A stretch of 64,000 nt of DNA from assembly GCA_910890315.1 (NCBI GenBank), contig CAJVGD010000046.1, positions 1,116,001 through 1,180,000 of the forward strand, given 5' to 3'. Every line of letters starts with the position of its first letter. Position 1 is the first letter of the stretch. Origin of the DNA: Serendipita indica DSM 11827. Lineage: Eukaryota; Basidiomycota; Agaricomycetes; Sebacinales; Serendipitaceae. Below are positions 1 to 64,000 of the stretch, piece after piece. The translations under genes and the position numbers were made by a program. A model generated the notes under the pieces. The model made no database searches, had not been told where the DNA came from, and worked only from the letters and a program-made list of their open reading frames with translations.

Positions 1-765
1 TTCAGCATTGTGAGAGGATGGCCACTCCTCCGATTGGATTATTGAGCAAGACCAAACCAAAGATACGAATCCTGTATGGCAGGTCACATCGTAGCTTCAA
101 TTCAGGCAAATTTAATTATCAGAGAGCTCCTAGTTCGTGGTGTTTAATCGTCCTTCGTTAGGGATCTGATGCCAATCCTATCGATAGACATGATAACGTC
201 TCAAATTAGTCAATCTGGTCAACTTGTTTGGTTTGGAAACAGCTCTGTATGGACTTGTCACCCTCTGAGGCTATGGGCAGCATAAGCCCCTTCCTGCACA
301 AGGGTACCCAAAGTCCAGCTCCGACAGTTAGATTTATTATGTGAGTCATAACCTGGATTTGATTCTTGTACTGGCTTTGGTGTATCGAGTTTAGCATTCC
401 ATTCCATTCGAGGCCTCTCATGAGGGATACTACTTTAATTAATGAGGATTTTAGTTCTTGCGAACCGTTCTTGTGGTCCCGTTGTCGCGTATGCCGTCGT
501 GCTTGAGTCTAAAGCTTGGAATATCACTTCAACTGCAGTTCGTACAGTCGCTAGAACGCTCCTGTACACAAGAACGAGCATTGTCAGGCTCTCCCTTTAT
601 CTGATTTGAAATCAAATTCTTCAGTTGTTTTCAACACTTCACATGACAAAAAGTGCCTATCAGAGCAAACCTATCGCCCAGTCCTATGATTCCGGGGTAT
701 GTCCGCCCTATCTTCGCTCTATATTTCTCGGCTAGAACCTTCAGTTACTACGTGTTTGCCAAACT
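1..765. other. Intergenic, nothing recognised
   Basis: No open frame here shows a recognisable domain or a convincing exon chain. The short open frames on both strands lack family motifs and compete with one another. It may hold the promoter or 3' end of a gene lying left of the window. Confidence 0.5.
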
Positions 766-1650
766 TTATGATGGTAAACAGCCATCACGAAATCGTTCAG
801 CAAGCTCATGCTCCATGCTCCGTGCTTGTTTCTTCCAAGTGCAGTATAGGTTATAACAATCTGTTGGAAAATGTACTCGGCACGCTGAACACGCTGAAGG
901 TGCATTCCAATATGCTTGACGAAACGACTTCCAGCAAGGGGTGTCGCGTCCAGCTCTTTCCAGGGCCACAATCCATCTTGATCTAGCCCCATGACATTCG
1001 TGGAGATAACATGGTCCTGTGCAACTGATACTTGGATCCGTCGGTCCCCAATGACTGTTGATTTGGTCTACAAATCTGGCATAGATTCTGCCTCTTTTCT
1101 GCTTTTCATTGTGAATCCACAGCCCCCAGCGTTCTGGAATATCCAAATCCGCGTTCAGCAGCGAGGTATGGCACCCGATGACCATTTCCGCCGCGTCGTA
1201 AAGAAGCGGTATAAGTTTGAAATGTATGCAGCATCTGAGAACTAGTAGAGGATGTGATTGTAGTATGCACTTTGTTTTGACCCCCGTCAAATAGTTCGTT
1301 CGACTGGTGATTGCCGCCTCCTGGAACCAGTCACGGACTGCTGAGATTTCGTATCGGTCTGCGATAGAGAGGACATCAAATATAGTGTCTGGATCAACTT
1401 TTGGGTTCGATATCGATGGGTCAAGGATGTCAAGCACCTGACGAAGCACCTGGGCGGTCGATTCGACCCTGATTTGTCGGCAACCAGAGAAAGGTAGCCT
1501 ATATATTTGAGTGTACATAGGTTGCAGTGATACATGATCAGTTGGTGGGGAAGGAGAAAACGGTGCCTTCATTTGAGGCAAGCCCGACCAAGTAACCCTT
1601 GGGCTGATGATACAGCTGGCCTTCGTATGGGGGCGGCAGAAAGCTTGCAA
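766..1650 (-). CDS. BTB/POZ-family protein, N-terminal half doubtful
   Basis: The C-terminal two thirds match the other BTB genes of this window: a helical stretch equivalent to residues 70-200 of the intact paralogue at 5949-6812, then a tail with cysteine pairs (CTGPCYLHEC, SACSAC). The BTB core strand with the family pattern of acidic/Asn-Gly then FxFP is visible upstream at about 1560-1610, but in another frame than the rest. The open frame as given therefore starts inside or after the BTB core. Either an intron or start is mis-read or the gene is decaying. BTB domains mediate dimerisation and often CUL3 recruitment, but no partner can be read from the sequence. It lies head-to-tail with the intact BTB gene at 2025-2951. 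Confidence 0.5.
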   Translation of the reverse strand: MQAFCRPHTKASCIISPRVTWSGLPQMKAPFSPSPPTDHVSLQPMYTQIYRLPFSGCRQIRVESTAQVLRQVLDILDPSISNPKVDPDTIFDVLSIADRYEISAVRDWFQEAAITSRTNYLTGVKTKCILQSHPLLVLRCCIHFKLIPLLYDAAEMVIGCHTSLLNADLDIPERWGLWIHNEKQKRGRIYARFVDQINSHWGPTDPSISCTGPCYLHECHGARSRWIVALERAGRDTPCWKSFRQAYWNAPSACSACRVHFPTDCYNLYCTWKKQARSMEHELAERFRDGCLPS

Positions 1651-2024
1651 GGGAGGACGTGAAGTACATTTTTACTGCCCTATCAGCGTATTTTGTGGGT
1701 GTTATATGCATGCGAGAATGCACTGATCAATTGCCAGACTCCTCTGGAGTCTGAACAAACTCATGTGCACCTCGCAAAGTCATTGGATGTCGGCTATAAT
1801 GATCTGAATGCATAGAGTTTACGATATGACTGATTACTGCGGGAACGCTGTAGAGAGTGCAGAAGATCCTTTACAGCCCCCTTCGCCAGTGCTGTCCTTA
1901 TCTATTATTGCATTTAAGATCCATAACCCGTCGGAGAGGGAGCTCTATAAACTGAACAGGTTGCAGGAGCCTGCCATTCAGACGCAGGCCGGAAATAGGG
2001 GGGTATAATTACACGGCTCCAATA

Positions 2025-2951
2025 TCATGCATCTCCATCACTAGTCGCCTCGGCCTTTGGCAGTGGCCAGTCCGGAAGAGCAACTTCTAATGCCCTTGTG
2101 TCGTTCTCCCACTTGTGCCATTCCCGATTAAAGGTCTCACTAGTTCCCTCCCACGGAATCGTCGGTGCATCACACGTGCACTTGACGATGCGCTGGATCA
2201 TCTCCGCTCGAAATGTATCCCACGAAGGTTGATCGTCAATCTTGATGCACGCCTCGTGAAGATGTTCCGCTCGGAACCTTATGCAGTACGGGCAAGTGCT
2301 TCCACTCCTCAAGGCCAACAATTTGCCCTGGGGAGGTGTAGCTGCAGGGAGATAGAGGAGTGACTTTGCCTTTGCCTTGAGCCATATGGCTCGTGAGCGC
2401 CGTAGTTGGAGAATATACTGGAATAACACGCTAGGAAGCGTGCATCCTTGCTTGTTTCGCATCAGAACGTTTATATGACACCGGGCTAGCTCGCGCAGTG
2501 CCATGCGGAGCTCTTCAGTAAACTCAAATGCGTGCGCCAGTACAGCGACCGGGAGTGGATTAAGGATGATTAGGTTGATAGGCCGGTCGCCGTGCAGAAT
2601 GGTCGGCGAAGTGAGGATAGCGCGAAAGCGGGAGATGAGTGCGGTGATATGGTACTTTTTCGACGCTTCAATGCACTCCCAGAGTGTTCCTATGGGGAGT
2701 GTTGGAGGTGAAGACATCTTTGGATCCAGGTAGGCCAAGAGCATGCGGAGAACGGCCGCAGACTCTGACAGCTTGACGGCCTGCTTGACTGAGCTGAATG
2801 AGGGTGCTATTTCGTACATGTCTTTGAAAACTGGCGAGGCGTAGCAGAGGAGTTGTCGGTTCACCGTGAAGCGAACGCCTTCTGAGGATTCAATGATCGC
2901 GTCGTCGGATGATCCAGACATTCCATGACATTTTGGTGTCCTAAAAGACAT
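2025..2951 (-). CDS. BTB/POZ domain protein
   Basis: Single-exon gene of 308 residues. Residues about 18-75 form the BTB core (ESSEGVRFTVNRQLLCYASP followed by VFKDMY), the usual opening strands and helix. A helical region follows with the pattern IEASKKYHITALISRF seen in its paralogues, then a cysteine-bearing tail (CPYC, CTC) that could bind a metal. The start at 2951 is the first Met; an internal Met at residue 11 is also possible. BTB proteins are protein-interaction adaptors. The family is strongly expanded in Agaricomycetes, mostly without known function. One of six copies in this window. Confidence 0.85.
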   Translation of the reverse strand: MSFRTPKCHGMSGSSDDAIIESSEGVRFTVNRQLLCYASPVFKDMYEIAPSFSSVKQAVKLSESAAVLRMLLAYLDPKMSSPPTLPIGTLWECIEASKKYHITALISRFRAILTSPTILHGDRPINLIILNPLPVAVLAHAFEFTEELRMALRELARCHINVLMRNKQGCTLPSVLFQYILQLRRSRAIWLKAKAKSLLYLPAATPPQGKLLALRSGSTCPYCIRFRAEHLHEACIKIDDQPSWDTFRAEMIQRIVKCTCDAPTIPWEGTSETFNREWHKWENDTRALEVALPDWPLPKAEATSDGDA

Positions 2952-4041
2952 ATTTTTGTGCCTGTGTGAGGTTCCGCGTCAAAAGTCTGGAATGGAAGAT
3001 AACCGACAGAGGTTGTGGGATCTCACTGACCTCACTTGGATCTCTTTTTGTATCCTTGGATCAGATCCAGTGGCACAGATGTGGCACAATGGTCAGGCTG
3101 AACGGTACAGACTGCGCCAGACGCTCTCGCCATGCTCGCCTGCTGCAGCTCCTGAGAGGCTGCAGGGCCTACACGCCTACTCTTACAGCCATAACTCTAG
3201 GTTGAGTATACGCAGGGCCCTGAATACTCCATTGGGGCTACTTTAAGTATTGACCACGTAGCGGCGAGGTCGAAGTGCAAGTGGCTTACCTTGTGCCAAA
3301 GTGTGGGAAGACGCCTATATATACCCTCATAACTACAAAATGTAGAGTGACTGCAAGGCCTTGGTTCCAGAGATAAGTATAAGGGATACCAGACGTTGCG
3401 CGAAGGTGTCGGTGCGCTAATGGAATGCTCACAAAGCTGACGACTCACGGGCCGTGTTGTTGATTCCAAAACTGGAATTCTGATGGTTGGCATGTGGTGC
3501 TTACTGGAACAAGCGACAAACGCAAAATCGAGGAGCGTAAACATAGAACGGTCCGAGAAAATGAAGGACGATGTTGATCGCGCCTTTTACAATGTTACAT
3601 ACTCTAAAAATACAAGGGCGGAGACGTCTGTCAGGCCATGGGGAAAACGGAGGGATTCCCAGCGTCGCTAGGGGCCCCTCTTAACTCCGATCCTATCTCC
3701 AGGGAGATGTCGGTGACGACGGCGAGTGCAACCGTCGCCCGTCGTCAATTTAGAATTCGGCAGGCAACAGCAAGGCTCCATCAGCTACTAAAGGTCCGCC
3801 CGCTCTCTTGGACCCGTCCTCAACTCCTTTTTACACAGCAAACCTCTCGCCTTTCTTTTTCTTCGACTTTTACCTTTCTTTTATTCGCAGCCGTGCTGCT
3901 TGCACATTCGGTGAGCTCACCCAAACTTTGGCATCGTCGAGCAGTGGCTAACAACGACCTCGGCGTCGACGGAGGCCAGGTCATTCACTCCTTCCAGCAC
4001 ACTCTCTACGCTCTACTTTCAAGAAGAATATCCCATCAACC
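2952..4041. other. Intergenic, about 1.1 kb
   Basis: Upstream region of the secreted-protein gene at 4042 and of the divergent BTB gene at 2951. Pyrimidine-rich stretches lie at about 3825-3890, as is common just upstream of basidiomycete start codons. No convincing gene, repeat or TATA box seen. Confidence 0.5.
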
Positions 4042-5496
4042 ATGAAGCTTTCCCTCTCGCTCGCTACCGTCCTTACTCTCCTGCCGATGCTCGTCACCGC
4101 GTCCAGCTCGCCCTTTATCGAGCGTAGTATTCATGATACTGCCTATCTGGTTAGTTTTAATTTGGTTTCAATATCTTTGACACGTCTGACGAGCCGTTAC
4201 CATCGCGAATTGATCATCATTAGCCGCGGGTAGCGCGCAGGTTTGGACGCAATCCCGACATATTTGGGCGCCAAAATAATGCAGCGGATCGTGCAGCTAC
4301 CGCGCAACGCGCAGCGCAGCAAGCCGCCGCCCAAAGGGCCCAGCAGGAGCAGCAGGCCGCCATTGACCGCCAGCGAGCTGCAATCGCATCGTCTGCTGCC
4401 GCTCAGCAATCAGCGGCTGCTGAACGAAACCGCCAAGCCGACATTGCCAATGGAAACAACCGAAACGGTGGAAACGGAGGAAACCAGCAGAACAACAATG
4501 GTCAGAACAACAATAACAATAACGGTGCTACACGAACAACCTCTGCGGCTGCAGCTGCAACCACCACGGCCAATAACGGAGGCAATAACAACGGGAACAA
4601 CAATAACAACAACGGAGGGAACAACAACAACGGAGGAAACAACAACAACGGAGGAAACAACAACAACGGAGGAAACAATGGTGGAAACAATGGTGGAAAC
4701 AATGGAGGAAACAACAACAATGCCATCAGTAAGCACTCTGCGCCCTCGGTCGCTCGTACTAACGATTGCAGCACTTGATCCCTCCCTCGTCGCATCCAAC
4801 CTCGCAAAGACTGGACAAGAGACGCCAGCGGCCGGTCAAGTCGCATCTCTTACGTCTACGAACAACTTTCTCAACTTTTGCGCTGGAAAGACGATCACCA
4901 ACGGCCAGCAGATCACCACGGGCTCATGCAACCCAATTCCAATCGGCGATGTTGCGCCCAAAGCAAACATGCCTTCGTGCAAGTTTGTGAACCCGATCAA
5001 CTTTTCGACTATTCCAGCCAACAGGGACTTCACGATCCAGATGAAGTTGAACAACCTCCAAGCGGGCGTGTTCACGAATGCGCAAAGACGTACTATATGG
5101 CTCCGCAACAGCTGAATGCTCAAGGTGATATCATCGGACATACCCAGTACGTGCTCCTTTATAGTGTCTAGCTCACAGATAACTCATGCATTTGTGTAGC
5201 TTTGTCGTTCAAAAGATGGGTGCGTTTGACGACCCGACCATCCTCGACGCCGGAACGTTCCAGTTCTTCAAGGGTATCAACACCGCTGCGGTCAATGGCA
5301 TCGTGTCGACTACGGTCACCGGTGGTATTCCCCCAGGCAACTACCGCCTTGCGAGCATCAACACGGATGCTAACCATGCTCCGGCCATCGTCGCTGTTGC
5401 TCAACACGGTTTCGTGGACGACATGATTTACGTACGTCTCCCCCCTTTCGTCCACCTCTCATGCTGACGACTACTTCACAGTTTACTGCCGAGTAA
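4042..5496 (+). CDS. Secreted Asn/Gly-rich protein of the 's17-like' basidiomycete family
   Basis: Exons 4042-4149, 4224-4728, 4772-5146, 5200-5431 and 5482-5496. A signal peptide (MKLSLSLATVLTLLPMLVTA) is followed by an Ala/Gln-rich helix-like stretch, a low-complexity NNNNGG tract and a conserved C-terminal domain with CNPIPIGDV, MPSCKF, TYYMAPQQLNAQG, IIGHTHFVVQK and VAVAQHG. That domain belongs to a widespread secreted basidiomycete family often carried under the misleading label 'ribosomal protein s17'; its role is unknown. One base is missing at 5083-5087: the frame before reads FTNAQ and the frame after reads KTYYMAPQQ, both conserved. A four-A run reduced to three would explain it. 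Apart from that one base, all five exons join in phase. Confidence 0.8.
4620..4709 (+). repeat. In-frame coding minisatellite (NNNNGG x3, NNGG x3)
   Basis: Three 18-bp units encode Asn4-Gly2 and are followed directly by three 12-bp units encoding Asn2-Gly2, inside exon 2 of the secreted protein. The unit lengths keep the frame, so copy number can change without breaking the protein. Confidence 0.9.
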
Positions 5497-5948
5497 ACGT
5501 TCACCTCACTGTTCGTTTCACATTGCATTGTATTCTCGGCTAGCATCGTTATAAACCCCAATGTACAACACTGGCGACCGTTCCTAGTACCCCCGACTTC
5601 CGCCCTTCTTTCCTTCCGCTTCGCTTCTTGCCTTCTTCATTCTTCTTTTTCATCGTTTTCCTAGATCAGTATTGGGCTCGCTGGAAGTTGCTCGCTAGAC
5701 GCTGCTCCTCCCTTTCCATTTCGCACCCCGATACTTTCCTTTGAGAGCCGTCACCTTTTGCTGTGTATCGTCCTTTTTTTTGCAATGGAAGTGCTCATTA
5801 CCGTTGTGAAGACACTGTTTCGCTTTAGCCTCAACAAGGAATGAGATCCGAGGGCGTAAAGCCAGAGCCTGGCGGGCGGACAAGCACTTGGTCCCTATCA
5901 CTACATACAACCATACTATCGCTTGCTCAAGTGACCGAGCCTTCCATC
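5497..5948. other. Intergenic, 3' UTR plus BTB promoter
   Basis: CT-rich sequence between two genes on the plus strand. An in-frame upstream extension of the next gene (to 5841) is open, but it lacks family similarity and was not used as the start. Confidence 0.5.
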
Positions 5949-6812
5949 ATGGATATTAGCTTCACAGAGGAAACTCAAAGATATGGCCCCGGATACGGCG
6001 ACTTTGTCCTCCAATCCAGCGATGGAAAGGACTTTCACTTTCCACGCGCCATTCTCGCCTTTACCTCTGGCTTCTTCAAAGACATGTTCGATCTTCCGAA
6101 CTCTTCGACAGCAGAGGGAACTCCTGAGAAGCTACTCGTCCTCGCTGAGTCTAGTCAACTCGTTCAGATGCTGTTGGATGTTATCAATCCCAACGTGCCC
6201 CTTCCTCCACTAGATACATCCACGATCGTAGGGCTGCTGGAAGGAGCGCGCAAGTATCGAGTCCCTTGTGTCTTCCGTTGGTTTGAGAAGGAAGCCATTA
6301 GAAGCCAGGTGAACGAGAAAACTAGGGAGGAAACTCCCGCATTGCTTGATCAATACCCAGCCTTCGTTCTTGCTTGTGCAAACCAGCATAATCTTCCTCA
6401 AATCAAACGGTTGGCAATTAGAGAGCTGGTGAAAAGACCATCACTCCTTCTTGATGAGGATGTAGACTTACCTCCCAGGCTGTACCGGTGTATATTGCGA
6501 AGCAACTGCCAACGGCTGGAGCTCTATACCTCCTTCATTCTTCAATGTACTGACCTTGAACAAGGGAGTTTGAAGACTGGGCCACTTCAGAAATGTGATT
6601 TATGCCCAAATAGCAAGGCTAAATGGCTCTTGAAAATGACACTTGACATCAAAGAGCTAACATGCTGGTCTCGTTTCATCGAGCGTTGGAATGATATAGG
6701 CGCATGTTCTAGTTGCGGTATGGACTGGCGGGCTTATCACAAGAGAGGACTATACCGCTTGGAGAACGCAGCTAAACACCACGAAACCCATACACCGGAC
6801 TGGTTATTGTAA
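5949..6812 (+). CDS. BTB/POZ domain protein
   Basis: Single-exon protein of 287 residues from the Met at 5949 (MDISFTEETQRYGPGYGDF). The BTB core is clear: FVLQSSDGKDFHFPRAILAF then SGFFKDMFDLP. The shared helical block (LEGARKYRVPCVFRWFEKEA) follows, then a C-terminal segment with CDLCPNSKAKW and CSSCGMDW, possible metal-binding cysteine pairs. The open frame reaches upstream to 5841, but that extension is not BTB-like, so the internal Met is preferred. An AATAAA lies at 6869 downstream. It is the best-preserved large BTB copy here and a useful template for the degraded one at 766-1650. Confidence 0.88.
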   Translation: MDISFTEETQRYGPGYGDFVLQSSDGKDFHFPRAILAFTSGFFKDMFDLPNSSTAEGTPEKLLVLAESSQLVQMLLDVINPNVPLPPLDTSTIVGLLEGARKYRVPCVFRWFEKEAIRSQVNEKTREETPALLDQYPAFVLACANQHNLPQIKRLAIRELVKRPSLLLDEDVDLPPRLYRCILRSNCQRLELYTSFILQCTDLEQGSLKTGPLQKCDLCPNSKAKWLLKMTLDIKELTCWSRFIERWNDIGACSSCGMDWRAYHKRGLYRLENAAKHHETHTPDWLL

Positions 6813-6918
6813 CCAAAGGGTGCGATATTTAATCTACAACCTACGATTGTATGACACATAGAATCATCAATAAAATTGTTCTATAAAAATATTGAGCGTA
6901 CAATGTTAAACGATGAAG

Positions 6919-9900
6919 CTAGTCGACATCCATACTATCGTCCTCCCCTGAACCTTTCGCATCCGCCTGAGTGGTCGGAGCGCTGGCAGCGCCCCAGAAG
7001 TTCCTGAGGCTACTCCATAGGCCAGTAGTCTTGACTTGCATTTTTGAAGCGGGTGGCGCATCGACCTCCATCGACGAAGAGGTGGCAACGCTCCCTTGGC
7101 GAGGCTCAGTCTTTGTCGACGGCGCTGCAGAGTCTGATGCAAGAGATGGTGAAGCCACTGGAGCCTCATCTATCGCCTTTGGCTTGACCTCTTCAGCAGG
7201 TGCGGCGGGTTTGGCCTTCTTTGACTGTTTTGATCGCGGCTTGCGAGGCTTGGTGATTGAGTGAGTCCCTTCTGCATCTTGACTAGCCTTCTCGTCGTAT
7301 AGAGGCTTAGCCTTGTGCTTTTCCCGTTTCTGCTTCCTCAGTTCGGCCAAGCGCTCCTCAGCACCTTCTGCAATCCCTCGCACGTCCATGAGGTATGCAA
7401 TCTCCGTCTCTGGCAAGTATTCGTCAGGCGACTCGCCGCCATCGGGCTTGTAGACGCGCAAGTCGTTGGGTATTCTGTGACCACGCGGCAGATGCTTGCG
7501 TTTTGGGTGACTATCAGCGGGATTTTGATCAGTCGCTTGACTATCGGCTTCTCCGCTGCGGTCTGGCAGTTGTGCATGGTCCTCGACAGTCTCTTCAGCG
7601 CTAGAATTCTCCTCCTCGTCCCTTTGAGCATCAGGCTCAAAATCCGAACCTTCACTTTCAGAACGCGTAGTGGAAGTCACGCTGAGAGATTCTCCTCGAA
7701 GTTCCGCCGTTCTCTTTTTCGATTTGGAAGGCTTTTTGTGTGCCGTGTCCGCTTCCGCGTGCTCTAGGACCGATCCAAGGTCTACCACTTCCAGGCTGTG
7801 ATCCAAGTCTTGCTCTTGTGCAGCCACCTTTCGCTTCTTGATGCTCCGCTCAGCCTCCTCGGGCAGATAATCTTCGTCATCCCCCGTGAGCGACCCTCGA
7901 GCTATGCGCTTTCGCTTGACCTTGACCCGTTTGCGACTCGTCGTCGAGGGTGTATGTGCACGCTCATCTCGGCTCTCGTCATCACCGTCGTGATCAACGG
8001 AGCCCTCGATCTCGCCTGCCTTTGAAGCAACATGGGACAAGGCTGGAGATGATGCCTTGGAAGTAGACGACAGTGTAGGTTGACTCCTCAGGTTGTGCTT
8101 TGTCCTCTTTGGTGCCACAGTGGGTGTGATAGGACTGGATGCACTCCGTTTCGCGACACGTTTACCCTTGGACGTAGGAAGAGCAGAAGAAACAACTGGT
8201 GACGGCTGTGTGGATCGAGTACGTCGCGCTCGGGGCATATCCAGCGTTAGAGGGTCCAGTTCTAGTGCTTTGAGTTCACGACTGCCCATGGGAGCATGCC
8301 GCTTTCCCTTGGCAATCTTGCGCCGAGTACGAGCATTGGCTGGTTGCTCTTCATCCGATGTCAAGGCACTACTCTCGTCATCTGAGCGCAAGGTGGATTC
8401 GCCGATTCTGCTGAGACGTAAGTATTTCTTCTCGAACAGAGTCATCACCCACCGAGGTCCTGGTTCCACAGGATCCGCATCTATGGTCGCCTGTGTAGGA
8501 ATGGGTGCTTCTTCATCCTCGGGAAGTGGGTAGAGTTGACTCGTCCCAATCAACGTGCTCGGGTATGCAACAGAAGATCGCGGAGTCAAGTCATCGGCAT
8601 CTTGAGTGAACGTCAACTCTGACATTGTAGGCGCGAGCTCAATTGTCCTGGCAGGCGTTGAACCTCGAACAGTCTGAGCTGCTTCCAGCTCCTCGTCCCC
8701 ATCGATAGTCGAAGGCAAGTCGCTATCTTGCCGCACCAAAAGACCCCGACCCAGCAAATCCAACTCCTCTTGTGGCGTTTCCAGAGGAATGGAGGCGGTT
8801 TGGTGCTCGGAAGCGTCACGATGTCCGCCTAATTGGGAATTGCTAGACTCTCGTGTGTCTATTTGTGGAGGAATAAGCATATACGCGGGTGGTAAATCCG
8901 GTGATTGAGATTTAGGCGAGATGGTCTCTTCCTCCTTTGTGCTACTAGCATCCTGTTCGCTAACGTTGGACGTTGGCGCTTCCGCCCAGAGACTTGGGTC
9001 AACAGCATGTCCGGAGATGCCCGAAACGCCCTCCGGAGTTCCAAAAAGTGTCGGTTCTGGGACACGATGAGGGTCTGGAAAGTCGACGACGTCGCGATTG
9101 AGGTCTTGCACGACTTCAGCCGGCAACGTACGGTCTGCGTCACCCAACTCGTTCGGAGGCGAATCAACCGGATGGATAACGGCAGCGTCCTGTGCCTGCT
9201 CGGCGACCGCTGCAATACTGGTGGCGATTGACGAGTTGTCTGAGACCAGTGATGGGTCAGCGACTGTGGTCGTGAAACCAGAAGGAGAGAGCGGTGGTGT
9301 AGTCGAAGATATCAGATCGTCTATTCCAGTCTAGACACGCCGTTAGGAACCAAAGGACACAGGAACTGAATTCTCACCGATTGCGTGCCAATAGCTTGCT
9401 CTTCATCCGGCTCTTGCAACTCGGCGGGTGTCTCTACATCTTCGTCGTCACCCGCGCCGCTAACAGGGTCGTAGGAGCCAGCTATCGCATAGGTCGTGGG
9501 ATCTACTGGCGCGTACTCCGGCGAAAGATTCCAGGTAACTCGCTGTGATTCCCTCGTGTTCATTTGACCTCCTTCCTGGGCGAAGTTGGTCGACGGGGCG
9601 AAGAATGGGGATATGGAATTGACTTGGGAGCTATAAATCTCAGCAGCGCCCGCTTGAAATGGCCATACAATGCCTGGCGTAGGTTGATGTGTGACCTCGT
9701 GCTCGACGTATTCGGCTATAGAGGGTATACTTAGTCACAAGCTATCTCGAGTGCCCTGTCGTACCCATAAGCGGCATGTCGGTCATGAAAAAGTTGGCAT
9801 GGTCTGCATCTGCCGTGAAGAATTCGTCGAGTTGATGAGAGCCTTCTCTCGTATCTTCACCATCTTGCCGGTCGGTAGCGTCCTGCGTCCAGGGTGAAGA

Positions 9901-10658
9901 GCCGCTTTCCTCAAACAAGACATCTGCATTCTCTTCGACATCGTACCCTTCACCTACTTGCAACTCTTCTGCAAGACGTCATCAAAGGTTCAGCACACAC
10001 GGCAGAAAAACTGACCATCGTCGTCAACGTCCTGCACATTATCCTCAGGAGCACCGTTCCATCCGTCAAGAAGTACAGAGTCCGTTTCCTCTTCTTCTTC
10101 ATCCCCTCCAATCTCGTCTTCCTGGTCCTCGTATTCCTCTACTTGCTCCAGAGTCGAGGCCGGCTTTGGACTGGCCACTTGAGGTATTGGCGCTGGAACA
10201 TTGTCCTCTTCCTCATCATCAGAAATGACAAACGGACTGTCTTCATCCCCAGCGCCACTGACAACAACCATTGGCGCAGGCGTTTTGACCGGCGTCGGCT
10301 CTCGCTCCTCGTCCAACTCATCTTCCTCCTCTTCCCCTTCTTCCTCTTCCTCTTGTACCTCTTCACTCGACCGAGGAACGCTCTGCACACTCGCGCCGCG
10401 CAAACTACCCTCGCCAACACTCGTACTCCGTCGCTGGCCAAACGAATACTCGTAAAACGAGCCCGAATGCGAAAAGTCGCCCTCAGATCCTGCTGTTCGG
10501 TCCCTATTGCGGAGCCGTGCGCGCGGGTCGAGTGCGTCTCGAATCTTGCTCGTCAGTCCGCCGATAAAGTCGTCAAATTCTGGCTGTGTAAATTGCTCGT
10601 AAGGATTGATAATGGGCGCGTCAGAGCGCGTCGTGATTCGTTCTCGAGAGTAGGACAT
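6919..10658 (-). CDS. Large acidic, disordered, probably nuclear protein (about 1198 aa)
   Basis: Four exons that join in phase: 10016-10658, 9765-9968, 9378-9715 and 6919-9330. The protein is rich in Asp/Glu/Ser/Pro with Lys/Arg clusters that look like nuclear localisation signals (e.g. RKRVKVKRKRIARG). Exon 1 has long Glu runs and a SUMO-interaction-like motif, SPFVISDDEEED, a hydrophobic core followed by acidic residues. The C-terminal part has DEYLPETEIAYLMDVRG followed by a basic coiled-coil-like stretch. No enzymatic domain was recognised. The composition fits a chromatin or DNA-repair scaffold, but that is inference. The start at 10658 is the first ATG of the frame (MSYSRERI). Confidence 0.75.
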
Positions 10659-11010
10659 TGTCAACAGGTGCGAGTTAGCGCGTCAACAGCCAAAACTTTG
10701 TAGGACTATGAATTGGGCTGGAGAGACCAACAGATCCAGTCTCCTTTGATCCGTTTTGACGATTTATATCGCGCTGGTTTGTCCAGATTAGAGATTTAGA
10801 GGGTCGGCTGGTCGACAGCCTGTCGAGGTCGGTTCCAAGTGCTTAGCCACCCCTCGCCTTAGAAGATTGCAAGAGCCGATGTGCATAATAGAGTACGTCT
10901 AAGACAACATTACATGGGAGACCCATTCAGTGCTTGCATCTCTCCTCGTGAATCCAGGCGGATTACTGAACCCGAGCACTACATAGAAAACCCAGCACAG
11001 AGAGCATCTT

Positions 11011-11806
11011 CTACTCGCTCTCAGAGACGAGAGCCACAATCATTCTGTTTAAGATGTGAGCACAGCGCTCGCACGTGGAGAGAAACACGTACCGGTACAG
11101 GTAGTAGAAGAAGGAAAGGAGGTAGAATCCAAGCTTGATAAAGCTCTCCTTTTTGTGCTGCGGTAGTGTTCGGAAGATTTCTGTTGCGTCATAAATGTGT
11201 TGTCCCGACATTACTCTAAAGAAGGCGGCATCGGCGTCAGCGGGATAGCACCCGAGAAATACGAGTCAAGCCACATACTTTCGAACATTATAAGCAATCA
11301 GTGGGAGGTTTAATGCGAGTGCCATGAATTGGCCGGACAGGAGGAAAAGCACGCAAAGGAAACCATGGGCGATGTATTCTGGCAGGACAAACTGGAGACG
11401 GCGACAATCAGCGTGGCTGTACGACGGAGTGAATACAGGTGAATACATACGCGATTTAGCTGTGAACAGAGATCAATGGGATTGATATAGTCGCATTCGA
11501 GGTCTGAGAACATGATGATCTAGCAGTTCAGAACGGCATCAGTACAGACTTAATAGGAAATAACAAGGAGAACACATACGAAGAAGACCATTGTGAATAG
11601 CAAAACTGCGGCCATAAGCACCGAGAATAGGAACAACCATCCTGTGGGTCCAACGTGGCCATTCAAGACGAAGAAACAATGAGCAGCGAGTGAAACAACC
11701 AGTTTGAGCGCAATTTGAACGTTATTGGGCGTGAAAAGGCATGCAGCGTCAGCCGGGGAGTGCCAACATGCGCTCGTCAGTGGGTTTACAGACCTGCTCC
11801 GTTCAT
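11011..11806 (-). CDS. ERV14: ERV14/cornichon ER cargo receptor
   Basis: Six exons (11794-11806, 11580-11641, 11451-11519, 11279-11391, 11093-11215, 11011-11044) give 137 residues, the family's usual length. The start MNGAGWLFLF corresponds to the yeast MSGEAWLFIL type of start. [40 protein letters not shown] and YYLYRMI are cornichon signatures, and three hydrophobic segments fit the known fold. The protein selects transmembrane cargo at ER exit sites for COPII vesicles; the IFRTL segment is the region linked to COPII binding in yeast Erv14. The first coding exon is only 13 nt long. Confidence 0.95.
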
Positions 11807-12262
11807 TGTCGATACGTTTCCTGGGCTGGTATCGTATGAGATTGCAATTAGAAAGCAATAGCTGGCCTGAGTTTATACACTGCGTAGGCTACGCTCGTCG
11901 TAGTCGCGGTTCAAGCTTGATGACGCCGCCATCCATCCGCAATAAGCCAGTGCACAGCTCAAATCGCCCTCAAAATAGTATAAAATAGCATAAATGGTCA
12001 TAAAAGTGTATATTAGGGATGATCTGTATGGTCTACCGACCCTACTCGCGCAGAAAAAGAGGCTGCAGAGAGCAACGGGCAACTAAGATGGCCAATTCGT
12101 TATGGACACGGTCTGACACTCGAAACACTCGCAAATAAAAGTCGAAATTGACGGCGAGTATGAGCAACTGGGGAAATGTAGAACCGTGACGCCGCACTAA
12201 GGAAAACTCTTTGTTTGGCCACGCTTGCCGCCTTTAGGGACGAGCGACAAGTCCACCACAAG
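11807..12262. other. Intergenic between ERV14 and LIN1
   Basis: Promoter region of ERV14 (minus strand) and 3' flank of the LIN1-like gene. Low-complexity AT-rich patches near 11965-12020; no gene seen. Confidence 0.5.
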
Positions 12263-13564
12263 TCATGCAAATACATCATCCCAGGCTTGCCACTCGCTCG
12301 TTCCCACTTTGCGCACCCTTATCTTCTCCCCGCTCAACCCAAAGAACGAGGCTTCGTACCACTGCTGCATATCTCGGGCAGGAAACGGTCCATACACCGT
12401 ATCTGCGGCGCCATTCGATGCGTCCGTCTGCGCCCAGCAGTATTCATACTGCGGTTGGGGTGGCACCCAATCTTGCGGTACTGTCCCCGACCGTCGCACA
12501 GACCGCAGGATACCCTCGTAGGTATTCGAATACACATCTGGGTCGTCCACTATGAGCGCAGATGCGAGCGCAGTGAGTCGATCAATGTCAGAAGAGGTTG
12601 GTTTCGGATCCTTGGTGCCGCCCATGGGCACGTCGTCGCCGGTTTGCTTCTTCTTGAGCTTTGCATCCTTCTTCTTCTTCTCCCTTCCTAGACGAGCTAG
12701 CGCCTCGAGGACGGTCTCCTCTGGTAAAAGGTAATTGAGGAGTTGCTTCTCTAGTCCGGGTTTGCCACCGGTGTTGCCATCAGTACCGTCACCCTCCAGT
12801 AGTTTCTTTTCCTCCTTTATTCGTTCCTTTTCTCTCTTCTCGGCTCGTCGTTTTGCTCGCCTGGCCTTCTTCATGTCCCTCTCCTGGATGTCTTCCAGCC
12901 ACCGATCGTGTACGGCGTGAGCATCATAGCTGCGCACGTACATTCCATCCTCGGCAAACTTTCCCTCCTCCATCTCCTCCTTCATGTTAAACTTGCTAAT
13001 CTCGAAGCCCATGCCTGCCCTTTTGCGTCGCTCGGCATCGTCCTCGTCCTCTGGTTCGCTCTCTGAAACGGACGCTTCATCGTCCTCGTCCCCATCCATC
13101 TTCTCCTCATCCTCCTCATCCTCTGCTCCAAACTCTTGTCCTTCAATCTCGCCGAGTTCGAGGTATTTCGTTTCCTTTTTGGTCTCCTGCTTCTTCTCCT
13201 TTTCATCTTCATCCCCCATATTGAACATGTCATCGTCATCCACGTCCTCCTGACCCTTTCGTCGACTGAGCACGACACCCTCGCCATCGTCGGTACTATC
13301 CGACTCGTATCCTTCAACTTTAACAGCTCCTTTTCCCTTTTGACGAGCAGTTTTACCCGCCATGTCGAGGGATGCGTCTACTTCATCTGCAAATTGGGCC
13401 GAATTAAAGGCTTCGCCCTCGTTGGATGCATCATTCCCTTGAACCGTTCGCGAAGATGATAATTTTCCTCGATCATCGTTCTCAGGTTCGGCAAAGCGTG
13501 CGCGCTTTGGAGCAGACTTGGGGAGACCATCCGTATCGGATGGAGCGGGTCGTTTCGGTGGCAT
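12263..13564 (-). CDS. LIN1: GYF-domain U5 snRNP protein, LIN1/CD2BP2-like
   Basis: Intronless, 433 residues. The N-terminal half is acidic and Lys-rich with a nuclear-type basic start (KRPAPSDTDGLPKSAPKRAR). Residues about 335-425 hold a GYF domain: the YEYCW aromatic start, VYGPFPARDMQQWYEASFFG and a C-terminal strand with WQAWDDVFA, which ends the protein as in CD2BP2/Lin1. In yeast and human this protein sits in the U5 snRNP through Prp6 and Dib1 contacts and binds proline-rich ligands. The middle FNMKEEMEEG and DGMYVRSYD segments are also typical of the family. A confident family call; the symbol is by homology. Confidence 0.9.
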   Translation of the reverse strand: MPPKRPAPSDTDGLPKSAPKRARFAEPENDDRGKLSSSRTVQGNDASNEGEAFNSAQFADEVDASLDMAGKTARQKGKGAVKVEGYESDSTDDGEGVVLSRRKGQEDVDDDDMFNMGDEDEKEKKQETKKETKYLELGEIEGQEFGAEDEEDEEKMDGDEDDEASVSESEPEDEDDAERRKRAGMGFEISKFNMKEEMEEGKFAEDGMYVRSYDAHAVHDRWLEDIQERDMKKARRAKRRAEKREKERIKEEKKLLEGDGTDGNTGGKPGLEKQLLNYLLPEETVLEALARLGREKKKKDAKLKKKQTGDDVPMGGTKDPKPTSSDIDRLTALASALIVDDPDVYSNTYEGILRSVRRSGTVPQDWVPPQPQYEYCWAQTDASNGAADTVYGPFPARDMQQWYEASFFGLSGEKIRVRKVGTSEWQAWDDVFA

Positions 13565-14151
13565 AGGGAGTGTTTAGAAGACTTTTGTAGATCTATGGCC
13601 GAGACTTGCGCGGCTGAAAGAGTCGTATTGCAATTCTAGGTAAGGATGGTCAGGACCAGGCTAGACAGTAAACAATTTGTGCATACTTATGCGCCTATCA
13701 ATAGTGTTTACGTAGGATTTGAAGTGGAGATATGTGACAAATGAACTTTCGGTATGCGAGAGCGACTCTGTGGCTGGAAAGAGAGGGGTCGCAGGGCCTA
13801 TACGTCGCGCAACCCAATACGGTATTCTTTCAGAACTTTTGGGTTAGTACTTGGATTCAGCTAGTCGCCGCAGAGTTCAAAGTGAACGTCACCACCTGAA
13901 CTAATTCAGTGCAATCGCCACTGACGATGAGAATCGCCTAGTGAATATCAAAAGCAGTATGAGCAATCGAATTAACCATCGGATTCTTGTTGTCAGTACT
14001 CAATGGCGCAGATTGAATTTGGGACATCCTTTGTTGAGAAATCTGAATCATCTCTGCACAAAGTGAATGATCCAAGTAACGCTTTACAAACCACCGATGC
14101 CTACAATACCGCGGTTACTCATGTAGCTTTGCGAGAACACGGTGCCTAAGG
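13565..14151. other. Intergenic, nothing recognised
   Basis: Promoter side of the LIN1-like gene, then about 500 bp of unassigned sequence leading into the NLR remnant. No long frame with family similarity. Confidence 0.5.
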
Positions 14152-14164
14152 TCATTCATATATA

Positions 14165-14340
14165 GTATATTCTACAATAACAGTGGTATGGAACTGCTGC
14201 TTGATGAGTCTTGTACGAGAGACGAGGAGTCCTTTGGACTCATAAGTCCGCGCTGCTTCTTGGACTTGAATGTGTTTTAAGCCGACATTAATTGTGGATG
14301 ATTCCAAGATGCATTCGGCGCCACTCGCTACCCCATTATT
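14165..14340 (-). pseudogene. Remnant of a NACHT-WD40 (NLR) gene first exon
   Basis: This stretch aligns by eye with the start of exon 1 of the NLR gene at 49656-54396 (about 54310-54430), same orientation. Shared landmarks on the plus strand include GCCGACATT, GTGGATGAT, CCAAG and TTCGGCG, and further on the equivalents of TCCAAGAA and CTCATCAAGCA. The start codon and next two codons (Met-Ser-Ala) are kept, but a TAA follows directly, so the copy cannot encode the N-terminus. Similarity fades by about 14165; no NACHT or WD40 sequence is nearby. It is best read as a fragment left by a duplication or deletion of an NLR gene. Confidence 0.65.
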
Positions 14341-14899
14341 GTTCTTGGTAGTGGGGAGTACTTTACAGGTGACCTCTGAGAAGTCTATCCAGCCTGTTTC
14401 CAGGGAGAACTGATCGCCGAGGTGCAAACTGGACGGCTGGGGAATGCACAGATCAAATGCATATAACACTTCGAATTGTATCGAAAGCATTGACGTATAT
14501 CTATAGCTTCTGCAGGAATAGACCACGAGATCATTCCTACACACGGTTCTTCGGCTTCCACGTCTTCCGTGTGTGCCCTCTACACGTAGACGGTAGAAGC
14601 ATTCTTGTGGTCGAGATTCATCGGGAGCAACTTCGCATACGAAGGCAAGAATCGGTACCATCGAACTCGCTCCTCTTTGATGGATTCCAGCTGCATTCCG
14701 CGTCCGGCTAGAATTTGTATTGACGCTGTGTACTCGAGACTTGTGTTCTCGCCCATCAAATTTGCGTGCCGATCAACGGAAGCTTCAAGGCAAACAACCG
14801 GGCGCTAGAGAGCAGCGAGACGTATTTAGACTCGCAGCTCCAATCCTCTGACAAACCCCAACTCCAACCTTGAACTCGCCCACTCCCTCGTCCCACAAC

Positions 14900-15695
14900 A
14901 TGCTCAACCCTCTGTTCAAGTCGCTCGCCGTCCTCAGCGCGACACTCGCAACTGGACGAGCACTCGGGATTCCATCCAACTTAGTCGAGGCCCGTGCTCT
15001 CCGGATCGTGCCCGTCATCAACTGCACACCTCTGAGTGGTGCAGCAGGAAAGCTCGTCATGACCAACAGTGCGACACTCGGCGACGCGTCGCTTCCAGAG
15101 GATGGCGTCCCACTCGGCCTCGTGAACAAAACGTTGGAAGAGGTCGGCAACGATTCACACCAGACTTTTGTTTTCTCTTCTTGCTCTTCAACATTTATGA
15201 ACGAGACGGCTACTAATGATACTTTTTACGGGTACGCTCCATGTCTTTTTATCATTCCCTGTTAATATCTTACACGCTTTAGACATATTTCTCCATCGGA
15301 CGATGCAACGTCATGCTTGGTGGCCCAGACCGGCATGCCGGATCCTCAGCCTGTCGTTACAGAGCCTTGCAGCCTCTCGGACGACTCGGGACAGATGCTC
15401 CAGTTTTGGGTACGAGACCTATATTCCCGAATAGCTTCAACTAACCTGTGCGTAGAAAATCGTCCTCGATAAGAACCAGACGAAGCCTGCATTGGTGAGC
15501 TTTGTAGGGCTTTCCGCCCGCTCGACTAGCACCGCGCATTACGAGACCGGCTTTGATGTGGTCAACGGCACAAACGTCGTTCACAGTGAGTATCTTGACT
15601 CCTTGTTTTAACTATCTAACCCGTCTTCAGTCAACTATGTCAAGAGTACAAACGTTTCGAGCACGTACCAAATCAAACTAGTTCCGACTGCATAA
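14900..15695 (+). CDS. Secreted protein, function unknown
   Basis: Four exons (14900-15231, 15283-15409, 15456-15585, 15631-15695) encode 217 residues. The N-terminus MLNPLFKSLAVLSATLATGR looks like a signal peptide. The mature part has several NxS/T glycosylation sites and cysteines spread over exons 1-2 (CTPLSG, SSCSS, CLVAQ, EPCSL), suggesting a disulphide-stabilised extracellular protein. A hydrophobic beta-rich C-terminus ends STYQIKLVPTA. No known catalytic motif was recognised. Small secreted proteins like this are common in plant-associated Agaricomycetes, but effector status cannot be claimed from sequence alone. Confidence 0.8.
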
Positions 15696-16917
15696 GCGAC
15701 CTTGTTACGACTCTCAGACTTGCACGACACTTGGACAATTTTGCTTCCCATAGCTCATCACTGTCTCCATAGCTAATGAAATACAGTCGTATTTCAACGA
15801 TCAGGACCCTATTCCTAAAGGTTCACTCTAGTATGTCAGTTTGACGCTGATAACGCAACCTCGGAGCTCTCCGACAATCTCAAGCAGGCTGGGATATGCC
15901 GAGTCGGTTGAACGTGGAGCCCTCCATTCGGTTGAATGTATCCGGTCCACCTGAATGCCCATTTCGAGTGCAAAGCGATATGATACGACATCTTCCCATC
16001 ATTTTTGGTGGGGTGTTTCTTGTTCTTTATCCGACGTCCTGGTTAGAAGTGCGTCTCTTGTGTAAGCTTATTCAGTCGGTCGCTCCCGCATTGAGTCGGA
16101 CAGCGCTCGGGGTCGGGATGTGGGTTGGACAAACTGGTCTGTAGGAATAGTTTATGTAGAGTCTAGTTTTAGGTCAGTCCTATCTGAGGGTTGCACCGCG
16201 CGTATTCGCAAAGATGGACACTGTTGGACATGATATCCTTTGTGTATTGGGGTCAAGTCCAGACATGTAAAGACTTAAATACTCGATGTATAACATATAA
16301 GAATCAAAGGTTGTGGTGGCGGAATGCGCATCCCGCCATGGGTGCAATCCCCTTTGAAGTACGCTCGACCGGTTCATCCCGCCACCAGACGGCGGCAGGC
16401 ACACTCACCTGCCAACGCTCGGAGCGCTTCATCCACACATGCTCGATCAGAACTAACCCATGAACAATGCGCTCCATTCATCCTACCCAAATCTGGCTAC
16501 CCCACGCGCATGCTTAGCCCACCGCCCTTGTACGTTGCGCAATTCAGATGCTACCTCGGATCTTCCCAAGCGTCGTCTTGATTGCAAATGCCGTCAGGGG
16601 TGAACCGCGCGACGTGCGCCTCGCGATGATTTGTGCGATGGCGAGTTTGTACGGCGCGTATTCCCGAGGGCGCAGTCGCTTTATCGGGAGAACTTGTTCG
16701 CTTACAAACTAGATTCTGTCTATAAAAGTGGGGTGAGTTCGCTCGAGGTGCCTCATCGTCTCCTCCCCTCGCTCTCATCCACCGCCGTTGTCATCCTTTG
16801 AGGATACCAACGACTCGCGCACGGCTGGCCTCGATATATTGCTCACATATTTTTCACCACCTCTTACGCATATCAACAGAGCGAATTCCTCAGAATCGTG
16901 CTGTACCGATACCTACG
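15696..16917. other. Intergenic, about 1.2 kb
   Basis: Long stretch without a convincing gene. Short open frames near 15896 and 16191-16581 have no family features. The right end is the promoter of the zinc-finger gene, with a TATA box. Confidence 0.5.
16721..16728 (+). promoter_or_regulatory. TATA box of the zinc-finger-like gene
   Basis: TATAAAAG lies 197 bp upstream of the proposed start codon at 16918, a plausible distance if the 5' UTR is about 160 nt. Confidence 0.5.
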
Positions 16918-18182
16918 ATGGCATCCCCTATGCTGGACATACCGTACGTCCGCCTTGTCTACACTCTTCGATTTTAATAACTGTTCGTACCAGATACGAC
17001 GAGTATCTTCTCCCCGAGTTTTCAGATACGCTCGAACAACCGCTTGGCCATGTCGACTCGCTCATCTCAATGATGACTGCACACGCCATTCACGAGCCTA
17101 CGATGTACAGAAAGCCTCCTCGTTGCATCATCCTCCCCGAGGACTGCGAAGCCGTCGAGATTCGACCCATCTACCAGAACAAATCCGAACACACCCAGCT
17201 TGGTGAAGCTATCACATTCCCGACGATTCCCTATCCATTCGTCCATACATCTCCATCTACTTATCCTCAATGCAACTCCATGGCGACTCTCAGCGACATG
17301 ATGTACACGACCACGCTCGAGAGCTCAGTGTCTCCCCCTTCGTCCACCTGGGCCTCGGACACGGCAACCTCCTTTGGCTCGGATCTCGGGTCTCCCTTCG
17401 AGTTTGACCTTGACTTTGGATCTCCGGCGTCGTCTCCCCGTCGAATGGCCAAGACGCGTGCCAATCAAACGTACGGTGTGCCAACGTACAGTCCACCATC
17501 TTCTTTGCTGCCTTCCAGCTCTCCACCTCCTCGTACGCCAAAGAAGACAGGTACCAAGCGCCGCTCTTCGGTAGACGACGAGGACTATAGCGAAGAAGAG
17601 AGCGAGTACGAGTCGGACGCTGTGTCCTCCGACTCTGATGAAGAGTACACCAGCAGAGCCTCCTCTCGCGTCGTATCTCCAGTCAAGTCGAGAAAGAGGC
17701 AAACATCAACCTCGAGTACGCCCAAGCGAAAGCGCGCTGTTCGAGAGGAGCTAGAGCACGCACCACTTGGCAAGTACGAGTGCGGGTTGATCGTCGAGTA
17801 TGTGAGCAAGAGTTCTCGAATGACGATCAAGGGACTCGATGCGCCGCCTGTGGGGAGTATCTGTCCGATGCGCTGCGTCAACCGCACGGACCTCAAGCGT
17901 CATCAAGAGGCTGGATGGCATTCTGCTTACAAGTGGTGCTGTCCTTTTTGCGGGAGTGTGATCTGTAATCGCAAGGATGCGTGCAAACGCCATGTTGGTG
18001 AGTGTAGCAGAGTATTCAAAAGAGTTTAAACTTACTGTGTGACAGAAACGAGCTGCAAGGGTGCTCCCAAGGGTGGAAATGTGTGGTGTGACCTGTTGCA
18101 AACGCAGGGTTTGGTGTTCAAGCCTGCGACGAAGACGAGGAGTCGAAAGAGGGTCAAGAAGCTTGACGACGACGAGTATTGA
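16918..18182 (+). CDS. Zinc-finger-like transcription regulator
   Basis: Exons 16918-16943, 16994-17997 and 18046-18182 encode 388 residues starting MASPMLDIPYDEYLLPEFSD. The middle is Ser/Pro-rich and disordered with acidic (DDEDYSEEESEYES) and basic (SRKRQTSTSSTPKRKR) patches. The C-terminus has two C2H2-like units: CPMRC...LKRHQEAGWH, then CPFCGSVICNRKDACKRH continued across the last intron by ETSCKG. Spacing is unusual for classic C2H2 fingers, so a divergent DNA-binding fold is inferred. The tail RSRKRVKKL is basic and may be a nuclear signal. The short 26-nt first coding exon was chosen because it restores an ATG and a smooth protein start; the long frame upstream of 16918 has no ATG. 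Confidence 0.75.
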
Positions 18183-18598
18183 ATGAAGCTACAAGTAGCA
18201 TATGGTTTCTGTTTCCGTCTTCCGGTTTAAGGGCAGTCTCCCGCTGCGTCGTTGTGTTTTCATCGTCTATTCCTCGCCTCTGTCTTTTTTTGTTCCATGC
18301 TTGATTCCCCGCGAGCATGTCTGTCTATTGGCTTGTAATGGAAGTGTCCAACAAGTGTTTACCACGATCCAGTAGAAAGTTCTTCGAGTTCTACCGGTCC
18401 GCATTCGCCGGACATTCGCCGTGTGGTACGGTGTAGCTGACGACGTGATTTACAAATGACAGAATGCTCACCTTTTCGTTCGGATTTCGGCCGCCAATCG
18501 CCTGTTGGATGAACCCCCAAGTTGGCCATTACGCCCTTTAGCCTGACCTTGAGCTACTACTACCACCACCACACCCGTCCATCCAAAATCCTACAGCA
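18183..18598. other. Intergenic, transaldolase promoter
   Basis: 3' UTR of the zinc-finger gene and promoter of the transaldolase gene. No distinct element recognised. Confidence 0.5.
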
Positions 18599-19893
18599 AT
18601 GTCCACATCGCTTGATCAACTCAAACAAACTGGCACCGTCGTCGTCTCAGATTCAGGCGATTTCGAGAGTATGTCCATCTTTTGTCCGTGCTCGCCATCC
18701 ACGCTGATGCATCCATTCGTCATGTAGGCATCGATGCTTACAAGCCACAAGATGCGACGACAAATCCGGTACGTATCGTTGACATCTACCCCCCACTGAC
18801 GCGACTCATGACCACCACTTCTAGTCATTGATTCTCGCCGCTGCAAACAAGCCCCAGTATCAAAAACTTATCGACGTCGCTGTTGAATACGGCAAGTCCA
18901 AGGGTGGCGATATTGATGCCCAGGCCAGCGCCGCACTCGACCGTCTCCTCGTCGAATTCGGCAAAGAGATTCTCGCGATCATCCCCGGTCGTGTCTCGAC
19001 AGAAGTCGACGCACGTTTGAGCTTTGATAAGGCTGCCACCATTGGTACGTACCATTCTTATTCGTCACGCGTACTACGTTATTGACAATACATTACAGCA
19101 AAGGCAAAGCATCTTATTGAGCTCTACCAGTCTCTCGGTATCCCCAAGGAGCGTGTACTCATCAAGATTGCCTCGACTTGGGAAGGTATCCAGGCTGCCC
19201 GCGAACTCGAGCGCGACGAGCAGATTCACTGCAACCTCACCCTCCTCTTTGGCTTTGGACAAGCCGTCGCATGCGCAGAGGCTGGTGTTACCCTCATCTC
19301 ACCCTTTGTTGGTCGTGTACGTCTACATTGCAACAAAAATGAACTGCTTACTGAGCGAGTGTAGATCCTCGACTGGTACAAGAAGTCGACCGGAAAGGAC
19401 TACCAGGGTGACGAGGACCCGGGTGTTCAGTCCGTCAAGAAGATTTTCAAGTACTACAAGCAACACAACTACAAGACCATTGTCATGGGTGCCTCTTTCC
19501 GTAACGTAAGCCACCTTATTCTCGCAATAGATATCAGAATTGACAAAGTCGTAGACTGGAGAGATCAAGGCTCTCGCTGGTGTCGATTTCCTCACCATTT
19601 CGCCAAACCTCCTCGAGGAGCTCAAGAACTCGACGGCCGAGGTACCCAAGAGGCTGAGCGCTGAAGCTGGTACGTCCTTTCGTACACCCTGTTGGCAGCA
19701 CTCTAATCTATTCGCAGAGCTCTCGTCATCAGATAAACTCGAAAAGGTTTCGTTCATTGACAACGAGCCCGAGTTCCGGTGGGCACTTCTCCAGGACCAG
19801 ATGGCGTTCGACAAGCTTCACGAGGGTATCAAGAAGTTTGCCGAGGACGGCGATACACTCAAGTCTGTCCTCAAGAAGCGTCTGCAAACCTAA
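18599..19893 (+). CDS. TAL1: Transaldolase
   Basis: Seven exons (18599-18668, 18728-18768, 18825-19044, 19099-19316, 19365-19505, 19555-19669, 19718-19893) give 326 residues, the usual length. Family hallmarks: DATTNPSLI near the N-terminus, [14 protein letters not shown], the catalytic lysine in [20 protein letters not shown] and MGASFRNTGEI. The enzyme moves a dihydroxyacetone unit between sedoheptulose-7-phosphate and glyceraldehyde-3-phosphate in the non-oxidative pentose phosphate pathway, in the cytosol. All exons join in phase with no anomaly. An AATAAA lies about 100 bp downstream. Confidence 0.98.
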
Positions 19894-20029
19894 GCTTGCG
19901 CTTGCTAGAGTGTGTAGTGTTTAGAGAGAAGGAAATCTATCAATTTTCACGCCACTTGCTGCGAGTGAATGAGTTTTATGAATTACGCGACGAATAAATC
20001 TAGTGACAAGTGGAGAAAGTAGGGTTTAG

Positions 20030-22153
20030 CTATGTCCCGTCCAAGATTGCTCGCAAGCGCTCCTTGAGCTGCCTTTCCTTCGCTTCTTGTGTCTCTAGTA
20101 CCTTGCGCTCCTCTTCGCCGATTTCGAGTCGCGCTCGTTCATCTTCTTTGGGGAATATCTCCTCCCACCGTTTCTCAGGATCTTGTCGGCTCTTTCGAGG
20201 AGGTGGACGACGATCAGACTCGGCAAGCGTCCCCACCAAACCATGTCTCGCAAGCTCGTTCATCTCCGCCTCGCTCCTATTCCGCAACTTTTTCCCGCGC
20301 CTATCCGTCTCCCACGACGCACTGTTGATGCTATGAGAGCCGGGCATCGTCGGGGTGGGTTCCCCGTTTACACTGCTAGTACCATTCCTCGCGCCTGCTG
20401 TGAGGCGCATGGAGAGTGGACTGGCTAATGCCGGATCATCGCGCCCTAGACCATCTCGGAAGGGGCGCGGTTCGTTGCGCCAGTCGTCCCAATCGTCACG
20501 CCGCCTCTGCTTGCGTGGTGGCTGAGATGGAGTCTCCTGGTCCTTGGTATCACTCGATGGTCTCGTAGTGGCCTTTGCAATCTGCGCGGTCGAATCTGCT
20601 TCTCGAACCGATTGGGGGAACTGGAGGGGATGGGGTGCGTTCAAGTCTTTGTCGACAGCTAGAGAGGAGTATCCAATAGGTTGATACGCGTGCTCTTCGG
20701 CCTTCATCCTCTCGAATTCCGCTTGGACACTCTCGTCGATGGTCTGATAGAGATGCGGCTGTACGGCATCATCCCACTCAAAGTCACCCTCACTTTCCTC
20801 TTTACCGAAGAGCGCATCCACTTCGCCGATTGGCTCTTCTATCTCGCTTTCCTGTGTAGACGGGTCAACGTAGGGCGTCCAACCAGACGTTCGCGCGATA
20901 TCCGCTTCTTCTTTCCACTCGGCCACGAGTTTCTTCATCGCAGGAACTGGCTCAGCGGAGAAGCCTCCAAAATCGACGATGGCGTTTGCAATGGCTAGAC
21001 GCTGCTTGGGCCGCAGGTACAACGAAGGTCTTGATGCGTCGACCACCTTGGGCAGGTAGACTATCTCTTTCGTCAGTCATAGTTCATTCTTCCCACTATG
21101 CTGCCATTACGCACATTGCTTTGTGTGCCATTTCTTGAGGACGGCATCGATGTTGACTGCTTCGTCAAACTCATCCCAAGAGGCCTTGGGCGTTGTGTCT
21201 CCCTCTCCAGGTGCACTCGCAGTTGCGGGAGGACCCGTCCCGAGAAAGGTGAGCACGTCTTCTAGTGCTGGACCACCTTGTTGTAAAGCCGATTCGTCGA
21301 GTTTCTTTGACCAAGGGACAAACAGGGGCGTCATGTTGTTGAATTCCTTCGCAGCCGCCGACTTGCTTGACTCTTCATTGGTCTCGTTGGCAGCGGGCTG
21401 GTGTCCTCCCTCTGGCGTGTTGGCAAGATCGTAAATGAACCCTGGAATCTTCCGTAGCGACGTCGAACTTTCGAACACGACCACCACAGACGGTTGTAGT
21501 TCGTACGGATTGGCTGTATCCTAAATTTACACATCAGACCCGTTTGACCCATTTCTACGCCTTTTCAAATCTGAGTAGAGACGTACATTGTTGATTCCAG
21601 CCCACCAGATCCGACCAAACCGCCTCTCCAACTCTTGTACAAACGCAAGAATGTGCAAAAACGTCGGGTGACCCCGCCACGGCGTCAATACTATCGCTCT
21701 TTCCGAGAGCTTCTGAATAGTGAGTACCCTTTCTTCATTCGGGAGAGGCCTCCCCTTCTTCTTGCTCGAGGTAGCGTACATTCTCCGCGACGCGCATGGT
21801 ACTGGTTGTCCAATTGAGCGAGTAGAGAGTGCATGCAAGTGTCGCATGTTCGAGTAAAGATTGTCATGGGCCTGGACCGACGTGTATAAAGACGAGGTTG
21901 GGTTTTGTAAAGTAGTAGAAGTTGACGTCGAGGCTACGTTGTGCGCATAAGATGATAGATTACTGTGACATCTTGAAGTAAAAGCCACATTGACCGAGGA
22001 GGAGGGTGTTGGAGAAGCGGAAACGGTACGTTTGTTGTCGGAAGACGATCTCGCGAATGTTCTCCGCGTCGCTGGCTGAACAAATTCCCCATTTACAATA
22101 TTAAGCGCATTGTTAGAGTACTTTAGAAGCGCTCCACGGCACTTTCGGTGCAT
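20030..22153 (-). CDS. Conserved fungal protein, probably mitochondrial, function unknown
   Basis: Three exons (21587-22153, 21115-21520, 20030-21060) encode about 667 residues. The N-terminal 130 residues are Ser/Thr/Arg-rich with few acids, like a long mitochondrial presequence; the motif RRMYATSSKKKGR may mark a processing site. A folded part follows (TIQKLSERAIVLTPWRGHP, FVQELERRFGRIWWAGINN, PSVVVVFESSTSLRKIPGF). The C-terminal half has SLYLRPKQRLAIANAIVDF, a disordered stretch and a charged helix (EERKVLETQEAKERQLKERL). I do not recognise the family. The ATG at 22153 opens the frame; a shorter start at the internal MRHLHALSTRS is possible. Confidence 0.75.
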
Positions 22154-22432
22154 GGAGGTATTGGCGCAGAGTCGGAGTTCTCACTGAGGGGAGCACCAGT
22201 ATGTAAAAGAAGGGAGAACTGTCGTTAAATGCTCGTAACGCAGACAAAATACATGAACCGTTGAAGGAACTAGTCAACCAGACCAAAGCCCGATAAAAAG
22301 CCCAAAGAGTAAGACGAATAGTACAGCTACACAGAGAGATGAGCACTAGGAGAGAGTTACCTGTAGAGGTCTGTTGAAAAACCTCTTTTTGTGGTGTAAC
22401 CCGATATTGCAATTGTATATGCAACCGGCCTC

Positions 22433-24163
22433 CTACTTTAGGAGAATCTTCAGCAAAACGACCACACCGACGACGCAGAGCGCCCGGCCAAGCGGATCAG
22501 ACATGATCCCAGACGTCTTCTTTTCGTCTGCAATCGCAACTTTGAGTGTCTCAAAGTCGTCTTCCGGCAGCGGCTTCTTTTCTATCGACGAGCTGGTCGT
22601 AGGGCTCACGGGTGCAGTACGCCCATTGGACGACATGGAACGCTGTCGTTGCTCGGCATACCACTGCCGCCCAGCCGCGCGATAGTCCACCGACGAGTCA
22701 TCTGGGAGTGCTACAGCGGCCTCGGGCTTGAACGCGTATTGCGGTACAGGTCTCTGGAGCGGTGGCATGTCGCATGCACCCGGAAGCGATTGATTTTTCC
22801 GAGAGGGAGAGTGCAAGAAGATGGCGTCCCCGTCACTCTCCGCGTCGCCATCTCTTCCTCCGGCGTCTGAATCGTCAAATGAGATGCCACGCGTAAATTT
22901 GACGTTGATGGACTGACGAAGGTGGGTATCGAAAGAGTCTGTAGAAGCATTGTCTACGGTGTGTAAGAAGGGACCGTCTTGCGCTCCCCAGCCCGGACGC
23001 ATGCCTCTGGTACGCAGACTGGGAGATGGCGGACGAAGGTTGTCGTTGTGGGAAATACTGTAGAGAGGGTGAGAGCCCCTTCTCGGTGTGATAGTCGGAG
23101 CGTCTGACGCTCTTTTCCATGCGGACCATGGATCCTCTTCCTTTTCTTCTCGTGCATTGATATTATCAGATCCCGAGCCAGACTCGCTGCTCGGGTTAGT
23201 TACGAATAGGTTAATCGGTGGCTTGACAAGGCTCTCGACACTGCTCGAGTCTGAGCCTGGGTGTCGGATTGTCGTGAGAGGATGCAAGGTTCGACGCCTC
23301 AAAGCTTGATCAAAGGAACCTTTTCGGCTGGGGGCAAGACCCCGCGATGGGTAGGGATTGTTTCCCGGGCGGACAGCGAGATAGGAGAAGCCCGTAGACG
23401 TTGATCGATCGGTGAAGCTGGCGGCGGTGGCACATTGAGATCGAGGTTCTCCTTTTCAGATGTGGGGCGATTGAATGCAGGAGCGCTCTTCTCGCTTGTA
23501 GTCGATTTGACAGTCGAACCTTCGGCAACAGACCCTCTCGACCCAGGCGTATGGTTCACGCTCGTCCATGGCGCATCGTTGGGAACGACTTTTGGTCTTC
23601 CAAAGACTTGAACAACGTCTCTCGTAATGGAGAGCGGCGCAGAGCAGGTCGGACAGCGGGGTGACCGGTCGAGGTGCTGGATGTTTCACCGGAAATTAGT
23701 AAGGAAAATAAATGGAGAAAAATCCTCACAAACCTTGTTGAGGTCCGACCAGCAAAACAGGTGACCACACCGAGTGACACAAGGGTCAGTCGCCGTCTTT
23801 CCACTAATGGTGAAACAAATTTAGCATCAGCAAATGCGACAACTAAGATGACCAGAATAATACTCACCAGAGGCGACAGTCCCAGTCTATGGCTTCTAGG
23901 AGCGCGTTTGTCTTTTCTTTGAGTCGGGAGAGCAGTCCAAAGCCGAGACCAACGCTCTCGCCGCTCCATACAACCTCTTCCTCGTCGAGACCGAGGTTAA
24001 GAGGCGCGTCTGCTTCAGCTGCAACGGCATACGACGGGAGCGGGAGGGCTGGCCATGATGACTGCTGCTGAGAAGTGTGAGGAGTGTATGCTGGTGTTGG
24101 ACCTCGTGGACTGAGAAAGTGAGAGGAGCGTGGAGACGTCGCAGACGAGGTCACTGCGGACAT
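22433..24163 (-). CDS. RNF5/RMA1-like RING E3 ligase, C-terminally membrane-anchored
   Basis: Exons 23868-24163, 23734-23803 and 22433-23676. A RING-HC domain spans the three exons: CRLCGKTATDPCVTRCGHLF, CWSDL and CPTCSAPLS, followed by the RNF5-type VVQVFGRPKVVP. ENLDLNVPP after the RING is also typical of RNF5/RNF185. The last residues (LGRALCVVGVVVLLKILLK) form a tail anchor. Such ligases sit in the ER membrane and act in protein quality control. The frame changes between LDLNVPP and the Ser-rich region that starts ASFTDRSTSTGF. One base missing in the CC run near 23435 would restore it, and the exon total then divides by three (536 aa). A weak 47-nt intron ending at 23328 is the alternative. 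Confidence 0.8.
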
Positions 24164-24392
24164 GAAAGTACAGCACTTGGTTTCTGCACTCGGGTCCTTT
24201 GAACAATCTGCAGTCGAATGTGATACTGGTGTTGATAACCAGAGACACAAGGGGGTGGTGGAGGACAAGATGCGTGCAAGTGTGGGGTTCAAGTTCAAGT
24301 GACGAATTGCCGCTCGCTTGTCAATCTCCGGCGAAACAAAGGGAGCCAAGAAGATCACAACTGGATTAACTTTATATTTCTACAAACCATCA

Positions 24393-25226
24393 TTACACCC
24401 TCCATGAAACACTGGTTTTCTCCATGGATGGCCAGGCCCGTCGCGGCGCTCGACATAGAGCACAAACCGCCAGTTCCCTATGACCGCAGTGGGTACAATG
24501 GCCTGCATCGAAGCGAACCATATAGTAGAAATGAAAGATGCCCATCCTTTGCACATCTTCAAAGGTCGGATATTGCGCAGTCCGGTCACGACGTGCGGCT
24601 GAGAAGGCATGGAGCGCCATCTCCGACCGATCTAACCGTCGAGCGAGCTCCATGACAGAGATAGCCCTTGGCATATTCTTGGTCTCCTTTCGAATACGCA
24701 ATTCGACCATCTCCAGCAGTGAAGTCATGCCATACTTATGCGCAATCGGCCAAAGACGGAGTGCTTCATCCCAAGAAGGAGAATAGGCCATGAAGTGGTT
24801 CCTATTCCATCAAGTGAATATAAATAGTGGGAAGTCAGTTGGAAAACGCCTCACTCTCGATAGAAACAGCCCAAGAGAACCTCCCAACCGCGTACATCGT
24901 CCCCTTGAAGTTTCAGAGGCATCATTTCTGTTCCTTGGTCCTGATCAGACTTTGGAATGTCGATTAATCCAGCGAGAACACTCGAATACTGCGCTAGGAA
25001 ATGCAGATGGACTTTGAAGATGGCGTTTTGCACCTTGGCGACGTTATATGGCTTATCTTTCACGGTTTATGCAATACCTGAATCACAATATCCCCGCTGG
25101 ATATGTAAAATTGGTGGTGGCGGCGGGCTTCGCCCTTGGTATAGTCGTGCTCCTCGCTGGTTGATACCACTGGTTCCGCTAAGAAACGTGAGCAGGCGAG
25201 TAATGAACGCAGTAGTCTTTACTCAT
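24393..25226 (-). CDS. BTB/POZ protein, tandem copy A
   Basis: Four coding exons (25223-25226, 25078-25178, 24855-25033, 24393-24801) give 230 residues. The first coding exon is just ATGA. The protein begins MTEPVVSTSEEHDYTKGEAR, then the BTB core (GDIVIQVQNAIFKVHLHFLA, QYSSVLAGLIDIP, GDDVRGWEVLL), the helical block (LWPIAHKYGMTSLLEMVE, ELARRLDRSEMALHAF) and a tail with CTHCGHRELAVCALC, a possible zinc site. Copy B at 25853-26687 has the same four-exon structure and intron phases, so the two arose by tandem duplication. Likely an interaction adaptor, possibly for CUL3; no partner known. Confidence 0.85.
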
Positions 25227-25406
25227 GAATTTGTCCTGTTTTTGGGTGTGCACGAGAAGGAGTCGGATCCAAGTCCTTTGGCTTGTCCAATGAGGCGCAA
25301 TGACCCTAGCCGTCTATAGTATGGCGAGGGCGGGTTCTGCTTCTGGTATTTGTTGTTACAGAGATTCTATTGAACGCTTGTACTGGTGGCGGCTCGACCG
25401 AGCTGA

Positions 25407-25645
25407 TTGTGCCAGGCTCCACTGCCCCCCAATGGAGAGGTTATCTATAATTCTTATCGAGCTCTGAACCAACCAAGACACGTTACTATAACAATAGTCC
25501 TCACCATCATGATCAGATAGACTCGCAGTAGTCCCATTTCAGCCCAATGGGTGCTGAGCCCGAATGGATTTCATGTGCCGCCTACCGAAGTTCAGATCCC
25601 ACCGGTTCCCGCTCGACATGACCTCCCGGAGGCCTCAATGCGACA
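25407..25645 (+). repeat. Diverged duplicated segment, copy 1
   Basis: Shares two blocks with 27930-28092: GTGCCAGGCTCCACTG at the left, and an approximately 88-bp block from about 25557 ending GCCTCAATGCGA, roughly three quarters identical by eye. In one frame the block reads SPNGFHVPPTEVQIPPVPAR then HDLPEASMRQRI and a stop. It lies upstream of BTB copy A. The differences mix silent and replacement changes, so it may be a relict of coding sequence. Confidence 0.7.
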
Positions 25646-25852
25646 AAGGATTTGAGCCGCTCCCGGCTCGGAGTCTTTCAAACCATAGTGTACGTGACAC
25701 CAAATCATGCACGATAGTGCATTCTATTGATTCATGATATCCACATTGACAATAGCCTCAAGTTCAAGCGAAAAAGTCTACTTCTTCTTCAATCCCCCGC
25801 AAAGCAGAAGGAGCCCAATATTCGTTACGCTAGTGTTCCATGAGAAGCATCC

Positions 25853-26687
25853 TCATTCCATCCATAGGTCACCTGCTTGATCCAGAGGTGGCCAAGTGCG
25901 CTGCGGTCCATGACAATTACTACTACACCTGGTAGTTAGAAAGTGGCCGCAGCGAATACATCGACCAGTTTGGCTATGAACTAATGCATAAAATGGGAAA
26001 AATCCCATCCTTTTGGCATCTTGGAATGTCGGATATTGCGAATTTCGATCACGAACCACAGCCGCCACGGCCTGTTTTGCCGCCTCCACCCGTGCTAACC
26101 GTCGAGCGAGCTCCGTAACGCGAACAACTTGCTGCATAGTCTTTGTTTTCTCTTGAATATGCTGTTCGACTACTTCCAGGAGTGAGGCCATCTGATACTT
26201 CTCCGCCATTGGCCAAAGGTTCATAGCTTCCTCCCAAGAAGGGGAGTAGGCTTTAAAGTGATCCCTATTCCATCAGGAGGGTAAGAATAGGGGGAACTGG
26301 TCGGGAATGCCTTACTCTGGATAGAAATAACTTAAGAGGGCTTCCCAACCATGTACATCATCTCCATGAATCAGCAGTGGCCTCGATTCCGTTCCTTCGT
26401 CCTGCTCAGACCTTGGAACCTCGATCAATTCAGCCAGTATATTCGAATACTTGGTGAGGAAACGCAGATGGACCTTGAGGATGGCGCTTTGTACCTTGAC
26501 GAGGTCACACACCCCATCTCTTATGACTCGTGACATACTTGAATTACAATATCTCCCGTTCGCTCATAAAACCGGTGGTGGTGACGGGCCTCGCCCTTGG
26601 TATAGTCGTATTCCTCACGGGCTGACAGTTCTGTTTCGCCTGAGAGACCTAAGTAAGCGACAAAGAGGTATATCCGGATTTACTCAT
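25853..26687 (-). CDS. BTB/POZ protein, tandem copy B
   Basis: Four coding exons (26684-26687, 26539-26639, 26316-26494, 25853-26264) give 231 residues. As in copy A, the first coding exon holds only ATGA. The protein begins MSETELSAREEYDYTKGEAR and runs through GDIVIQVQSAILKVHLRFL, KYSNILAELIEVP, GDDVHGWEALLSYFYPE and LWPMAEKYQMASLLEVVE to a tail with CIRCG and CSSNC. All introns match copy A in phase and near-match in position, and similarity to copy A continues into the upstream DNA (GTCGGATCCAAGT in both). The pair is intact and both are probably expressed. Confidence 0.85.
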
Positions 26688-27037
26688 GATCTGGTCTCGC
26701 TTTTGCGCGTGTGCGAGGGAGAGGTCGGATCCAAGTTCTTCGACATCGGTCATTCATTAGTGCTTTTCAGGGATGTTCCGGCCAGATTCTTACCTGTGCC
26801 TTCAGTAGACGGGTCGGAGTACACGTGGAGAGGGCGAGGTTCCATACTGCTTCCGACTTGTTATTGAAATTTGCAATGCTTGTACTGGCGAAGGCCCTTT
26901 GCGATCTCAAAGAACTAGTGGGCGACGCGACTACCATAATTCCCGTAGGCCAGTCGTCCCATTGGGGCAGTAGAGCCTGACACCTTTCAAAACCTGACCT
27001 GTCGCCATTACAAGCATCATACATCCCAACGATAACA
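26688..27037. other. Divergent promoter between BTB copies B and C
   Basis: 350 bp between the BTB gene on the minus strand and the BTB gene on the plus strand. It includes sequence similar to that upstream of copy A (GCTTGTACTGG). No gene seen. Confidence 0.5.
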
Positions 27038-27741
27038 ATGTCAGAAGCAGTATCCCAGAGTCTTGATTACTCGCAAGGAGAACCACGCCCTCACCATACG
27101 TACTATATTCCGTCTGGTGACCTAGAGTTCCAAGTCAGTGAACACCTGTATAGGTAGCTCGTGCTCACATCCATAGGCCAATAATGCCATCTTCAAAGTT
27201 CATAGCTACTTCCTCGCCAACCATTCCAGTGTATTCAAGGACATGTTTGCCCTTCCCGGAGAGAATCGCAAGTCGAGCGGACCGATCACGCTACACGATG
27301 ACTACAGAGCCTGGGAACAACTCCTTCAAGTATTCTATCCCTTGTGGGTCCCTACATACTTGAGTGATTCCACTGATCTGAGTTAATTCTAGAGTTCCTG
27401 GGGCCGCTATTGACCCAAAAGGGGATAACTGCGACCGCTTCGTAACACTTACGCATAAATACGGGATGAACGAGATAGAATCAGCTTTGATCCAGCGTCT
27501 TATCACCAAGGGCACGTTCGAATCCTTACTTGACGCTATCGTCGCTGCGCGAATCACAGAGTCAAGTACTACTTCTTATGAGAATCTGGTGACACGCATT
27601 CTTCAGTTTAGAAGAACGCCGAGTCCGGAGCAGCTTGCACGTATGCACCCTGCGGACATCCATACGTTGATAGCTCGGCTCTTTTTGTTCGTTCCTTCTG
27701 GGGCGACATTTGAGAAATCGAAAGCGTCCCGGGGGATTTGA
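27038..27741 (+). CDS. BTB/POZ protein, diverged third copy
   Basis: Exons 27038-27133, 27177-27343 and 27393-27741 encode 203 residues starting MSEAVSQSLDYSQGEPRPHH. The BTB core reads SGDLEFQANNAIFKVHSYFL, NHSSVFKDMFALP and DDYRAWEQLLQVFYP. The helical block LTHKYGMNEIESALIQRLI follows. It resembles copies A and B but lacks their cysteine tail, ending in a hydrophobic stretch (IHTLIARLFLFVPSGATF). The intron after GDLEFQ falls at the same place as the intron after GDIVIQ in A and B, which supports common origin. Confidence 0.82.
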
Positions 27742-27929
27742 TTGTAGAAATTATGATAATGGTACTCAACATGTGACGATTCTACTTTTGAGCCTGTAAG
27801 CTCCAGTTTGCTAAGATGATCAGGGATTAGATACAAAGCGCGAATCTGGGTAGGACAATTGACTTTTCAGATGAGAATGAGCGAGACGGGGGTTATGCGA
27901 AAGTGCGATAAACTTAGCGGGGTCTGAAG

Positions 27930-28092
27930 GGTGCCAGGCTCCACTGTCCTCCAACGTGACAGGAGTTTACCTCTGGTTCTCAAACTCTGAATCAACTATA
28001 ACGTCGAGCCCAAATAGACGCCATGTGGCGCCTACTGAAATTCATATTCTACCGGTTCCCGCTTGGCGTGATCTCCCGGAAGCCTCAATGCG
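27930..28092 (+). repeat. Diverged duplicated segment, copy 2
   Basis: Partner of 25407-25645. It starts GTGCCAGGCTCCACTG and contains the block ending GCCTCAATGCGA, whose ATG at 28088 is the proposed start of the carrier gene. In one frame it reads SPNRRHVAPTEIHILPVPAW then RDLPEASMR, close to copy 1. Confidence 0.7.
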
Positions 28093-29440
28093 AGTGGCAG
28101 TCCTTTCGTACTCCCGACCACAACCTCGTAAGAATAAGTAGGACTGTTAACTTATCGGACTGGGCTTATATCACTTACTGAATCTCATTCGACAGTGACG
28201 AGCACTCTTCCACCCCGCATTCAAGCATCTAGCGGTGCTGCTGGGGCGGTCGTTGCCAACGCAATCACGTATCCCCTCGATCTCATTACTACCCGCGTAC
28301 AGCTATCTCGGCGTACTAGTAGTTATCCTGGAGGTAAGTGTTTACCAACCGATGAGTTCATAAAGGAACCCTCGTAGATGTCTCAACAACCAAACGCATC
28401 ATTGATAAGGCTCTCAAGAAAGATGGGATCACCGGTTTCTTCTCAGGTCTTGAGAGCGACTCGCTCTCGACGATGATGTCAAGGTGCGTGAATACCCGGT
28501 TTCGGTTATGCATCAAGTGACGATAAACAGCTTCCTCTACTTTTATCTATACTCATTTCTACGCACACGAATGCTTCAACGAAAGAATAATGGAAATTCG
28601 ACTGGATCCAAGCCAAGTATGATGCTCTCCGTCCCAGAAGAGCTGCTTATTGGGTATATATCCGGTGTCACAAGCAAGAGTATTACGACGCCGCTTAGCG
28701 TAATCACCGTACGCCTTCAAAGTGAAGGCCATGATGACGAAGAGACTCCGGGCTCAGTAGAGAAAGGGACTGAGCTTGGTCATAACAGAATCATACGCGT
28801 GGTGGACAGGATATACTCAGAGTCTGGACTCTCGGGTTTCTGGAAAGGTGGGTGACGTCTGGTTTGTGCAGGGACGCGTTGATCTATGTGCCAGGAATGT
28901 CGACAACTATCGTATTATCCACCAATCCCGCGTTCACAATGTTGTTCTTGCAGCTCTTTCAAAGGTTGTTTCTGAAAGGAAAGGATCGCGAGCGTCCGAC
29001 AGGAGCACAAGGATTCATCGGTGGCGCGGTCTCAAACTTTCTCGGTGGGCACATCTCTGACAGCGTGACCTCTGCTGATACCTCTCGCAGCCGTCCTCCT
29101 CCTGTATCCCCTGATCCTCGCCAAGACCCGACTTCAATCAGACTCGAAACCAGGGGAGGCGAAGAAACCCAACCTCCTGTCTGTTCTGGGTGATATCCTA
29201 TCCGCCCATGGAGTGGCCGGTCTCTATCAAGGGTTGTCAGTTCAGCTGTCAAAGGTATTTGCTTAACACCACACACATCGCGCTTGGACCTCATCTCGTT
29301 CTAGGCAGTCCTGAACCAGGGTGTGACGCTCATGATCAAGCAGCGGTAAGCTTACAACCTAGACTCGGGGCTGTTCCTCATGGATCTGCAGGATTGAGGC
29401 CGGCATCGTGCGAATGTACCGTCAAAGCGCATCGGCGTGA
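28088..29440 (+). CDS. Peroxisomal-type mitochondrial carrier family protein (PMP47/ANT1-like)
   Basis: Eight exons (28088-28127, 28196-28333, 28378-28483, 28531-28847, 28895-29044, 29091-29254, 29305-29345, 29392-29440) join in phase to 334 residues. Three carrier repeats are visible: YPLDLITTRVQ, TPLSVITVRLQ and YPLILAKTRLQ. The second and third lack the canonical Asp, as in PMP47/Ant1-type peroxisomal adenine-nucleotide carriers. SGFWKGM then STNPAFTMLFLQLFQRLF and GLYQGLSVQLSKAVLNQGVT also fit that subfamily. It would import ATP into peroxisomes for fatty-acid activation; this is inferred from subfamily likeness. The start exon lies in a duplicated segment, so an alternative upstream start should be kept in mind. 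Confidence 0.82.
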
Positions 29441-29659
29441 GCTCGCGTGCTCCTTGTGTGCCGCCCCGGCTCGGTCTCACCTCGGTTGCGGAATAGACTT
29501 GTCTTCTAGTCGTGGAGTGACGAAATGCATTTGTGCTGGCGATTGCAAATCGTTATTACCCTCTTTGGACCTGTCCACGCCTAAGCGATGTCAGCAGATG
29601 CTAAAGGACTGCAAATTATCCTGCTATGATTATTCCCTTTCTCTTCCTCCCCCTTCTAC

Positions 29660-31780
29660 ATGCTCGAATCCGTCCGGCATGCCCTCCGTATGTTCCGCTA
29701 CTCGCGGTTCCTCCTCAAATCCGTCTTTAACACCTTTATACGGCCTCCACTACTCGTATTTCTAATCTCTAGGACACAAATATTGGCACTTCCATCTAAT
29801 TATGCTCTCTCCGGCCTTGTCTACGTGCTCTCGATCCCGTTCTCGGAAATCGTCTTGACCGTATTATCGTCGAGGAGGAAGAGTAGAGACCGCAAGAGAC
29901 TCGGAGCACTCCCAGTGCCAAAAGTCAGAGGCAGGCGTCTGGGAAACATTGACGTCCTCAGCGCCTTGATTGCTGCAGAGAACTCGGAGTACCCCGGAGA
30001 TATTTTCCTGCAATGGGCGAAGGAATATGGACCGACATTCGACATGAACATTCTCTGGGCTTCTCAGATTGTGACTGGTGAGAACCGTTGGTCGCTTGGC
30101 ACATGGTTACTTATTGCATCCGCCAGTCGACCCAGAGAATGTGCGCTACGTGCTCTCCACGGCCTTCACTTCATTTGAGAAAAGTGAAAAGCTTCGTGAC
30201 ATGTTCGAGAGCTTCTGGGGCAACGGCATCTTCACAACGGACGGCGAAACTTGGAAACGGCATCGCGCGAATGCCCGGCCCTTCTTTGCTCAGGAGCGTC
30301 TCGCAGACTTTACGCCTTTCGAAAAGCATATGAATAAGATGTTGGATATTCTGGATAAGCTCACAACGGACGGCGAGCCGTGTGACATTCAGGTACGTTC
30401 AATCTCTTAAAGCGCATGGCATGGAACTATACCTTATTAGGGTCTATTCGCAAGGTATACACTCGACACGGCAACAGAGTTTCTGTTTGGCGTTTCGACA
30501 GAGTGCCTGGACGGTTTTCTTGAACACGATCCAGATGCGCCTTATGAGCGCTTTATGGGTGCATTCAACGAACTCGCCGCCCTCGGAGCCACGAGGATCA
30601 GAATGTGCGTCTCCAATCTATGAATATCTCGGACTAATGATCTGAACCAGTGGCTCAACTTGGCCATTATTCGAGCTCAGTGGCGATAAAGCGGTCAAAC
30701 CAACTCGGATTATCGATGCCTTTGTCGAGCCAATTATCCGCAACGCGCTGAGACAAGTAAGGGATAGCGATGCAATGGACTCTAACTTTCTCGAACACCT
30801 TGCAAGAGTCACCAAAGGTAGTTCCTATCCCGAATTCGGTCTCTTGCTGAAGCCTGGCTGTAGACAGCAAAATGGTTCGAGACGAGTCTCTCAATATCCT
30901 ATTTGCTGCTCGGGACACAACTTCGTCCCTCTTGACATCTGTTGCATATCTTCTCATGGAGAATCCGGACGTCGAGAAGAAGATGCGCCAGGAAGTATTA
31001 GACATATGCGGACCTGATCGTACCCCAAGTATTGCGGATATTAGGAAGATGAAGTATAGTACGTGGCTCCAACCTCAGCAGATACAAACTAATTCGGCCA
31101 GTCGAGGCAGTACTAGACGAGACCTTGCGTCTCTTCCCGCCTGTTCCGTACAACATCAGACGCAGTAGGTATACTCGAACCATAAACGAAACACCCGCTG
31201 ATTTTTGACTAGGTATCGACTCCTCTGCACTTCCTTCACCAATGTCCAAACTTGGACAACCGCTGTACATGCCGCCGCGCAGCTCCATCACATATGCTCC
31301 TATTCTCATTCACCGCGATCCTGCGTTTTGGGGAGAAGACGCCCACGAGTTTAGACCAGAGAGATGGCAGAGAGGTTCTGCCCCTATGTCGCATGCAAAC
31401 GCATGCATGCCATTCAATATGGGACCAAGAATCGTGCGTGTTTCTCCACTCTCCATTGGCTGGTAACACTGAGAAATTACCTTAGTGCCTTGGTCAACAA
31501 CTAGCATATATCCAAGCCACCTACGTATGGGCGCGACTTTTACAGCGCCATGCTCGATTTGAGAGGGCCAAAGATGCACAACCCCCTGAATCGCTTCCTC
31601 CAACCAAAGAATGGATCTCACAAGGACGCACAGGGAGACATACTTTCGAGACGATCTGGCCACATGCAACCGTCGTTCTTAGCGTCAAGGTACGTACTCT
31701 CATGTTCACGAAATCCAACTCAACATCTCCAGGGAGGACTCTGGGTGCGTTCTGTTCCGTTTTTGTTCCACGAACACTAG
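29660..31780 (+). CDS. Cytochrome P450, CYP63-like
   Basis: Nine exons (29660-30077, 30127-30392, 30441-30604, 30651-30817, 30864-31058, 31102-31164, 31213-31433, 31486-31689, 31733-31780) give 581 residues. Two hydrophobic N-terminal segments would anchor it in the ER. P450 signatures: RYTLDTATEFLFG, the I-helix AARDTTSSLLT, the ExxR motif in DETLRLFPPVPYNIRRS, HEFRPERW and the haem-binding FNMGPRI-CLGQQ. The haem Cys is the first codon of exon 8. The pattern resembles basidiomycete CYP63-type oxygenases linked to hydrocarbon and xenobiotic oxidation; substrate cannot be predicted. All motifs intact. Confidence 0.92.
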
Positions 31781-31854
31781 GCTTCCTTTGTAAGTTGATA
31801 TGACCATGACCATATAATTAGGATGCGAATACAATGTACGCCTATAATATAGCT

Positions 31855-32853
31855 CTACTCCATCTCGAAAAATGCATCCTCCTCCACACCCGATGTAACG
31901 GCTTTCTTCGAGTGCTCTGAAGCCGATGTCTTTTCTAGCTTTTGTTTCTCTTGATGGAGGGACGTAGAAGTTTGTCGTTCAGCCAAATGCTTCTCAGGTT
32001 CGGCTTCAAGTTCTCCAGCAATCATGGCCGTTCGTATCGTATTGCGAATCTCCGCTCGCTTTTGCGTCGTCTCCTCACTTCCCGCATGGGTCTCTGCCTC
32101 GGAGTCTTCGTCTTGATTGCGCGCTTCACCGCGTACTTCAGGTGGAAATAGGGAGATGTACTTCTCCAGCTTGGGATAATGCTGCGCAAACCAATGTCAG
32201 GACTCGCCTGTCGGGATGTGGGCGATACGAACCAAGATATAGTTCAAGTCGACTCTTCGTTCAAATAGCTCCGCCTCGAGTGTCTTTCGATGTTTCTTCT
32301 TGAGCTTCTCACCCTCTGCATTGACGCCACTATCCAGAGTCCGTTGGGTCTGATGAATCTTGCGAAGGACCTTTTGGCGCTCTGTATATTGTAAGTAGTC
32401 GAACAAGGCTCAATCTATGAAAAGAAGTACCAAAGAATTTGACCTAACAGGACGATGAGCACCTATACGAGAAAGGCATCGTACATACTTTGTGATACCG
32501 CGTAGCCATCGTACGCTCAAGTTTTGCCCGCTCCGCACGTGCTAAATCGCTCTCCAGCGACTTGAGTCTCCGCTCAGTTGTCACACGCACATCAGGCGTC
32601 AAATTATCCTATATCAAAGCGCAAACAGAACCAAAAGTCAGTTCGTTTGCATTCTCATTGAATAGAATACGCCTCTTACTTTTGCTAAAAGCCGCTTTGT
32701 CTGTCGAAGTGCCGCCTTTAGTTTCTGCACGCCCGGGACACTGTCTGCGCTCGACTGTTTATACTGTTTACTATGATGCCGAGTGGAGGAATCCTTTCTA
32801 GAACTTGAATCCCCCGATTTTCGTCGGTCTTTGGAGCTTTTGAACGAGCCCAT
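31855..32853 (-). CDS. EFG1: rRNA-processing protein EFG1
   Basis: Five exons (32680-32853, 32489-32608, 32431-32443, 32233-32381, 31855-32181) encode 260 residues. A basic Ser-rich start is followed by VQKLKAALRQTKRLLAK, LTPDVRVTTERRLKSLESDL, MATRYHKVKFFERQKVLRKI and RRVDLNYILHYPKLEKYISL, the conserved helical core of nucleolar EFG1. In yeast Efg1 is needed for early 18S rRNA maturation. Exon 3 is only 13 nt (encoding VKFF plus one base), and removing it would break both frame and the conserved core. The C-terminus is acidic and disordered. Confidence 0.92.
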
Positions 32854-33514
32854 TGCAAGTCAGTCAAATGCGGCGAGGCTCAACTCAAGAGGTTCATACT
32901 ACCACCATTAAGAAACAGGTGAATCAAATCAATTTGTTGAAAACTATCTGACCACAATACACCATTGGTGAAAAAAAGGATAGGCAGGAGAAGGAAAAAG
33001 AAACCGAGAACCGAAGCCACTGAACTTATGGAATAAGTAACTTGCCCGTGGATCAACGATGAGTTGATTTAGGAGAAGCGCATCGCACTACAGAGCGAGG
33101 GAGCCGGGAGGGGATTCATCGAGGCCTTTGAGAGAACATGGAAAAATATCGAAAGGAAGATCTGGATTGGGATGAACAGGACATATTCATCGAGCCGTAG
33201 CGTCCGTCAATGGTATGATGAGATTGAAGTACGCGAGCTGGACGAAACAAGACAGATCGCCATAGCAGGTCGATATTTTCCGAATACGACAGGCCAACCG
33301 AGACGTTACAGTTGTACAGCACGTAAGAATAAATCATTCGGGACATGATTTGGTTGAGGGGGTTTCGACGTCGACTCTGGATCGAGGTTCTTGATCCGTG
33401 TAGCGGAACGTCGCGAGAGCAGGCGGGGAAAGGTAGAAATATGAAACAGTGTGAAATAATAAGTCCGGATTTTGTTGGTGATCTATATTGACGGCCGACC
33501 GACGAGCGCGTCGC
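32854..33514. other. Intergenic between EFG1 and the CCCH gene
   Basis: EFG1 promoter plus 3' flank of the CCCH gene. A stretch at 33334-33500 is open in one minus-strand frame, but I could not join it to the CCCH gene with good splice sites. Confidence 0.5.
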
Positions 33515-35519
33515 TTAAGACCACTTTCTGTCATTGTACCTAGCCGGGGGATCGATGGCCGATGCAGGTGCGATGAGGGCATTGGGTCCCCAGCTATCGG
33601 AGCGAGTGTGGATATTGCCCGCAGCAGGCGAAGCGCGACCCGCGGTGGGCTCGATGGCACTGGATGCAAAGGTCTGCGAGACCGACCTCAGGTGTCCAGG
33701 CTGAGGAGGGCGCTGAGTCTGCGTAGACTGAGGGCTAACACCAACAACCTCCAAGCGAGCCGCGTTGTGCCTTCCAAAGTCGGCGCCAGCCGTCGCAGGA
33801 ACCGGCGAGAGCTTGCCGGCGCGAATATCGGTGGCGAGCGACAGGCCTGGCGCAGGCATCGCAGGGTTGCTTGTGTAAGGATACGAATTCTTGGGCACTG
33901 TTTGCTCGAGAGACTTGGTGTCGACGCGGAGGGCTGCAGGGGTTGGGCGAGAGGAGGAAGGCCCATTCAAATCTTGCTTTGGCGCGACAGTCGGCGCAGG
34001 TGGAGAAGGGCTCGATGCCTCGTTCCTCTTGATACGAGCAAGCATCGATGTCTGTTGCTGCTCAGTGTCGCTGTTGGTACTCTGGGCCCGGTCGCGAGGC
34101 TCTGGAACAGGTTCCTTCTTTTCTTCGTTGGCGCCATTAGCGGGAAGCTCCTGTACGCGAATCAGTGTCGCCATTCTGTCGATTCGGGAAGTTACTAACC
34201 GTGTGGATGAAGCAGCACTATTGCCAAAATGACCAGTCAGTTACGGTACGCAAAGGATCGAAAAATCTGACGTACCCTCTTTCCATAGGGACAGGATCCA
34301 GAAAGCCAGAACGTACGGCAAATCTCAGTCTTGTACTGTGGGAACGAATCAGAATCCGCCAAACTTCGCCACACAAAAGAAGATGACCAACCTTTGGATG
34401 ACGTTGAACCTTCTTGAGCTCTTCTTCTCCATGAGCGAATTGGCACTTGGGACCATACCGACAGGATCCCTTTTCTTCCCAGCTACGGCAAAGCTCGGTC
34501 TTGTACAGGCCCAACTTCCTGTTGTTTGCACTCGGACCCCCTTGGTTGGGGTTGGGAACCGGGTTGAGCGGGTACGCACCCAATCCAACGTGCTGAAGGG
34601 CAGCATGGAATGCAGCAGGAGGCAAAGCCGCGACGGCGTTTGCAACAGCAGCCGCCACGTTCTCTTGACCAGGATAAAAGGGAGGTGCACCAGGGTTTCC
34701 ACCCGTGGCGCCGTACAGAGGGTTTCCGTACAGATTGGGCAACATTTGAGGATTCCCATAGGCTGCGGCAGCAGCGGCCAATGCAGCCGGGTTCAATGCA
34801 GGATTCTGAGGTTGGCCAGGCAGAGGCGCACCGAGCCCTTGGAGTGCATTCGTAAGAGCGATTTGAGCTGCGAGTTCTTGAGCGGCTTTGTTGTCTGCAG
34901 CACCAGGCATTCCAGGGTAGCCAGCACCAGGAAGTGCCTGGCCGTAAAAGCCACCCATAGAAGGCGCACCGTTTAGTCCAGGAGCGGCTGAAGGGATGTT
35001 TGGCAGCGTCGATTGGGGCGGTGGCGATGTGAACGCTCCAGGTCCGGTGGCTCGTGGAGCTGGTGCTGATGCATTGGACGGCGGAGAGGCAGCGATGACA
35101 CCTGAAATAAAATGTCGAGGTTGGAGATTATAGTCAACTTGAAGAACTTCGTCTGATTTGCCCATGCCGCCCGGCGGATTCGTTCCACGGAACGGGTAAC
35201 CAGCGGGGACATTTTGACCTTGGTAGGAAGCGCCATTAAAATGAGAACCAGGGGCCTTGGAGGTGTCTACACCATTTGAACCCATATCCTTGGACGGTAC
35301 CGGAGTCGCTACTGGTGCGGACTCGTTGGAAGAGTCGGAGTGGGACCCACGGCGCGGTTTTGTGGCCAGAGGTGCGTTCCCACGAACGTTTAAATTTTGC
35401 ATGCCGTCCGTGAGCGCATGGACGCTGTCCCAGGAGGGCTGACGGCCAACTGTAGAAGCAAACTGGGTTCCCCGCTTATCCGTCATGTAGGGCGTCGACT
35501 TTGAGGTCGTTGAAGACAT
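33515..35519 (-). CDS. Tandem CCCH zinc-finger RNA-binding protein (tristetraprolin/Zfs1-like)
   Basis: Four exons (34392-35519, 34276-34335, 34200-34217, 33515-34150) give 613 residues. After a long Ala/Pro/Gly-rich disordered region come two CCCH fingers with the family lead-in [30 protein letters not shown] and [20 protein letters not shown]. Both fit C-x8-C-x5-C-x3-H. Tandem fingers of this kind bind AU-rich elements in 3' UTRs and promote mRNA decay. The last C-x3-H of finger 2 comes from an 18-nt exon. The C-terminal half is disordered. The exact 3' end is less sure; a further intron near 33530 is possible. Confidence 0.88.
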
Positions 35520-36432
35520 TCTGTAGGAGGAGAAGAGAGAATTAGCGTCTGGATGACAGAGCACGCGGCTTGCCCTACGGTGGTTTTGGTCTTGACTTTG
35601 CGGAGGAGCACGCACACAGCAGAAGTGTACAGCAGGAATATTCAGCAAATAATCTTTGCGGTCGTGGTCGGCGTTCAAAAGGCAAACCTGGACGGCGCAA
35701 ACACAGAGTCAATAAAACAATTGAGCTGATGCGGAGAAGACGCAGAGGGATGTGGAGATGAGCAACAACACCAAATGCACGCTTTTGGGTGCTCAGAGAT
35801 CGAATAAATCATATGAGGGAGTGGATAGTCACTGGTTCGCTGTCGCGCGAGCAGACATGGCAGCGTCTGTGGTCCCCGGCCAGCACCAGGGACTATCCAG
35901 ATGATAAACAAGGATGAGAAAGCGACGTACGAGTGAAGAATCACCGATTTGTGCGCTGGGTACGTGCGGGAAATGCACCGTTTGGTTCACCAGGAACAGG
36001 GTCGTACGTTTTCAGAGCGTTTGCTGGTTTTCCGAGTGTAAAGAAACAGACAGGCAATGTCGCAGATGATAGTCAATAACGATAGGACGATGGTGGAGGA
36101 GATGGTCGGCCGGGAGATGGATCTAGAGAGCACACACGATCAGCAAGTATCCAAGCAAGATAATCATGATGAATAATGCTATTTCTGAATTTTCTTACAT
36201 TTTTTTCAACGAGTCTCCGAAGATGCCCTCGACACGGACGAGTTCAAAGAGCGATGGAATAGAGTGCGATCAAGATCCAAGATAACACGATGATACAATA
36301 CAGAATAAAATGTCGAATCAGCTTGTATATGGGATCTGACATTCTCCATGGAAGCTGCTAGAAGCGTGCAGAAACACAGGGGCCTGTTTATTTAGCCAAC
36401 GTCAATTTTGATCTCTGCCACAATCTCTCCCC
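35520..36432. other. Divergent intergenic region, CCCH gene and Hsp110
   Basis: About 0.9 kb between the two start codons. It probably contains a long 5' UTR, perhaps with an intron, for the CCCH gene. No long frame with family similarity. Confidence 0.5.
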
Positions 36433-38956
36433 ATGGCCGTCGTCGGTATTGATCTCGGATGTCTCAACAGCAAGGTATGTATATGGCCTACACAGCGCTA
36501 GCCACTCTGTTAACTTTGGATTTCAAAGATTGGTGTCGCCCGCAGAAAGGGTATCGATATCATCACAAACGAAACGTCTAATCGTGCTACTCCGTACGTT
36601 ATTTAGCGTGATCGCACACTGTCTGCTCATCGTTTTCATCAGATCCCTCATTTCGTTTGGTGTCAAACAACGCGCCATCGGCGAACCCGCAAAGACGCAG
36701 GAGATTTCCAACTTTAAGAACACAGTCGGATCCCTCAAACGATTACTCGGGCGATCGGCATCTGATCCAGATATCACCGAAGTCGAGAAAAAGTTCCTCA
36801 CCGCCGCCCTCGTCGATGTAAACGGTAGTGTGGGCGTCAAGGTAAGCTTATAAAGTCTTTATATCTCATCTCTCACCGAGAAATCCAGGTCAATCTCGCT
36901 GGAGAGTCCCAACAGTTCTCCGCCACCCAGCTCGTTGGAATGTACCTAGGCAAACTCAGGGATACTGCAGCTGCCGAGCTCAAAATCCCAGTATCAGATG
37001 TTGTCATCGCGGTTCCTGCATGGTACACCGATATCCAGCGACGGGCATTGCTCGATGCCGCTGCCATTGCCTCACTCAATCCCTTAAGGATTATTAATGA
37101 AACCACCGCCGTAGCCTTGGGCTATGGTATTACAAAATCCGACCTACCGGAACCGGACAGCCCAAGACATGTCATGTTCATCGACGTAGGGCACTCAAAC
37201 ATGACTGCCACCATTGTCGCTTTTGCAAAGAACCAGCTACATGTCAAGTCAAGCGCATCCGACCGACATCTTGGCGGTCGTGATATCGACTATGCGCTCG
37301 TGCAACACTTTGCCGCCGAGTTTAAAACAAAATACAAGATTGACGTCCTATCCAACCCCAAGCGACGTTCCGTCTCATTGCCGGTTGCGAAAAGCTGAAA
37401 AAGGTTCTTTCCGCCAACGCAGAGGCAAACCTGTCGGTCGAGTCGATCATGAATGACGTCGATGCGTCGTCGCGGTTGACACGCGAAGCGCTCGAGGGTC
37501 TCATTGCCCCTTTGTTGGAGAAAGTGGCCGGTCCGATTCAGCAGGCACTCGCGGATGCTGGTCTTTCACCAGATCAGATTGATAGCATCGAACTCGTTGG
37601 AGGAAGCTCGCGAGTTCCTGCCATCAAGCATCGCATCCAGGCCATCTTTGGTGGTCGGACGCTCTCTACTACGCTCAACCAGGATGAGGCCGTCGCACGC
37701 GGTGCCACGTTTGCATGTGCCATGCTCTCTCCGGTATTCAAAGTCAGGGAGTTTAGCTATCATGATGTGGCACCTTATGCGGTCAAAGTCCAATGGGAGC
37801 CAACCGAGGAGGAACCCGAGTCGGAGTTGATCGTGTTCCCCAAGGGTAACACCGTTCCATCCACCAAGATTCTGACAACTGCGCGAAATGCGCCGTTTGA
37901 TATCGAGGCCGACTACGCGGAACCTGACAGTCTGCCCGGTGCCATCAACCCATGGATCGCCCGTGCGACGATCAAGGGATCACCTGCCGCTGGTGAAAAT
38001 CCGACATACAAGGTCAAGACTAGGATGAACGCCAACGGCATCGTCTCGTTCGAAGGTGCATACTATGAAGAGATTGAGGAGAAGGAAGACACGATGGAAG
38101 TGGATGCCAAAGAGGGTGAAGCGCCTCCCAAGAAGAAGAAGATTGTGCGAAAGAAGGATGTCCCGGTCGTTACTGGCTACGGATCCCTAGACGCCACTGT
38201 GCTCAATTCTCTGCGTGAGCAGGAAGCGTCCATGCACGCTGCGGACAAGCTTGTCAAGGATACAGAGGTATGCCTCTCAGTGCTTGTTACGAATGCCCGC
38301 TCATATTAGTTTAGGATCGCAAGAATGCCCTTGAAGAATATGTGTATGACATGCGCTCCAAACTCGATGACCGCTATGCATCGTATACTCAAGCAGAAGA
38401 AAAGGAAAAGTTGTTGAGTATGCTCTCTGCGGCGGAAGACTGGTTGTACAGCGAGGAGGGCGAGGACGCGACAAAGTCTGCGTACACCCAGCAACTTGAC
38501 AAACTCAAGGCTGTTGGAGATCCAATTGCGTTCCGCTACACCGAACACTCTGAACTCCCTCGCGCGGCATCGGCGCTCCGGGACGCGTTGAATCAATTCT
38601 ACACGCAAGCCACCTCTGGCGAGGAGCGCTACTCACACATTGCCGAAAAGGACCTAACGTCCGTCGTGGAAAAGGTGGCGACAACACAGAAATGGCTCGA
38701 CGATGCCATGGCCAAGCAGGCTGAAAAGCCAAAGAGTGTCGCGCCGGTGGTGACGACGGCAGAGATTCAGAAGAAGCGCGAGGAGCTCGTCTACTTCTGC
38801 ACGCCGATCATGACCAAACCCAAGCCCAAGCCTGCGCCAACGGAGAACCCGCCACCTCCTACATCGAATCCACCCCCTGCTCCGGCTGACGATGGAACTC
38901 CGAATGCGAGTGGGACGGGTACGCCTGCGGAGCCTCCGAATATGGACGTCGATTAG
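36433..38956 (+). CDS. SSE1: Hsp110-type chaperone (SSE1/Hsp88-like)
   Basis: Exons 36433-36474, 36529-36593, 36643-36841, 36889-38267 and 38315-38956. The Hsp70-like ATPase domain opens MAVVGIDLGCLNSK and has NETSNRATPS, INETTAVALGYGI, FIDVGHSNM and ELVGGSSRVPAIK. The substrate domain with an acidic insert (EEIEEKEDTMEV) and a long helical C-terminus ending in a Pro-rich tail mark it as Hsp110 rather than Hsp70. In yeast Sse1 is the nucleotide-exchange factor for cytosolic Hsp70. One base is missing at 37362-37365: the frame reads SNPK, then must shift to give TFRLIAGCEKLKKVLSA, a strongly conserved block. Adding one base makes exon 4 fit its phases exactly. Confidence 0.93.
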
Positions 38957-39545
38957 AATAGATTGTTGTGCATTTACTATTCTCGCATCTAATGTAGCTT
39001 GGTATCGAGTCCCACATTGGTTGCTGTCAAGTGGTGAGCCCCTTCTTGGGCCTGACTTTGTTTGCCGCGGGTCACTGGGATTTATTACGAATATTTCACA
39101 CTCGACATTTGAGGATAGACTACCTGAATATTCAATCTCCGCTGGCTCGGTCGCGTGAAAAAGAAACAACATGGGTCAAGATTAGTCCTGATCGGCATCG
39201 AAGACGAGAGGGGTAAACGTAGGAACGAGCGTCACTCAATATGTAAAGGGACAAATGAACGGCTATACTCGCTCCGTTGCTCGTCTCTCGAAGCATTTTT
39301 TGGCAAATGGCTCGAGGAAAGAGTCTGTCAGAGCCCCGATTTCGATCTTTTTACCGCGAGGACTTCTACGTTCCTCTTTCCCTCCGTTCCGCATCCTCTT
39401 TGGGCCCGATGAGCGATATAAAACCTAGAATTGGGCCAAAGTGGCTTGTCTGGATTTGCTGGTTCCCCTCAACATCTACCAGCTCAGTCTTTGTCACCAG
39501 CTCCGAACTTGGTCTCCCTTTCTGCCATCCTATCTACTTGGTCTA
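38957..39545. other. Intergenic, Hsp110 3' flank and LPMO promoter
   Basis: No gene seen. A TATA box lies near the right end (39417). Confidence 0.5.
39417..39423 (+). promoter_or_regulatory. TATA box of the AA14 LPMO gene
   Basis: TATAAAA 129 bp upstream of the start codon at 39546, within the usual range for an inducible secreted-enzyme gene. Confidence 0.55.
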
Positions 39546-40681
39546 ATGGCATCGTTCATCAAGAGATTCCTCCTCGTGCTTGGAGCCATCACTGTAGTGC
39601 GCTCTCACATGTCCATGTACGTCCCACTCGTCCCTCCAAGATTACTCGCTCATGCCGCTCTGTGTTCATAGTTGGCATCCGTCAATGTATGCGTTCAACG
39701 GTACGACGGACTGTGTGGGAGAAGACTGCAAACACGACCAAGTTAACCCAATCACGCCCAACTCAGAATTCAAGGACTGGTGGATGCGCGGCGAGACGAC
39801 GATGTATGCCTCAAACTCCCTCGATTGTTCTTGTGCTGACACTCTATTAGCAATGCGCCTCCGAACACGGTCCTCAATATGCGCGCGGGTGGCAAGGTCA
39901 CATTCGAGATTGCCTGCGACAAGGAATGGACCAGCTACGGACATCATTACTATACTAGCAGACCCGGCCTCGCCAACCAGGTATCTATTTTTCGGGGTCA
40001 TCGTCCTCGCCCGCTGACAAGCTTGCTAGGACGCTTGCCCAACCGACGCCGGTGCTTACCATGCAGATCCCGCAGCCAAGATCGTCAACACCACGCTCAT
40101 CAAGGGATGCGCCCTCGGCATCGCTGACACCAACGACATTCGCAAAGTTGGAATGAACGATATTACCATCTTTACCGTTCAGAAAAACTGCGTCTGGAAC
40201 AAGACGACTGACTTCTACATACCCCCAAAGTTGATCTTTCGCTCTGGCTTTCCCATGTTTGCTCATGGTGCGACAGGATGCCAAAGTGCTCAAAGGGCAA
40301 GTGCATCTGCACATGGTTTTGGCTGGCAGAGACTGGGACGCCCAACTTTTACATGACTCCTTTCGACTGCAATGTCGTCGGTTCGCCCAGAGATGCTCGT
40401 CCGCTCGCAAAACCCAAGCCACCTGTTTATTGTGGGGATAGGAAAACGCCATGCACTCGAGGCGCAAAGCAACCTCTTTACATCTTCAACAAACCGAGTA
40501 GGTAGATTCTCACACGAGAGATTACGCTAATCTTTCACCAGCCAATTACAACGGTCCTCTTCCCAACGAAAACCGCGTCTCATACCAACCTGCTTGGGGC
40601 TTCAACGATGGACCTCAGAACGACATGTAAGTCTGAGTGATCTCAATAGACTATCGCTGACTGCTTTCCAGTTTCAAATAG
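39546..40681 (+). CDS. AA14-family lytic polysaccharide monooxygenase
   Basis: Seven exons (39546-39616, 39672-39803, 39851-39980, 40030-40229, 40277-40497, 40542-40626, 40672-40681) give 282 residues. The signal peptide ends VVRS, so the mature protein starts with His (HMSIWHPSMYAFN), the copper-binding N-terminus of LPMOs. AA14-type landmarks follow: DWWMRG, FEIACDKEW, AYHAD (second brace His candidate, mature residue about 102), KNCVWNKTTDF, CICTWFWL, NFYMTPFDC (axial Tyr candidate), ARPLAKPK and RGAKQPLY. AA14 enzymes oxidise xylan coating cellulose fibres. It ends shortly after GPQNDIF, without an anchor or binding module. The family call is from remembered AA14 sequences. Confidence 0.88.
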
Positions 40682-40890
40682 ACTCGAATCAAAGCGATTC
40701 TCCCTTAGAGCGACCATTATCGTCCAAAGACGCAAAATGTATACCATGTAGTTGTACAACATGTTGACTTTGATCTTCCTCTTTTCCGGTGTGGTAATCT
40801 CTTTTGAACCTGACCATATCCACCCTTGTGGACACATCCTCTGGCGTGCTTTGGCCAACTCATGTTCAAACGCTAACTTATTTTGCTATA

Positions 40891-43800
40891 ATGTACCTCT
40901 CCGACTCTAATCTAACCTCGCGTACGACTACGCACACCCATTCTTTCAAACCACAACCGCCGCTCAATTCACTCGTCAGCAGCATTGGTAGCTCCCACGA
41001 ACAAGTGTATGAATCCGGTTCTTCCAGACAGCAATCGGACATTAGCCGCGCAACGTCGGCAGTAGGCCACCTGCAAACACAAACACGAGCACAAGTCCAT
41101 GCACCGACCAAAGGAAGATCACGTCGTAATACACAACAACTCATTAGCATCTTTGAGCAAGCGACGTCTGAAGCAGCGATCATGAGTCAACCGCTGCAGC
41201 GCGGTCTGCCTCTCCCACCTTCTCCATCGGCTCGGAATGCACCAGCAGGACCAAGGGTCACGAAGCGTGCACCTCTGCGTGATTCGTTTCGTAATCTAGT
41301 ATCAGCGTTTAACAAGGCAAAACGCTCGTTTGGCGACTCGACACCAGCTCGTGTCCGTCCACCCCAAATGGATACCGTAGGGAAAGTCAACGATAAGCCC
41401 GCTTCAACGACAGGGAATAGCTCTTGTGTGGCAGTTCCACCAGAGGTGTCACTGTCCAAGTTTACACCGTCCTTTCCTCCAGTGAGATAACTCATGATTT
41501 CCTTATCTCCCTGACGCATTTAATAGGACGTTCGAAGTGGCATCCTACTTTATTACGATGATAATCCAAGAGGGGCTGTCTGGCACCGCTGCAATGCCTT
41601 TCTCTCCTCATCGACGCTCCGTATCAGCTACTTTAACACTTCTGGCAAAGAATCTACTCGCTCATTTCGCATGAATCATGCCTCAGATGCAAGGTCGATG
41701 ACAGATAGAAGCAGCTTCCAAGTGGGACCCCCTTTGCTCGACAGCCATATCCCCTGCGCCTTCGAGGTCAACTTTGGGGAGAAGGGGGTCGAAATTTTTG
41801 CTGCCATTTCTGCATTGGAACGGGTTGGCTGGATTAGCGCCATCTGGTGAGTGTCCTGGTAGTCCGAGGCTTGATCCCAACTTAGGGACCACAGGGATTC
41901 AATCATCTCTGGAAAATGTGCCGACACAGAACACGCCGTCGAATCATCTAGAGTTGAATTGGCGTTGTCTCTACCAATCAGTGACCGGGACGACAACGAG
42001 GCGGTCATCCACTCTCCTCGACCCGTCGACGCAACTTCGCAAGACATTTCCCCATTGTTGCTACTCAAACGAACAGGTTCGCCTTCCTGTTCACGATCTA
42101 CGTGGGTTACAGAGGGCTCAGCTCAAAGCCACGATCATACAATCTCTCAGAGTCGTACCGGGACTGCATTGTCTGTCAGGGAGCGAATAGCTCATCTGAA
42201 TCAAATGGATCGCAATTCCAGTCAAGACCTGTATGCCACACCACCCAGGACCCCATCCATCGCCTCCCGTAAATCGACAGCACAGACGAGTCCTTTGAGG
42301 AAAACGGTTGCCCTTCGCTACCACGTAGACTCGCCACGCTCAGCGCAGGTAAAACCACTCGTGTTAAGCTCCCATTCTTCCATTCGAAAGCAGCCGACCA
42401 TGACGACAAACGACAACGCTCCTTCCTCCAACTCATCCACTTCTTCCCAGGGCCTGCTTCATATTCACTCTGTCGCGTCATCTCCTCTTTCGAATATCCC
42501 CCCGAAGGAGTCTACCCAGTCCCCCGATATGACTATGCGCAATATTGACACAATGCCCAACCAAGATTTCGTTCACCCGGGTGAGATTGCACGGATGCAC
42601 AAAATTCTCTCCTCCATTCAGAAGGATGTCAAACTGGCTATTCAGCAGCCGCCTCTGCCCATCCCTCAACTGGACGACTTGAGGAACCGTCTCCAAGCAT
42701 TAGCGAGCGGCCTACACTCTGCAGATCTCCATGGGTTACATACCAAGCTGGAAACCCTTCAACCGACACAAGTGGACGAATTCGAGGGCAAGGTGACCTT
42801 GAATCTAGCCGAGGAGATTGAAGAACTCAGGTTAGCTATCGAGGCGATGAAGATTGCGCAAGAGGACAAACTAGCGGGGCTCCCTCAGATACTCGAATCC
42901 TTGGAGGCACTGAGGGAATCACAAAACAATGCCATTCCTCCGCCAGTTCCGGCTAAGGATGTCTCCCCAAGCGAGACGTCGCCACAAGAAGATCTTCTCA
43001 TGTCTCTCAAAGAGCAAGTCGCTATGCTCAACAATCACTTTGTCTTGTTCAAAGAGGAAACGGAAAAGGTAAATATAGCCTTCAAGCTAGAGGAGAGCGT
43101 GCCTCTACGTTCATTGTCCGTCTTCAGTAAGCGAAGTCAGGGTCCTGTCAAAGATGTACCCGAGTCTCAACCCACAGGGCCCGGTTCAGAGGTGAAGACA
43201 GTCGACCCAAGTAAACAGATTCGAGCACTGATCTGCGGGTAGATACAAGAAATCCTTCGAATCGTGAAAGCGGAACAGGAACAACAACTTGCGACAGGGA
43301 ACCAGTTTGAGGACAGTATCCGATATCTCAACGAGTTGAACAAGTGGATGGAAGCATTCGTCGCCAAGACAAGTGATCATGAACAACTTCTCCACAAGAT
43401 ATCGGGAACGTTGGAGAAGGTTGTATCCAACAATCAGGCCTCTGCGTTGCGCGCCATCGGGAGCGATGCAACCGAAGGTTCCAGTCAAGAACCAATGACA
43501 GGACTCAAAGCGTCTGTGGATACGTTCCTCTCTAAGCTCAATGAACTCCAAGGATCGGGGGGACTATTGCCCATAATGGCTATGATCAAGCAAAATCGTT
43601 CTGAGCAAGACGAGTTACTCCGTAACATTGCTCAAGGCAGGTCATCGTGCACGTTGCTTGACAGTTGCTTATATGGCAACAGGATTATCTTCTGATATCA
43701 AGGGTGACCGCCTACGTTTTGTAGAGGCAATGAAAGAGGCCACTACCGTCAATGTTGCGATGCAAATAGACGAATTCAAGAGACAGCTCTCGCATGAAGT

Positions 43801-44161
43801 ATCTGCCATGCTTCAAGACGTTGGGAAATTCGCACGCGCACGCGAACGAAAACATCTAGAGCAAGAGATTCAAGAAATCTTCAACAAACAAGTGGAACAC
43901 CAATCCATGAGGACTTCTCAACCTGTAATGATGCCGTCACTCCCGTCTCGTCCTGCATCGACGTCGCAGGGACCGTATCCAGTGTTTATGCTGCCTCCCG
44001 GTGCTCCTACAGTCCATGGATCGGCGGTCATGCACCCACCACCATTTCGTCCAAACTCTGGCTTTATGACGCGTGCACTACCAACCCCAGCACCGTATGC
44101 TCCTACCCCACAACCTCAGACTCATGTGGAGCCTCCTTCACCTACGCGACGACTTGCCTGA
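40891..44161 (+). CDS. PH-like domain and coiled-coil protein, function unknown
   Basis: Five exons (40891-41481, 41527-41846, 41886-43191, 43243-43636, 43683-44161) encode about 1029 residues. An N-terminal Ser/Pro-rich region is followed by a PH-like domain across exons 2-3: SGILLYYDDNPRGAVWHRCN, ISYFNTSGK, CAFEVNFGEKGVEIFAA and ERVGWISAIWD, with the conserved terminal Trp helix. A disordered region and long coiled coils follow (EEIEELRLAIEAMKIAQED, QIDEFKRQLSHEVSAML), then a Pro-rich tail. The stop at 43240 is removed by a 51-nt intron (43192-43242). The last intron appears to start with GC (43637), or a base is missing there. Probably membrane- or cytoskeleton-associated; function unknown. 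Confidence 0.75.
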
Positions 44162-44307
44162 CTAGGTTTACGCGATTTCTCTTACGCACGGGACCTTTGT
44201 CGATCCGGAGGTGTACATTAGAACGAGGTTTATCAACTATTTCCTACAAGAAAAAGGTGTGGTGACGAACGAGTGGAGGTGGCTAGGTGTGCCAATGTAT
44301 GAGTTAA

Positions 44308-47300
44308 TCAAACAGATACGGTAGAAGATGATGTAGAAGACACGGGTGTAGAAGTCGATGATGAGGTCGAGGCGGAGGTGGAAGTAGAGAGGGGTGTAGA
44401 CGTCGACGTGGTTGTCGTCGAGTTTGAGGGAGTGCCAATGGTGAACACAGGCGAGAGCCAGGCATCATAGTCTTCCTCGACGTTGCGGTTGCCCGTAACT
44501 TTGAGGGATCGAATGAGGAGACGGTAAGTACCGTTGGGGATAGCAGTGCGGTTCAAGAAGCTGGTGACACGGACCCAATCGTATCCGTTGCCCTCGTCCG
44601 ACGCCACGATATGTCGTGGCTTGTACGGGAAACTCTGGACGGGGCCCACGGTTGGGACATTGAAGAAGGATCCAGAAGGGACAGTGATGCGACCGTTGTT
44701 GTTACCAAAGATGCCATTGAGCCAGTTCCAGAAGAGACCTCGCTTCTTCGCCGCCGGTGTCACGCCAGGAACTTGTGTATTGGGCATGACAAGGTCGGCG
44801 AGGAAGGATGGCGTACCTGCTGCACGACGATAGAGGATTGCTGGGTAGTCGTTGCCGATGAGCGAAAACGTCTGGTTTGGCTTGGGGACTTTGCCAGCCG
44901 AGTCGAGCAAGGCGGGGAGTTGAATGCCAAAGGACTGGGCCGTACGGTCCAAGATGGCCATGTCCTTCATCTTGGCTGCCACACCGAGGTAGGGAATACT
45001 AAACGTTTCGCCAAGACTCGAGCTAATAGTCACAAAGCCGGAGTAGATGGGGAACGTTTTCGGATCGACGCCTGCCGGAGGCTGGATGCTGAGAATGAAG
45101 CCATTGAAAAAGCCAGGCCAGACGGTAAACTTCTGCGACAAGATGGAGACGGACGCGGCTTGCGACGACGTGGGGAGAGGAGAGGTATACGGGAGCTTGG
45201 TGGCGCTGTTGATAGTAGAGATTGTCAAACCGGGTGTATGTGAGACGGTATAGGTGACGGATTTTTTGGTGGGGTTGGAGAGAGTGATGATTTGCACATT
45301 GTTGCCGTACGCAGTATCGTTCAAGAGTAACTCGCTCGTAGATACGACGGTTCGTGCGTGAATGGCATTGTACACGTTGATGAGTCCAGCGCCCTGTTGA
45401 GCGACGCTCACATAAGGCGCACCATCGGCCGTGGATGCGGGCACCATCATCGCAGTGTTTTGGAGTGCCTTTTTGACACTTCGAGCAGTCTTATCACCCT
45501 TTCCACGGGCAGAAAGGTAGAGGGCTGCAGAACCTGCGACAAAGGGAGTGGCCATGCTGGTACCGCTCGACACACCCCAGCCACCAAAGGCACGGGGGAT
45601 AGTGCTGAGAATGTTGCCTCCAGGAGCGACGACTAGAGGGACCGTGTCAAAGTCAATTGATAGTGGAACAGGTCGACATACCGGCTGGTTTGATCCGCAG
45701 GTCGTAAGTTGGGCCCATACCCGAGTATGTCGAGATGAGACCTCCACCCGGGATCTCGGTAAAGCCGGGTGCAGTGGACTTCAACAGGTTAGAAGGGAGC
45801 ACATTGAAGACAGAGTTTCATACCGGAGAGAACGTGACTTTCACATTGGCTCCAGAAGCAAACGAGTTGACGAGCTGAGGATTGGTTAGCTCTCAAACTG
45901 CAAAAGAGGTTAGTCTCCTACATAGACTCCGTCTTCCGCTCGAATCAGAACTGCAATGTAACCTCCCGAAGAAATGATACCAAGCGCGCTTCCATCACTA
46001 ATAGGCGTCAATTGAAAGTCCAAGGAGCAAGATAGATGCATACTTGTAAAGGAAGAAATACTTGGCACCCTTTGCTGCAGCATTTGCAAACTTGGTCGCA
46101 ACTGAGCATCCACCGCGACGAATGACAACGAGGTAGCCAGCAAGATTGGGCGTGTTGGCGGGAAGAGGGTTGCACGCATCATTGGTGATGGTCACGTCCG
46201 TCGAAGTGGCATAGACGGGCAAGCTGCCTGAGACTGGGAAAGCACGGAGCGAAAAGTACGGAATAGGTGCGTGGCCATCGGAGAGCGTTACGTTGATACT
46301 CGGGAGGACAGAGCTTACGATATGTCAGGGGGTGCATTGGGAGCGGGTGGCGTGTCCTTACTTTTCAACGGAACCAACGGCAATGACATCGTCTCCGCTC
46401 GCGGGAGCAGGAGTGTTCCATGCACCCATTTGACCATCGTTTGTACTGGGACCATCAGTCGCGCGTCTATAAGAAAGAGGAAAGGTATACGGACAGACTG
46501 GCAGTAACAACTCGTCCTTTCTTTGCAATGCGAGACGCAACGACACCAGTTGTGCTAGTGCTCCACCTAGAGACGGTCAGAGCCACGGTTTGATCCTAGA
46601 ATCAGGGAGCATACCCAGAACCAGAGCTGAGAGAGCTGCGAAAAGAAGTCAGCATTCCTTGCACGGAGTAGATGATGTACGTACAGCGTAATGACATCGT
46701 TTCCATCGCGATATGCCCTGAGGAGAGCTTCTACAACCACACTATAGGATGTCAAATCGTGCCAGAAAAGCTTTGAAACAGTACTCACGGGTCTTGCGCG
46801 GTACCAGTGCAGCCAAGGACTCGATATGCATAAATGGATGACTTGTATGCGACTCCAGTAATGTTGTAAATGTTTCCTGGCTGCGCAGCAATGATGCCAG
46901 CAACATGAGTTCCATGGCCTGTCCAAGATTAGGCACTTTGGTCGAATTTACACCGCACTATCATACCATAGCATCTAAAATCAAAATGTCAGCAAAGAGC
47001 TCTATCTACTATTTTCAACCAACGCCCGCGACTCGACCGAGAATTGTGCGCCTCGGTGTCTGCGGACGGCAGCAATGAGCGACAGGAAAAGGCACATACG
47101 TGTCCATTGGGTCGTCATCTGGGACTGGAGTATTGCCTCCGGTGTACGCGTCGCCTACGAAATCGTAGCCTCCCTTGACGAGGAAGTTACTCCCGATACC
47201 GCCGCCGAGGCCTAGACGACGAGCACCAAATTAGCTAAAATGAAAGCACGCCAAAGTTACGAGAAGGCGCACTTGGGTTGAGATAGTCGATACCGCTGTC

Positions 47301-48155
47301 AATGATCCCGATTTGGACACCCTGACCAAAGTTGCCTTAGCGATGGAGGCGTCAGTGACATAAACTCGGAGACAGCCTGGGAGAGAGACTACTCACCCTG
47401 TGCATGCAGCTTGTCGACGCCCTAGGGTGCAAACGTCAGTAGCCGGACGTTGGACTTGTGTCGTGGGAGGAAACGTACGGTCATGACATGGGTAGATTGA
47501 GTGTCGGGTGGCAGAGCCGGGTCGTTCACACCATTGACGGGCTGGTACTTTACGAGGCTAACGAGGAAACCGGCGCTCAGTTTTGTTGCAAGTGAGAACT
47601 CGAGAGGATGGGCGAGACGTACGGTGGGATGGCCATCATGAGAACCTGTCGAATGGCGACGACGCGTTGCATACTGAGGATGACATCCAGATCCTAATCA
47701 AAGTGCTCAGGTTTTGATCGGGAATGGGCTACCGGAGACGAACGGCAGAGTTGCCAACGCTGACTTCGAGGCCAACGAACAAATTGGGGTCGTTAAACTC
47801 GATACCGGTCTCGACTGAGATGCCTCGTCGTGCAAGTTCATCGTAAAAGTCTTGATGGGGCTATATGCATCGAGTTTCATGTCAGCCCAAGTTTGACGGA
47901 GTGAAACAGGACCCGAGGGGTCTGGAAGCGGAGACAAAGAGAGATACAGACAGTAAGGGAACGTTTGTGTTTTGAACCAGCAGCTGGAGAATCGAGTTCT
48001 ATAATATACTTGCCGGGCACAATATTTTCCGCGTCGGCAGCGGCGGAAGGGATGCCGTCTCGTCGATCCAAGCTCGAGGCAGACACGAGCGTTGGTGGGT
48101 TAAAAAGGTGTAAGCTGAGAGCACAGACAAATGCAATACATGCTGCTGCTCTCAT
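44308..48155 (-). CDS. Secreted subtilisin-like serine protease (S8, PA-domain, Vpr-like)
   Basis: Many short exons. The N-terminus MRAAACIAFVCALSLHLF is a signal peptide, followed by an I9-type propeptide (PGKYIIELDSPA, DFYDELARRGISV). Catalytic triad: Asp in GVQIGIIDSGIDYLNP (about 47290-47306), His in GHGTHVAGIIA (about 46902-46919), Ser in SSGTSMATPFVAG (about 45551-45564). A protease-associated domain lies between His and Ser (NPLPANTPNLAGYLVVIRRG, about 46090-46180). The C-terminal beta-rich domain ends in a Ser/Thr-rich tail suited to O-glycosylation. It acts outside the cell, probably in nutrition or in cutting host proteins. The triad is complete. Exon borders in 45.6-47.9 kb were only partly resolved. 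Confidence 0.9.
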
Positions 48156-48558
48156 CGTTTGAGTCTATGGGCAAAGATGGGGGTTTCTTGAAGGTTTAGA
48201 TAGCAAGAGTTCTTGAATGCTCGGTCAAGACACTCTTCGTCGTCCGTCACGCCAGTAAAAAGAAATAAAACCAAAAAATAAGGAGCGGAATGGGCGGTCG
48301 GAGAGGAGAGGTCCAAGATTCGGATTGAATGGCGTGCCTGAGGTTGTCGCTGTGCCCGTCTCCGTCTGTCTCTTGGACGTCGACCACGTCAAGCAAATGT
48401 CACGATTGTCGCTTACAATTGCCGTGTTTCATAAGGACATTCATTTATTTTCATAGTGGAGACTATCTCCAGAAGCACTAACGGCGCGGGACCGAGACAG
48501 GGACCAAGAAGCGTGGTTGCATGTAGCGTCTAATGCTTGTTGGAAAAGGAAGACTCCC
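48156..48558. other. Intergenic, protease promoter
   Basis: A-rich stretch at 48255-48285 upstream of the protease start on the minus strand; no gene seen. Confidence 0.5.
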
Positions 48559-49252
48559 TCAATGGCTCCTTGGCTTTTTGGGCGGCGGCGACGTTGGGTC
48601 GACACGGACCTCGAGCGCATACTCATCAGTATCCGTCTTGGATGGCTTTTTGGGCCTCTTTCCTTCTTTTTCTCGGTACCTTTCTGCACGGTAGTGGTTT
48701 TCCAGTGCGTCATCGAAGCATCGGTAAAAGGTCGACAAGCCTCTAGATCCCTGAGCAATCTCTGGATACTTTTTGTTCAGCTATAACGGCGAGTCAATAA
48801 CCCGTCCCAGAGCATACCAGAAAGATACGAACGCAATTCCAGATGTACCTCTGCGCTACCTCGAACTGGTCCCTAATGGGGACGTTGGTCTTGCCCAGGT
48901 AATCTCGCATCGCCGTCCTCAAATCATTCTGTGTGCTTGGATCAGATTATCTTGATCTTTATGCCACACCTACTAACCCGGAACTGTATATAGCGGTCAC
49001 GGTCGTCATTCCAAGGGGATCGCTCTTGGTTTGAGGGCGGCTTGTATTGCTCAGATGTAGTTAACTGAGCGTATCATATTGATTGTATACATCAGCCATC
49101 GAATTACCTGGTAAGAACGTCCATACCACTCTCAACTGCTGTCTGTGACCAGGGTTGTGAAGTCCACGGACATTGTTGATACTCGCTATAAGCCTCAGTG
49201 GAGCAAACCTTGCGATTGAAGCGGATCGAGTCACATGCTGAAGCATGGCCAT
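48559..49252 (-). CDS. Small conserved protein, probably mitochondrial, function unknown
   Basis: Four exons (49127-49252, 48978-49064, 48818-48928, 48559-48780), all joining at phase 0, encode 181 residues. The N-terminus MAMLQHVTRSASIARFAPLR has alternating Arg/hydrophobic residues and no acids, like a mitochondrial targeting sequence. The core reads PWNDDRDRYIQFR, LRTAMRDYLGKTNVPIRDQF, RYIWNCVRIFLLNKKYPEI and STFYRCFDDALENHYRAERY, a compact helical protein. The tail is Lys/Pro-rich. I do not recognise the family. Confidence 0.75.
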
Positions 49253-49655
49253 GTCAGAGTAGATGTGTAGGTGAGGTTCAACCCGGAGCCTGACGGGGGG
49301 TAATCAGGCGGGATGCCAATAAAGGAACAGGGTAGAGCCGAAAATATTAATGAGACTCGACATGCAATAGATTGCAAATACACATCTCTCTACCACGCAA
49401 CCCAATGGAGCAGTTCCGCTCGACTGATTGTGAGATCAAGTTCTGTTGGTTTCGAGTAGTCTTCCGAGACAAAAATGCCTTTGCACACTGGAATTAGCAA
49501 GAGTATAACCACTGGTATTTGCCCAAGGCCACAAGTACCCAATAGACGGACAAGAGAGGAAAGTATAATCAAGGAAGACTTTTCTGAATTTGGGCTCGAC
49601 CTCTGGATAATTGTATTGGGCAATACGTACATACATTGAAATAAACCGTAGCGCA
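49253..49655. other. Intergenic between the small protein gene and the NLR 3' end
   Basis: Promoter of the 181-aa protein and 3' UTR of the NLR. Open frames on the minus strand here are outside the NLR reading frame. Confidence 0.5.
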
Positions 49656-52600
49656 TCACACTCGAGTCTCTTTTCGAACCTTTGTCCATGAGAGACCACA
49701 CTGAAAACGAGTGAAGTCGAGCTTGGTCGCACGGAAAGAACTGGCTGTCGGCATAGTCAAGAGGAGGCGCGAGTATTGCAACCCATGTCGATTGTCCGGA
49801 GGTACCCAGAAGAGACGTTTCCCGGAAGATTGAACCCAGCCATCGTGTAAAAGTGAGCACTGTTTGAACCCAGGTATATTGATTGTCAGTTGGGTGCCCG
49901 GGAGATCTTCACTGTGATCTGAGAGTGTAGACTCTCCGTCATCCTGGATGGTGTTCTCTGCATCTCCTGGTACTTGTCAGGTCACGTCCCATAACCAAAG
50001 ACAAGGCAATCTAGACTCACCAGCGCCAACCTCCCACAGTCGAACCGTCTTGTCAGAGGAGCCGGAGACAATTCGTGAGCCATCTGGGGAGAACGCGACC
50101 GCCCAGACCGATGATTCATGGCCTCTGAGTGGCTCTCCCAATGGCTGACCAGTGACTGCACTCCACAATCGAACTGTCTTGTCCTCCGAGCCAGAGACAA
50201 TTATTGAACCGTCTGGTGAGAAGGCAATGCTGTTTACCCAATGCTCGTGACCGCTGAGTGGTTCCCCCAGTGAAGCACCAGTGGCATTCTCCCAGAGTCG
50301 AATTGTATTGTCCGACGAGCCAGAGGCGATTCGTAAACCATCCGGTGAGAAGGCAACGGCATTTACCCAATTTTCGTGGCCTATAAGCGGCGCTGCCAAT
50401 GGCTGTCCATTTTTTGTATTCCATAGTCGAATTGTATTGTCCGACGAGCCAGAGACAATTTGTGAGCTGTCTGGTGAGAACGCGACCGAGTTGACCCAAT
50501 CTGAGTGACCTCTGAGTGGCTCTCCTATTGACTGTCCAGTGATTGCATCCCACAACCGGATCGTACTGTCGGACGAGCCAGAGACGATTTGTGAGCCGTC
50601 GGGGGAGAATGCGACGGCCTTGATCCAATCCTCGTGGCCATTGATTGGTTCTCCAAATGGCTCACCAGTTACTGCATCCCACAGCCGAACCGTCTTGTCA
50701 GACGAGCCAGAGACGACTCGTGAGCCATCTGGAGAGAACATAATGGCGTTAACCGAATATTCATGGCCGCTGAGTGGCTCTCCTAACGACTCGCCAGTAA
50801 CTGCATCCCAAAGTCTGATTGTCTTATCAGATGAGCCAGAGACTATTTTTAAGCCATCTGGAGAGAATGCGACAGCCCGGACGGAGTATTCGTGGCCTCC
50901 GAGTGGCTCTCCTAATGAGTGACCGGTGCTTGCATCCCACAGTCTGATTGTCTTGTCGGATGAACCAGAGACAATTCTTGAGCTGTTGGGGTCGAAGGCA
51001 ACACTCGAAACCGAATCATCGTGGCCACTAATTGGCTCCCCCGATGACTGACCAGTGGCCGCATCCCACAGTCGAAGCGTACCGTCGGAGGAGACAGAGA
51101 CGATTTGTGAGCCACCTGGGGAAAACGCAACTGCGTTGACCACATCGTTGTGGCCTCTGATCGCCTCTCCTAATGGCTCGCCAGTGAATGCATCCCACAG
51201 TCGAATCTTCTTGTCAGACGAGCCAGAGACGATGCGTGAACCATCTGGCGAGAAAACGGCGGTGTTAACTGAATATTCATGGCCTTTGAGCGGCTCGCCC
51301 AACGATTCGCCAGTGACTGCGTCCCACAGGCAGATCATCTTGTCTTCCGAGCCGGAGACAATTCGCGAACCATCTGGTGAGAACGCGACGGCCCGGACCG
51401 AATATTTGTGACCTTTGATTGGCTCCCCCAATGAATGACCAGTGGATACATCCCAGAGCCGGATTGTCTTGTCTTTTGAACCAGATACAATTCGTGACCC
51501 GTCTGGCGAGAATATGACAGCGTTGACCCAACCGTCGTGACCTTGGAGTGGCTCTCCTAAAGGTACGCCAGTGGCTGCATCCCACAATCTTATCGTGTTG
51601 TCCTTCGAGCCCGAGACGATATGTGAGCCGTCCGGCGAGAATGCGATGGCCACAACTGAGTCTTCATGCCCTCGAAGTGGTTCCCCTAATGGCTGACCAG
51701 TGTATGCATCCCACAGCCTGATCATCTTGTCGGACGACCCAGAGACAATTTTTGAGCCATCTGGCGAGAATGAAACGGCGTTGATCCATCCTTTGTGACC
51801 TTCAAGGGTTTTGGGTAACCCAGGGTACACCTTCTCAAGCCCTTGTGTCACAGTGAGGGTTTCGATATACTTTTCTATACCCCCGATATGAAGATTTGTC
51901 TTCGTGGGAGTAAATGGAAGTGCGGAGATGTAGATATGGGGTGCACTGTCCTGGATGGGGACTGAAAATGCGATGATAAACCGTCGGATCTCGTTCATAC
52001 TATTTTTGGCTCCTTCTTCAAGCTATTTATTGCATAAGTCTCAGTTTCTTTGGGATATATCGCTCACTTCTGTGTTTGTAACCGCTTTAAGACCGGCTAT
52101 CGCTCGTGGCACTCCCCGGATGAAGCTCAGTATCTCCATCCAGTGTAGCACATGTGGGACTTGAATAAGGCTCTGAAGCTCCCTCTTGAGCGTAAACCGC
52201 CAGTTGTCGGTTGTTTCCGCAACATGAAACAACCAATGAGAGCTGGCATATCGAAGTCGCCTAGATATGAACTCTGATATTTTGGCGTCGAGGTTTGGGA
52301 TCTCCCTATTTAGGTAGAAAGATGACTCGATTTGACATATGTTGAACCTAAGTCCCTCATTTCGTGACTTGAGGCGGTTGAGACACCACGATGCAACCTG
52401 ACCATGCGCGTTGGCAATATTGATGTGTAATTTTTGGTGGCCATCGACGCCCTGGGTGATAGAGCACCGTCGAAGGAACTCAACGAGGGTAGGGTGTCGA
52501 AATTGGATAAGCTTTGTGGTTCTATCCTCGGTAAGTACACTTCCAAGATTCCTCACGAATGCCTTCGCGCTCCCCTCTACTCCAGCGTGCTTCAGGATAT

Positions 52601-54396
52601 CGTCGAGATCATCGGAGGTGAGAGGCTCAAATGCGGCGAGTAGCAGAGCGAGCATTTGATACATGACCGCGTGGTACTCGGGGTCTGTGCGCTCGAAGAT
52701 GAGAGTATATAGATCATCCATGGCTCCAGCCTGGCCCATGGACATCAGACGATTGTATATGATTCCCGGAGGGCTCAAACTGGTCTCGCTATTGAGCATT
52801 CGACATGCGGTGCTTGCCCAGATGAACAATCCGTTGGCTTTTTTGACAAGCCTCTGCTTCTTATCCTCCGAGAGTATATCATCTAGTGACTGATATACAT
52901 AGACCGCAATGTCGTCGACATTATCGCGATGTCTGACGTCGTGAAGGCGATCTTCCAACTTGGCCTTGATTGAGAGCGACCCTAAGACTGCTTGCACGAC
53001 AGGGTCAGGTCGACTCGTCATGAATATCCTGAGGTTTTTGTTTTGTCGAACAGCGGTCGAAAGAGTGTCAACTAGCTCTCTTCGCTGTGGTCCAGATCTA
53101 CATTCGTCCAGGGCGTCTATGACGAGGATTACACGCCTTTGTTGATGACAAATAGGGTAGACGACAAGCGTCTGAAATTGCTCGTCAATAGAGCTTCGTA
53201 TAACAGACGGATTTCGCTTCACGGCTCCAGCAACGTGCGGTGCGAGCTCAGGGATGTACTGAACAAGGTCTCTTGCTATGGTGGAGCAGAATTTGTCGGT
53301 GGTCGATCCTTCATTGCTTGCTATAGAGAAGAAGAATTGACCGCCTAGCACCCCCTCTCCTCGCCATTTTTCCACTGCAGACATTGCGACTGTGGACTTG
53401 CCGGAGCCGGCTATGTCACAGAGCCAAAATATAGGCTTCTCCGACGTTTTATCATCGGCCCACTGCCAGATCGTCTGAAGAACAGCCTTACGTGTTCCTT
53501 CCAGGCATGTGCGATGGACTGAGGATGGGACAAATGCTACGATTGGCAGTTGAAGTATAGCAGCAGTGTCGACTTGGGGTGCTAAGCAAGCGTCTAGTTG
53601 TAGGAAATTCCAGCTTACCCTCCGTCAAAATGGTCTCCACATTAGCCTTGGTAACCTCCATGTCTCCTTTGGTAACCTTGATGTCCCGTTTGATGGCTTG
53701 AACATGTATCCCAGTGCAAAGCCCCAATGCCTCCTATATTTACGATGAGCTTATGAATAGGACTGATAAAGATCGCACCATGAACTGCCGATGTCGATCC
53801 TGATATCTCGGCTGAGTTTGAGAATCTCTCCCGCATCAATTTTCACTTTTCTGAACGCTGTAAAGATGCCGGTTTTGCTGCGTTTCTTCTTGAGATCGAC
53901 AACAGTATCATACATAATTTCGAGGAATCTGCCTCGCTCAGCATATAGAAACTAACACGGGCTATTCACGTACTCAACATAGTGGATGAGCGGCTGGCTG
54001 AACGCCTTGTCTACGGCACCGTCCCCGTGATATGTCTCGAACAAGGCGACTTGATCCTCGAGCGCGGAGATATATTCTTTCAAACGTAGCCCGAGGTTGT
54101 TCCATTCTTCTTGGTTGTTCTCCGTTGCCTACTGCGTTGATTAGGGTGAAGCTACCCCAACTTGGCCAACTCGCCTGTATAACTTCGAGGATGGACTTTG
54201 TTGTCCGACACGCCGCCTTCAGAGGAGAAAGTACGTCTGATCCCTCGGCTATATTGGCCGCTACGTCGAGGCTGATGTTGACTATGTCGTACACTTGATT
54301 CCTCTTGCTTGATGAGGCTGGTGCGAAAGACGTGGAAGCCGACGGATTCATAACTCCTCTCTGTTTCTTGGAGTTTAATGCCGTTTCAGCCGACAT
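49656..54396 (-). CDS. NACHT-WD40 NLR-like receptor (HET-E/NWD type)
   Basis: Seven exons (54175-54396, 53974-54128, 53779-53928, 53619-53733, 52068-53572, 50021-52022, 49656-49966) give about 1486 residues. An N-terminal helical domain (MSAETALNSKKQRGVMNPSA) precedes a NACHT NTPase: Walker A CDIAGSGKSTVAMSA, Walker B RVILVIDALDEC, sensor MTSRPDP. A helical region, then 14 WD40 repeats of 43 residues, then a conserved cap (QCSLLHDGWVQSSGKRLFWV). Fungal NACHT-WD40 proteins act in self/non-self recognition; ligand binding by the WD40 part is thought to trigger NTP-driven oligomerisation. Intron 1 begins GC. One base is missing in exon 3 at 53799-53800 (RDI then DRHRQFMEALGL); adding it makes all phases fit. 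Confidence 0.9.
50033..51806 (-). repeat. 14 tandem 129-bp WD40-coding repeats
   Basis: Each unit encodes a GH-x3-V start, then a variant of AVAFSPDGSRIVSGSSDKTI, then RLWDA-x-TG and GEP. Units are highly alike at DNA level, implying recent amplification or gene conversion. Fourteen repeats equal two seven-bladed propellers. Confidence 0.95.
53641..53682 (-). repeat. Two 21-bp coding repeats in the NLR linker
   Basis: Consecutive 21-bp units encode KVTKGDM/EVTKANV-like heptads between the N-terminal domain and NACHT. A further diverged heptad lies on each side. Confidence 0.7.
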
Positions 54397-54947
54397 TGTG
54401 AACGTGGATGATCCCAAGTTGTGTTCGGCGTCTAGTATACTCTCGACCACAGTACCGTTACGGCACCTCCGCCAGCACCCGGTTGACAATGTAAACTATA
54501 GAGGTAGTAAGAATTGGCTAGGCAAACCAGTACTTCAAGGAGGGAGTAGGACCTAAATTTCGACTTTGGCGTTCAAGCCACCACCAAGTCAGTTCGAGCT
54601 TGATTTCTACGCAAATAGTTATATATCATCTTGTGGAGGGTTTCAGGTTAAGTCCTGTGGACATGGCGAGATGGCGACGGGCAAAAGTTGGGGACCGCTG
54701 TGGCGACTAGGTTGGAGGCCTCTGATATTCTTGAAACATGTAGTGGCATCCATACAAACGAAGGATCAACATTTAGCACGAACCAAAGACGCTGGAGCGA
54801 GATATAGCAAACTAAGTGAATAGGCAATACGTACGAGCTCTTGTATTTGGCAAGTATGTCACACGATGCATATAGTACGAGGTATAAGACAATGAGCAAC
54901 ACTAGAAGACTATACGATAAGTCTAGCGAATCGAAGTGACATCTCTC
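54397..54947. other. Intergenic, NLR promoter and 3' flank of the nuclear protein gene
   Basis: Open frames continue upstream of the NLR ATG for about 90 nt without an ATG, probably 5' UTR. No other gene seen. Confidence 0.5.
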
Positions 54948-56847
54948 TCACTTGCCGACATCGTCAGCATAGTCAAGGACAGTCGCAAAATCGAGCAGCG
55001 CAGCGACGAGCTGCTTTGAATCCGTCTTGCCAACATCTTCATCGTCTTCCAAGTCCGTCAAGTCGGACGAATCGTCGCTCTCACCAGCACGGTCAGAGCC
55101 CGCCTTGTTGTTACTTTGCTCTGTGCGGAATTGGATCCACTTGGCGAGCAACTTGCACTCGGCAGCTTCTCCAAATCCCCACCAGCTTTCGACCGTGTTT
55201 TTTGACCCAGTGGGCTCGTCTACACGTTCAGCATCGTCGGGACGACGGCCCCAGACGGGGACGAACCAGCACCATTTCCCATAGTCGTCGCGAGTCGACT
55301 TTGCAGGTGGCTTACGAAGCGAAGGTGTGTGGAAGTAGTAGACTCGTCCGTCCATATCGACCTGAGGCGTGAAGCGAAGAGAAATGGATGCCTGCTTCTT
55401 GAGAAAGTTGAGTCTGATGCCATGGTCCTTTGCATCGTGCTTGGCTTTGGCAGCTTCAAACTATATGGCAGGTGAGTGAGGGCCAGAGGTGTTTGCCGAG
55501 ACTTGCCTTTTGCTTCCACTTTGCTTGATCAAAGCCCTTGCCTCCAACCTTTTTCTCTTCCATGAGTGACGAGCGCAGAGAGGACCATCTTTCCCTTTCG
55601 GCCTTGGCAGCGGCAAAGTATTCCTTTCGGACTTCAACGCCTTCGTCCTTGTACTTGTCAACCTGGGCACGAAGGGCACGCGTATCAAGGAGATCGTCGA
55701 CAAGGGCGAGGAGCACTGGAATAAGCGCCTCTGAGTCAATCTCATCCTGCGGTTGCTTGAGCTGCTTGGTCAAACTGGGAATATTGAGCCCAGTCTTTTG
55801 ACGCATCTTGTCCAGACCGGAGAGAATGTCGTAGAATGTCATTCCTCGGTCGCGAAGTTCCTTGAGGAAATCGTTAAGCGGCCGACGCTGGTCGCTGGTC
55901 AGGTCTGTCTTGACAACCTCGAGGAAGGCGACGAGCAGAGCTGAAGGATGGTAAGCATCGAGCTAACACACTTGATGGAAAGACCAACCTTTGGCTGTAG
56001 CGTCATCAAAGGTGTCAAAGTCTTCGAGGCGCTCCAAGTAGACACGCTTGATATCCAGAGAGTCATTGAAACGAATGACAAATTCGCGCAGCTAGAGGAC
56101 GCGTGAGTGACGCAGAGGACAGGCAGATCAGCCTTACCAAGATGCGGTCTTCGATCTCCCGACGCGTAAAACCAGCTCCGACGCGCGTCCAGAGAGGCTG
56201 GGGAGCTTTCTTTGGAACGACTGGCTTTGCTGGAGCCTCTGAAGTCTGGAGGGAAGCTTAGTAAGTCGTCATCAGGAGCGAGGCGCGCGTGACGTACGCG
56301 GGGCGTGGGTGCTGCCAGTTTGGAAGGGTCAGAGTTTGCTTTGGGTGGTTCGCTTGATTTCTAAACGCGTCGAATGTGAGCAAAAACGCGTCAAATTGGT
56401 AGTGGATCTCACTTTGGCTGGCTTGACGACCTGACGACGTTTCTGGATCGGTTCTTTCGCGTCTTTATCGTCTTCGTGCTTTCGTTTCTTGTCTACTGCT
56501 TGATTTTGCTGTGTAGATGGCCTCAATGGCAGTGCTGGGCGCGTCTTTGCTGTCGATGGCTTGGTTTTGCTGTTCTTTGTGTTTTCAACGTCCTCTTGGA
56601 CGACAATACGAGTAGTTGGAATGGGAATAGCGACGTAGACGCGTCTCAGAGGTCGGGGATGCGAGGACATGTCGTGGTCGAAAGCAAGACTGGGGTCAAC
56701 AAACACGAGTTCAAGGTCCGACCAAACTTTGGCCCACGCGGCATCCAAAGGCACTCTGGAAAAACAATCTAAAATTGAAAAAAGACGCTCTCGGAGATAT
56801 TTTGAACTGTTTCGCCGTTGTCTGCATGCGCAACGCTCGATGGCCAT
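54948..56847 (-). CDS. Nuclear protein with DDT/WHIM-like region, function unknown
   Basis: Six exons (56413-56847, 56298-56360, 56138-56245, 55989-56091, 55507-55940, 54948-55460) give 551 residues. A basic Lys-rich segment (KKRKHEDDKDAKEPIQKRRQ) suggests nuclear location. LREFVIRFNDSLDI, FLKELRDRGMTFYDILSGLD and a coiled coil lead to VDMDGRVYYFHTPSLRK and KWCWFVPVWGR, which look like the WHIM-type 'reconstituted residue' strand of chromatin-remodeller accessory subunits. The tail is acidic. The fifth intron begins GC with a perfect AG/GCAAGT donor. The N-terminus is uncertain: another ATG at 56870 opens a different frame that might join by a small intron. Confidence 0.7.
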
Positions 56848-56914
56848 CCGTGCCGCTTTCCGACGCCATGCTAACAGGCAAATATGAAAGAATCAATACT
56901 CCTAGTCGGTCCCC
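56848..56914. promoter_or_regulatory. 67-bp divergent promoter
   Basis: The start codons of the minus-strand nuclear protein gene (56847) and the plus-strand transporter gene (56915) face away from each other with only 67 bp between them, so both must share this region and very short 5' UTRs, or one start is further inside its gene. Confidence 0.6.
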
Positions 56915-59113
56915 ATGTGCGCAAAGACTCTAAATCTTAAGAGCCGCATGCCCGCGAGCGCAACGGCAGGCCCGGCGAATCGCAACGGGCTGGACCGTAT
57001 GGCGACGAAGAAGCGGCTTTCTTACTTGAACCCGGCCACTCTGCAGGGTTCAGTGGAGGAGCTCTCATTCCTCTCCTCTCTTTCGATGGCTACTCGCAGT
57101 CCCTCTGAGCCAGGACTCGACAAGTCCAAGACGCGCTCAAACCTCTCACAGCTCGTCACCGTGGACCGAATCGTCGAAAAGAAAAAGTCGGAGCCAGCCC
57201 TCGTCTCTCTGTCCGGCGACGAACATGTCATGGATGCACAGGAACAATCAACTCCAGTCTACAAGCTGTATAGAAGGAGATGGTTAGGCCTCAGTGAGTG
57301 TCTCGTGACAGTTCTTGCATAGTCGAGTGCTAACGAGCCTTCCCTAGTCAGCATGGTATTCTAGTCCTAGTCTCCATATCAGTCTCTAAACGATTGTCTA
57401 GGTGGTGCTCAACGTCGTCGCGGCCATGAACTGGTACGCCTTGTCATGTGGATGACCCCCTCTGCGCTGACATCGTTCGATAGGATTTGGTTCAGCGCAA
57501 TTGCCACGTCCAGTTAGTCTGCTCAACAAACTTTGAAAGATGGGGTTCATTTTGCGTTTAGCTGCCGGGGCGTTTGACATTTCGCTCTCCCAAGTCAACT
57601 GGTTAGGTCAAGTGGTCAACCTCATCTATCTGCCAATGGCTCTATCAATCCCAAGCCTTATCAAGATCTTTGGAATCCGCAACACGGTACATTTCGTGAT
57701 CTACGGTCCACGCTAGACGCTGACATGTCTCAGTGCTTTGGTGCCGCAGTTTCACTCCTGCTCGCCTCATGGATGCGGTACGCCGGGGCATCCAAAGCAC
57801 TCTCAAGCGAGGGGTCATATGCCTTCCTTATCGTTGGTCAGGTAGATTGTTCCCCTATACAATCTATGGACGCCTTCTCACTCGTACCTTAGATCTTCGC
57901 CGGCTTCGCACAACCTGTGTTCCAAGTTCTTGGTCCCAAATTTTCCGAAACATGGTTTGATCTCAAGTCCCGGACAACTGCGACAATGATCATTGCCGTT
58001 TCGAACCCCATTGGCAGCGCATTAGGCCAATTGATCCCGCCATTCATTTCCACTCCAAGAGCTTCTGTAAGTGCTGAGGGAGCAATTTCTAGATGAGCTG
58101 CTAACATATCAAAGCTACTCGTTCTTGCCGTCACCACAACTGCAGCTATTGGTACAGTGGCATTCATCCAAGAGGCACCGCCTACCCCACCCAGTACGAG
58201 CCCGTCTTGTGGAGCTGACAATATCTCATTTACTGATGCGGCTATAGCATATGCCGGTTCCGACCATCCCCACCAATAATGGACACTATATCCGCATTCC
58301 TCGGCCGCCACCAGTCGAGTGACCCCGAGGCACCTTCGTTTACGAAGACGGAAAGAATTGACTTTTTGATTCTCGTTATGGGCTTTGGCACTGTGGTCGG
58401 AGCTATAAGTGGGTTCTCCATATTGACAAACCAAATTGTGCGTGCTTGACTCGTCAAAATGTTTCTGAGCTGACATTTTTCCAGCTTGTAGGTTTCTAAT
58501 TTTGCTTTGGTAACAAGACTAATGGTTTTAGGCACCTGTCGGGTATTCCGAAGAGACTGCCGGATTCGTTGGAGCTGCACTGCTCTTAATGGGATTGCTC
58601 GCCGGCATTATTACATCGCCACTCTTCGACAGAGTCCTCACGCATCATCTGGCGCGTAGTCTGCACATCCTACTACCACCGTTGGCAGCCTGCTGGATTG
58701 GACTCATTTTTGCCATTCAACCCAACAACCCGGTCCCAATTTATGTTGTCGCAGGCCTTATTGGCGTACTGGGCTTCATCCTGCTCCCTGTCTCTCTCGA
58801 GCTTGGGTGCGAGGTTACGCGCAACGCCGAGGTCAGTTCGAGCATCATGTGGATGAGTGGCAACCTCTGGACTCTGGTCTTCGTTCTCGGTACGTTAAGC
58901 TCGGTTCTATCCGTGGTCAACGCTAAACCTCTTGTAGCCGCAGACTCGTTGCGAGATCGGGCAGAGCCACACGGTTTGCGCAAGGAACTCATTCTCATCG
59001 CGACAGTTGTTTCTGTTGCGACCTCGTTCATCTTTTTCCTCAAAGGACACCAGACGCGACGACAAATTGACATGGAGAAGAGCAGAGAAGCAAACAATAT
59101 CATATCGCTATGA
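56915..59113 (+). CDS. MFS transporter, FLVCR-like (SLC49 type)
   Basis: Exons 56915-57293, 57348-57355, 57402-57433, 57484-57512, 57562-57686, 57734-57841, 57893-58066, 58115-58193, 58248-58437, 58485-58487 and 58532 onward, probably with a last in-frame intron before AADSLRDRA. A long cytosolic N-terminus precedes about 12 membrane segments. VYKLYRRRWLGLISMVVLNV, VNWLGQVVNLIYLP, NPIGSALGQLIPPF, SPLFDRVLTHH and ELGCEVTRNAEVSSSIMW are FLVCR-type landmarks; human members carry haem, choline or related solutes. Two exons are tiny (8 and 3 nt). One base is missing in the CCCC run at 58268-58271: YAGSDHP, then PIMDTISAFLG after the shift. Adding it restores exon 9. Confidence 0.85.
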
Positions 59114-59469
59114 TCATGACTACCTCGAATTCTTTTTACGATCTGTCAAAACTGCCAACTGCTGTCCTCTACAAACCTCTGTCAACGGACATGGATCAAT
59201 CTGCTACGCATGCTCAGACCGTGTTATTATATCACGCTAACAAAGTCGTTCCTGTATATTCGTTGTTTCCCATCGTAGACGTCCAATTCACGCTCGTTTT
59301 CTCGCACACCCCTCGGCAAAACGTCGGGCTCTACAAGTCAACTTGTCAATGTGCTCAAGGCAAAAAAAATGTGATCGACGTTGTGCCAGCGCACTCGTTG
59401 CCGGTTTCTCTTTCTTCCTTTCCCCACGTCCGAACTCTTCTACAGGTGTTTTCTTCCATTCTCTCGATA

Positions 59470-60809
59470 ATGACTACCATCACGGACGAAGAGCTTTATC
59501 TCAATGCAGAAGTTTTAAAAGGCAAGGTCGTTCTGATCACCGGTGCGTCGAGTGGAGTTGGTCAGGTCAGTATCCCCAAGTATTGGCCTCGCTTGTTGAG
59601 ACTCACGAAATATCATAGGCGACGGCTGTATCATTTGCTTCGTACGGTGCAAAGGTTATCATTGGGGATGTTGATCTCGCTGGAGCGAAGCATACCGTTC
59701 GCGAATGTTTGCGCGTTGGTGGGACAATTGGGTCGTAAGTAGTATTCCAGTATCTAAAGAGGGTACTTATTGGTCTTTAGTGACGCAATGGTTCAGAAAT
59801 GTGATGTGACTTCGTGGGAAGAACAAGTGGCACTATTCGAGGCAGGCTATAAAAAATATGGTCGGATTGACTATGTAATTCCAAACGCTGGTATGGAATA
59901 GGGTGTTCTTGCGCTCTCAATCAACTCACTCTACAGGCATTGTTGGAGATGGCCCTCTCGCACTCAGCAAACGGACAAAGGACATCCCTAACAAGCCAGA
60001 TACACGGACTATTGATATCAACCTCGTTGGTGTGATATATACGATCAAATTGGGTCAGCACTACCTTATGAAGAACAAGCCATTGGGTCCAATGGCCATC
60101 ATTTTTGTTGGCTCCATGGGTAAGTGCTTACAATGGACGTGGAAGTGATGCTCATATACTTCACTAGCCGGCAATCAAGGTACGAACGACCACAGTCCTG
60201 AACAGTCAGTGCTCAACCTGTCTAGGATTCCCTCGTGCCGAGATTTACTCCGCAACCAAACACGGCGTTAGTGTCACTTCTTACTTTTTGGCATACACTC
60301 ATCCATCTATAGCTCATAGGTCTCTGTCGAAGCCTTACAGAAGACTACCGCGCGCAAGGAATCCGCACGGCCGTAGTCTGCCCCTGGTTCGTCGATACGC
60401 CGCTCATCAAGACAGACAACAGAGTTATACTAGCGGGCGCCCCATTCACGCCCATCAACCGCGTTGCCGGTGCCATCGTCTGCGCCGCCACAGATCCGAA
60501 TTGGGAGACGAGTGGCGCGTCGTATAACTTACCTGACGATGGACCTGTTATGCGTACGGAGAGGCACGAATTGAGTGTCGGCGTATACAAGATCTTGACG
60601 GAAAGAATCAACACCTTGATCAAGTAAGTGACCTGTCGTCGCGTCCCCTGCATCAAGCTCATTATCACCTTAGGGTTGAGACTACTATCAACCGCTACAT
60701 GAACATCGTATCCGACTTGTTTATGCTCGCCGCACCTCACTTGACGATTGTAGCATTTGTCTTGCCGATCCTAGCTTACTGGTTGTTCACGCGTTGGATG
60801 AATAGCTAG
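59470..60809 (+). CDS. Short-chain dehydrogenase/reductase, membrane-anchored, tandem copy 1
   Basis: Eight exons (59470-59565, 59619-59734, 59781-59890, 59937-60119, 60168-60179, 60226-60266, 60313-60623, 60674-60809) give 334 residues. Rossmann motif VLITGASSGVGQ, KCDVTSW, the NAG motif (VIPNAG), FVGSMAG and the catalytic IYSATKHG (YxxxK) are intact, so it is a classical NAD(P)-dependent SDR. After the PWFVDTPL loop a C-terminal extension ends in a membrane segment (TIVAFVLPILAYWLFTRW). This anchored form is unusual for a classical SDR and would place the enzyme on a membrane. Substrate unknown; the fold resembles 15-hydroxyprostaglandin dehydrogenase-like enzymes. Exon 5 is 12 nt. Confidence 0.9.
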
Positions 60810-61041
60810 ATGTATGTCATTCCATTTTATGAGCATGTAGATAATACCACCGTTCTTTCGATATGCGAGTTCGGCGTTTGCTATGCGTGGACCGTGTTAT
60901 TATATTGGCGTTGGACTATATATGCAATCTGATTTACAGGCAAAGTGTTTGTGATCCGACGTCCAGCGCACACATTGCCAGTTTCTCTCTTCCCACGTCC
61001 GACATTTTCTTCGACACTTGTTTTCTTCTGTCCTCTTGACA
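60810..61041 (+). promoter_or_regulatory. Promoter of SDR copy 2, duplicated from SDR copy 1
   Basis: Sequence at about 60885-61041 resembles about 59210-59470: both contain GACCGTGTTATTATAT, then a GCGCAC/GCGCACTC stretch followed by CCAGTTTCTCTCTT or CCGGTTTCTCTTTC and a CACGTCCGA block. The promoter was therefore copied along with the gene. Confidence 0.75.
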
Positions 61042-62395
61042 ATGACGACCATCACCGACGAGGAACTTTATCTCAATGCAGAAGTTTTAAAGGATAAAGT
61101 TGTTTTGATCACTGGCGGGTCGAGCGGAGTTGGCCAGGTCACCCCCCTCAGCTATCGAGTCTGCACGTTGAAACTCACCAGGCATCGTAGGCAACAGCTA
61201 TAGCATTTGCATCGTATGGTGCAAAGGTCATTATTGGTGACATTGATGTCGCCGGTGCGAAACATACCATTCGCGAATGTTTGCGTGTTGGTGGAACAAT
61301 TGGGTCGTGAGTACTACTCCAGTATATTCTAGAGAGATGATTGAGACTTGATAGCGATGCAATGGTACAGAAATGCGACGTAACCTCATGGGAAGAACAG
61401 GTTGCACTGTTCGACGCAGGCTACAAAAAATATGGTCGCATCGACTTTGTCGTCCCCAACGCTGGTATGGACTCTGGTGTGCATCCGCTGTCGCCTGACA
61501 ATCTCTTTAGGGGTCGGCGGACCGCCAGACGGACCTCTCGCACTTACCAAAAGGACAAAGGACATTCCTGCCAAGCCTGACACACGGACAATCGATATCA
61601 ACCTAACTGGCGTGATATACACGGTCAGACTGGGGCAGCACTATCTTATGAAGAATAAAGAAAAGCCGTTGGGCCCTATGGCGATCATTTTTGTGAGTTC
61701 CATGGGTGAGTGCTTGCAACTACCATGAAGAGAATACTCATGGGTTTCGCTAGCCGGTAATAACGGTGAGAACAACCGCGCGCAATAGAAAAGCCAGAGC
61801 TCAAGCTGTACAGGACTTCCTCGCGGTGAGATATACTCCGCGACCAAACACGGCGTCAGTATATCTACATTATCTCCTCGCATACTCACTTGACCCTACA
61901 GATCGTAGCTCTCTGTCGGAGTCTCACCGAAGACTACCGCGGGCATGGAATCCGTACAGCCGTAGTCTGCCCCTGGTTCATCGATACACCCATTCTCAAG
62001 ACTGCGAGCAGGGTCGCATTAGCAGGTATCCCACTCACTCCCGTCCACCGCGTCGCTGGTGCTATTGTCTGTGCGGCGACGGATCCGAATTGGGAGACGA
62101 GTGGTGCTTCGTACAACCTACCTGACGACGGACTCGTTATGCGTACAGAGCGTCATGAGTTGACCGTTGGCGTGTACAAACTGTTGACGGATAGAATCAA
62201 CGGTTTGATCAAGTAGGTGGACTCACCCTGCCTTGTATCGAACCTGACCATCGTTACAGAGTGCAAACTACTGCGAACCATTACAAGAACGTCGTATCCG
62301 ACTTGTTCATGCTGGCTGCCCCTCACTTGACAGTCGTCGCTTTTGTCTTGCCGATCCTCGCGTACTGGCTATTCACCCGATGGATGAACAGTTAG
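61042..62395 (+). CDS. Short-chain dehydrogenase/reductase, membrane-anchored, tandem copy 2
   Basis: Eight exons (61042-61137, 61191-61306, 61355-61464, 61511-61705, 61754-61765, 61814-61854, 61902-62212, 62260-62395) give 338 residues with the same intron phases as copy 1, including the 12-nt exon. VLITGGSSGVGQ, VVPNAG, FVSSMAG and IYSATKHG are intact, and the C-terminal anchor reads TVVAFVLPILAYWLFTRW. The main difference is a four-residue longer exon 4 (GVGGPPDG in place of IVGDG, and KNKEKPLG in place of KNKPLG). Both copies appear functional; divergence is concentrated outside motifs. Confidence 0.9.
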
Positions 62396-62614
62396 AGGAG
62401 TGATATTAAACGAGCATGTAGATACTGTTGCGCTTTTGGATATAGATTAAGTTAATCAGCCTCGTCACTAAAGGAGCGTCAGTCTTTGGCATGTTCAATT
62501 AATGCTTGGGCACTCACCGTTTCCGACTATTCTGTACACGAATGTATATCCAATCTATTGCATCTCGCACCCCGGTTCTATCCAACCTATCAGTACTCTT
62601 CCATAGCCAGATAC

Positions 62615-63470
62615 TCACTCACCCTTTGAGTGCTGAAACTCCCATGACATCCAAGCTTCCCATACGTCTCGTGTCCTCTGTGTCTGGCTGTAACCCTTGC
62701 GCACGCAGTTTGCCTGCTTCCTCGCCCACCACTCTTCATAGTTTTCGCGAATCTGCTCGACGGTGAGACTCCCATCTGCGTCTTGTTTATTTGCGAGCAG
62801 AAGGAGAGGAACACCGGATATCTGCGGAGAGCTGAGGACTTCGTCTGTGGGATAGTCAATCCAGTAGTCAACCCCCCAGGGACGGACATACCGAATACGA
62901 CCCATCCATCGTCTAGTCGATCAGGATTGCTCGCATCAATCATATATGCCACGGCGTGACACTTGGATGTTCAGCGGAAGCAAATGAGCATACGCCTGCT
63001 CACCTGTTCAAAGTATCTATGCCATAGCCCGCGTAGCGCTCTCTGACCACCTTCCTCGTGTCAAATACGATACGAGAATCAATTCATGGACAACCAACCC
63101 AAGTCCTGAAAGTTGAGAATGGTCGAGGGGAGCGTAATCTTGCCCGCTACAAACATCAGCCGACGTGAAAGCATATAAAGATATCGCGTACTGTTCAAGC
63201 CGACGGTAGGACCAATCTTGTCGGGGTGAATGCCTTCCGTCTTGTTGTACTGACTCTTGACATTCTCCAGAAACGTCGTCTTGAGAGTTATTAGACACTA
63301 TGAATTGAGTTTCATAATAGTTCTACCTTTCCGGCTCCATCTAACCCGAGAATAAGGACACTGGCAACGACGTATCAGTCGGCGACGCCAAGATCAAGAA
63401 GTGGCCAAACGCGCTTAAATTCGTCCTTGCGTGTGAGAAAATCGTAGAGGCCGCGTAAAAGATGATACAT
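62615..63470 (-). CDS. ARL3: ARL3/ARFRP1-type small GTPase
   Basis: Multi-exon gene. The N-terminus MYHLLRGLYDFLTRKDEF matches the ARL3/ARFRP1 type (yeast MFHLVKGLY), which is N-acetylated rather than myristoylated. GTPase motifs: P-loop LGLDGAGKTTFLENVKS, switch I GPTVGLN, switch II LNFQDLGGQRALRGLW, NKQDADGS and HAVAYMIDASNPDR. The protein recruits golgins via ARL1 at the trans-Golgi. The first intron is unclear: after DEF the best join to VLILGLD uses a GC donor (near 63414) or implies a missing base. The C-terminal part (YSQTQRTRDVWEAWMSWEF) is somewhat diverged. Confidence 0.88.
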
Positions 63471-64000
63471 GGGCAAGACTCCGCCGTGCCGGCTAGAAGC
63501 GGTCGAGTTCAAAAGTCTTCTCAACAAAACGTCTCCGACCTCCACTTCAGGTTCATCAACGTCTAAACAATTTTTTGTAAAGAGGCACAAGGAGCAAAAG
63601 GACGAGGAGGAGCATGCTCGCTTGGCGCCCCTTCCACCCATTTGTGCATATATGTATAGGTAAAACCCAGTCACGGTACGCTATCAGTGTACGTGCATGT
63701 AGTGATACATCCGCGTAGCCTCCGACAGAGTGAAAGAGGCAATACATGGGCCCGCCTCCGAGGCAGCTGACCCACGGAGTTAGGAGAGGAGTTAAACAAA
63801 TACGGAAAGAGATGTGTCATAGAGGAGGGAGCGAGACAGAAAACGAGCGAGGTTTTGGAAATGAGAGTGGCCTGAAACACTTTTTGAGAGGAGAGGGTTT
63901 GAGAGGGGAAGTCCATCTTCCAATGATCAATAAAAAATGATCATGAGTAGTGAGAGAGAGAAGGATAGAGAGTCATACAGCATGAAACGTTTGCTGAGGC
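63471..64000. other. Window end, ARL3 promoter, nothing else recognised
   Basis: Purine-rich sequence with an AATAAA-like element at about 63929. No supported gene; a neighbour may begin beyond the window. Confidence 0.5.

Follow-up and report, generated by a model that had tools for sequence, protein, structure and literature searches.

Among the closest described relatives of the gene reported here are HET-E, HET-D and the HNWD genes of Podospora anserina, in which WD40 units come after a NACHT domain, as at our locus. For HET-E, a double seven-bladed propeller has been proposed, as is predicted for our array, and HNWD units are given as >80 to 100% identical (PMC12222747), compared with about 66% in our gene. 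In HET-E, codons 7, 9, 25 and 27 are reported to be under positive selection (Paoletti 2007, PMC1805685). HNWD genes also carry a HET domain at the N-terminus, which was not matched in the protein deposited for our locus, and their repeats evolve in concert, a behavior of which our array gives no sign and which is present in 15 of 29 sister arrays of the same genome. Repeat-number polymorphism and an incompatibility phenotype are further marks of the HNWD family. We take unit positions 5, 7, 23 and 25 of our arrays to be, in that order, the equivalents of HET-E codons 7, 9, 25 and 27, a mapping of our own based on the HET-E consensus and on printed residues. By this mapping, the homogenised sister genes have their hypervariable sites where HET-E has them.

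Serendipita (Piriformospora) indica DSM 11827, a member of the order Sebacinales, is described as a mutualistic root symbiont in the title of its genome paper, which gives 99 NACHT-WD open reading frames and proposes a non-self role for them (Zuccaro 2011, PMC3192844). A later survey gives 274 NLR candidates for the species, at the top of its range, and lists two P. indica NLRs with HeLo-like and SesB-like ends; its codon-selection tests are described for the Podospora ANK and TPR loci, and its mapping of variable positions covers two proteins of ascomycetes (Dyrka 2014, PMC4986451). The NWD expansion of this species has been in print since 2011, and our gene is a further member of it. In the openly licensed literature, searched mostly as listings, we found no study that tests the WD repeats of S. 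indica for selection on codons.

The gene lies in a 64,000-nucleotide stretch of the DSM 11827 genome, hereafter the window, and is an ordinary diverged member of this known expanded family. It probably encodes a HET-E-like, two-propeller sensor of non-self with an N-terminal cell-death domain, built on 14 old and diverged units. The contrast with its sisters matters, as genes of the same architecture in one genome show the Podospora pattern at the same codons.

Gene model and domain architecture

The original prediction had treated positions 49656..54396 as one gene, and these proved to be the stop (49656) and the ATG (54396) of a minus-strand NACHT-WD40 (NWD-type NLR) gene with seven predicted exons. 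Exon borders were placed using open reading frames, splice sites found by paralog alignment, and the exon joints of P0121, the protein for this locus in an older DSM 11827 assembly. P0121 is a deposited model of 616 aa that ends ahead of the repeats. It holds the N-terminal and NACHT part of the window gene, with 99% identity over 74% of the 527-aa query, and its exon joints are those of the window gene for exons 1–5.

Exon 1 (54175..54396, minus strand, as are all exons) starts the N-terminal helical domain and was matched in 19 of 19 plus-strand paralog loci and in P0121; the intron behind it has GC-AG borders. Paralog alignment places more of the helical domain in exon 2 (53974..54128) and a helical linker in exon 4 (53619..53733). 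Exon 3 (53779..53928) carries the frame break described below. Exon 5 (52068..53572) encodes the NACHT NTPase, with the P-loop GSGKS, and the region behind it. Exon 6 (50021..52022) encodes a linker and, with the first GH codon at 51800, the 14 WD40 units, each 43 aa long. A C-terminal extension of about 105 aa, placed by its open frame and by paralog alignment, occupies exon 7 (49656..49972) and gave zero matches in a Pfam search at E 0.1.

The NACHT domain is confirmed by Pfam, with NPHP3_N at 3e-26 (92.9 bits) and NACHT at 8e-11 (42.5 bits against a cut-off of 26.7). Together with the P-loop, and with a C-terminal array of 14 units that would be enough for closed propellers, this gives the domain order of an NWD-type NLR. 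The HET domain that marks the HNWD family is not in the full Pfam list for P0121. The N-terminal part of P0121 had no Pfam match up to E=1, and its domain is helical in a predicted structure model of low confidence. The cell-death output proposed here is therefore borrowed from other fungal NLRs. A protein search had generic WD40 proteins in its best 120 matches, the window array not being among them.

Relatives of the NACHT exon were scored at 84 of 320 candidate places, the window gene included, so that the genome holds at least 84. The other 83 are 62–75% identical to window exon 5. The dN/dS of the exon 5 NACHT domain is about 0.14, with a median of 0.139 over 29 pairs involving the window gene versus 0.141 over 385 other pairs (dS 0.3–2.5). 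Relaxed selection on the window NACHT domain was considered and rejected, its dN/dS being as low as in the sister genes.

Frame break in exon 3

At one place in exon 3, the window copy has a one-base difference from every one of the 28 paralogs that could be aligned (L029, the remaining one of the 29, did not align), and the resulting frameshift makes the predicted product stop ahead of the NACHT exon, so that the model is not open from ATG to stop. The original prediction did not mention this break. P0121 keeps its reading frame across exon 3 and, away from the break, has three amino-acid differences from the window gene. DSM 11827 is most likely a heterokaryon, as reported from 2.6 SNPs per kb and from its DNA content (PMC3192844). 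The frame break is either an allele of the heterokaryon or an assembly error, and the intact reading in the older assembly may be the allele of the second nucleus.

An assembly error alone, with an intact NWD gene in both nuclei, would be compatible with the sensor that we propose, and we give it a little less than an even chance. It would explain why P0121, from the older DSM 11827 assembly, is in frame, and off-frame unit spacings occur in eight of 29 sister arrays of the present assembly. Against this, the break lies outside any homopolymer, and the three further amino-acid differences of P0121 are what a second allele would be expected to show.

It is improbable that the gene is a decaying pseudogene that lost homogenisation through loss of function, even though the frameshift is private to the window copy among the 28 alignable paralogs. 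Its two long open frames (527 and 681 codons) are stop-free, the NACHT dN/dS is as low as that of the sisters, and P0121 is in frame. Because the piN/piS of the array is 0.36 despite silent saturation, constraint outlasted homogenisation. The low NACHT dN/dS further implies that any loss of function was recent.

Fourteen diverged WD40 units

The predicted number of repeats was right: the array has exactly 14 units with 13 spacings of 43 aa and is free of stops. The description of these units as near-identical was not. Over the 91 unit pairs, identity is 58–82% in DNA (mean 69.6%) and 51–84% in protein (mean 65.7%), and silent differences reach a mean pS of 0.57 (dS about 1.1), with five of the 91 pairs saturated. 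The array also falls below the threshold of the high-internal-conservation (HIC) NLR class, given as repeats of >85% amino-acid identity over at least 100 aa (Dyrka 2014, PMC4986451), which 0/91 pairs pass over 43 residues and 1/91 over the first 40.

Units 1–13 are 0.71 identical among themselves versus 0.64–0.72 to the units of the 29 paralogs, and for four of the 29 the likeness to the window units equals or exceeds the within-array value. On a tree of all units, 11 changes are needed for the 14 of the window gene versus 13.8 with shuffled labels, a slight clustering; the homogenised array L010 needs three. The window units are old and diverged, with no sign that they have been homogenised. 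Concerted evolution was rejected for this array, the units being about as like the units of some other genes as each other.

The unit tree is a blunt tool. It leaves homogenised near-duplicate genes ungrouped too (L013 14/14, L015 13/14, L031 8/8), and some low-identity arrays group fairly well (L037 3/9).

Purifying selection acts on the NACHT domain and on the propeller scaffold of the window gene, the overall piN/piS of the array being 0.36. Pooled over unit positions 5, 7, 23 and 25 the ratio is 0.76, with silent sites near saturation, and at single positions it is nowhere clearly above 1, the top value being 1.17 at position 33. Since silent sites are near saturation, the array offers no evidence of diversifying selection; saturation removes the power to see it, and selection may have acted here in the past.

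The residue triplets that had been read after the GH motif were correct, and unit 1, which had not been quoted, reads KGW. Their equation with the fast-evolving HET-E sites stands for position 5 and falls for positions 3 and 4, as the HET-E sites correspond to positions 5, 7, 23 and 25.

We consider it very unlikely that the window gene itself is under concerted repeat evolution with diversifying selection at surface codons, as had been proposed. The residues at positions 4, 5, 7, 23 and 25 do vary, the four HET-E-equivalent sites form 12 distinct combinations in the 14 units, and sister genes do show the proposed pattern. Yet silent divergence among the units is high, they are no more alike than they are with those of L010, the four-site ratio stays below 1, and positions 33, 43 and 17, off the proposed binding face, vary as much as the face positions.

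Two further kinds of order in the array were tried and rejected. A blade order common to the window gene and its paralogs is contradicted by same-index and off-index identities that lie within 0.02 of each other in 29/29 comparisons. A four-unit block duplication (units 3–5 versus 7–9) is weakly suggested, the mean at lag 4 being 0.71 versus 0.636–0.705 at other lags and units 5 and 9 of the window array being 82% identical. L034 gives one hint toward a common blade order, with four of its five available units matching best at the same index.

Homogenised sister arrays

Concerted evolution with diversifying selection, not supported for the window gene itself, does describe 15 of 29 sister arrays. 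The sample consists of the 29 best-scoring of the 83 other places, and for 17 of these paralogs it holds only partial arrays, with 5–9 units found. Mean unit DNA identity is 0.80–0.92 in 15 arrays and 0.64–0.73 in 14, with none between; the class cut of 0.80 was chosen after the values were known. Fifteen of the 29 arrays are homogenised and carry amino-acid change in excess at predicted binding-face sites.

The homogenised set has a piS of 0.14 and an overall piN/piS of 0.72, units with stops or cut ends having been dropped before codon counts. The highest piN values, at positions 5, 7, 23, 4 and 25, exceed the mean piS by factors of 3.55, 3.49, 3.07, 2.97 and 1.62, with bootstrap intervals (over arrays) above 1 at all five. 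Pairs of units from one array are not independent of each other, a problem that is eased, though not removed, by the bootstrap over arrays and by counting six lineages. In all six, pooled piN/piS at positions 5, 7, 23 and 25 exceeds 1 (3.98, 3.38, 2.36, 1.58, 2.78 and 4.09), compared with 0.87, 0.95, 0.16, 0.26, 0.33 and 0.36 at the remaining unit positions (all except 4, 5, 7, 23 and 25) of the same lineages. After dropping end units and duplicates, the four sites give 2.35–8.54 versus 0.27–1.05 for the rest, with a rise to 1.05 in L025; position 4 of L034 falls to 0.00. Position 4 has a piN/piS above 1 in most homogenised lineages. Position 25 is the weakest, with 0.63 in the pair L029/L038 and a rank outside the top five in two of six lineages.

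On the lineage average, all four sites fall within the top five positions (P = 4e-5, assuming exchangeable positions); taken singly, four of the six lineages show this. In the 14 other low-identity arrays, the pooled ratio at the four sites is 0.68–1.35. Protein-level likeness of repeats alone is a poor guide to concerted evolution, and silent sites need checking.

Unit number was counted in 12 paralogs for which a further stretch of sequence was included: seven have 14 units, four others 11–15, and one 20. The count of 11 for L021 skips a 267-base spacing, where one unit was perhaps missed, and L011 may extend past the examined end. When database proteins for 12 genes were compared with this assembly, array columns were recovered for six and were few overall. 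L032 has three differences in 387 array columns, and zero differences were seen in L021 (469 columns), L014 (148), L022 (111) and L031 (80); L028 also has zero in 387 columns, but its protein derives from the same assembly. No array columns were recovered for L018, L020, L026, L029, L034 and L035.

Place of the window gene among its sisters

A tree of 30 NACHT exons puts the window gene in a supported set of nine genes, the others being seven with low-identity arrays and one, L010, with a homogenised array. The homogenised label needs five changes on this tree, three of them forced by well-supported branches; shuffled labels need 10.4, and as few as five in 1/500. Ten of the 15 homogenised arrays lie in one clade with mostly short end branches, and recent duplication therefore explains part of the homogenised pattern. 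Separate homogenisation is needed for L010, L025, L034 and the L029/L038 pair, which represent older lineages.

The window gene could also be a receptor or scaffold of fixed specificity, each blade conserved for one ligand, and not a fast-evolving allorecognition gene. Purifying selection over 14 blades with no sign of homogenisation would fit, and 14 of 29 sister arrays look alike in lacking homogenisation. Against it, positions 7 and 23 of the binding face still rank in the top four for variability in the window array, and we find this alternative rather doubtful. A related and equally tentative possibility is that the family has two modes, in which homogenised arrays diversify at the HET-E codons and the others keep a fixed specificity, the window copy being broken in one nucleus. 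Arrays like that of the window gene would then have left the repeat-exchange pool and retained 14 individually conserved blades. If true, mode switching, with the five changes on the tree of 30 genes, would give the fungus a means of converting a fast-evolving sensor into a fixed one and the reverse.

For the diverged, HET-E-like sensor that we favor, the window array would have left the homogenising exchange pool long ago and stayed under selection. The whole NWD family likely serves non-self sensing. The S. indica NWD genes offer a convenient set in which to study recognition by basidiomycete NLRs, and the homogenised and non-homogenised arrays provide matched cases for studying the purpose of repeat exchange.

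Predicted structure and mechanism

The suggestion that 14 units make two full propellers is supported by the AlphaFold2 model of the array (pLDDT 83), in which confidence dips between units 7 and 8, and by the best Foldseek rows, which include the double propellers 2ymu, Apaf-1, Pwp2 and AIP1. With a pTM of only 0.50, the model does not fix how the two halves are oriented to each other. The Foldseek TM-scores by query length are 0.4–0.57 (rmsd 8–14), and the two halves are therefore not superposed together. In the model, unit positions 3–5 lie ahead of strand a, position 7 at the start of strand a, and positions 23–25 in the b-c turn, places that are reported to form the interaction surface of HET-E (PMC1805685).

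By analogy with such systems, a candidate ligand may be bound between the two predicted seven-bladed propellers. Binding would release the NACHT motor, presumably with oligomerisation, and the motor would in turn allow the helical N-terminal part to drive cell death.

The best Foldseek and best PDB sequence match of the window array is 2YMU, a WD-40 repeat protein described as having a highly repetitive propeller structure. It is 46% identical over 602 columns, with a TM-score of 0.49 by query length and an rmsd of 9.0, again without joint superposition of the halves, and the likeness concerns the propeller part. Apaf-1 likewise joins an NTPase motor to WD40 propellers, with an NB-ARC motor instead of NACHT and a CARD at its N-terminus. 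Its repeats match the window array by profile and fold, and it gives a weak fold match to the NACHT part of P0121.

Sister genes of the receptor

The 29 sister genes of the NACHT-WD40 receptor fetched from the window's own genome (L010-L038) belong to one NLR family, and their WD40 arrays fall into two classes: 15 of the 29 are homogenised (mean unit DNA identity 0.80-0.92), and the remaining 14 are non-homogenised (0.64-0.73). When these 29 paralogs were compared, a surplus of amino-acid change at the HET-E-equivalent codons (unit positions 5, 7, 23 and 25) was detectable only in the homogenised arrays.

Two units of 129 bases are identical between L013 and L015, reflecting either repeat exchange or a recent duplication. 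For L011 (with L040), 20 WD40 units were found, versus the usual 14, and this array may continue beyond the fetched end. Eight sister arrays (L010, L011, L015, L017, L025, L027, L030 and L031) have off-frame unit spacings of 127, 128, 256 and 257 bases, and some of them carry stops within units. The irregular spacings could be explained by pseudogenes, by splice sites or by assembly indels. One sister NACHT exon, that of L021 (G000:C44:1069334-1070836), lies on the same contig as the window, ~97 kb from the receptor's own NACHT exon.

Other features of the window

The predicted intron 1 of the receptor gene (window 54129-54174) has a GC-AG border. Downstream of this gene, at a distance of ~4 kb, a subtilase exon encodes a Peptidase_S8 and an Fn3-like domain (44308-45780, minus strand). 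The window also contains an Hsp70 fragment (37344-38309, plus strand) and an AAC-rich tandem repeat with a unit length of 12-36 bases (4571-4714).
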